From Thermoanaerobaculum sp. (GTDB lineage: Bacteria > Acidobacteriota > Thermoanaerobaculia > Thermoanaerobaculales > Thermoanaerobaculaceae): 33,863 bases of DNA. The notes beneath the pieces were generated by a model, which did not search any database, was not told the origin of the DNA, and saw only the letters and a list, made by a program, of their open reading frames with translations. This document shows, one piece after another, positions 1 through 33,863 of this stretch (position 1 is the stretch's first letter; each line of letters opens with the position of its first letter). The stretch covers positions 1 to 33,863 of the forward strand of contig JANXCP010000015.1 in NCBI GenBank assembly GCA_025060245.1. Reading direction: 5' to 3'. The position numbers and the translations under genes are program-made.

Positions 1-1
1 G

Positions 2-544
2 GAGCTGCAGGTGACCGTGCTCTTCCCCGATGGCAAGACCCGGCCTGGCGTGGACGCAGTGGCTTGGCTGCCCGTGCCTGAGACGCGCGGAGCTCCCAGC
101 CATCGGCCCACCCCCCAGGTGGTGCAGCGAAACAAGAAATTTGAGCCGCGGGTGGAGGTGGTCTCGGTGGGCACCGAGGTGGCTTTTCCCAACTTGGACC
201 CCTTCTATCACAACGTGTTCTCCCTCTCAGAAATCGCGCCCTTTGACCTAGGCCTCTACCGCAAAGGGGCTTCCCGGAGCGTGTTTTTCGCGCAACCTGG
301 GGTGGTGAGGATCTACTGCAACATCCACCCGAAAATGGTGGCTTTTCTGGTGGTGGTCCCCTCCCAATTTTTTGCCAACACCAACGAAGCAGGGCAGGCT
401 CGCCTAATGGGGATCCCGGCGGGGGAACACTCCCTCCACCTCTGGCACGAGATGGCGGGGGAATCCCAACCAGCGGTCACGGTGGGGGGTTCCCTCACCC
501 GCCTGCATGTAACCCTTGACGGCTCAGCCTACCGTCCGCAATAG
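2..544 (+). CDS. Cupredoxin-like exported protein, 5' end cut by window
   Basis: The reading frame is open from the first bases of the window, so the true start and probable signal peptide lie outside it; the GTG at 11 is only the first internal start codon. Counting from that GTG, a blue-copper-type ligand set is visible: His67 in YHNVFS, then Cys103, His106 and Met109 in CNIHPKM. This spacing is that of plastocyanin-like domains, as in proteins often labelled methylamine utilization protein. The first visible residues, followed by the GIPAGEHSLHLWHE stretch near the end, resemble carboxypeptidase-regulatory-like beta-sandwich repeats that frame such domains. Expected location is the periplasm, with a role in electron transfer or copper binding; no substrate can be named. 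It is followed after 67 bp by a damaged Cache/HAMP kinase receptor and then a convergent damaged porin. Confidence 0.8.
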   Translation, partial: ELQVTVLFPDGKTRPGVDAVAWLPVPETRGAPSHRPTPQVVQRNKKFEPRVEVVSVGTEVAFPNLDPFYHNVFSLSEIAPFDLGLYRKGASRSVFFAQPGVVRIYCNIHPKMVAFLVVVPSQFFANTNEAGQARLMGIPAGEHSLHLWHEMAGESQPAVTVGGSLTRLHVTLDGSAYRPQ

Positions 545-611
545 CACAAGAACAAGTACAGCAAGGATTTGCCGCGCCCAGACGATGACGACAACCGTTA
601 CTAGGTCGCCC

Positions 612-2700
612 ATGTCCACTTTTGATTCGGCACCCACCGTGCGGGTGAAACCAACCCTTCCTGCGGCCGCCGTGCGCCGGGGTCCAGGCCTGGCAGCGCG
701 CTTTTCCCTCACCACCGCCGCCGTGGTGGCGGTGAGCCTGTTCGTCACCGTGGTCATCCTCACCCGGACGGCCAACCGCGTGGCTCTTACAACGGTACGG
801 AGCGATCTGCAGCGGGTTACCGCCATTTTTTCTTACTGGTCAGTCGACGCCCAAATGCCATTCCGCTCCCAAGTCCGCTCCATGGCCGCAGAACCCGGGA
901 GCAAGGCGTTGCTCGACCCAGGAGTGTCTGCGCAAACCCGCTACGAATTTGTGGCGCGAGACGCCCCTCTGGTACTGGAGGCCAAGACCGTGTTCCTCTT
1001 TGACCGGGAAGGGAAGGTCCTGGCCCGCAACGATCTGGCCCTCGGCGAGGGCCTGGGCCAGCCGTTTGGTGGCGTGGCCTGGGTGGCCGAGCCCCTCAGC
1101 AGCTGGCAGGAAGCCTCAGCGGTGATTCGAGAAAAAGACACCCTCTCCTTCGAGGCCGCCGCTCCGGTGGTTGCCGGTTCTGGGGAACTGGCCATCCTGG
1201 ATGGGGTCCTGGCCGCCTCCTTTCCCCTGGACGAGCAGGCAGCCCAATCCCTGCAAACGCTCACCCGAGGGGAGGTGTCGTTCGTGGTGGATCGGGCACG
1301 GGCCGGCCAGCCCACCAGAGCCGAGCTGTCCCATGCCACCCCAGGCTATCCCAGAGCAGCCTTTTCCGATTTCATGGATCGCCACCCTGCCCTGGTTGAG
1401 GCGGTCTTTCGCCGTGGGGAAGCCTTTGGGCTCTTTTCCCTGGGGTCCACCAACGGCACTTTTCTTGCTCTTACCATACCCATCAAAGGAACCACCGGCG
1501 AGGCCTACGGGGCCCTTGCCGTCCTTCGCCCCCTTTGACCAAGAGCTCTAACCCTTCCTGGGCATCCGCAACGCCATCGTGCTTGTGGGCATGGGGGTGC
1601 TCGCCGTCGCCTCAGCCCTGGCCTTTCATTTAGGAGGCAAGCTGGCGCACCCCATCGCCTCCCTAGCGGCGGCTGCCGACGCCGTCCGTGAAGGGCGGCT
1701 GGAAGTGGCCCTCCCGGAGGCCGGTGTGGACGAGGTGGGCCGCTTGGCCAGCGCCTTTCGCGGCATGGTCTCAGAGCTTAGAGAAAAACGTGCTCTGGAA
1801 GAGCTGGTTGGCGGCCTGAACCGACGTCCCCTGGGCCCCAGCCCCACGCCGCCATCGGCCATGCCGCTGGTGGAAGGGGAAGTCCTAGGTCGCCGCTACC
1901 GTCTGACGAGTCTTCTCGGCCGGGGAGCCAAGGGGGAGGTGTACCTCGCCCATGACCCGGAGCGGGACGAGGACGTTGCCTTGAAGGTCCTGCGGCCGGA
2001 GAGTTTTCCCGACGGCACACAGGCCATCCAATCGGTAAAAGAGGAAATCCGCGTGGCACGCCGCATCACCCACCCCAACGTCGTTCGGGTCCATGACTTC
2101 GGCGAAGCCAGCGGGGTTCGATTCCTGACCATGGAGTACGTGCCCGGCCTTACCCTGCGGCAGGTCATTGAGCAGGAGGGTCCCATTGCCCTCGGCCCAG
2201 GGTTGCAAATTGCCAAGCAGGTGTGCCGCGGGCTTTCGGCGGTGCACGAGGCGGGCATCCTCCATCGCGATATCAAGCCCCAGAACATCATGGTGCTCCC
2301 CTCAGGGTTGGTGAAGCTCATGGATTTTGGCATTGCCCTGGTCCAACAAAGCCAGAGGCAGGCGGAGGAGGTGGCTTCCACCCCCCTGTACATGAGCCCG
2401 GAGCAGCTCGCCTCCCAGCCGCTGGATGCGCGCAGCGACCTCTATGCCCTCGGGGCCACCTTGTAGGAGATGTTGACCGGCAAGCCCCCCTTTACCGGCT
2501 CCCTGCCGGAAGTGGTGGCCCTGCACCTCCGCGGCGCTCCCGCTCCCCTGTCCCACCTCCGCCCCGGGCTGCCCGAGGTCTTGCAACGGCTCGTCATGGC
2601 GTGCCTGGCCAAAGAGCCCTCGCGCCGGCCCGCCTCGGCGGGCGACCTGTACCAGTCACTGCTGCGCGTCTCGCTCCAGGAAGCCGATGTGGAAAGCTAA
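612..2700 (+). pseudogene. Cache/HAMP transmembrane serine/threonine protein kinase, disrupted
   Basis: When intact this would be a membrane receptor kinase: short cytoplasmic N-terminus, first membrane segment (about 30 residues in, LTTAAVVAVSLFVTVVIL), periplasmic Cache-like sensor with FLFDREGKVLARND, second membrane segment (NAIVLVGMGVLAVASALAF), HAMP linker, then a Hanks-type kinase. Kinase motifs present are the Gly loop GRGAKGEVY, the Lys in VALKVL, HRDIKPQN, DFG and MSPEQL. Three lesions interrupt it. Frame 3 ends at TGA 1536-1538 while the homologous continuation FDQEL lies in frame 1, implying an indel near 1530. Frame 1 then meets TAA at 1549-1551. TAG at 2464-2466 replaces the Tyr expected in ATLYEMLTGKPPF. 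After each lesion the homology resumes at once. Start ATG 612 is chosen just before the membrane segment; in-frame ATG 585 is possible, and neither has a good ribosome site. Confidence 0.85.
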
Positions 2701-2765
2701 TGACCAAGCGCAAACCGGCGCCACCGCGGCGAAGGGCCTCACCTGCCGGCCGGTTGTGGCGCCGC

Positions 2766-4089
2766 CTAGAACCGCACCCGCAGAGTCGTCCGGGTGCAAG
2801 CTGCGCCCGTTCCAAAACTCCATGTCGTGGCGAGCGTACTCCAGGGTGATGTCCAGGCCGGAGAGGATCCCCACCCGAATCCCCACGTCCCATTTTTGCC
2901 AATCCCAAGCCAACGAGGGGGCAAAAAAGCCACTGGGCACGAAGAACTCGTTTTCAATCTCGGAAAAGCGGACCGCTGGCTGCACCCTATTCACCACCGG
3001 TTGGTCCCCCGAAAGCACGAACCCGGGCAGGGGGAACCGCCAGGCCACCTCCACCTCCAGTCCATGACGTTGCAAATCGGCAATCTCCTGTTTCACCGCT
3101 TGGGCAAACACCCGTAACCCCCGCCAACGCACCCGCCCGTTGAAACCCAGCTCCGTTTTATCCCTGCCGGAGAAAAGCATTGGGTTTTCTTACCCGCGCA
3201 GCAGCTCCAGCTCACCCCGGTACACCGTCCCACGGATGCGCTCTCCTTGCGCCACGGTGCGGCGGAAACCCCAGACCAAACCTTCCGCTCCCTCACCGGT
3301 CTGCGGATGCCACCAGCGCACTCCTAAGCCAAGAGCGGTCTCCCAGTGGCCGGAGAAGTTCACGTCGTTGCCCTTGGCATCGTAGAGGATGGGGAATCCA
3401 GAAAAGTAAACCGGTCCGTCAGGAGCTCGCCACTGCTCCGCTGTCCCGTTGTCCCCGGCCAAGACATTGGTGTCGCGAAGGAAGAGGGGATTAGGATTGG
3501 CCACGTGCAGGCGAAAAAAGACGTGGGGACTCAAATTGCCACCCATCTGCAGCTGCACTTGCTCAAACCTCCCAAAAGCGGTGCCCCAAAGGCCATAACT
3601 TTCCAGTCGCCGGTCCAACTGCTTGGTAAAACGCGGGGCCTTACCCAGCAGCAGAAAAAACCAGAACCCTGTGGGCTTTCCCGCTCCTCCTTTTGGCCAA
3701 AGACCGGCCAGGCCTCGCGCAGGTGCACGCGATCATCGGAGGAAGTGGGGTTGCGGTCGTAGAGGTCCAAGAGGTGCACCTTCAAGCGGCCGTGAATTTC
3801 CGGCAAAAAGCGAGCATCTAACATCAACGCCAGGTTTGACACCTCAAAGGATTCTTGAGGAGCGGGGGTGCGGAGTAGCCACCCCCCCCGGGGGAGAAGC
3901 CATCTCCGGTGCTCTGAAGGAACGGGGCACCACCTGCAGATCACGGGAGGAGCGAAAATTCAACTTCACCTCCGCGCTAAGCTCCAGGGTGGGATAACCC
4001 TCTTCCGCTGCCGGCGGTCCCTGGTCAGCGGCGAGGGAGGAGCCGACCAGCAGGATCCCAAGCAAAAAGGAAAGCAAACGTTGGTTCAT
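2766..4089 (-). pseudogene. Outer-membrane beta-barrel porin, disrupted
   Basis: The gene begins at ATG 4089 with a clear signal peptide (MNQRLLSFLLGILLVGSSLA) and ends in TLRVRF at 2766; a terminal Phe is the usual C-terminal signature of outer-membrane barrels. Between them, homology-like segments lie in different frames. A first frameshift sits near a run of eight C at 3882-3889. A second lies between about 3660 and 3710, where REAWPVFGQ shifts to LLLGKAPRF. TAA at 3190-3192 is in frame inside the barrel. A third frameshift near 2770-2800 leads into the correct C-terminus. Conserved-looking stretches include RRLESYGLWGTAFGRFE and LFLRDTNVLAGDNG, resembling phosphate-selective or OprO-like porins of Acidobacteria and related groups. 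The substrate cannot be inferred. It converges on the damaged kinase with 65 bp between them and diverges from the transporter at 4292. Confidence 0.8.
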
Positions 4090-4291
4090 GGAAAACCCCG
4101 GTTTGCCTGCAACCTGCGAGGCTGGCCGCTGCCTTCCCACCGACGGGCTAAGACGGCAAACGCCTAATGCGCGGGGCGCCGTTGGGGATGCCCCTTTTCC
4201 TCATTCCCATCGCCCCTTCGACCGAGCAGCAAGGCGCACCGGTAAAGGTGGTATGCTCAAGCGCTCCGCCCGAGGGCGGAGGGAGGTGCTC

Positions 4292-5704
4292 ATGGTTCGC
4301 GGTCTGGTAGGCAGCTTGCTCCTGCTCACGGCCCAGCTGGCAGAAGCGGCAAGTTCGGGAGACCTGGGAACTCAGCTACCCGCTTGGAGCGCTCTTCCCT
4401 TTGCTGGAATTCTCCTCTCCATTGCCCTCTTCCCCTTACTCGCACCCCGTTTTTGGCACCACCATTACCCCAAGGTGGCAGCCTTCTGGGCGGTGGTATT
4501 GCTGATCCCGTTTGTTGCCGCCTACGGTGGACCCGCAGTGCACGAGGTCTTGCATATGGCCATTGCCGACTACATCCCCTTCATCATCCTCCTCGGCACC
4601 CTGTTCACCATCGGCGGCGGGATTTACCTCAGGGGTTCACTGCGCGGTTCACCCCCCGTCAATGCCGCCATCATGGTCATCGGCACGGCCCTGGCTTCGT
4701 GGATCGGCACTACCGGCGCCGCCATGTTGCTCATCCGGCCCCTTTTGCGAGCCAACAAGCGCCGGCGTTACCGCGCCCACACGGTGGTTTTCTTCATCTT
4801 CCTTGTGGCTAACATCGGCGGATCGCTCACACCCCTCGGCGACCCACCTCTGTTTTTGGGCTTCTTGCACGGCGTACCGTTTTTCTGGACCCTTACCATT
4901 TGGAAGGAAATGCTGCTGGTAGCGGGAATCGTTCTCGGCATCTACCTCATCCTGGACCGCCTACTTTGGGCCAAGGAAAGTCCGGAGGTGCGGCAGGCCG
5001 AAATGGGAAGTGAGAAGCTACGGGTGGAGGGATGGCACAACTTCTTCTTTTTGGCCGGCGTGCTGGGGGCGGTCATCGCCTCCGGGGTCCTCCATCTGCC
5101 CGATGTGCACATACTTGGGGTGCAACAACACCTGCAAAACCTGCTGCGTGATGGGTTTTTGCTGCTGATGGCGGCGGCTTCCTGGCTGACCACGCCGCGC
5201 CGCGTGCGGCAAGAAAACGAGTTCTCTTGGGAGCCCATCCGCGAAGTGGCGATCCTCTTTGCTGGGATCTTCGCCACCATCATCCCCCCCTTGGCCATGC
5301 TGCGTGCCGGCGAGCACGGCGCCTTGGGGTTCATCATCAAGGCGGTGGAGACCCCTGCCCACTTCTTCTGGGCCACCGGTTTGCTGTCGTCGTTTTTGGA
5401 TAACGCCCCCACCTACCTCACGTTCCTCTACACCGCCTTGGGCCAGCTTTACCCAGGGATGCCACCCCGCCCGGCTATCCTTCAGCTGGTAGCTGAAAAC
5501 CACGCCTACCTCCAGGCTGTGGCCACTGGAGCGGTGTTCATGGGGGCCAACACGTACATCGGCAACGCGCCCAATTTCATGGTGAAGTCCATTGCCGAAG
5601 AGCAAGGGGTGCCGATGCCCTCCTTTTTTGGCTACATCTTCAAGTACACGCTGCCGGTACTGATCCCCACCTTTATCTTGGCCACATGGGTGTTTTTCCT
5701 GTGA
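4292..5704 (+). CDS. NhaD/CitMHS-type sodium:proton antiporter family protein
   Basis: This 470-residue polytopic membrane protein belongs to the ion transporter superfamily that includes NhaD and CitMHS. It starts with a cleavable-looking signal segment (VRGLVGSLLLLTAQLAEAA), followed by about a dozen hydrophobic helices. Typical family stretches are ASWIGTTGAAMLLIRP, GGSLTPLGDPPLFLGFLHG and SSFLDNAPTYLTFLY; the last two form the re-entrant, substrate-site hairpins of the two halves. The likely role is Na+ or other cation exchange for protons at the inner membrane, though anion transport in this superfamily cannot be excluded. Start ATG 4292 is chosen for the GGAGGT ribosome site at 4281-4286; longer in-frame starts at 4088 and 4253 run into the divergent porin region. 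A gene of unknown function follows after 7 bp and is probably cotranscribed. Confidence 0.88.
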   Translation: MVRGLVGSLLLLTAQLAEAASSGDLGTQLPAWSALPFAGILLSIALFPLLAPRFWHHHYPKVAAFWAVVLLIPFVAAYGGPAVHEVLHMAIADYIPFIILLGTLFTIGGGIYLRGSLRGSPPVNAAIMVIGTALASWIGTTGAAMLLIRPLLRANKRRRYRAHTVVFFIFLVANIGGSLTPLGDPPLFLGFLHGVPFFWTLTIWKEMLLVAGIVLGIYLILDRLLWAKESPEVRQAEMGSEKLRVEGWHNFFFLAGVLGAVIASGVLHLPDVHILGVQQHLQNLLRDGFLLLMAAASWLTTPRRVRQENEFSWEPIREVAILFAGIFATIIPPLAMLRAGEHGALGFIIKAVETPAHFFWATGLLSSFLDNAPTYLTFLYTALGQLYPGMPPRPAILQLVAENHAYLQAVATGAVFMGANTYIGNAPNFMVKSIAEEQGVPMPSFFGYIFKYTLPVLIPTFILATWVFFL

Positions 5705-5711
5705 GGTGCGT

Positions 5712-6263
5712 ATGAGCTGGGAGCTCTTTGTGATCAAGGGTGACCGCGCCTTGGTGCGTGGCTTCGTGCACGGCTTTGTCTGGGGCGCCGGGGACCCGCA
5801 GGGGGTGCACTGCGAAGCGGAGCTGCCTTTAGAAAAGGAGTCCTTGGCCACCTGGTTGCAGCTGGGACCTCATCAGCGATTGCTGGTGAAATCGCAGCTG
5901 GCGGAGCGGTTGGCCGCAGCCCTCGGCGAAACCCACGAGGAGTTGAAGGTGCAGCTCCAAGAACGCCTGCCGGTGCGGGAACTGGCTTTTCACGTTGAGG
6001 CCCGGGTGTTTTCCCCAGAACTCGCCGCAGCGCTGCAAGAAAAGCTCTTTGCCCACCTGCCCGAAGGAGTGGAGGTACGGGACAAGAACGAATCCCAAAG
6101 CCAGGATACGGCCGCACGAGGGGCAGAACTGTACGCCCCCGTACATCACTTTGACTACCGCGTTTCCTGCACCTTTGCCGGTACGGTGGAAGGGATCTTG
6201 GACCTGCACCGCCGTCTTTCCGGTACCGATTTCGTCAAGGTCTCACCGTTGCGGGTGCGCTAG
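5712..6263 (+). CDS. Conserved-looking protein of unknown function (183 aa)
   Basis: I do not recognise the family. The product is soluble and mildly acidic, with no signal peptide or membrane segment. It begins MSWELFVIKGDRALVRGFVHGF. A central part is rich in Leu, Glu and Gln and probably helical (LAERLAAALGETHEELKVQ, ALQEKLFAHL), and the C-terminal third looks like mixed alpha/beta (FDYRVSCTFAGTVEGILDLH). Start ATG 5712 is preferred to the in-frame GTG at 5706 because GAGGTG at 5703-5708 then serves as ribosome site, overlapping the end of the transporter gene. The 7 bp gap suggests translation coupled to the NhaD-like transporter, so an accessory or regulatory role to transport is possible but only inferred. 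It converges on the pentapeptide-repeat gene, 22 bp apart. Confidence 0.75.
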   Translation: MSWELFVIKGDRALVRGFVHGFVWGAGDPQGVHCEAELPLEKESLATWLQLGPHQRLLVKSQLAERLAAALGETHEELKVQLQERLPVRELAFHVEARVFSPELAAALQEKLFAHLPEGVEVRDKNESQSQDTAARGAELYAPVHHFDYRVSCTFAGTVEGILDLHRRLSGTDFVKVSPLRVR

Positions 6264-6285
6264 CCGCCACCTGGACCACAGCCCC

Positions 6286-7749
6286 TTAACGGCGATCGCG
6301 GGGCACCCCTGCCCGACGGAGGATGGGGTCCTTGCCCTCCAGCTCTCTCACCAGTCGCACCGTCTGCTGAATTCGCCGCTGCCGTTCCCGTTGCAAGGCT
6401 TCCTGGCGTTTGCGCCGGATCGCCACCAGGGCGCTGGCAAAAATCAAAAGAAAACGCCAGGGCCAAGCCGCCCAAGGGAGCTTGGCCCCCTTCAGACGAC
6501 AGCCCCAAAAGTTGGCACCTACCACGGCAGCGTTGGTGAGATCCGCCCGCCGCAAATCCGACCACAGAAACCGGGTATGACGGCAATCGGCGCCGATGAG
6601 GCGGGAGAAACGCAGATCCGCCCGCATCAGCTCAGCCCCTGTGAGGTCGGCCAAGACCAGATCGCAGCCGGAGACGTCTGCGTCCTCAGCTTGTACTCGC
6701 GCCAGACGGGCTTGGCGCAGCTTGGCCCCGCGGAGGTTGGCGCCGGTGAGCACCGCCTCCTCCATCACCGCACCTTCCAAATCCGCCTCCCGGAGGTCCG
6801 CCCCTTCCAACCGCGCCTGCTCCAGGCGAAAACGGGCCAGGTTGAGGCCACGCAACAGGGCACCGGTGAGGTTCGCCCGCACCAACGAGCAGCCCTCCAA
6901 CCGCGGCAGGCGCAGGTCCTGCCCCGCCCAGTTGGAGGCAGCTAGCTGCACCCCCTTGAAAGAGGCCTCTGCCAGGAGGCAGCCGCGGAAGTCACAGCCC
7001 TGCATGTCACAGGCCACCACCTGCGCTTGCTCCAGGTCGGCATCGCGAAGCGAAGCCTTGTTCAGCTCGCACTTTTCCAGGGTGGCGCCCTTGAGTCGCG
7101 CCTCCTGGAAACTGGCCTCGCGCAACACCGCGTCGCGAAAGATCACCCCCTGCAGGTTGGCACGGGCGAAGTTGGCGCGCACCCCGTAAAAGCTCACAAA
7201 GCGAGCGCAAGCCAGGTTCAGGTCTGAGAAATCAACCCCTTCCGCCATAGCCTGATCCAACACGGCCGAGGAAAGGTCCGCGCCTTCCCAGCGGACCCCA
7301 CGAAGACTGGCACCGCTGAGGTTAGCCCCGGCGAGATTCGCCCCCGTGAACAACGCACCCTCCAGGTTGGCCTTGGAAAAATCCGCCTCCCGAAGGTCAG
7401 CAGCGGAAAAATCGGTGCCGCGAAAGCTGGCCTGGGAAAACCTGGCCCTGCGGAGGTTAGCCCTGGCCAAGGACACCAGGTCCAGGCTCACGCCGGTGAA
7501 ATCGGCTCCCTGGAAGCTGGCCCCCGAAAGCCTCGCTCCCTCCACCACAGCAAAGGCCAAAATTGCCCCATCCAGGTTGGCCCCGTGCAAATCCGCGTGG
7601 CGCAACACCGCGCGGGACAAGTCTTTTCCCCGCAAGTCCTGCCCTTGTAGGTTTGCACCCGTCAGGTCTGGGGCAATCCTCGGGTTTTCTTGGCGAAAGC
7701 GCAACCAATCTGGAGAAAGCAGCAGCCGAAGGTGCTCGGCGTTGGCCAC
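6286..7749 (-). CDS. Pentapeptide-repeat protein with C-terminal membrane anchor
   Basis: The 487-residue product is mostly tandem pentapeptide repeats of the A(D/N)LXX type from about residue 30 to 420 (DLTGANLQG, ANLEGALFTGANLAGANLSG and many more), which fold as a right-handed square beta-helix. Near residue 428 a hydrophobic segment WRFLLIFASALVAI is followed by a long basic tail, so the helix is probably tethered to the inner membrane. The frame is open to 8043, but the upstream part overlaps recG. GTG 7749 gives an N-terminus VANAEHLRLLLSPDWLRF, which matches the MANEEHL-type start common to such proteins, so I start there. No ribosome site precedes it; a TACAAT box lies 6 bp upstream (see promoter entry). 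The function of most such proteins is unknown; a few mimic DNA and protect gyrase, but nothing here points to that. Confidence 0.88.
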   Translation of the reverse strand: MANAEHLRLLLSPDWLRFRQENPRIAPDLTGANLQGQDLRGKDLSRAVLRHADLHGANLDGAILAFAVVEGARLSGASFQGADFTGVSLDLVSLARANLRRARFSQASFRGTDFSAADLREADFSKANLEGALFTGANLAGANLSGASLRGVRWEGADLSSAVLDQAMAEGVDFSDLNLACARFVSFYGVRANFARANLQGVIFRDAVLREASFQEARLKGATLEKCELNKASLRDADLEQAQVVACDMQGCDFRGCLLAEASFKGVQLAASNWAGQDLRLPRLEGCSLVRANLTGALLRGLNLARFRLEQARLEGADLREADLEGAVMEEAVLTGANLRGAKLRQARLARVQAEDADVSGCDLVLADLTGAELMRADLRFSRLIGADCRHTRFLWSDLRRADLTNAAVVGANFWGCRLKGAKLPWAAWPWRFLLIFASALVAIRRKRQEALQRERQRRIQQTVRLVRELEGKDPILRRAGVPRDRR

Positions 7750-7755
7750 GGCGAG

Positions 7756-7761
7756 ATTGTA
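7756..7761 (-). promoter_or_regulatory. Candidate leaderless -10 box for the pentapeptide gene
   Basis: On the minus strand GCTACAAT lies 6 bp before the GTG at 7749, in the gap after the recG stop. That spacing would put the transcription start on or next to the start codon. No -35 match is visible 16-18 bp upstream. The same CGCTACAAT-N4-CCGTG arrangement precedes the LD-carboxypeptidase gene at 11554. Confidence 0.4.
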
Positions 7762-7768
7762 GCGGAGT

Positions 7769-9859
7769 TCAGCCGGGGGGAATGTCCTCGCCCAGGGAAG
7801 GGGGCAAACTAAGACCCGCTTCCAACTGCTCCAGCTCCCCCGCCTCCAACGCCTGTCGAACCAGGGTCCGCGCCAGGTCCAGCTCGCTCTGGTGCAAGAG
7901 CAAGCTTGCCGCACGGAACTCTGGCCTTCCCCACTGGCGCATCCCGGTGAACTCTCCCGGTCCGCGCAGGCGGAAGTCCTCCTCGGCCACAGCGAAGCCG
8001 TCGGCGGTGGAAGCAAAAAATTCCAGGCGTTGCCTGGCTTCACGGCTCACCTGCTCGCCCAACAGCAACACGCAAAAGGAGCGCCGCTGGCCCCGCCCAA
8101 CACGCCCGCGCAGCTGGTGCAACTGCGCCAAGCCAAATCGCTCGGGGTTCTCAATGACCATGAGGGTCGCCTCTGGCACATCCAGGCCCACCTCAATCAC
8201 CGTCGTGGCGAACAACACGGCGATCTCCCCCTGGGCAAAGGCCCGCATGACCGCATCCCGTTCCTCCGGCCGCAGCCGCCCATGGACCGTGCCACAGGCG
8301 ATTCCCTCCAACTGGCGGCGCAAGGTCCGCTCGTGGGCCTGCAACGACTTCAGGGCAGGGGTTTCCGACCCTTCAATCACGGGGAACACCCAGTACACCC
8401 GCCCGCCAGAGCGCGCCTCCTCGCGCACGAACTGCAACAGCTTGGGCAAGGCCTCTCGTTCGCGGATCACGGTGCGGACGGGGCGTCGACCGGGAGGCAA
8501 CTCATCCAGCACGCTCACCTCCAGGTCCCCGTAAAGGCTGAGGGCCAAGGAGCGCGGAATTGGCGTGGCAGTCATCACCAACAGGTGGGGGGAGCTGCCT
8601 TTTTCCACCAAGCGCTGCCTCTGACTGGTGCCAAACCGGTGTTGCTCGTCCACAATCGCCAAGCCAAGCCGGGGCACGGTTACCGTTTCTTCCAACAGGG
8701 CATGGGTCCCCACCACCAACGCCGGCGACCCCTGTTGCAGCGCCTTCCTCACTGCCTCTTTCTCTCCGGGGGCGAGGGAGCCAGTGAGGAGGTAAACGGG
8801 AAAAGGGATACGAGCAAAGAGCTTTGACAGGGTGGTCCAGTGCTGCTGGGCCAAGACCTCCGTGGGCGCCAGGAAGGCCACCTGATAGCCCGAGGAAAGC
8901 ACCACCAGACTGGCCAAGGCCGCCACCACGGTCTTGCCGGAGCCCACATCCCCTTGCAACAACCTGGCCATAGGGGTGGGTTTTTGCAAATCAGCCACAA
9001 TTTCCCCCACCGCCCGCTTCTGCGCACCGGTCAACGGGAAAGGGAGCATGGCGCGCGCCCACTCTCGCTCCCGTTCGCTCACCTGACAACGGGGTGCGGC
9101 TAGGGCGGACCGGGCAGCCCGCGCCTTTTCCAGGACCAAGGCCAAGCCAGCAAACTCCTCCAAGGCCAAACGCCGGTGGAAAAGGGAGGTGCGGCCGTAC
9201 ATTTCGTCCAAGAAACGGCCGGCGGCTGCCTCCTCCGTGGGTAGCTGAGGAAAGTGCACCTGCTGGAGTGCTTGCGCCAAAGTGGGATACTCACCGCCCA
9301 ATAGGCGGTCCAGGACACCCTCTGCCACCTCCACTCGCGCCAGAGCCGCAGCCATGAGACTGCGCAGCCAACGCCCGCTGGCCGGTCCTAGACGCCGGTA
9401 GACGGGCACCACCCTTCCCAGGTGGAGGGGTTCACGGTCTTCCTCCACCTCCCACTCCGGCGAGACCAGCTGTAAGCCCCACCCCGAACGGGCGAGGCGC
9501 ACGGTCCCGTGCAGCCAGAGGCGCACCCCACGGCGTAGGCTGCGCGCCACGTAAGGTTGGTTGAACCAGACCACCGGAATGGCGCCGGACCCATCCTGGA
9601 CCAAGGCCTCCACCAGGTGGAGGGCACGGGTCCGGGCGCGCCGCTCCCGCAGGTCGGTCACTTCCCCCACCAAAGTGACCGTCACATCGGGGGTAGCCAG
9701 GGCGCCGATGGGGGTGGGGCTGGAGCGGTCCTCGTAGCGATAGGGCAAATACCAGAGGAGGTCGCCCACGGTCACCAAGCCCCGCTCCCGGAGCTGGCGG
9801 GCCCGCACCGAACCCACGCCGGGGAGGCGGTATAGCTCCGCGGCAAGGTTCAGGGTCAT
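7769..9859 (-). CDS. recG: ATP-dependent DNA helicase RecG
   Basis: RecG remodels stalled replication forks and branch-migrates Holliday junctions using ATP. The 696-residue length is normal. Residues 1-160 hold the helix-hairpin-like LPGVGSVRARQL motif and the OB-fold wedge domain. The helicase core follows: Walker A GDVGSGKT near residue 305, motif II DEQHRFG (RecG-type DEQH in place of DEAD), motif III VMTATPIPRSL, and motifs V-VI with TTVIEVGLDVP and QLRGRVGRG. The C-terminal TRG-type region is present with FRLRGPGEFTG. Start ATG 9859 overlaps the stop of the upstream cNMP/FHA gene by 4 bp (ATGA), so the two are translationally coupled. The pentapeptide-repeat gene follows 19 bp downstream. 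Confidence 0.97.
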   Translation of the reverse strand: MTLNLAAELYRLPGVGSVRARQLRERGLVTVGDLLWYLPYRYEDRSSPTPIGALATPDVTVTLVGEVTDLRERRARTRALHLVEALVQDGSGAIPVVWFNQPYVARSLRRGVRLWLHGTVRLARSGWGLQLVSPEWEVEEDREPLHLGRVVPVYRRLGPASGRWLRSLMAAALARVEVAEGVLDRLLGGEYPTLAQALQQVHFPQLPTEEAAAGRFLDEMYGRTSLFHRRLALEEFAGLALVLEKARAARSALAAPRCQVSEREREWARAMLPFPLTGAQKRAVGEIVADLQKPTPMARLLQGDVGSGKTVVAALASLVVLSSGYQVAFLAPTEVLAQQHWTTLSKLFARIPFPVYLLTGSLAPGEKEAVRKALQQGSPALVVGTHALLEETVTVPRLGLAIVDEQHRFGTSQRQRLVEKGSSPHLLVMTATPIPRSLALSLYGDLEVSVLDELPPGRRPVRTVIREREALPKLLQFVREEARSGGRVYWVFPVIEGSETPALKSLQAHERTLRRQLEGIACGTVHGRLRPEERDAVMRAFAQGEIAVLFATTVIEVGLDVPEATLMVIENPERFGLAQLHQLRGRVGRGQRRSFCVLLLGEQVSREARQRLEFFASTADGFAVAEEDFRLRGPGEFTGMRQWGRPEFRAASLLLHQSELDLARTLVRQALEAGELEQLEAGLSLPPSLGEDIPPG

Positions 9860-10629
9860 GCGCCAGACGGCCGGGCGTTGACGAGAATCCGCACCTGCAG
9901 GAGCACGTTACCCAGCTGCACCCAATCGGCGTCCATCACCTGGTAAGGCTTGTGGGCCTCAAGCCGCAAGGTGTTCAAAAAGGTCCCATTGCTCTTTTCG
10001 TTGACCTCCACCAGGAACAACCCTTCGTTTTCCGCGCGCATCACCGCATGCCGGCGGGACACGGAAAAGCCTGGATCAATGCTGGTGAGGTCCACATCGG
10101 GGGTAATCCCGGTGACGGGGTCATGGCGCCCGATGGTCGTTTCGCCCACCGGACGAAGGGGGAAGAAGCGCCCTGACCCCTCGTGGACCAAAACCGCCCA
10201 TCCCTCAATCCCCTGGCTGGAGGGCAAAGGGGGCAGAAAGCTGGAAATGGGTTTTCGCGTCACCTTTGCCAAGCGTTCGGTGGTCTCGCGAAGCCGTGCG
10301 GAAAGCCGTTCTAACAGTCCCAGAGCCGCCTTCGGGTTGGTGAGAAACGCCTCCAGGTCGGCTCGGCCTAAGCGCAGCACCTCCACTTCGCTGAGGGCTT
10401 GGGCGGTGGCGGAGCGCTGGGGGTAGTCCTCCAACACCGCCATCTCACCAAAGAAGTCCCCTTTTTTGAGCTTGGCCAGCTCCTCTTCCGCTCCCCCCAC
10501 CGTGCGGTAAATGCGCACGGTGCCGGAAAAGATGATGAACATGTCGTACCCCGGGTCCCCCTCGCGGAAAATGATGGAACCCTCGGGGAAGCGCTCCAGC
10601 TTCTCGCGCAAGGCCTCGGATAGGTGCAT
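9856..10629 (-). CDS. Cyclic nucleotide-binding and FHA domain protein
   Basis: The 257-residue protein joins two signalling modules. Residues about 10-115 form a CRP/cNMP-binding beta-roll (EGSIIFREGDPGYDMFII, then KKGDFFGEMAVLEDYPQRSA, the phosphate-binding-cassette region with GEMAVL and RSA). After a linker, residues about 150-250 form a forkhead-associated domain (TTIGRHDP, then SVSRRHAVM and EVNEKSNGTFLN), which binds phosphothreonine peptides. No DNA-binding helix-turn-helix is seen, so it is probably a signal integrator and not a transcription factor. ATG 10629 is preferred because AAGGTG lies 6 bp before it; an in-frame GTG at 10647 would overlap the LD-carboxypeptidase gene by 8 bp. 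An FHA protein implies Ser/Thr kinase signalling in the organism, consistent with the damaged kinase at 612-2700. Confidence 0.9.
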   Translation of the reverse strand: MHLSEALREKLERFPEGSIIFREGDPGYDMFIIFSGTVRIYRTVGGAEEELAKLKKGDFFGEMAVLEDYPQRSATAQALSEVEVLRLGRADLEAFLTNPKAALGLLERLSARLRETTERLAKVTRKPISSFLPPLPSSQGIEGWAVLVHEGSGRFFPLRPVGETTIGRHDPVTGITPDVDLTSIDPGFSVSRRHAVMRAENEGLFLVEVNEKSNGTFLNTLRLEAHKPYQVMDADWVQLGNVLLQVRILVNARPSGA

Positions 10630-10639
10630 GGGCTTCACC

Positions 10640-11554
10640 TTAAGCACGCTCGTCCTCCCAGGTCACCACGCCCTTCCAGGTGTCCACGGTAACCCGAACC
10701 CCCAGGGGAAAAGCCAGGTTTTCCCGCACATGGCCAAAGGCCAGCCCTTCCACCACCGGCACCTCCTCCGGGATCACCTGCAATAACCGGTTTCGCCACA
10801 GGGTGCGAAAGCCTTTCTCGCCGCGGCCGCAACGGGCCAATTTCCCCACCAGGACTCCTGCCACCCGTCCAAGGCGGCCCGCCAACGCCAACTGGGTGAG
10901 CAAACGGTCCAAGCGGTAGCCCGGCTCCCCCACGTCCTCCACCGCCAACACCACTCCGTCCCAGGGCGGCTCGTAGGGCGTTCCCACCAACGACGCCAAC
11001 AGCGACAAGTTGCCCCCCACCAAAAGACCCGTCGCGTAGCCCGGGCGCAGCACCTGGCGTTCACCGAACCGCCACAGCTGCCTGCCGAGCCGACCCTGCA
11101 CCAGCTCGAGGATCCTCGCCGTTGCCCGCTGCGAGCGGCCCAAAGAGGTAATCATGGGCCCATGGACCGTTGCCCAACCAAAGCGACCAAAGGCTGCCGC
11201 ATGGAGCGCGGTGAGGTCGGAATACCCAATGAGAAAACCGCCCCAGGAACTGAGCATCTCCCAGGGCAGCCGGGGGAGCAAGCGCATGACCCCATAACCC
11301 CCACGCACCGCCCAAAGGGCCCGACACCCCCGCTCCAAAAGCTCCAAAAAACCCTGCAGGCGCTGATCGTCATCTCCCGCCAGGTACCCCTGCCGTTGCC
11401 CCAGATTGGAAGCCAACAACACCCGGAACCCTGCCTGCTCTAACACCGCGACCCCGCGCTGCACCTCCTCTTGTCGGGGAGGGCTGGCGGGGGCCCAAAC
11501 CCCAACGATCTCATGGGGCACTAACGGGGGAGGCAACGGCTTCGCTTGGTTCAC
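10640..11554 (-). CDS. LD-carboxypeptidase, peptidase family S66
   Basis: The S66 family cleaves the L-Lys (or diaminopimelate)-D-Ala bond of cytoplasmic muramoyl tetrapeptides in peptidoglycan recycling. The 304-residue product has the family's features: GVWAPASPP near the N-terminus, RGGYGVMRLLP, the nucleophile Ser112 in GYSDLTAL, HGPM, the catalytic Glu region LAVEDVGEPGYRLDR near residue 206, and the catalytic His in FGHVRENLAFPLG near residue 277. Members acting on other substrates, such as microcin-immunity MccF proteins, share this fold, so the exact substrate is unproven. The GTG start at 11554 has no Shine-Dalgarno but sits 6 bp after a TACAAT box. It lies just downstream of rnpB and 10 bp upstream of the cNMP/FHA gene. 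Confidence 0.92.
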   Translation of the reverse strand: MNQAKPLPPPLVPHEIVGVWAPASPPRQEEVQRGVAVLEQAGFRVLLASNLGQRQGYLAGDDDQRLQGFLELLERGCRALWAVRGGYGVMRLLPRLPWEMLSSWGGFLIGYSDLTALHAAAFGRFGWATVHGPMITSLGRSQRATARILELVQGRLGRQLWRFGERQVLRPGYATGLLVGGNLSLLASLVGTPYEPPWDGVVLAVEDVGEPGYRLDRLLTQLALAGRLGRVAGVLVGKLARCGRGEKGFRTLWRNRLLQVIPEEVPVVEGLAFGHVRENLAFPLGVRVTVDTWKGVVTWEDERA

Positions 11555-11560
11555 GGGGGC

Positions 11561-11566
11561 ATTGTA
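11561..11566 (-). promoter_or_regulatory. Candidate leaderless -10 box for the LD-carboxypeptidase gene
   Basis: GCTACAAT on the minus strand lies 6 bp before the GTG at 11554, which would start the transcript at the start codon. The surrounding bases, CGCTACAAT-N4-CCGTG, match the box before the pentapeptide gene. The -35 region shows no convincing match, so this rests on the repeated arrangement. Confidence 0.4.
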
Positions 11567-11582
11567 GCGCGCAGCCTAAGGC

Positions 11583-11600
11583 CCACCGAAAAGACGGTGG
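11583..11600 (-). terminator. Hairpin directly after RNase P RNA
   Basis: A perfect 6-bp stem CCACCG/CGGTGG with a U-rich loop (UCUUUU) follows the last base pair of the rnpB P1 helix. There is no T tract after it, so it may act as a weak terminator or as a 3'-end processing or protective hairpin. Confidence 0.4.
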
Positions 11601-12029
11601 CGGGGAGGGCTGTAAGCCGAATTCTGTCGTGGGCACCCATTCCTCTGGGCCAGCGGTCACCCGCTAGCTCAAGCGGCCTACCCGGGGACCCGGCGCCGCT
11701 GCGCCACCGGGGGTGGGGCCCGTTGGTCCCCCTATTTGGCCTTGCTCCGCACGGGGTTTGCCGTGCCCCAGCTGTCACCAGCTGGGCGGTGGGCTCTTAC
11801 CCCACCTTTTCACCCTTACCCCGCACCCCCTCGCCTCGGGGCATGGCACCGAGCTGAGCCGTGACCTTCGCACGACAGCAGGTGATGCAGGGCGGTATGT
11901 TTTCTGTGGCACTTTCCCTCGCGTTGCCGCGGCTGGGCGTTACCCAGCGTGCTCCCACCTGGAGTTCGGACTTTCCTCCCGGCACCGGCCCAGGAGACGC
12001 GGTACCGAGCGGGCGCCTACCCTCCCCGA
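11601..12029 (-). ncRNA. rnpB: RNase P RNA, class A
   Basis: This is the catalytic RNA of RNase P, which removes 5' leaders from pre-tRNAs. Diagnostic segments on the minus strand are GAGGAAAGUCCGAACUCC at 11961-11978 (P4 strand and flanks), ACAGAAAACAUACCGCC near 11892-11908, and the 3' element ACAGAAUUCGGCUUACAGC at 11609-11627. The outer P1 helix pairs GGGGAGGG at the 5' end (about 12020-12027) with CCCUCCCC at the 3' end (about 11602-11609), which sets the approximate ends. The length of about 429 nt is a little longer than typical class A RNAs, with GC-rich extensions between 11680 and 11860. The terminal bases are estimates. It lies between rsmE and the LD-carboxypeptidase gene on the same strand. 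Confidence 0.95.
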
Positions 12030-12040
12030 CACCACCCCTC

Positions 12041-12069
12041 ATGGTAGGCCGCTTCCTCTACTTTGTCCA
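12041..12069 (-). promoter_or_regulatory. Promoter of rnpB inside the end of rsmE
   Basis: On the minus strand TGGACA (12064-12069) and TACCAT (12041-12046) are separated by exactly 17 bp, a good sigma-70-type pair (five of six and four of six matches). Transcription would begin about 12030-12034, at the predicted 5' end of RNase P RNA. The -35 box lies inside the last codons of rsmE. Confidence 0.65.
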
Positions 12070-12771
12070 CCAACCCAGGGCCGCCTGCACCAAGCTCAAG
12101 GCCGCGGCGGCTGCCGTTTCCGCGCGCAGCGTGCGAGGGCCAAGGTACAAGGGCTGAAACCCCGACCTCCCAATGGCGTCCAGCTCCGCAGAAGTGAACC
12201 CCCCCTCGGGGCCCACCAGCACCACCACCGCTTCGGGCTCTAAGACCCGGAGCGACTCAACACCCTGGCCGGAAGGATCCGCCACCACCCTCAACCCTTG
12301 GGCAGTGGCCAAGAGCTCCTTGAGCTCTTGGGGGGCGAGCACCTGAGGACAACGGGAGCGGCCGCATTGCGCCACTGCTGCCGCGGCAACCCTCTGCCAA
12401 CGGCGAACCCGCTCTTGGTGATGCCGCCCCTGGACCCTGGCGCTCAGCACCGGGCGAATTTCCGTCGCACCCAGCTCGGTGGCCTTCTCTACCGCCCAAT
12501 CAAAAGCCTGGGTGTGGAGCACCGCCAGGGCCAAGACCAGCGGCACGGGGGGCTCCCCGCGGCCGGCGAGCACCCGCTCAACCCTAACCTGGCAGGAGCC
12601 GTCGGGGTTCCAGGTGGCCAGGTAACCCTCCCCCACCTGGCCCACGAGGTTGAGCACCTCCACCGGCTCACCCACGGCCACTCGGTTGACCCGTGCATGA
12701 TGGGCCGCCTCTTTGGGAATGTGGAGGGTGCCTACCTGGAGCGGCCAACCAGAAAGCACCAGTCGGGTCAC
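12058..12771 (-). CDS. rsmE: 16S rRNA (uracil-1498-N3)-methyltransferase RsmE
   Basis: RsmE methylates U1498 of 16S rRNA in the assembled small subunit using S-adenosylmethionine. The 237-residue product is of family length and carries the SPOUT-class signatures: an N-terminal PUA-like part (HHARVNRVAVGEPVEVLNL), the WAVEKATELGATEIRPV segment, the knot motif LVGPEGGFTSAEL, and the C-terminal LGPRTLRAETAAAAAL. The start is GTG 12771, whose bases overlap the prmA stop (GTGA); the longer in-frame ATG at 12798 would overlap prmA further. Placement after dnaJ and prmA is the classical order seen in Bacillus heat-shock operons. Confidence 0.95.
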   Translation of the reverse strand: MTRLVLSGWPLQVGTLHIPKEAAHHARVNRVAVGEPVEVLNLVGQVGEGYLATWNPDGSCQVRVERVLAGRGEPPVPLVLALAVLHTQAFDWAVEKATELGATEIRPVLSARVQGRHHQERVRRWQRVAAAAVAQCGRSRCPQVLAPQELKELLATAQGLRVVADPSGQGVESLRVLEPEAVVVLVGPEGGFTSAELDAIGRSGFQPLYLGPRTLRAETAAAAALSLVQAALGWWTK

Positions 12772-13616
12772 TGCAGGCCCGCCACCAGAGCTGCCCACTC
12801 CCCCAGGTGCCGCTGGCGGCGTACCACGAAGCCTGAGGCTGCCAACTCACTGGCCACCGCTGCTTTTTGACCTACCAGCAAACCCGACAGGAACAGCACG
12901 CCCTCGGGCCGGAGCAGCTGACGAAAACGCGTCAACAGCGGCACGAACTGTTCCACCAGCATGTTAGCCATGATCAGGTCAAAAACCGCCACAGGGCGCA
13001 GGGCCTTCGTGGGGCCAGCAAAGAGGTTGATGGGCCACTCCCCGTGCCAACGCGTGGTCTCCCGGGCCACAAACACCGCCTCAAGATCCAGATCAAAACC
13101 CAGTACCCAACAGGCCCCTAAAGCCTTGGCCGCCAAGGCCAAGATTCCCGAGCCCGTCCCCACATCCAGCACCCGCAGTCCCGCCAAACCCTGCTCCTCC
13201 AGCAACAGCAACATGAGCTGGGTGGACTCGTGAGAGCCGGTGCCAAAGGCCTGCCGGGGCTCAATGCGCAAGGGGATCCGCCCCTCCGGTGGGGGGGTCG
13301 GGAAAGCCGGCTGTGGATCAATCCAAAAACGCTCCCCCACCGCAAAAGGCCGGGCTTGTTGCCGGTACTCGCCGAGCCAATCCAGGGCCGGCTGGGTTCC
13401 CTCCACCAGGTCTTGCGCCCCCAGCTGCTGCAACGAGCCCTTCACCTGGGCCAAAATGCCTTGGGCCTCGCGCTGCAGGTATACCGTCACCTCCACCTCA
13501 CCGTTCACGTCTCGCACCTCACACCCCAGAACCGGCCACGGGTTGAGGACCAAAGGCAGCTCTTCCTCCCTGGTGCTGGGCAGGCGGAAGGTTAGGGTCA
13601 AAAAGTCGTCGCTCAA
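12768..13616 (-). CDS. prmA: Ribosomal protein L11 methyltransferase PrmA
   Basis: PrmA trimethylates lysines and the N-terminus of ribosomal protein L11. The 282-residue product has the substrate-recognition N-terminal domain followed by a Rossmann methyltransferase domain: [18 protein letters not shown] precedes the SAM motif [14 protein letters not shown], then the acidic loop GFDLDLEAV and the catalytic-region [16 protein letters not shown] (the NIL/NML-type motif of the family). The start is TTG 13616, overlapping the dnaJ stop by 4 bp (TTGA); no other in-frame start gives a better fit. It is coupled downstream to rsmE. Confidence 0.93.
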
Positions 13617-14722
13617 CCGTTCCCCTCCAAGAAGTGGCGCACCTTGCGGAAGACCGAACCTCCTTGCTTTTGTTCCTCCGCCAGCAACTCCCGCAAGAGC
13701 TCTTTTTGCTTGGCGGAAAGCTTCCGTGGCACCATCACCTTGAGGTGCACCACCAAATCCCCTCGTCCCCCCCGCCCTACGCGGGGTAAACCGTGGCCCC
13801 GGAGCACTAGCGTCTCGCCCGGCTGGGATCCCTCGGGGAGGGCCACTTTCTTGGCACCTTCCAAGGTGGGGATCTCCACCTCCCCACCGAGAGCAGCGGC
13901 AAAGGCCGAAACTTCAATTTCCACGTGGATATCCGCTCCCTGACGGGAAAAGACCTCGTGGGGTTCCACCTGGATATCCACGTAAAGGTCACCAGGGGGG
14001 CCACCCCGCAGCCCCTCCTCTCCTTGCCCCACCAAGCGCAGCCTGGTGCCATCTTCCACCCCAGGGGGGATGGAAAAGCGAACTTCCCGCCGCTTTTCTA
14101 CCCGGCCAGTGCCTTTGCACTCCCGGCACGGAGAGGAGATGAGCTGTCCCCGCCCGTTGCATTGAGGGCAGGTACGGACCAGGGAAAAGAACCCCTGGCT
14201 GTACCGCACCTGTCCCCGCCCCGCGCACACCTGGCACCGGACCGGCCTGCTGCCCGCGGCGGCACCCGTCCCGCCACAGACAGCACAGTTTTCTTCCCGG
14301 GGCACCTGGAGCACCTTGTCCACGCCGGTGGCCATTTCCTCAAAAGAGATCCGCACCACGGTCCGGAGATCGGCCCCCCGTTGCGGCCCCGAGCGGGAAC
14401 GGCCGCCAAAAATACCCTCGAAACCAAAGAAGCTTCCCAAAATATCGGCAAAGTCACCAAAAATATCCGGACTAAAACCGGTAAAGGGCTGCTCACCTAC
14501 GCCGGCGTGACCGAAACGATCGTAATGGGAACGCTTCTCAGGGTCCGAAAGCACAGCGTAAGCCTCCGCCGCTTCCTTGAACTTCTCCTCCGCTTCCTTA
14601 TTACCTGGGTTCTTGTCTGGGTGATACTGCAAAGCTAAACGGCGGTAGGCCTTTTTAATTTCCTCTTGGGTGGCGTTGCGCGGTACACCCAATACCTCGT
14701 AGTAATCACGCCGAAAAGCCAT
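13613..14722 (-). CDS. dnaJ: Chaperone protein DnaJ
   Basis: DnaJ is the Hsp40 cochaperone that delivers clients to DnaK and stimulates its ATPase. The 369-residue type I layout is complete: J domain ([23 protein letters not shown] motif in QYHPDKNPG), a rather short Gly/Phe-rich linker ([20 protein letters not shown]), the zinc domain with four CXXCXGXG modules ([32 protein letters not shown]), and the C-terminal client-binding barrels. ATG 14722 has the ribosome site GGAGGAAGG just upstream, within the end of dnaK; the gap from dnaK is 3 bp. The stop overlaps prmA. Confidence 0.98.
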
Positions 14723-14725
14723 GCT

Positions 14726-16579
14726 TCAACCTTCCTCCGATGGGGGCCTTTCAAGCCCCGCAAGTAACTTAGTGGGGTCGGCCATCATCAGGTGGGTAAA
14801 GAGCCGAGCCACTTCCTGAACGGAAGCCACCGCCTCCTGAATCGCCGCCTTGTCTTCGCTGCTCAGGGCGCGCCGCGCTCGGTGGAGCACCTCGTGAGCT
14901 TCCCGGCGCTTTTCCGGTTCCAAGGAATCACCGAACTGTTTAAAGACCTTCTCGTTGTTGTACAACAAGCCCTCCAAGCGGTTCCGCAGCAGGCGAAGTT
15001 CTTTTCGTTCCTGGTCCTGGCGGCGAAAGCGGTCGGCCTCGGCAATCATGCGGTCAATTTCTTCCCGCGTCAGCCCCCCAGCCGGGTTCACACGGATGGA
15101 CTGCTCTTTCCCTGAGGCCACATCCCGCGCCGTCACCTGGACAATCCCGTTGGAGTCAATGGCAAAGGTGACCTCAATTTGCGGCACACCCCTCGGGGCG
15201 GGGGGGATGCCCACCAGTTCAAACTTGCCCAACGATCGGTTTTCCGCTGCCAGCTCCCTTTCCCCCTGCAAGACGTGGATCTCCACCGCCCTTTGGTTGT
15301 CGGCGACGGTGGTGAAGATTTGGGTGGCGCGTGTGGGAATCGTAGAGTTGCGCTCAATGAGCTTGGTGAAGAGCCCACCTCGGGTTTCAATACCCAGCGA
15401 GAGAGGGGTCACATCCAACAGCACCAGATCCTTCACCTCCCCCTGGATGATCCCCGCTTGGATGGCCGCCCCCACGGCCACCACCTCGTCGGGGTTGATG
15501 TCGCGGCAGGGTTCGCGGCGGAAAAACTCTGCCACCGTACGGGCCACCAAAGGCATGCGGGTTTGGCCCCCCACCAAGATCACTTGGTTGATCTTATCCG
15601 GGGATAGGCGAGCTGCTTCCAGCGCGTTGCGACAAGGTTCCAAGGTTCTCAGCACCAAGTCCCTGACCAGATCCTCCAACTGCTCCCGGGTCAGGGTGAA
15701 GTTTAGGTGCAATGCCTTGGACCCCGCCTGGGCGATGAACGGCAGCGAGATGGTGGCCACCTCCGCCGACGAAAGCTGGCACTTGGCCTGCTCCGCCGCT
15801 TCCTTAATGCGCTGCATGGCCATGGGGTCGGAGGAGAGATCTACTCCCGTCTCCTTCTTAAACTGCTGCAGGAGCAATTCAATGATCCGGGCATCAAAGT
15901 CCTCTCCCCCCAGGAACGTGTCGCCGGAGGTCGACCTTACCTCGTAGAGCCCTTCACCGATTTCCAAGATGGAAATGTCAAAGGTGCCGCCCCCCAGGTC
16001 GTAGACGGCGACCAGTTCCGTACCGCTGCTGCGGCCAAAACCGTAGGCCAAGGCCGCCGCCGTGGGCTCGTTGATGATGCGCAAGACGTTGAGACCAGCC
16101 AGGGTGCCCGCGTCTTTAGTCGCCTGCCGCTGGGCATCGTCAAAGTAGGCCGGTACCGTGATGATGGCTTCTTTCACTTCGGTACCCAGGGCCTGTTCGG
16201 AGAACTCCTTAATCTCGCGTAGGATAAAGGACGAGATCTCCTGTGGCGAAAAAATGCGTCCGCCAATTTGCACATAGGCATCGCCGTTGGGCGCCTCCAC
16301 AATGGCGTAGGGCACCAGCTCGCGGGCCCGGTCCACCTCGGGGGAACGGTACTTGCGCCCCATCAATCGCTTCACCGCGTACACCGTGTTCTTCGCGTTG
16401 GTCACCGCCTGGCGCCGGGCAATTTGCCCAACCAAGAGCTCACCGTCTGCGGCCAAAGCCACCACCGACGGTGTGGTTCGTGCCCCTTCGCGGTTGGGAA
16501 TCACCACCGGTCGCGAACCCTCCACCAACGCGGCACAAGAGTTGGTGGTGCCTAGGTCAATGCCAATTACGACACCCAT
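14726..16579 (-). CDS. dnaK: Chaperone protein DnaK (Hsp70)
   Basis: The 617-residue Hsp70 has all ATPase motifs: GIDLGTTNSC at the N-terminus, AYFDDAQRQATKDAG, NEPTAAALAYG, DLGGGTFDISILE, GGEDFDARI and LVGGQTRMP. The substrate-binding domain (LLDVTPLSLGIETRGG onwards) and helical lid follow. The C-terminus ends PSEEG and lacks the long Gly-rich tail of many DnaK proteins. Start ATG 16579 overlaps the end of grpE by 13 bp, indicating coupled translation. It acts in the cytoplasm with the GrpE and DnaJ encoded beside it. Confidence 0.98.
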   Translation of the reverse strand: MGVVIGIDLGTTNSCAALVEGSRPVVIPNREGARTTPSVVALAADGELLVGQIARRQAVTNAKNTVYAVKRLMGRKYRSPEVDRARELVPYAIVEAPNGDAYVQIGGRIFSPQEISSFILREIKEFSEQALGTEVKEAIITVPAYFDDAQRQATKDAGTLAGLNVLRIINEPTAAALAYGFGRSSGTELVAVYDLGGGTFDISILEIGEGLYEVRSTSGDTFLGGEDFDARIIELLLQQFKKETGVDLSSDPMAMQRIKEAAEQAKCQLSSAEVATISLPFIAQAGSKALHLNFTLTREQLEDLVRDLVLRTLEPCRNALEAARLSPDKINQVILVGGQTRMPLVARTVAEFFRREPCRDINPDEVVAVGAAIQAGIIQGEVKDLVLLDVTPLSLGIETRGGLFTKLIERNSTIPTRATQIFTTVADNQRAVEIHVLQGERELAAENRSLGKFELVGIPPAPRGVPQIEVTFAIDSNGIVQVTARDVASGKEQSIRVNPAGGLTREEIDRMIAEADRFRRQDQERKELRLLRNRLEGLLYNNEKVFKQFGDSLEPEKRREAHEVLHRARRALSSEDKAAIQEAVASVQEVARLFTHLMMADPTKLLAGLERPPSEEG

Positions 16580-17220
16580 GGTTCGCCCTCAGTGTCCTCG
16601 CCCTGGGCCGGCTCCCCACCCGTGCCGGTTTCCTGCTCCTCTTGCCGAACGGGCACCCCGACCACCACCAATGCCGGGCGCAGGAGTTTCTCTCCCAGCA
16701 TATAACCCTTTTGCAGCACCTCCACCACCCGCTCCTCCTGCAGATCTGCCCGTTCCTGGCGGCCAATGGCCTCGTGAACACGTGGGTCAAAGGCCTGATG
16801 CAGCGGGTTCACTTCGCTGAGCCCGTAGCGAGCCAGCACGTCTTTGAGCTGGCGCAACACCAGCTCCACCCCCGTACGGATGCCCGATCCATCCCCCTCG
16901 GGTACCGCCAAGGCTCGCTCTAAGTTGTCCAACACCGGCAATATCTCCCGCAGCACGTCGGCGTGGGCAGTCCTGCGAAACTCCTCCATTTCTTTTTCTT
17001 TACGCTTGCGAAAGTTGTCAAAATCGGCCAGTTTGCGCAGGTACAATTCGCGGAATCGCTCCAGCTCCTGCTGCATCCGCAGCAACTCTTCTTGCAACGC
17101 CTGGTCCTCCGCCTCGGGCGCTTCGGGGGCGGCGGTGGGAGCCGCTTCCCGGTTTACCGCGTCCCCTGTCTCTTCGCCCGTGGCGGGCACTTCCAATCCC
17201 TTCTCTTCACGCTCCGTCAT
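16567..17220 (-). CDS. grpE: Nucleotide exchange factor GrpE
   Basis: GrpE releases ADP from DnaK. The 217-residue product has an Ala/Glu/Pro-rich disordered N-terminus, a long coiled-coil helix (about residues 40-95, including ELYLRKLADFDNFRKRKEKE, a hallmark GrpE stretch), and the beta-wing domain with NPLHQAFDPRVHEAIG and VVEVLQKGYMLGEKLLRPA. The tail after VVVGVPV is unusually acidic and long. Start ATG 17220 overlaps the hrcA stop by 14 bp; the stop overlaps dnaK. The tight hrcA-grpE-dnaK linkage points to one heat-shock transcript. Confidence 0.97.
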   Translation of the reverse strand: MTEREEKGLEVPATGEETGDAVNREAAPTAAPEAPEAEDQALQEELLRMQQELERFRELYLRKLADFDNFRKRKEKEMEEFRRTAHADVLREILPVLDNLERALAVPEGDGSGIRTGVELVLRQLKDVLARYGLSEVNPLHQAFDPRVHEAIGRQERADLQEERVVEVLQKGYMLGEKLLRPALVVVGVPVRQEEQETGTGGEPAQGEDTEGEPWVS

Positions 17221-18271
17221 GCCCCCACGACCTCCTTACCCCAAGGGCCGCGATGAACCGCCCGACAAAGTCCACCATGGGCACGATCCTTGGGTAATCC
17301 ATGCGCTTGAAGCCCACCACGCCAACCAAACCCTCCTCCCCACTGGCCAAATGGAAGGAGGTGACGATCAGCGACAGCTTCCCCTCCGCGTCAAAGGCCA
17401 GTTCCCGCCCAAAAACCACCCGGGGACCGGGAGCCGTGAGGTAGTTGTCTAACAGCTGCAGGAGCGAGCTCTTGTCCGCCAGGGCGCGGAAGAAATCGCG
17501 CACTGCCACTAACTCCCGCGGCCCCGCCTTGGCCAAAAGGTGCTCCGCGCCCTGCAAGAACAGCTCCCCACCGGCCTCCAATTCTCCTTCCAGGGCCCGC
17601 CGCGTCAACGCCACGACCCCGGCCAGCAGCGTATCGTATTGCGCCCGCTCCTCGGCCACCAGCGCCTCCAGTTTCCTTCGCGCTTCCGTCAGGCGCAAAC
17701 CGCGGAAGGTCTCACAGCAGTAATTGGAAATGCGCTCCAGCTCTTCCGGGGTGTAGTCTCGTTCCACCGAGAGCAGGCGCGAATCCACGAACCCCCCTTG
17801 GGTCACCACCACCGCCATGACGCGATCCTTGGCCACCTTGACGAAGTGCATGGCCGCCAGGCTGGCCTCCTTGGGGGCAGGGGCAGCTGCCAAGCCCACC
17901 TCGGCAGTTTTCTCCGCCAACACCTGGCTGGACCGCAGCAAAAGCTCATCTAAGGATCCCGCTTCGGGCAAGCGAGCCGCCAGATCTTCCGCTTCCCCTA
18001 CCGGCAACGCCGCGTGCTGGACCAACACCTCCACGTACACCCGTAGGGCCTCATCGGTGGGGACCCGACCCGCCGAGGTGTGAGGCTGCTCCAAAAGACC
18101 CTTTTCCTCCAGCTCTGCCATGATGTTACGCAGCGAAGCCGCGGAAAGCCCCGTACGGGAGACCTGGGCCAGCAACCCCGAGGCTACGGGTTCCCCCCGC
18201 TGGAGGTAAAGGGCTACCGCCTCGCAAAGGATCAGGCGTTCCCTGGCGGAAAGTTCCACACCGCTACCCAT
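17207..18271 (-). CDS. hrcA: Heat-inducible transcription repressor HrcA
   Basis: HrcA represses heat-shock operons by binding CIRCE inverted repeats and is stabilised by GroE. The 354-residue product has the N-terminal winged helix (SARERLILCEAVALYLQRGEPVAS, LSAASLRNIMAELEEKGLL), the family motif QPHTSAGRVPTDEALRVYV, and the GAF-like dimerisation domain ending near YPRIVPMVDFVGRFI. The start ATG 18271 has AGGAAGG upstream. It heads the operon hrcA-grpE-dnaK-dnaJ-prmA-rsmE. No CIRCE (TTAGCACTC-N9-GAGTGCTAA) is visible in the 44 bp upstream, which is unusual for a gene in this position and leaves its targets in question. Confidence 0.96.
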   Translation of the reverse strand: MGSGVELSARERLILCEAVALYLQRGEPVASGLLAQVSRTGLSAASLRNIMAELEEKGLLEQPHTSAGRVPTDEALRVYVEVLVQHAALPVGEAEDLAARLPEAGSLDELLLRSSQVLAEKTAEVGLAAAPAPKEASLAAMHFVKVAKDRVMAVVVTQGGFVDSRLLSVERDYTPEELERISNYCCETFRGLRLTEARRKLEALVAEERAQYDTLLAGVVALTRRALEGELEAGGELFLQGAEHLLAKAGPRELVAVRDFFRALADKSSLLQLLDNYLTAPGPRVVFGRELAFDAEGKLSLIVTSFHLASGEEGLVGVVGFKRMDYPRIVPMVDFVGRFIAALGVRRSWGHDGA

Positions 18272-18315
18272 CGCCTTCCTACCGCAGTCTCAGTGTACCC
18301 TATCATGAACATGCC
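18272..18315. promoter_or_regulatory. Short divergent promoter region, hrcA / DUF2520 gene
   Basis: Only 44 bp separate the divergent start codons. On the plus strand TATCAT (18301-18306) fits a -10 box and would start transcription within a few bases of the ATG at 18316, which has no ribosome site, so a leaderless message is possible. On the minus strand TACACT (18292-18297) is a candidate -10 for hrcA. Neither has a clear -35 box, and there is no CIRCE repeat. Confidence 0.35.
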
Positions 18316-19149
18316 ATGGAACCGTGGTTGATCGTTGGCGCGGGTCGAGTAGGAACGCAACTGGCACGGGCCCTTTTCTTGCGGGGACTGCCCCTGGCAG
18401 GGCTGGTGTATCGCTCTGCCGAAAGTCAACGAAGGGCAGCCAGCGCGGTTCCTGAACAGCTCCTCCTGCCGCTGGGTGCATTGCCCCAGCACGAGCGCCT
18501 GCTTTTGGCCGTGCGCGATGGTGAGGTGTTCAGCATTGCCAGCGCGTTAGCCGCCCAGGTGGGCCAGGGTGGCCTCGCCCTGCACACTTCCGGCGCTTTG
18601 GGACCCGAAGCGCTCACGCCTTTAGGCGAAAAGGGCTGGGAAGTAGGGGTTTTTCACCCCCTCGTACCCATTCCCCACCCAACCCACCCTCCGGTGGATT
18701 TTTCCGGGGCGGTGGTGACGCTGGCCGGCACAGCTGAGGCGCTCAACGCCGGGGAAAAACTGGCCTTGGCCCTGGACATGCTCCCCGTACCCTGCTCCCA
18801 GCTGCACTGGCCCCTTTACCATGCTGCCGCCACCCTGGCTGGGCCCATGCTGTACGCGCTCATTCATGCAGCCAAGCAGGAGCTGCAACGGGCCAACTTT
18901 CCTGCTCCCATGGTCCCGCAAGCCCTAGGGGCTTTAGCCCAAAGGGCACTGGCGTATGCCCTCCAGGCTCAAGGGTGGGAGCACCTTACCGGGCCACTGG
19001 TGCGCGGGGATCGCACGACCATGGCGCAACACACCGCGAGTCTAACCCCACCTGTGGCGGCAGCCTATGAAGCTCTTGCATCCTATGTGTCTTCCAGCTT
19101 CACCGGCGATGTTCCATGCCAAGGCCAAATGCCTAAACAGGCCAGCTAG
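18316..19149 (+). CDS. Rossmann-like domain and DUF2520 protein
   Basis: The 277-residue product starts with a dinucleotide-binding Rossmann fold (LIVGAGRVGTQLARAL, a GXGXXG motif) and has a helical C-terminal domain of the DUF2520 type (YHAAATLAGPMLYALIHAA, TGPLVRGDRTTMAQHTASL). Such proteins resemble 6-phosphogluconate or ketopantoate dehydrogenases, and the motif HTSGALG followed by VGVFHPLVPI is typical of the family. The reaction is unknown; it is presumably a cytoplasmic NAD(P)-dependent oxidoreductase. Start ATG 18316 is the first in frame and lies right after a TATCAT box. It is transcribed away from the heat-shock operon. Confidence 0.85.
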   Translation: MEPWLIVGAGRVGTQLARALFLRGLPLAGLVYRSAESQRRAASAVPEQLLLPLGALPQHERLLLAVRDGEVFSIASALAAQVGQGGLALHTSGALGPEALTPLGEKGWEVGVFHPLVPIPHPTHPPVDFSGAVVTLAGTAEALNAGEKLALALDMLPVPCSQLHWPLYHAAATLAGPMLYALIHAAKQELQRANFPAPMVPQALGALAQRALAYALQAQGWEHLTGPLVRGDRTTMAQHTASLTPPVAAAYEALASYVSSSFTGDVPCQGQMPKQAS

Positions 19150-19516
19150 CACCACGGAAGGGCTGGCCCCGGGCAAGGCCTTGGCTTTTTTCTGACCTGT
19201 TGTGGCAAGCGCACGCAAGGTGTGCGCCGAGGACGATCCCTTGCCCTGTGGCGTTACCAACTCCAACCCCGTAGCCGGTGGGCCTCCCCATCGTGGCGGG
19301 TGCCGCCCGCTTCCGCGCACGGGCCGGGCAAGTTGACAAGGGAAGCAATTGATGGCAAGCTTGCCTCCGGTGAGGTAGTGCGGTACGCGTTGGATTTCCA
19401 AGGTGCGTGCAACAAGCCGCGAAAGAAGGCGAGTTCGCGGCGTATTCCTTTGGCCGCTGGGACGCCCCCAGCATGGACCCAGGTTCTCCACGTGAGGGCC
19501 TTATGAGGAGTGCAGC
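19150..19516 (+). other. Long leader/intergenic region before the cold-shock gene
   Basis: These 367 bp contain no credible gene. A TTGACA at 19333-19338 is a perfect -35 consensus, but no -10 match lies 16-19 bp downstream, so the promoter is not located. GAGG just before the ATG at 19517 is the likely ribosome site. Cold-shock genes often have long structured 5' leaders that act as temperature-sensitive RNA switches; that would explain the length but is inferred from the family. A run of T at 19185-19191 after a GC-rich stretch may end transcription of the upstream gene; I could not draw a convincing stem. Confidence 0.4.
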
Positions 19517-19717
19517 ATGGCAACAGGTACGGTGAAGTGGTTTAACGAAACAAAGGGCTTTGGCTTCATTACCCAGGAAAGCGGTGAGGATGTGTTCGTG
19601 CATTACACCGCCATCGTGGGGGAGGGCTTCCGGACCCTCAAGGAGGGCGCCCGCGTGCAATTTGACGTAGAGCGCGGTCCCAAGGGGCTCCAGGCCAAAA
19701 ACGTGCGGCAAATCTAG
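19517..19717 (+). CDS. Cold-shock domain protein (CspA family)
   Basis: The 66-residue single-domain protein is full length for the family. It has the start [18 protein letters not shown]1 (KGFGFI, residues 13-18) and RNP2 (VFVHY, residues 26-30), the aromatic residues that stack on single-stranded RNA or DNA. It should act as an RNA chaperone that melts structure in mRNAs. It is monocistronic: a long leader precedes it and a strong terminator follows at 19742-19767. Confidence 0.97.
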
Positions 19718-19741
19718 CAAGCATCAAAAAAGCCTGAGACG

Positions 19742-19767
19742 GCGGCGCTGCGGCGCCGCTTTTTTTT
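19742..19767 (+). terminator. Rho-independent terminator after the cold-shock gene
   Basis: A perfect 7-bp GC stem (GCGGCGC/GCGCCGC) with loop TGCG is followed by eight T, 24 bp after the csp stop codon. Confidence 0.92.
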
Positions 19768-19849
19768 CCAGCAAAAAGCCCGGCTTTCGGGGAACCGGCC
19801 CTCACTAGGGGGTCCAGGTCAGCCGCCCTGGTGCTGCTGGCTGTTCACG

Positions 19850-21135
19850 TCTGCTTGTCGGCGTTGCCCTTGAGGCTCCAGGGGCTTTTCCACCACATCC
19901 AGATCTTCCTAAGGGCTGTACCGGTGGGTGAGAGGAAACCCAAAGGCGGTGGCTGGGGATGACCGCCGAGCAACGCCGCAAGGTTCTTGCCCTTGAGCGC
20001 AGCATTGGGCTCTGGTGGCTTTTTCATCCACCAGCACAAATGCCGCCACCCCCGCATCCACCTCGCCGAACGGCAGCAACAACTCATCACCTCGCCTAAA
20101 GACCGAGTCAAGAACCCGCTGAATCGGAGCGGCCTCCACCCTAACCGGGGGTTGACGGGTGGCATCGCGCAGCCGCGCCTTTCCCGTTTGTTTCAGCCTT
20201 TTCCCTTCCCTGGGACCACCTTCCTCCCGCGTTCGCCTCCGAGCCGGGTGGGAGCTGGCCACCGCACATGCAAACGCAGCTCGCGGCTTGGTTCCCCGTC
20301 GCCATCGGCCAGCACCACCCGCCAGCGCCAGCTTTTCAAAAGCCGCAATAGCCCGTCCCAGCGCAGGACGCCGGCAAGGGAAGCGCACCCGGGCCATGAA
20401 GGGCTCCCTCAGCGGCCGGGAAAAACCTTTCCCCTTATTAATGTGGCGTGGCTGCCAAGCCCGCAGCAGCGTTCCACTGGTCTGGAGCAAGACCTGTCCT
20501 CGTCCACAGGTTGTTGCGGTCAAAGACACCAAAACCGCCTCCGCGAGGAAACCAAGACAACTGGTCTTCGGTGGGCAGATCCCGATGCACCAGGGTCGGC
20601 AGCATCCTCACCGCCCACCGGCTCACAGAGGCAAAGGTGGCACTCTTGGCTCGTCGGGAAGGGGTTCCTGGCGGGCGAGCCGTTCTTGGCCGGCCTGGGC
20701 GCCCCGACCGCGTTCCCAACTTCACAGCCACCTAAACCGATCGCAGCTGGTTATGAACTGTAAGCCCAAGAAGCGGCCCTGCTTTTCCCACTCCCCACCA
20801 GCTGGCTGGTAACAAATGGCAGCGAGGAACCCGTTTTTGCCTGGGTTTTCAGCCTTCTCAACGTCGTGGGTCCAGTCCTGGATGCGGATGATCCCGGATT
20901 CCGCAATGGCAGCTAATCCCACCCCGCTGCGGACCAAATAGGGCAGCCATACAAGTCGTAAACCATCCCGGCCTCCTGTGAAAACACGCCGTCCAATAAC
21001 CGAGGGCCCTTCCCCCGGGCGTTCAGCGCGAATCCTTGGCCAAGGTCAAACTGGCCTTTGTTGTCAAGCCCTTTCCCGCCGGTCGCCGAACCCCAGGGGT
21101 ACGAGACTGCCCGACCTGCGGGATCGGGCAAAGAA
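19850..21135 (-). pseudogene. Decayed protein-coding region, family unknown
   Basis: About 1.4 kb between the csp terminator and nuoI has no intact gene on either strand. On the minus strand, protein-like patches occur one after another but in different frames and interrupted by stops. Near 21080-20950 there is GQFDLGQGFALNARGKG then LLDGVFSQEAGMVYDLYG, continuing after a frame change with LPYLVRSGVGLAAIAESG and IIRIQDWTHDVEKAENPG (about 20945-20840). Further on come HRDLPTEDQLSWFPRGGG (about 20590), VVLADGDGEPSRELRLHV (about 20300) and RVLDSVFRRGDELLLPFG (about 20110). Their order along one strand suggests one or two genes with several frameshifts. I do not recognise the family. It could instead be noncoding DNA with chance open frames; the composition is similar to the neighbouring genes. 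Confidence 0.4.
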
Positions 21136-21161
21136 GAGCGGTTCAGGGCCTTATCCAGGCA

Positions 21162-21740
21162 TCAGGAAGAAGGCTGGCGCGGGATGGGCAGGCGGATTTG
21201 CGTCCGCGGCTCGCCGTAGTAGGGCCGGTAGCCCATATCCAGCTGGTCGAGGGGCCCGCGGTAGAGGAGTTGGTCCAAGCCAATCACCGCCTCCTCGCGG
21301 GTGCGGAAGGCCATCTCGTGCTCCCGTGTCATGATGATCGCCTCTTTCGGGCAGGCATCCACACAAAAGCCGCAGAACACGCAGCGCAGCAGGTCAATGG
21401 TGAAGACCTTGGGCTTTTTTTCCCATTCCACGGGAGCTTCGGGGTCCTCCTCCGCCTCAATGTGGATGCAGTCCGCCGGGCAAGCGGTTTCGCACATGTA
21501 GCAGGCCACGCACCGTGGAGACCCATCCTCCCGGGTGAGGAGCACGTGCCGCCCCCGCATGCGCTCCGAGTACTCCCGTTTCACCTCGGGCCACTCCACT
21601 GTCACCGTATACTTCCGAGCAAAGAGGTTGCCCAAGAAATGGCGCAAGGTCACGCCCAGGCCCTTGAGGATCTCCACCAGGTAAAGGCGCTGCCAAAACC
21701 GCAAAGGACGAGGGTTGCATACGATTACGTCGTTGGTCAT
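21162..21740 (-). CDS. nuoI: NADH-quinone oxidoreductase subunit I
   Basis: NuoI carries clusters N6a and N6b that pass electrons toward quinone in complex I. The 192-residue product has two ferredoxin motifs, CVACYMCETACP (Cys77, 80, 83, 87) and CVFCGFCVDACP (Cys120, 123, 126, 130), after an N-terminal amphipathic membrane-contact helix (LVEILKGLGVTLRHFLGNLF). The TYKY-type C-terminus is extended with a Pro/Arg-rich tail. The start ATG 21740 overlaps the nuoCD stop by 4 bp. It is the last intact gene of this cluster; nuoH, its usual neighbour, is absent and a decayed region follows. Confidence 0.96.
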   Translation of the reverse strand: MTNDVIVCNPRPLRFWQRLYLVEILKGLGVTLRHFLGNLFARKYTVTVEWPEVKREYSERMRGRHVLLTREDGSPRCVACYMCETACPADCIHIEAEEDPEAPVEWEKKPKVFTIDLLRCVFCGFCVDACPKEAIIMTREHEMAFRTREEAVIGLDQLLYRGPLDQLDMGYRPYYGEPRTQIRLPIPRQPSS

Positions 21741-23434
21741 CGGTCCAGCTCCCCGGCAATGATGTTGAGACTGCCCAAAATAGCGACGCTATCCGCGACC
21801 AAGTGGCCTTTCAACATGTGCGGAAAGGCTTGGAAAATGGCAAAACACGGGGGGCGCACCTTGAGACGGTAGGGTTTGCCACTGCCGTCGGAAATGGCAT
21901 AAAAACCCAACTCTCCGTTGGCGCCTTCCACATAGCCGTAGTACTCACCCGGTGGAACCTTCATCCCCTCCATGATCAACTTGAAGTGATAAATGAGCGA
22001 CTCCATCTCGGTGTAGACCCGTTCCTTAGGGGGAAGGGCCACGTTGTGATCCGCCACGATGATGGGTCCGTCGGGGAGGTTGGCCAGAGCTTGCTCCACA
22101 ATCCGTAGGCTCTGCCGCATCTCCTCCACCCGCACCAAGTAGCGGGCGTAGGTGTCGCCGGTGTGGGCGATGGGGACCTTAAAGTCGTACTGGTCATAGC
22201 CAATGTAGGGGTGGGCCTTACGCACGTCGTAAGGGACTCCACAGGCGCGCAGGCAGGGACCCGTCCACCCCCAGTTAATGGCTTCCTCGGCGGTCAATTT
22301 GCCAACACCCTCAGTCCGCTCACGGAAAATGCGGTTTTCCGTGATGAGCTTTTCCATATCGTCGATGAGGGGAGGGATGCGCTTGAGGAGGTACCGCACC
22401 GCCTCGGCAAAGTCGTGGGGCACGTCGTTGGCCAACCCCCCAATGCGCACGTAGGAGACGGTGAGCCTGCCACCGGCGCAGGCCTCGAGAAGTGAGTAGA
22501 TTTCCTCGCGGGCCTGGTAGAGGTACAGAAAAGGCGTCATGGCCCCCAGGTCTGTAAGGTTGGCCCCGATGTCCACGATGTGGTCCATGATGCGGGAGAG
22601 CTCCGAGAGAATGACCCGAATTGCTTGGGCCCGCGGGGGTGCTTGGATACCCAACAGGTTTTCCACGGTGAGGGCGTAGCCCACGCCGTTGATCATGGGC
22701 GAACAGTAGTTCAGCCGGTCGGTATAAGGGATCACCTGGTTCCAGGTGTGCCGTTCCGACATCTTCTCAAAGCACCGGTGGAGGTAACCGATCTCCGTTT
22801 CCGCTTCGGTGATCACCTCGCCGTCCAGCCGCACCACCGTGCGCAGGGTGCCGTGGGTGGCCGGGTGCGCTGGCCCCAGGTTGAGCACTTGCGTTTCAAA
22901 ATGATCCTCGTCCTCCTGAGCCACTTTGGCCCAGGAGGGCACGTACTGCTCCTCCTCCCGCAACAGCCACCGCTGTCCAGGGTCGTAGTCCTTGCGTAAG
23001 GGGTGACCCTGAAAGGCGTCGTGGGTCAAGATGCGGCGCAGGTTGGGATGGCCACTAAAGCGCACCCCAAACATATCAAAGGCTTCCCGTTCAAACCAAT
23101 CGGCGGCCTTCCACAGGTGGTACACCGAAGGTACCACCAGGTCCTGCTCTCCCACCGGCACCTTGAGGCGAATACGGTGGCCGTGGCGCAGGGAGTACAG
23201 GTGGTACACCACATCAAAGCGTGGCTCCCGCTTGCCCCACCAGTCCACACCACAGATATCCAAGAGCAAATCGCAGGCTAAATCGGGGTGTTCCTTCAGG
23301 TGTTTTGCCAGATCCCACAGCACCCCTCGATCCACCACGAAGGTCTGCTGGTCTCCCCCCGGGAGCTCGCGCACCAAACCTTCGTCGGGAAAAGCTTGCC
23401 GAACTGCCGCCCTCCTGACCTCTCGCGTGGCCAT
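21737..23434 (-). CDS. nuoCD: NADH-quinone oxidoreductase, fused subunits C and D
   Basis: The 565-residue product fuses the 30-kDa subunit (about residues 1-175; LLDICGVDWWG, VPSVYHLWKAADWFEREAFD and the signature MFGVRFSGHPNLRRILTHD) with the 49-kDa subunit (about 185-565; LGPAHPATHGTLRTVVRLDG, IGYLHRCFEKMSE, NYCSPMINGVGYALTVENLL, PTGAR-like quinone-site neighbourhood and the C-terminal HMLKGHLVADSVAILGSLN). Subunit D forms the quinone pocket with NuoB. C-D fusion is known from Escherichia coli and other lineages. ATG 23434 follows the nuoB stop by one base. Confidence 0.96.
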   Translation of the reverse strand: MATREVRRAAVRQAFPDEGLVRELPGGDQQTFVVDRGVLWDLAKHLKEHPDLACDLLLDICGVDWWGKREPRFDVVYHLYSLRHGHRIRLKVPVGEQDLVVPSVYHLWKAADWFEREAFDMFGVRFSGHPNLRRILTHDAFQGHPLRKDYDPGQRWLLREEEQYVPSWAKVAQEDEDHFETQVLNLGPAHPATHGTLRTVVRLDGEVITEAETEIGYLHRCFEKMSERHTWNQVIPYTDRLNYCSPMINGVGYALTVENLLGIQAPPRAQAIRVILSELSRIMDHIVDIGANLTDLGAMTPFLYLYQAREEIYSLLEACAGGRLTVSYVRIGGLANDVPHDFAEAVRYLLKRIPPLIDDMEKLITENRIFRERTEGVGKLTAEEAINWGWTGPCLRACGVPYDVRKAHPYIGYDQYDFKVPIAHTGDTYARYLVRVEEMRQSLRIVEQALANLPDGPIIVADHNVALPPKERVYTEMESLIYHFKLIMEGMKVPPGEYYGYVEGANGELGFYAISDGSGKPYRLKVRPPCFAIFQAFPHMLKGHLVADSVAILGSLNIIAGELDR

Positions 23435-23435
23435 T

Positions 23436-23945
23436 TCACGCCCCCATCGCCTTTTTCATGCCAGCCACCTTTCGCTGGTAATGGGTCTCCCCACGCTCAA
23501 TCATCTCCTGCAGTTTCAGGACACCGGCAAACAGTGCCTCCGGCGTGGGAGGACAGCCGGGCACGTACACGTCCACCGGTATGAACTCGTCAATCCCCTG
23601 CACCACGTGATAGGCGCGGTAAAAGCCGCCGGTGCAGGCGCACGCTCCCATGGAAATGACGTACTTGGGCTCGGGCATCTGTTCGTATATCCGCACCAAG
23701 ACCGGGGCGATCTTGTCGGTAATGGTACCCGCCACGATGAGCAGGTCGGACTGGCGAGGGGAAAACCGCACCACCTCGGCGCCAAAACGTGACAGATCGT
23801 AGTGACCCATCATGACCGACATAAACTCAATGCCACAACAGGCAGTCCCGAAGGGATAAGGCCAAAGGCTATTGGCCCGCGCCTTGTCCAGCAGCTTTTC
23901 CAGCTTGGTGGTGAAAAACGCGCTTGAACCGTCCGGCTTCCTCAT
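23436..23945 (-). CDS. nuoB: NADH-quinone oxidoreductase subunit B
   Basis: NuoB binds the terminal N2 iron-sulfur cluster. The 169-residue product has the tandem cysteines Cys36-Cys37 in GTACCGIEF, a third Cys in MGACACTGG and a fourth in [12 protein letters not shown], as required for N2. The N-terminus lacks a long extension. Start ATG 23945 has the ribosome site GGGAGG 8 bp upstream and a TATAAT box about 60 bp upstream. It is the first gene of the nuoB-nuoCD-nuoI cluster; no nuoA is present upstream, where a lytic transglycosylase gene lies instead. Confidence 0.97.
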
Positions 23946-24007
23946 GGAAATTGCCTCCCCTCTCCCACAACACCGACCTGGCCTCGCCGCTTCCCAAGGC
24001 CATGAGC

Positions 24008-24013
24008 ATTATA
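24008..24013 (-). promoter_or_regulatory. TATAAT -10 box upstream of nuoB
   Basis: A perfect TATAAT on the minus strand lies between the transglycosylase stop (24021) and nuoB (23945). It would give a leader of about 55 nt. The -35 region (CTGGGG at 17 bp) is poor, so the promoter may be activator-dependent. Confidence 0.55.
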
Positions 24014-24020
24014 CGCACAT

Positions 24021-24695
24021 TCACAAGGAGCCCCAGCCCGCGCACCAGCGAGCAAGCACCCGGGCCACAAAGGCTCGGGTTTCACCAAAAGGTGGAACAC
24101 CTCCGTAAGCCTCCACCACCGCTGCGCCCGCGTTGTAGGCGGCCAACGCCCAGTCCACCCGGCCAAAGCGGTTAAGCAGCTGCCGCAGGTGCGCCGCACC
24201 GGCTTGGAGGTTGCCCGCCGGTTCATGGGGATCGAGAATGCCGTGGGCAAGCCACACCGTTGGCATGAGCTGCATCAATCCCCTGGCCCCCATGGGGGAC
24301 ACCGCATACGGGTTGAAGCCAGATTCCACCTCCACCACGGCCGCCACGAGTCGGGGATCCAGGTTGTGCCGCCTTGCCGCCGCCAGGATCTCTTCGCCAA
24401 AGGGCACCTTTTCGCCAAGGGGTCGGTGGGCAAACTCGGGAGTGCAAGGGGGCTGGGCGGGAGGAGGCTCCGCAGCCGGCGTTTGGGGCTGGAGCTCCAC
24501 CACCCGCTCGACCCGCCTCAAGGGAAGCTCCACCCAGGCGCCTTCGGGGAGAACCACGCGAATACGTTCTTGGTCGACCAGGGCTGCCTTTTCCGCGTGA
24601 AAGAAGCTGCCGTCGGTCAGCACCACCAAATACGCCGGCTGGGCCAACGGCGTGGTCGCCAGCCACGGCGCGAAAAGGAAAACCCAGGGAAACAC
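24021..24695 (-). CDS. Lytic transglycosylase, SLT domain (family 1 type)
   Basis: These enzymes cut peptidoglycan between MurNAc and GlcNAc with formation of 1,6-anhydroMurNAc. The 224-residue product has an N-terminal hydrophobic signal segment (FPWVFLFAPWLATTPLA), a beta-rich domain, a Pro-rich linker (AAEPPPAQPP), then an SLT domain with the catalytic Glu124 in VVEVESGFNPYAVSPMGARG, followed by GLMQLMP, and the conserved LAAYNAGAAVVEAYGGVPPF. Start GTG 24695 is preferred since GAGG lies 7 bp upstream and it directly follows the recombinase stop; GTG 24716 would overlap that gene by 20 bp and add a basic n-region. It acts in the periplasm. Confidence 0.92.
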   Translation of the reverse strand: MFPWVFLFAPWLATTPLAQPAYLVVLTDGSFFHAEKAALVDQERIRVVLPEGAWVELPLRRVERVVELQPQTPAAEPPPAQPPCTPEFAHRPLGEKVPFGEEILAAARRHNLDPRLVAAVVEVESGFNPYAVSPMGARGLMQLMPTVWLAHGILDPHEPAGNLQAGAAHLRQLLNRFGRVDWALAAYNAGAAVVEAYGGVPPFGETRAFVARVLARWCAGWGSL

Positions 24696-24696
24696 C

Positions 24697-25608
24697 TCAC
24701 GCCCTCGGGTGCGCACGCTCGTACAACTGGCGGAGCCGCTCCCGCGTCACGTGGGTGTAGATTTCGGTGGTGGAAATGTGGGCGTGCCCAAGCATGACCT
24801 GTAGCGCCCGTAAGTCGGCACCGTTGCTGAGTAGGTGCGTGGCAAAGGAGTGGCGCAACACGTGGGGCGAAAGGGGAGAGGTAATCCCCACTTGTCGCCC
24901 GTACCCCTTGATGAGTTGCCAAAACCGCTGTCGGCTCATGGGCTCCCCCCGCACGGTGAGGAAAAGAGCCTGAGGAACCTTGCGCCCCATAAGCTTGGGG
25001 CGACCGTGTTCCAGGTAACGCCCCACCCAGTGGCGTGCCTCTCGCCCCATGGGAACCACCCGCTCCTTATTCCCCTTCCCCACCACCCGCACAAAACCAG
25101 GGTCTAAGCGCAGTTGGCCAACCGTCAAGCCCACCAGCTCGGACACCCGCAAACCGGTGGCGTAGAGCAGCTCCAGCATGGCCTTATCGCGCAATCCCTG
25201 GGGTGAGGCGGTATCCGGGGCGGCCAACAGGGCCTCCACTTCCTCGTTGCTGAGAAACCGCGGGAGGCTGCGCAAGAACCGGGGGTGTTCTAGTTCCAGG
25301 GTAGGGTCTTCGGTCAGCTTTTCCTGAGCTACCAGGTAGCGGAAAAAACCGCGCAAGCTGGAAAGCACCCGCGCCGAAGAACGGGCGGAAATCCCTTGGG
25401 CTCGCAAGTAGGAAAGGTACAGGCGGATATCCCCTCGCTGACATTGACAGGGGTCTAAGCCCTTCTGCTTGGCCCATTGAGCAAATCGCTGCAAATCAGC
25501 GCGGTATGCCTGCACCGTCAACGGCGACAGGCTCCGACCCACCGTAAGCTCGGCCAGGTACTCCGCAAGAAGCGGTGCAAACTCAGGGCTCTGAGGACGC
25601 TCGCCCAT
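24697..25608 (-). CDS. Tyrosine recombinase XerC/XerD
   Basis: The 303-residue protein has the full catalytic set: Arg154 in ATGLRVSEL, Lys178 in GKGNKERVVP, His249 and Arg252 in HVLRHSFATHLL, His275 in LGHAHISTTEIYTHV and nucleophile Tyr284. The N-terminal SAM-like core-binding domain (LSPLTVQAYRADLQRF) is present. XerC/D enzymes resolve chromosome dimers at dif; this one resembles XerD in length and motifs, but without its partner the paralogue cannot be fixed. It starts at ATG 25608, overlapping the upstream gene by 26 bp. No phage or integron genes and no att-like repeats flank it, so it is probably the housekeeping recombinase. Confidence 0.93.
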   Translation of the reverse strand: MGERPQSPEFAPLLAEYLAELTVGRSLSPLTVQAYRADLQRFAQWAKQKGLDPCQCQRGDIRLYLSYLRAQGISARSSARVLSSLRGFFRYLVAQEKLTEDPTLELEHPRFLRSLPRFLSNEEVEALLAAPDTASPQGLRDKAMLELLYATGLRVSELVGLTVGQLRLDPGFVRVVGKGNKERVVPMGREARHWVGRYLEHGRPKLMGRKVPQALFLTVRGEPMSRQRFWQLIKGYGRQVGITSPLSPHVLRHSFATHLLSNGADLRALQVMLGHAHISTTEIYTHVTRERLRQLYERAHPRA

Positions 25609-25939
25609 CGCTCACCCAAAGCACAGGTGCCCCATCCCAGCGGTACCGGTCCAGGTCCACTCGCCCCTGGCCGTCACACACCACCCCTTCTTCCGCTAAC
25701 AGCTGCCGCTGACGGTACGGGGGAAAATCGGGGAGTTTTTCCGTGGAAAGCCCTCCCTGGGCATTTACCACGCGGTGCCAAGGCACATCAGGCGGGCACA
25801 CGTGGAGCGCCCAGCCCACTGCCGCCGGTGAGAGTAGATAGCCGAGCCGTTCGGCAATTTGCCCGTAGGTCATAACACGTCCTGGTGGAATCTGTCGCAC
25901 CAGCCGATACACCAAGTCAAAAGCCTTAAGCTCAGCCAC
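25583..25939 (-). CDS. Alkyltransferase-like (ATL) protein, MGMT family
   Basis: The 118-residue protein matches the DNA-binding domain of O6-alkylguanine-DNA alkyltransferase (FDLVYRLVRQIPPGRVMTYG, QIAERLG, AAVGWALHVCPPDVPWHRVV) but has PWHR where the methyltransferase has the reactive PCHR. That Cys-to-Trp change defines alkyltransferase-like proteins, which bind alkylated guanine and flag it for nucleotide excision repair instead of removing the alkyl group. The length is typical of ATLs. The frame is open to 26107, but that region crosses the malic enzyme promoter and start; GTG 25939 gives the normal N-terminus. It overlaps the recombinase gene by 26 bp. Confidence 0.9.
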   Translation of the reverse strand: MAELKAFDLVYRLVRQIPPGRVMTYGQIAERLGYLLSPAAVGWALHVCPPDVPWHRVVNAQGGLSTEKLPDFPPYRQRQLLAEEGVVCDGQGRVDLDRYRWDGAPVLWVSDGRASSEP

Positions 25940-26032
25940 ATGGCCGAAAACCCTCTTCCCCCGGGCCCTCACCGGCGCAAGTGTAACCTGATTAAGACGC
26001 CCTCTCCTGCATAATGGGCAGGGAGGTGGCGC
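25940..26032 (+). promoter_or_regulatory. Divergent intergenic region with malic enzyme promoter
   Basis: CATAAT at 26010-26015 is a plausible -10 box for the malic enzyme gene; the -35 region around 25987-25993 (CCTGATT) is weak. The ribosome site GGGAGGT (26021-26027) precedes ATG 26033. In the other direction a TACACT-like box near 25980 could serve the ATL gene. Confidence 0.45.
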
Positions 26033-27751
26033 ATGAAAACCTTTGCCTTCAAAGTGGACCCCCTCACCGGCGAACAGTACTACGAGGTTTACCTGCGGGG
26101 CCAGCAACTGCTCACCGATCCCCTGCTCAACAAAGGCTCACACTTTTCCATTGAGGAGCGGGCATCCTTGGGCCTGACGGGACTCCTGCCCCACGGGGTC
26201 TCCTCTTTGGAGGAGGAGGTGGCCCGCTCATTGGAAAGCTACCGCCGCAAGCCCGATGACCTAGAACGGTACATCTTTCTCTTGGGCCTCCTCAACCGCA
26301 ATGAAACGCTGTATTACAAGCTTCTCACGGAGAACCTCATTGAGATGCTGCCCATCGTCTACACCCCCACCGTGGGCCAAGCCTGCCTCCTCTTGTCCCG
26401 CATCATGCGCCGGGCCCGAGGGGTTTACGTCCACCCGGACAACATTGCCGCCATTGACGCCATCTTCGCCAACGTACCGTTACCCGAGGTGCAGCTCATC
26501 GTGGTCACCGACGGCGAGCGGATTTTAGGCCTTGGGGATTTGGGCGCCGACGGTATGGGCATTCCCGTGGGCAAAGTGAGCCTGTACGTGGCCGCCGGTG
26601 GACTGCACCCGGCCTGCTGTCTGCCCGTGTGCTTAGACGTGGGGACAAACAATGAGCGCCTCCTAGCCGATCCCCTTTACTTGGGATTCCGCCGCCGGCG
26701 GTTGGAAGGAGAAGACTACGACCGCTTCGTGGAACGGTTTGTCCTCGGCGTCAAGCGAAACTTTCCTAACGCCCTCATTCAGTGGGAGGATTTTGCCAAG
26801 CACACCGCTTTCCGCCTGCTGGAGCGCTACCGCGAACGCGTTCCCTCCTTCAACGACGATATCCAGGGAACGGGTGCCACTGCCTTGGCAGCCTTGCTCA
26901 CCGCCAGCCGGATTAAGAAGCAACCCCTCCGGCGCGAACGGGTGCTCATCGTTGGCTTTGGTCAGGCGGGGGTGGGTACGGCGCAAGCCATTTTCGCCTA
27001 CCTACGCCGGCAAGGACTGACGGCCGAGGAGGCTCGTTCGGTGATCTGGGCGGTGGACGTGCAAGGTTTGCTGCTGGAAGACGATCCCTCCCTGGAACCT
27101 TGGCAGCAACCCTTTGCCCGCCGAAGGGAGGAGGTGGCGGGCTGGCGACTGCGGGATGCGAACCGCATTGGACTGGAGGACGTGGTGGCCAACGTAAAGC
27201 CCACGGTGCTTGTGGGCGTGACCGCCCAATCGGGGCTGTTTTCGCAGAAGCTGCTGCAGCAAGTGGCCAAAGAGGAACCCCGACCGGTCATCCTCGCCCT
27301 TTCCAACCCCACCAGCAAGTCGGAGTGCACACCGGAAGAGGCCCTCCAAGCCACCCAGGGACGGGCGTTGGTGGCCACCGGCAGTCCTTTCCCCCCCGTG
27401 CCATGGGAAGGGCAAATCTTTGAGACGTCCCAATGTAACAACCTGTACATGTTCCCCGGTGTGGGCCTGGGTACCCTCGTGGCAAGGGCGCCTAAGGTCA
27501 CCGACGAAATGTTCTTAGCCGCCAGTCAAGCCCTTTCCAACCTGGTGACAGCCGATGAAATGGCCCGGGGGATGCTCTTGCCGCCCTTGAGCGCGGTGCG
27601 CAAGGTGGCCTGGCATGTGGCCCTAGCGGTAGCCCGACAGGCGCGGGATCAGGGTTTAGGCCGTCTCCTGGAAGACAGCGAGCTGGAACAGCTCGTCACT
27701 CGCGCGCAATGGGAACCCAAGTTCGTCCCCTACCGCCCCGGAAGGCTGTGA
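26033..27751 (+). CDS. NAD(P)-dependent malic enzyme, large type
   Basis: Malic enzyme oxidatively decarboxylates malate to pyruvate and CO2. The 572-residue length and sequence are those of the large (MaeA/eukaryotic-like) class and not the small MaeB class. Visible family motifs are LLNKGSHFSIEERASLGL, the LPIVYTPTVGQACL signature, ILGLGDLGADGMGIPVGK, the metal-site motif PSFNDDIQGTGATALA, the nucleotide fold VLIVGFGQAGVGTAQA, and ALSNPTSKSECTPEEA. NAD versus NADP preference cannot be read with certainty. It is monocistronic, bounded by its own promoter region and by a convergent PTS-type gene. Confidence 0.96.
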   Translation: MKTFAFKVDPLTGEQYYEVYLRGQQLLTDPLLNKGSHFSIEERASLGLTGLLPHGVSSLEEEVARSLESYRRKPDDLERYIFLLGLLNRNETLYYKLLTENLIEMLPIVYTPTVGQACLLLSRIMRRARGVYVHPDNIAAIDAIFANVPLPEVQLIVVTDGERILGLGDLGADGMGIPVGKVSLYVAAGGLHPACCLPVCLDVGTNNERLLADPLYLGFRRRRLEGEDYDRFVERFVLGVKRNFPNALIQWEDFAKHTAFRLLERYRERVPSFNDDIQGTGATALAALLTASRIKKQPLRRERVLIVGFGQAGVGTAQAIFAYLRRQGLTAEEARSVIWAVDVQGLLLEDDPSLEPWQQPFARRREEVAGWRLRDANRIGLEDVVANVKPTVLVGVTAQSGLFSQKLLQQVAKEEPRPVILALSNPTSKSECTPEEALQATQGRALVATGSPFPPVPWEGQIFETSQCNNLYMFPGVGLGTLVARAPKVTDEMFLAASQALSNLVTADEMARGMLLPPLSAVRKVAWHVALAVARQARDQGLGRLLEDSELEQLVTRAQWEPKFVPYRPGRL

Positions 27752-27772
27752 CCGCTTGCAAAAGATAAGGCG

Positions 27773-27804
27773 CACCGGCAAAGCACGAAGCTTGCCACCC
27801 GGTG
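27773..27804. terminator. Hairpin between convergent malic enzyme and EIIA genes
   Basis: CACCGG (27773-27778) pairs with CCGGTG (27799-27804), and an inner stem CAA-GC/GC-TTG fits with one bulged A. It lies in the 89-bp gap between two convergent genes and could serve both, but no T tract follows on either strand. Confidence 0.35.
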
Positions 27805-27840
27805 CCCAGGGTCCCGCCCGCAGACGGGGACGCGCCCTCG

Positions 27841-28359
27841 CTAGGAACGAATCCGGAGGTTTCCTGGCAGCTCCTCCACCACCAGTTCCAGCTGCCGGCT
27901 CATCTCCTCCGCATTGTTGGCCCGCAAGAGACTGGAAACAAAGCTGCGGCGGCGGCACATCCAAGAAAGGCGGGCCAACCACCGCAGGTGGGCCTGATCC
28001 CGGCGAAAGGCCAAAAGGAAGAAGATGTGGGTGGGCTTGTCATCGGGCGAGCCAAAGGCGACTCCCTTGGCAGATCGGGCCAGGAGGAGGAATTGGCGGG
28101 GGAACTTATCCACCGCTCGGTGGCGGGCATGGAGGAAGGCAACGCCGTTGGGCATGGCTGTGGGCACCATCCGTTCGCGCTCGGTCAGCGCCGTCTCCAG
28201 CCACCGTGGGTCCGTCACCATTCCCTTGTTGGCCACGAAGCTGACAATTTCCTTGATCACCTCATCGCGCGTTGCCGCGGTGAGGTTTTCCACCACATGA
28301 CCGGGGTTGAAGATTTCGGAAAGTTTTGGGTCCTCCGGTTCGGGCACGAAGGATGCCAC
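27841..28359 (-). CDS. PTS EIIA type-2 (PtsN-like) regulatory protein
   Basis: The 172-residue protein matches the EIIA fructose/nitrogen domain that accepts phosphate on His from HPr or NPr. The motif MPNGVAFLHARHRAVDKFPR corresponds to the GIAIPHGR region, placing the phospho-His at His77 (with Leu where Pro is usual); GVAFGSPDDKPTHIFFLLA is the second conserved segment. No EIIB or EIIC is present, so a regulatory role as with PtsN is more likely than sugar transport. The start GTG 28359 has GGAGGA 5 bp upstream. It is the last gene of the operon that starts at 33071, 39 bp after the decarboxylase gene. Confidence 0.88.
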   Translation of the reverse strand: MASFVPEPEDPKLSEIFNPGHVVENLTAATRDEVIKEIVSFVANKGMVTDPRWLETALTERERMVPTAMPNGVAFLHARHRAVDKFPRQFLLLARSAKGVAFGSPDDKPTHIFFLLAFRRDQAHLRWLARLSWMCRRRSFVSSLLRANNAEEMSRQLELVVEELPGNLRIRS

Positions 28360-28398
28360 CTATTCCTCCCCGCCCCTCAAGGGCGTTCCCATTCTAAC

Positions 28399-29823
28399 TC
28401 AGGACACGGCCAAAGCCTGTGCTGCAGCTCGCACCTCCTCCCAAGCCAGCCGAACATGAGTACCCTGAGTTTCCGAGTTGCCCACTGCCAGATGGAGGGC
28501 GAAGCGCCCCGCCAGGGTGGTGTGGGAGAGGAAAACCCGGCCCCCGGCGTTAACCCGCTGCAGCAGTTGCCGGTTGGCCTCGGCCCTTGCGGCCTCATCT
28601 CCGCCCCGGGGATGACGCCAGCGAAAGTTCACCACCGAAAAGGGCACCGGTGCCAACAGCTCAAAATCTTCACTTTCCTCCACCCACCGAGCAAATTGCC
28701 GCGCCAGCTCCACATGCCGGCGGATCACCTGGGCCAAGCCCGAGGTGCCAAAGGCGCGGAAAACAAACCACAGCTTTAAGGCTCGGAAACGCCGGCCCAG
28801 TTGGAAGGTATAGTCCATGAGGTCCACCGCTGCTCCGCCATCGGTGGTGAGGTAGGAGGGTACCAGGGAGTAGGCCGCGCGAAACGCTTCGGGGTGGGCG
28901 GTAAAGAGGCAGGAGCAGTCCACCGGGGTCAAGAGCCACTTGTGCGGGTTGCTAACCAGGGAATCAGCACGCTCGCAACCGGCGAGGGCCCAGCGAAACT
29001 CGGGTGCCACAGCGGCGCTTCCGGCATAGGCGGCGTCTACGTGCAGCCATAGCCCCTGGGCCTGACAGAGGTCGGCCAGCTCCGGCACCGGATCCACCGA
29101 GGTGGAGGAGGTGGTGCCCACGGTGGCCACCACTGCCAAGGGCAGGAAGCCCCGCCGGCGATCCTCCACAATGGCCTCTTCTAGGGCATCCACGCGCAGG
29201 CGAAAGGAGGCGTCGGTGGCCAACCTGACCACGTTGTCCCGTCCTATCCCCAGCACCATGGCCGCCTTGTCCACAGAGGAATGGGCTTCCTGGGAACAGT
29301 ACACGCGCAGCCTGGGTCCCCCTTGCAGGCCCCGCTCCCGGCATCCAGGAAGAGTCCGCTCCCGAGCGGCTCCCAAAGCCAACAAGGTGGAGGTGGAGGC
29401 GGTATCGGTGATCATGCCAAACCAGGAAGTGGGCAGCCCCAGGGCCTGGGCATACCAGGAAACCACCACCTGCTCCAGTTCGGTGAGGGCAGGGCAGGTC
29501 TTCCACAGCATGCCGTTGACGTTCAACGCCGCCGACACCAGCTCCGCCGCTGCCCCAGGGGCCGAACCGGTAATGCCGAAATAGCCCAGGAAGCCGGGGT
29601 GATTCCAATGGGTCACCGCTGGGAGAATGAGTTGTTCCAGGTCAGCAAACCAAGCTTCCGGCGGTTCCCCGTGCTGTGGGGGTGCCGCGGGAAGCTGTGA
29701 TTGCAGCCACCCTGGCGCCACCCTCGCCAGCACGGGGAACGACTCCACCCGGTAGCGATACCGCTCCACCCACTGGCTGGCCAATGCCAGCAGATGGCTC
29801 CAGCTGATCGGCTCTTGGCTCAC
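28399..29823 (-). CDS. PLP-dependent group II (aromatic) amino acid decarboxylase
   Basis: The 474-residue enzyme belongs to the aromatic-L-amino-acid decarboxylase family. Key residues are visible: His181 in EAHSSVDKAA (stacks on the cofactor ring), Asp263 in HVDAAYAGSA (binds the pyridine N) and the Schiff-base Lys295 in SNPHKWLLTPVD. The N-terminal WNHPGFLGYFGITGS matches the substrate-side HPRFFAYF-type segment. Likely substrates are Trp, Tyr or Phe giving the aryl amine; aldehyde-forming relatives exist, so the product is not certain. ATG 29823 overlaps the stop of the thioredoxin-fold gene by 4 bp. Confidence 0.93.
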   Translation of the reverse strand: MSQEPISWSHLLALASQWVERYRYRVESFPVLARVAPGWLQSQLPAAPPQHGEPPEAWFADLEQLILPAVTHWNHPGFLGYFGITGSAPGAAAELVSAALNVNGMLWKTCPALTELEQVVVSWYAQALGLPTSWFGMITDTASTSTLLALGAARERTLPGCRERGLQGGPRLRVYCSQEAHSSVDKAAMVLGIGRDNVVRLATDASFRLRVDALEEAIVEDRRRGFLPLAVVATVGTTSSTSVDPVPELADLCQAQGLWLHVDAAYAGSAAVAPEFRWALAGCERADSLVSNPHKWLLTPVDCSCLFTAHPEAFRAAYSLVPSYLTTDGGAAVDLMDYTFQLGRRFRALKLWFVFRAFGTSGLAQVIRRHVELARQFARWVEESEDFELLAPVPFSVVNFRWRHPRGGDEAARAEANRQLLQRVNAGGRVFLSHTTLAGRFALHLAVGNSETQGTHVRLAWEEVRAAAQALAVS

Positions 29824-30425
29824 TGGGTCTTGCGGAACTTAATAGAGCATCCCAAAGCCTTGGTTTCCGCCACCGGCACCGGCTTACCCTCCACCAAGGC
29901 CTGAAGGGCATCGGCCAAGTAGGTTTTCTTCACCTCCTGCGGCTTCTCGGCGTTGTCATCAATGGCCCCGTGGTATACCAGCTTCCCCTGGGCGTCGAAG
30001 AGGAACACCTCTGGTGTGCGGGTTGCCCCAAAAGCCCTGGCCACATTCGAGGTGGCGTCCACCACGTACGCAAACTGGTACCCGTGCTCCTTGGCCTGAG
30101 CCACCATGTGATCGAAGTCGTCGTCAGGGTACGCCACCGGGTCGTTGGAGTTGATGGCTACCACCCCTACCCCTTTCTTGCTGTACTCGTTGCCCAGGGC
30201 CACCATCCGCCCTTGCCACGCCTTCACCCAGGGGCAGTGGTTACAGGAGAAGATCACCAGCAAGCCCTTGGGGCCAACCAGCTCCTTGAGGGTGATCTCT
30301 TTGCCATCTACCCCTTTCATCTTCACGTTGGCCACTGAAGCCGGTAAGGCCTCACCCGGTTTCAGAGCCCACAGGGACGAGCTAACGAGTAAACCGATCA
30401 ACCAAAAATAAACGAGCTTTTTCAT
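29820..30425 (-). CDS. Exported thioredoxin-fold (redoxin) protein with CNHC motif
   Basis: The 201-residue product begins with a signal peptide (KKLVYFWLIGLLVSSSLWA) and carries an AhpC/TSA-redoxin fold with Cys61 and Cys64 in IFSCNHCPWVKAW, followed by VVAINSNDPVAYPDDDFD and the cis-Pro region GATRTPEVFLFDAQGKLVYH. This is the pattern of the thioredoxin family proteins with CXXCPW motifs. A further Cys lies near the C-terminus (ALGCSIKF). It is expected to act as a periplasmic thiol oxidoreductase of unknown client. ATG 30425 overlaps the TlpA-like gene's stop by 4 bp. Confidence 0.92.
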   Translation of the reverse strand: MKKLVYFWLIGLLVSSSLWALKPGEALPASVANVKMKGVDGKEITLKELVGPKGLLVIFSCNHCPWVKAWQGRMVALGNEYSKKGVGVVAINSNDPVAYPDDDFDHMVAQAKEHGYQFAYVVDATSNVARAFGATRTPEVFLFDAQGKLVYHGAIDDNAEKPQEVKKTYLADALQALVEGKPVPVAETKALGCSIKFRKTQ

Positions 30426-30898
30426 CGTTTCCCCCCTTTCTTGCTTTGTTTTTTTCTGGCCTGCATCAGGGCCTCCTCCAGGTCTTTCTTGCTGACTTTT
30501 CGGTCAAAGAACACTACCAACTCTCCTCCCGGCGCAAAGACAAAGGTCGCCGGTAAAACCCCGCTCCAAAGGGGTGAGAGTACGGCAATAAACTCTTCAT
30601 CGCTCCCGTCCTTGAGGTAAGTGAGAAAGTCCACCCCGCGCTGACGTAAAAACTGTTCCACCAACTCCCTTCTGTTAGAAAAATCCGCGGATACGAGGAC
30701 CACCGATACCTGGTCTTGGTGGGAACGGGCAAAAGCAATGAGTTCAGGAAACTCCTCCACACAGGGCCGACACCAAGTGGCCCAGACGTTGACAACCACG
30801 GGTTTTGGCGAGGAGCGGATGAGTTGGCGAAGCTCCACCGGGGTCAAGGGCTGCAATGCGACGACTGGCAAAGCGAAAAGCAACGCTGGTAGGACCAT
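30422..30898 (-). CDS. TlpA-like thioredoxin family protein
   Basis: The 158-residue protein has a signal peptide (VLPALLFALPVVALQ) and a thioredoxin fold with WCRPC (Cys43, Cys46) in VVNVWATWCRPCVEEFPELI, then VVLVSADFSNRRELVEQFL and the cis-Pro segment GVLPATFVFAPGG. TlpA/ResA proteins reduce disulfides in the periplasm, for example in cytochrome maturation. The C-terminus is very basic (KKQSKKGGKR). ATG 30898 is chosen because it leads directly into the signal peptide; the frame is open to 31003 but those codons overlap the upstream gene. No ribosome site is seen; a TAGAAT box sits 8 bp upstream. Confidence 0.9.
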   Translation of the reverse strand: MVLPALLFALPVVALQPLTPVELRQLIRSSPKPVVVNVWATWCRPCVEEFPELIAFARSHQDQVSVVLVSADFSNRRELVEQFLRQRGVDFLTYLKDGSDEEFIAVLSPLWSGVLPATFVFAPGGELVVFFDRKVSKKDLEEALMQARKKQSKKGGKR

Positions 30899-30906
30899 CA
30901 GAGCGC

Positions 30907-30912
30907 ATTCTA
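30907..30912 (-). promoter_or_regulatory. TAGAAT box before the TlpA-like gene
   Basis: TAGAAT on the minus strand lies 8 bp before ATG 30898, in the 37-bp gap after the glycosyltransferase-TPR gene. It could give a leaderless internal transcript. TTGAAA occurs 21 bp further upstream, too far for a standard -35. Confidence 0.3.
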
Positions 30913-30935
30913 CGCGCAGGCCAGCCACAGGTTTT

Positions 30936-33071
30936 TCAAGGCTTGGTCTTTGCCTCAGGGCTCGGGGGCAATAACCCCCTTTCGCGGGGCACCCCCGCGG
31001 CATCCTTTTGCCAACGCTCCTTGAAACGCAAAGCCTCTGGGTGCTGCGACTCGCGCTCCAGGGCGGTGGAAAGGCAACGCCAGGCTTCTTCCCTGCGGCC
31101 CAAAGACATGTACAGCTTGGCCAAGTTTACCCACGGTTGGGCATAGGAAGGATCCCGTTGTGCAGCCTGCTGAAACCAGCGCTCCGCCTCCTGCTGCCGT
31201 CCCAGGCGGGCGTAGGCAGCCCCCAGGTTGTTGGCGATCACCGCATCATCAGCCTTGCGCTCAAGGGCAGCGTGGTAGGCGGCCACAGCCTCCACCACTC
31301 GCCCGAGACGGAAAAGGGCGTCCGCGTAGAGCCGCAGCCCCTCTCCATCCTCAGGGGCGAGCTCAGTGGTTCGCTGCAACACCGCCAGCGCGGCACTGGC
31401 TTGCCCTTGCTCCAAGCGCATGCGTCCCCATTCCCGAAAAAGCTCGGCCCACAGGGGAGCCTGTTGAGCCGCCACGGCGAACGCCTGTTCCGATTCCTCC
31501 CACCGTTGAAGGCGGGCAAGGGCGGCCGCGCGCCGGAAATGGGCCTCAGCGCTGGAAGGAGCTAGTTCGCAGGCTCTTTGATAGTGCCGCAACGCGCCCG
31601 CTAGATCCCCTTTCAGGTTGAAGACGGCGTCACCAAGGGCAATCTCACCACTGGCCCGCTGATCGCCCACCCGCACGAGGGGAATCAATGAAACTGCCAG
31701 CGCCGTGAACATCGCGAGAAAGGCCCGGGATGGGAGCCGCCAACCCCTTTTTCGCCAATAACTTAAGGTCAGGCCAGCAAAAGGAACCAAGAGCAGCACC
31801 AACGGAAAACGATAGCGGGCAAGGACAAAAAACAACGCGACGCTGCCTAGGTAGAGAGCTCCTCCGAAATAACCTAGCAGCAATCGCTGGCGTTGATGCC
31901 ATCCCAGGACCATCCCACCAGCCGCCAACGGGAACAGGATCCACCAACGGATTGCAGCGACCTTCAGCGACCAAAATGAGCCGGCACGACTATAAAAATC
32001 ATCGGTATCTGCCACCTCCACCGCGTTGACCGCAAGTAAGAGTTTCTTGCCCAGCAGGGCTAACCAATGGGCAGGCTGCTGGAGGGCAAACCTGAACGAT
32101 TCTTTCGCCCAAAATCGCGAGACTTCCCCGTCGGAAAGGGTGCGGCCGGTCGCCAGCTCTGCCAGAAGGCGCGCATCCGCCCGCTCAAAAACCGCGTTAC
32201 CCCGGCCCGCTGCCAACGGCTGGTAGAAACCCGTGGCCTGTGGGTTGTTCCCAATATAAAAGTTTGGACCAAATTGGGCCGTCGTGAGGTGCAGCTCCCC
32301 TCCCACCCACCAATTCCGCCACGCCACCGGTCCCAGAACCCCTATCAGGCCGAGGGCCAACAACGCGAAGCAGGCCACACGCCGTGCCGGAGAAATCCCA
32401 CGACGCCATGCCGGAAGCGCCACAACCGGGATGAGCAGCAAGGCGTTTTCCCGGTTGACGGTGAGCAGCGCGCCCGCCGCACCCGCCAGGAGCCAAGTGC
32501 TGAGGCCACCGGCCCCCAACACCAGGCGGGACCAAAGCCACCAAAGCCAAGCCAACAGCACCGTGTCCAGCGCAGTTTTCTGCAAAACTCCCTCAAAGAA
32601 CACCGCTGGTCCGTAAAAAGCCAAGAGCAAGCCGGCCATCGTTCCAGCGGTGACGTTCACCAGCGTGCGGGTGGCACGGGCCACCAAAAGGCAAGCCAGG
32701 ACGCCAAGGATCGCCTGCACCGCGAACACTGCTAGGGGTTGCGTTCCCAGAACGGCGTAGACAGCGGCGACGAAGTAGGGATACTAGGGCGATTGGTAAA
32801 AGACCCCTTGATGGAGGGACGCGAGATCCCCTTCCACAATGCGTTGGGCCCAACGGCTATACACCCACCCATCCCCGGCCAACCAGCGGGCCAAAGGCGA
32901 CATGGCCAATTCGGCCACATGCCAAAGGCGTACCAGGGCACAAGCGCCCAGGACCCACCAGTCACTCCAATGAGCCCCCCACCCCCACCAGCCAGTCGGC
33001 CGCTCGCTTTCGTTCTTTTGGAACAAAAGTGGCCTGGCAGCCTGACGTCTCCTGGGATCAGTTCCCGGCAT
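30936..33071 (-). pseudogene. GT39-like membrane protein with TPR repeats, one premature TAG
   Basis: Read through its stop, this is a protein of about 711 residues: many membrane helices (about residues 40-460) followed by a TPR domain (about 480-690; repeats such as AEAHFRRAAALARLQRWEES and NNLGAAYARLGRQQEAERWF). The N-terminal part (LAGDGWVYSRWAQRIVEGDL, FYQSP-YPYFVAAVYAVLG) resembles ArnT/PMT-type lipid-linked sugar transferases. An in-frame TAG at 32784-32786 stands where FYQSPLYPYF would have Leu (TTG to TAG is one change). The frame is otherwise open on both sides. Start ATG 33071 has GGAGG 8 bp upstream. If translation restarts, a 597-residue product from 32729 would lack the first catalytic loop. 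The downstream genes 30898 to 27841 follow closely and may suffer polar effects. Confidence 0.82.
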
Positions 33072-33141
33072 AAGGAGCCCTCCACCAGAGCAACGAGTAC
33101 CAACCCCCACGGGGGCAACGGGATTCTGCCACGCACCGTGA

Positions 33142-33159
33142 TCCCTGCTCTAGCAGGGA
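33142..33159. repeat. Perfect small inverted repeat
   Basis: TCCCTGC and GCAGGGA flank the loop TCTA, in the 162 bp between the 5S terminator and the GT39-like gene. There is no T tract. It may be a backup terminator or an operator; no promoter could be placed in this interval. Confidence 0.35.
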
Positions 33160-33233
33160 GAAAGCCTGCGCAAAAAGGCAGAACTGCCAAGCCCGAGCGT
33201 TCCCAGACAAGCCGAGTTAGAGGGGGAAAGAGG

Positions 33234-33270
33234 AAAAAGCGAAAGGCCCGCGATGGAACGCGGGCCTTTC
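33234..33270 (-). terminator. Rho-independent terminator of the rRNA operon
   Basis: On the minus strand a perfect 12-bp stem GAAAGGCCCGCG/CGCGGGCCTTTC with loop TTCCAT follows the 5S gene by a few bases and is followed by GCTTTTT. It ends the rRNA operon. Confidence 0.93.
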
Positions 33271-33275
33271 ATAAT

Positions 33276-33393
<118 letters not shown>

Positions 33394-33451
33394 AAACTTG
33401 CAACTTGGACAACTCAACTGGGTCGGCACACCAAGCGTTTGGAAATACTAT

Positions 33452-33863
<412 letters not shown>

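Follow-up and report, generated by a model that had tools for sequence, protein, structure and literature searches.

Could a blue copper protein encoded beside a membrane receptor serve as the input of that receptor? The question is raised by the start of the Thermoanaerobaculum contig analyzed here. The window, by which we mean the whole stretch of 33,863 nucleotides, is the entire contig (C66 of its genome) and not an excised piece. Within positions 2 to 4089 lie a cupredoxin gene (+), a gene for a receptor with a double-Cache domain, HAMP, and a Ser/Thr kinase (+), and a gene for a porin barrel (-), which an earlier note had described as neighbors in just this way. Because the window is the whole contig and the cupredoxin gene runs off its end, this gene lacks its start. 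We found no further copy of the sensor, the cupredoxin, or the porin in the window's own genome. On the evidence presented below (for coordinates, see Table 1), this set probably represents a cupredoxin-coupled receptor system that has decayed, in which the cupredoxin would be the periplasmic input to exchangeable receptors.

Table 1. Coordinates of the cupredoxin, receptor, and porin genes in the window
Feature	Positions	Strand	Remarks
Exported, predicted type 1 cupredoxin with CarboxypepD_reg-like second domain	2 to 604	+	Start cut by contig end; in-frame TAG at 542 to 544
Cupredoxin, conserved C-terminal tail 3' of the TAG	545 to 601	+	Aligned with the tails of 19 locus proteins
Receptor, first membrane helix and periplasmic double-Cache domain	612 to 1529	+	sCache_3_2 E 0.00086, below its cutoff
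Receptor lesions: frame change (between 1529 and 1540) and in-frame TAA (1549 to 1551)	1530 to 1551	+	tblastn with intact L022 receptor
Receptor, HAMP and Ser/Thr kinase	1579 to 2700	+	In-frame TAG at 2464 to 2466; HAMP 2e-11, Pkinase 1.9e-45
Outer-membrane porin, broken	about 2766 to 4089	-	In-frame TAA at 3190 to 3192; frame changes at ~3.9 kb, at ~3.65 kb, and near the end

Domains of the cupredoxin and the receptor

The cupredoxin frame is open from 2 to 541, and the match to its family spans 8 to 601, crossing one TAG. The 19 residues past this TAG match a tail whose motif is present in 80 of 80 loci (named genomes; best 80 of 537 relatives). The type 1 copper ligands H, C, H, and M occur in the window and in all 80 of these named loci, again the best 80 of 537 relatives, and the profile of the family matches blue copper proteins in the PDB. 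A type 1 copper site, His-Cys-His-Met in a blue copper domain, is thus predicted for the window's cupredoxin, although its score with Pfam Copper-bind (15 bits) is below the cutoff of 21.2. The family is present in 166 of the 297 genomes of the phylum.

The receptor gene (612 to 2700) is read in two open frames, 612 to 1535 for the sensor and 1579 to 2463 for HAMP and kinase. Its architecture is that of a double-Cache domain followed by HAMP: HAMP scores above its cutoff in the window, dCache_3 does so in several histidine kinase, cyclase, and GGDEF-EAL relatives, and a structure model of the L041 relative (pLDDT 91.8) matches double-Cache ligand-binding domains. For the Ser/Thr kinase forms scanned, Pfam Cache scores stay below the cutoff. 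Profile positions 1 to 186 of Pkinase are matched before the TAG and 1 to 253 across it, and the kinase domain is full length in relatives L022 and L027; read across its TAG, the window's receptor gene carries a complete Hanks-type Ser/Thr kinase domain.

Linkage of cupredoxin and receptor genes

Co-localization of cupredoxin and receptor genes extends well beyond close relatives: it spans Acidobacteriota and recurs at two Myxococcota loci and on plasmids of alpha- and betaproteobacteria. For 119 relatives, 29 sensor matches are listed, the window's among them, and 27 of these adjoin a cupredoxin gene; a HAMP receptor is found in the locus DNA of 76 of 80 cupredoxin loci (named genomes; best 80 of 537 relatives); relatedness inflates these counts and every count that follows, and the receptors were called with profiles built partly from the same loci. 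The receptor open frame begins within 105 bases of the cupredoxin gene or overlaps it in 71 of these best 80 of 537, and it is on the same strand in 70. This is the arrangement of receptors assisted by a periplasmic protein, with the partner gene beside the receptor gene.

Further down the phylum list, a receptor is present in 36 of 40 loci when the whole locus of 4 to 9 kb is covered: in 19 of 20 where the cupredoxin match reaches the tail and in 17 of 20 where it falls short of it (14 of 20 and 16 of 20, respectively, within 1.5 kb). These two samples are successive rows of the phylum search list, divided according to whether the tail is covered by the match, with G311 (contig end) skipped; by the pattern used, the tail motif is absent from 2 members of the first. 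Control stretches, matched to the first sample only, contain a HAMP receptor in 1 of 20, and with this difference we rejected the explanation that the genes are chance neighbors. The idea that the tail couples the cupredoxin to receptors was dropped, since receptor linkage also holds in members without it, namely, the second sample; both proteobacterial cupredoxins examined lack the tail as well. In the 30 loci returned by the phylum search itself, a receptor was found in 16, a count that is in part due to the short flank (1.5 kb). Some family cupredoxins have no receptor nearby (4 of the 40 sampled, and also those of L123 and L217), and therefore the fold also serves other ends.

Exchange of receptor outputs

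Six output classes were recognized in the receptors: Ser/Thr kinase, histidine kinase, nucleotide cyclase, HD-GYP, SpoIIE phosphatase, and GGDEF-EAL, the last in Proteobacteria. They were typed by profiles built partly from the same loci, with Pfam confirming 16 proteins singly. Typing covered 129 loci (9 untyped, several of them because the available locus DNA ends early), which are not independent because L124 to L153 partly repeat places under other numbers. On a quick cupredoxin tree that has three long rows, the output label changes 8 times, compared with 45.8 times when labels are shuffled. From these assignments, the outputs have been exchanged around a common cupredoxin/sensor pairing. 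The earlier note had proposed such swapping, with reference to similar neighbors that have diguanylate cyclase outputs; GGDEF-EAL receptors are indeed among the forms found, and the range is broader than in the note, since it includes the histidine kinase, cyclase, HD-GYP, and SpoIIE forms.

Porin and porin-like neighbors

The readable frame of the window's porin is 47% identical to the intact L022 porin. Its sequence matched nothing above chance in Pfam, NCBIfam, or the PDB. A model of the intact L041 relative (pLDDT 77) matches DcaP, OmpU, and OmpK36 in Foldseek with an E value of ~1e-9, which suggests that the family forms a general-porin barrel. Among the matches listed, this family is present in 46 of 119 relatives, and 41 of the 46 are among the 53 genomes with a full-length cupredoxin (Fisher p 1e-15), defined as a match reaching position 194, so that G073 (partial start) is counted in and G085 (cut) is counted out. 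The porin gene is within 4 kb of the cupredoxin gene in 12 of these 41 genomes having both (among the matches listed), and it adjoins 11 of the 26 Ser/Thr kinase loci in the best 80 of 537 relatives. The window's porin family is thus the more loosely linked member of the set. Repeated co-localization beyond close relatives, as proposed for all three families, holds for cupredoxin and receptor.

A different, porin-like family adjoins 42 of 42 histidine kinase loci and 4 of 5 cyclase loci (best 80 of 537 relatives). It was recognized by sequence reading and not by fold, from a coiled coil and a final Phe in 47 of 48 members, and its comparison with the window's porin family gave an hhalign probability of 0.3, which does not establish kinship between the two. 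Receptor forms other than that of the window are adjoined by porin-like or DUF3034 genes.

Damage to the gene set

All three genes of the window's set are broken. The first reading of this DNA had counted two, but the cupredoxin gene is interrupted too, by the TAG that precedes its conserved tail. Read from the assembled contig, the lesions number eight, are of two kinds (stops and frame changes), and lie within 4 kb. We rejected the possibility that TAG encodes an amino acid here: the terminal stop of the cupredoxin gene after its tail (602 to 604) is itself TAG, and the set also contains TAA stops and frame changes.

The set lies no more than 4.1 kb from the contig start and is known as assembly only, which would fit errors of sequencing or assembly near the end of a contig, the genes being intact in the living cell. 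We consider this very improbable: when 24 other protein genes of the contig were matched to a same-genus genome, none had an inner stop or frame change, and of the 10 kinase domains in the window's genome, only that of the window has an inner stop. Two same-genus genomes lack the set, tblastx of these congeners for remnants giving short, scattered matches that we took as noise, and the nucleotide composition of positions 1 to 4289 resembles that of the rest of the contig. This composition also argues against a chimeric contig start, which is unlikely, though shared synteny with both congeners starts only at 4375 to 4376. The damage looks genuine and more than would be expected by chance, and the window's lineage may have lost its use for the set.

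Proposed function of the set

We propose that the three genes would form one pathway. The outer-membrane porin would admit a small solute or ion to the periplasm, where the secreted type 1 copper protein would change its copper-loading or redox state. The cupredoxin would then dock on the neighboring receptor by way of its double-Cache domain, and HAMP would relay the change to the output, which is a Ser/Thr kinase here and a histidine kinase, nucleotide cyclase, c-di-GMP enzyme, or phosphatase elsewhere.

A possible but less probable reading is that the genes sit together for a shared metabolic task, with the cupredoxin carrying electrons for a redox reaction in the periplasm instead of acting as a signal, while the Cache pocket senses a small molecule let in by the porin. 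Many of the solved structures matched by the double-Cache model are small-molecule-binding chemoreceptor and DctB domains, and two receptor-less relatives adjoin c-type cytochrome genes; in one of these two cases, SCO, cbb3, and sox genes are also close by. However, neither a cytochrome nor a redox enzyme turned up in ten scanned representatives of the recurrent neighbor families, each family being named from one scanned member. Moreover, the input is most constant at its copper site and not in its Cache domain: among 41 aligned receptors, members with other outputs are 17 to 26% identical to L041, and a single residue is invariant ahead of the second membrane helix.

The blue copper partner could instead point to a plain sensor of copper excess, in which receptor or cupredoxin gauges free copper and drives efflux, as CusS or CopS would. 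Rhizobium etli ropAe (PMC6011978, in excerpt) provides a precedent for the involvement of porin-like proteins in copper transit. We regard this as very unlikely, since His, Met, and Cys are never invariant or nearly so in the same alignment and copper pump and efflux families are missing from the ten neighbor representatives scanned.

The cupredoxin-coupled system that we favor hints at an unrecognized way of sensing copper or redox state. A bolder form of it, which we hold to be rather doubtful, is a trans-envelope redox relay, in which channel and blue copper protein report an outside electron acceptor, donor, or copper to a common double-Cache/HAMP port with six plugged-in outputs. If this were true, cupredoxins would be more than electron carriers and would form a class of periplasmic signal proteins. 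To our knowledge, the signal has been identified for only a minority of Cache receptors, and a redox-active copper partner provides many uncharacterized receptors with a candidate signal that is specific and can be tested. Since the outputs are interchangeable, the system lends itself to studying how a single input module can serve enzymes that differ greatly; the lineage of the window, in addition, seems to have been caught losing it.

Comparison with known systems

In text searches judged by titles and abstract openings, we found no description of a cupredoxin-receptor module of this kind. The closest parallels are LuxP-LuxQ and GlnH-GlnX-PknG (the latter from a source in excerpt), in which a soluble periplasmic protein also works with a membrane receptor that has a kinase output inside. 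Here, in contrast, the partner is a blue copper protein and not a substrate-binding protein, the output is exchanged among six classes, and docking is proposed.

The CusS and CopS histidine kinases likewise combine periplasmic sensing with HAMP, and copper is a candidate signal in both cases. The system described here differs in its separate copper protein, in the Ser/Thr kinase of the window, and in a double-Cache domain without invariant His, Met, or Cys; the conserved metal-binding His or Met of the CusS/CopS periplasmic domain is missing from the 41 receptors aligned.

Porin-cytochrome electron conduits also pair an outer-membrane barrel with a periplasmic redox protein, whereas here the barrel is predicted to have a general-porin fold, a cupredoxin replaces the cytochrome, and a receptor adjoins.

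Proteobacterial members of the cupredoxin family are annotated "methylamine utilization protein," and no methylamine genes were found in the annotated surroundings read. Amicyanin (TIGR02657) shares the type 1 copper domain, and its ligand loop has the same Cys-x2-His-x2-Met spacing as that of the cupredoxin here. In contrast to amicyanin, this cupredoxin scores 18.2 bits, far under the TIGR02657 cutoff of 110.2, and adds a CarboxypepD_reg-like domain and, in acidobacterial members, the tail.

Gene set at the start of the window

The window is a complete contig (C66) of a 2.35-Mb genome in 208 contigs, and its initial 4.1 kb holds three genes, for a cupredoxin, a receptor and a barrel protein (porin). 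Named relatives of the set belong to Thermoanaerobaculaceae and to other Acidobacteriota. Intact relatives of the barrel protein have no above-chance sequence match in Pfam, NCBIfam or PDB; the structure modelled for its family is a barrel, with matches to DcaP, OmpU, OmpK36 and OprO.

Features of the window and of related loci (L numbers)
Feature	Position	Strand	Content
Cupredoxin (1st gene)	2-604	+	truncated by contig start
Cupredoxin lesion	542-544	+	in-frame TAG, immediately 5' of conserved C-terminal tail
Receptor (2nd gene)	612-2700	+	periplasmic Cache, HAMP, Ser/Thr kinase (Pkinase 1.9e-45, HAMP 2e-11, sCache_3_2 0.00086)
Receptor lesion	between 1529 and 1540	+	frame change
Receptor lesions	1549-1551, 2464-2466	+	stops
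Porin (3rd gene)	about 2766-4089	-	opposite strand to the other two
Porin lesion	3190-3192	-	stop
Porin lesions	about 3.9 kb, about 3.65 kb, near gene end	-	frame changes
Synteny with both congeners	from 4375-4376		starts directly past the set
Pentapeptide-repeat gene	6289-8043	-	large protein, 585 aa; adjoins RecG-like helicase gene
Partly matched gene	19136-19720		G002 match covers 207 bases only
Longest stretch with stops	25609-25869		upstream of first start codon
rRNA	33276-33863		5S and partial LSU, contig end
L047	229-1656, 4889-6283		set-family porins
L086	6581-9241		receptor adjoining cupredoxin
L121	5560-7537		cupredoxin, DUF3034, group 1 truncated haemoglobin
L214	3551-5594		as L121
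L215	3372-5534		as L121
L214	4935-5943		cupredoxin, then short Cache protein

Linkage of cupredoxin and receptor

A search of 119 genomes with the window sensor gave 29 matches in 28 genomes, and at 27 of these, including the match in the window itself, a cupredoxin is the direct neighbour. The two exceptions are a match at the start of a contig (G083:C390) and the weakest match, which is partial (G038:C366). A cupredoxin profile scan of the named genomes found at least 537 relatives, and the analysis retained the best 80 of them. Among these best 80, a HAMP receptor is present in the DNA examined around the cupredoxin at 76, its open frame overlaps the cupredoxin or lies within 105 bases of it at 71, and it is on the same strand at 70; 2 of the 4 receptor-less loci have fewer than 600 bases remaining downstream. 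To avoid choosing the best, 40 more loci were drawn down the list of a 297-genome phylum search. A receptor is found at 36 of them (19 of 20 whose cupredoxin match reaches the conserved C-terminal tail and 17 of 20 whose match does not), compared with 1 of 20 control stretches of equal length, 30 kb off on the contigs of the tail-reaching loci. The 30 loci returned by the phylum search itself, with only 1.5 kb of flank, include 16 with a receptor. The cupredoxin-receptor linkage is general, and the co-localisation of these two families proposed in the earlier note holds.

Cupredoxin and receptor input domain

The copper ligands and the tail motif are present in all 80 named cupredoxins (the best 80 of at least 537); the motif is absent from two betaproteobacterial members and from 20 of 20 in the second sample, in which the match falls short of the tail. 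The ligand loop is short (Cys-x2-His-x2-Met), presumably as in amicyanin, and the cupredoxin profile matches solved blue copper proteins, including amicyanin. A model from the intact locus L041 (pLDDT 91.8; Foldseek matches McpB, Tlp3 and DctB) shows the periplasmic domain of the receptor to be a double Cache. When 41 of the 76 receptors are aligned, identity to L041 is 17-26% for those whose output is not a Ser/Thr kinase, and only T83 is invariant ahead of the second membrane helix, with P159 and S281 nearly so. In contrast, cupredoxins across all output classes share 17 invariant columns, copper ligands included (22 rows). Judged by sequence, therefore, it is the cupredoxin that stays constant on the input side, and mainly this constancy suggests it as the signal carrier. 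One competing explanation is that the cupredoxin carries electrons and only has its task in common with the receptor. Another is a plain copper-excess sensor, but this is weakened by the receptor, which has no conserved metal ligands (no conserved His, Met or Cys before the second membrane helix in the 41 sequences), and by the ten neighbour representatives scanned, which have no copper efflux genes.

Receptor outputs

Pfam scans of single receptors gave six output classes: Ser/Thr kinase, histidine kinase (HisKA and HATPase), adenylate/guanylate cyclase, HD-GYP (HD_5), SpoIIE phosphatase (Paraliomyxa, Myxococcota) and GGDEF with EAL (Caballeronia and Comamonas), which bears out the output swapping that had been claimed. 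By annotation, Novosphingobium has a cupredoxin and then an EAL protein in the same order. The best 80 of at least 537 loci comprise 42 histidine kinases, 26 Ser/Thr kinases, 5 cyclases, 1 SpoIIE, 2 untyped and 4 receptor-less; the 129 receptor loci, some of them fetched twice, comprise 66 histidine kinases, 40 Ser/Thr kinases, 8 cyclases, 3 HD-GYP, 2 GGDEF-EAL, 1 SpoIIE and 9 untyped. A quickly built tree of 120 cupredoxins needs 8 changes of output label (minimum possible, 5), compared with 45.8 for shuffled labels, so swaps are few and clades mostly retain their output. The L086 receptor matches both Ser/Thr kinase and cyclase profiles and possibly has a double output.

Putative outer-membrane partners

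The window's porin family occurs in 46 of the 119 relatives, 41 of which also have a full-length cupredoxin; the cupredoxin alone occurs in 12, the porin alone in 5 and neither in 61, and kinship inflates the p-value of this co-occurrence (Fisher, 1e-15). Because the porin and the cupredoxin are no more than 4 kb apart in 12 of the 41 genomes with both (the window's counted) and the porin adjoins 11 of 26 Ser/Thr-kinase loci (of the best 80 of at least 537), it is the looser member of the set. A second, porin-like family, with a coiled coil and no Pfam match, has a C-terminal Phe, which is typical of outer-membrane proteins, in 47 of 48 members. Among the same best 80, it adjoins 42 of 42 histidine-kinase and 4 of 5 cyclase loci, and a further family, represented in the scan by an OmpR-type response regulator, adjoins 40 of the 42. 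In the Caballeronia and Novosphingobium plasmid sets read, DUF3034, which we take to be a barrel, is in the partner's place, accompanied by a truncated haemoglobin; Comamonas has DUF4394 in place of DUF3034. The recurrence of porin-like proteins beside the pair, from families without demonstrated kinship, supports an outer-membrane partner.

At L047, porins flank one cupredoxin-receptor pair on both sides. The combination of cupredoxin, DUF3034 and truncated haemoglobin on alpha- and betaproteobacterial plasmids (L121, L214 and L215) hints at oxygen or NO chemistry. At L214 (Caballeronia sp. SBC1 plasmid pSBC1_4), a short "cache domain-containing protein" is all that follows the cupredoxin, so decay may extend to this GGDEF-EAL form; further cupredoxin matches lie on other plasmids listed under that strain name. 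Two far cupredoxin relatives lack a receptor (L123 and L217): one has SCO, cbb3 oxidase and sox genes nearby, and the other lies between two c-type cytochrome genes.

Probable decay of the window copy

Called against intact sets that share its family and order (L022 and L027), the window set has lesions in all three genes, rather than in two as the earlier note had it. Because the copper site is preserved in the cupredoxin, this gene may have the mildest lesion, and the kinase profile match continues across the receptor's stop, which suggests that the decay is recent. The lesions are known from the assembled contig, and an assembly fault is a possible source of the broken frames; sequencing noise is an unlikely one. 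Against both, the remaining contig has 29 protein matches to the congener G002 (4 in RNase P and rRNA genes and 2 in one gene), leaving 24 protein genes, one of them matched only in part, with no stop or frame change inside their frames; the stops counted all precede the first start codon of the window gene. Furthermore, among the 10 kinase domains that the genome encodes, only that of the set's receptor has an inner stop, and the base composition of positions 1-4289 resembles the remainder. The other congener, G001, gave 14 matches, 12 on genes without inner stops, 1 in RNase P and 1 weak and antisense. Sensor and porin are absent from both congeners, whose only cupredoxin-profile matches are weak and to the second domain alone. 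We conclude that the window copy is a remnant.

The pentapeptide-repeat and helicase genes each have a match in both congeners. Positions 33234-33863 are 96% identical to G002, as expected of rRNA; other stretches are 72-86% identical.

Proposed mechanism and comparison with known systems

In the mechanism that we propose, the receptor would read how far the cupredoxin is loaded with copper, or its redox state, and the porin would admit whatever sets that state. We found no account of such a module in text searches of an open-access library, most subscription papers being outside this scope. The proposed working resembles that of receptors with a periplasmic helper protein, but the kind of partner differs: a cupredoxin would be a new one for such receptors.
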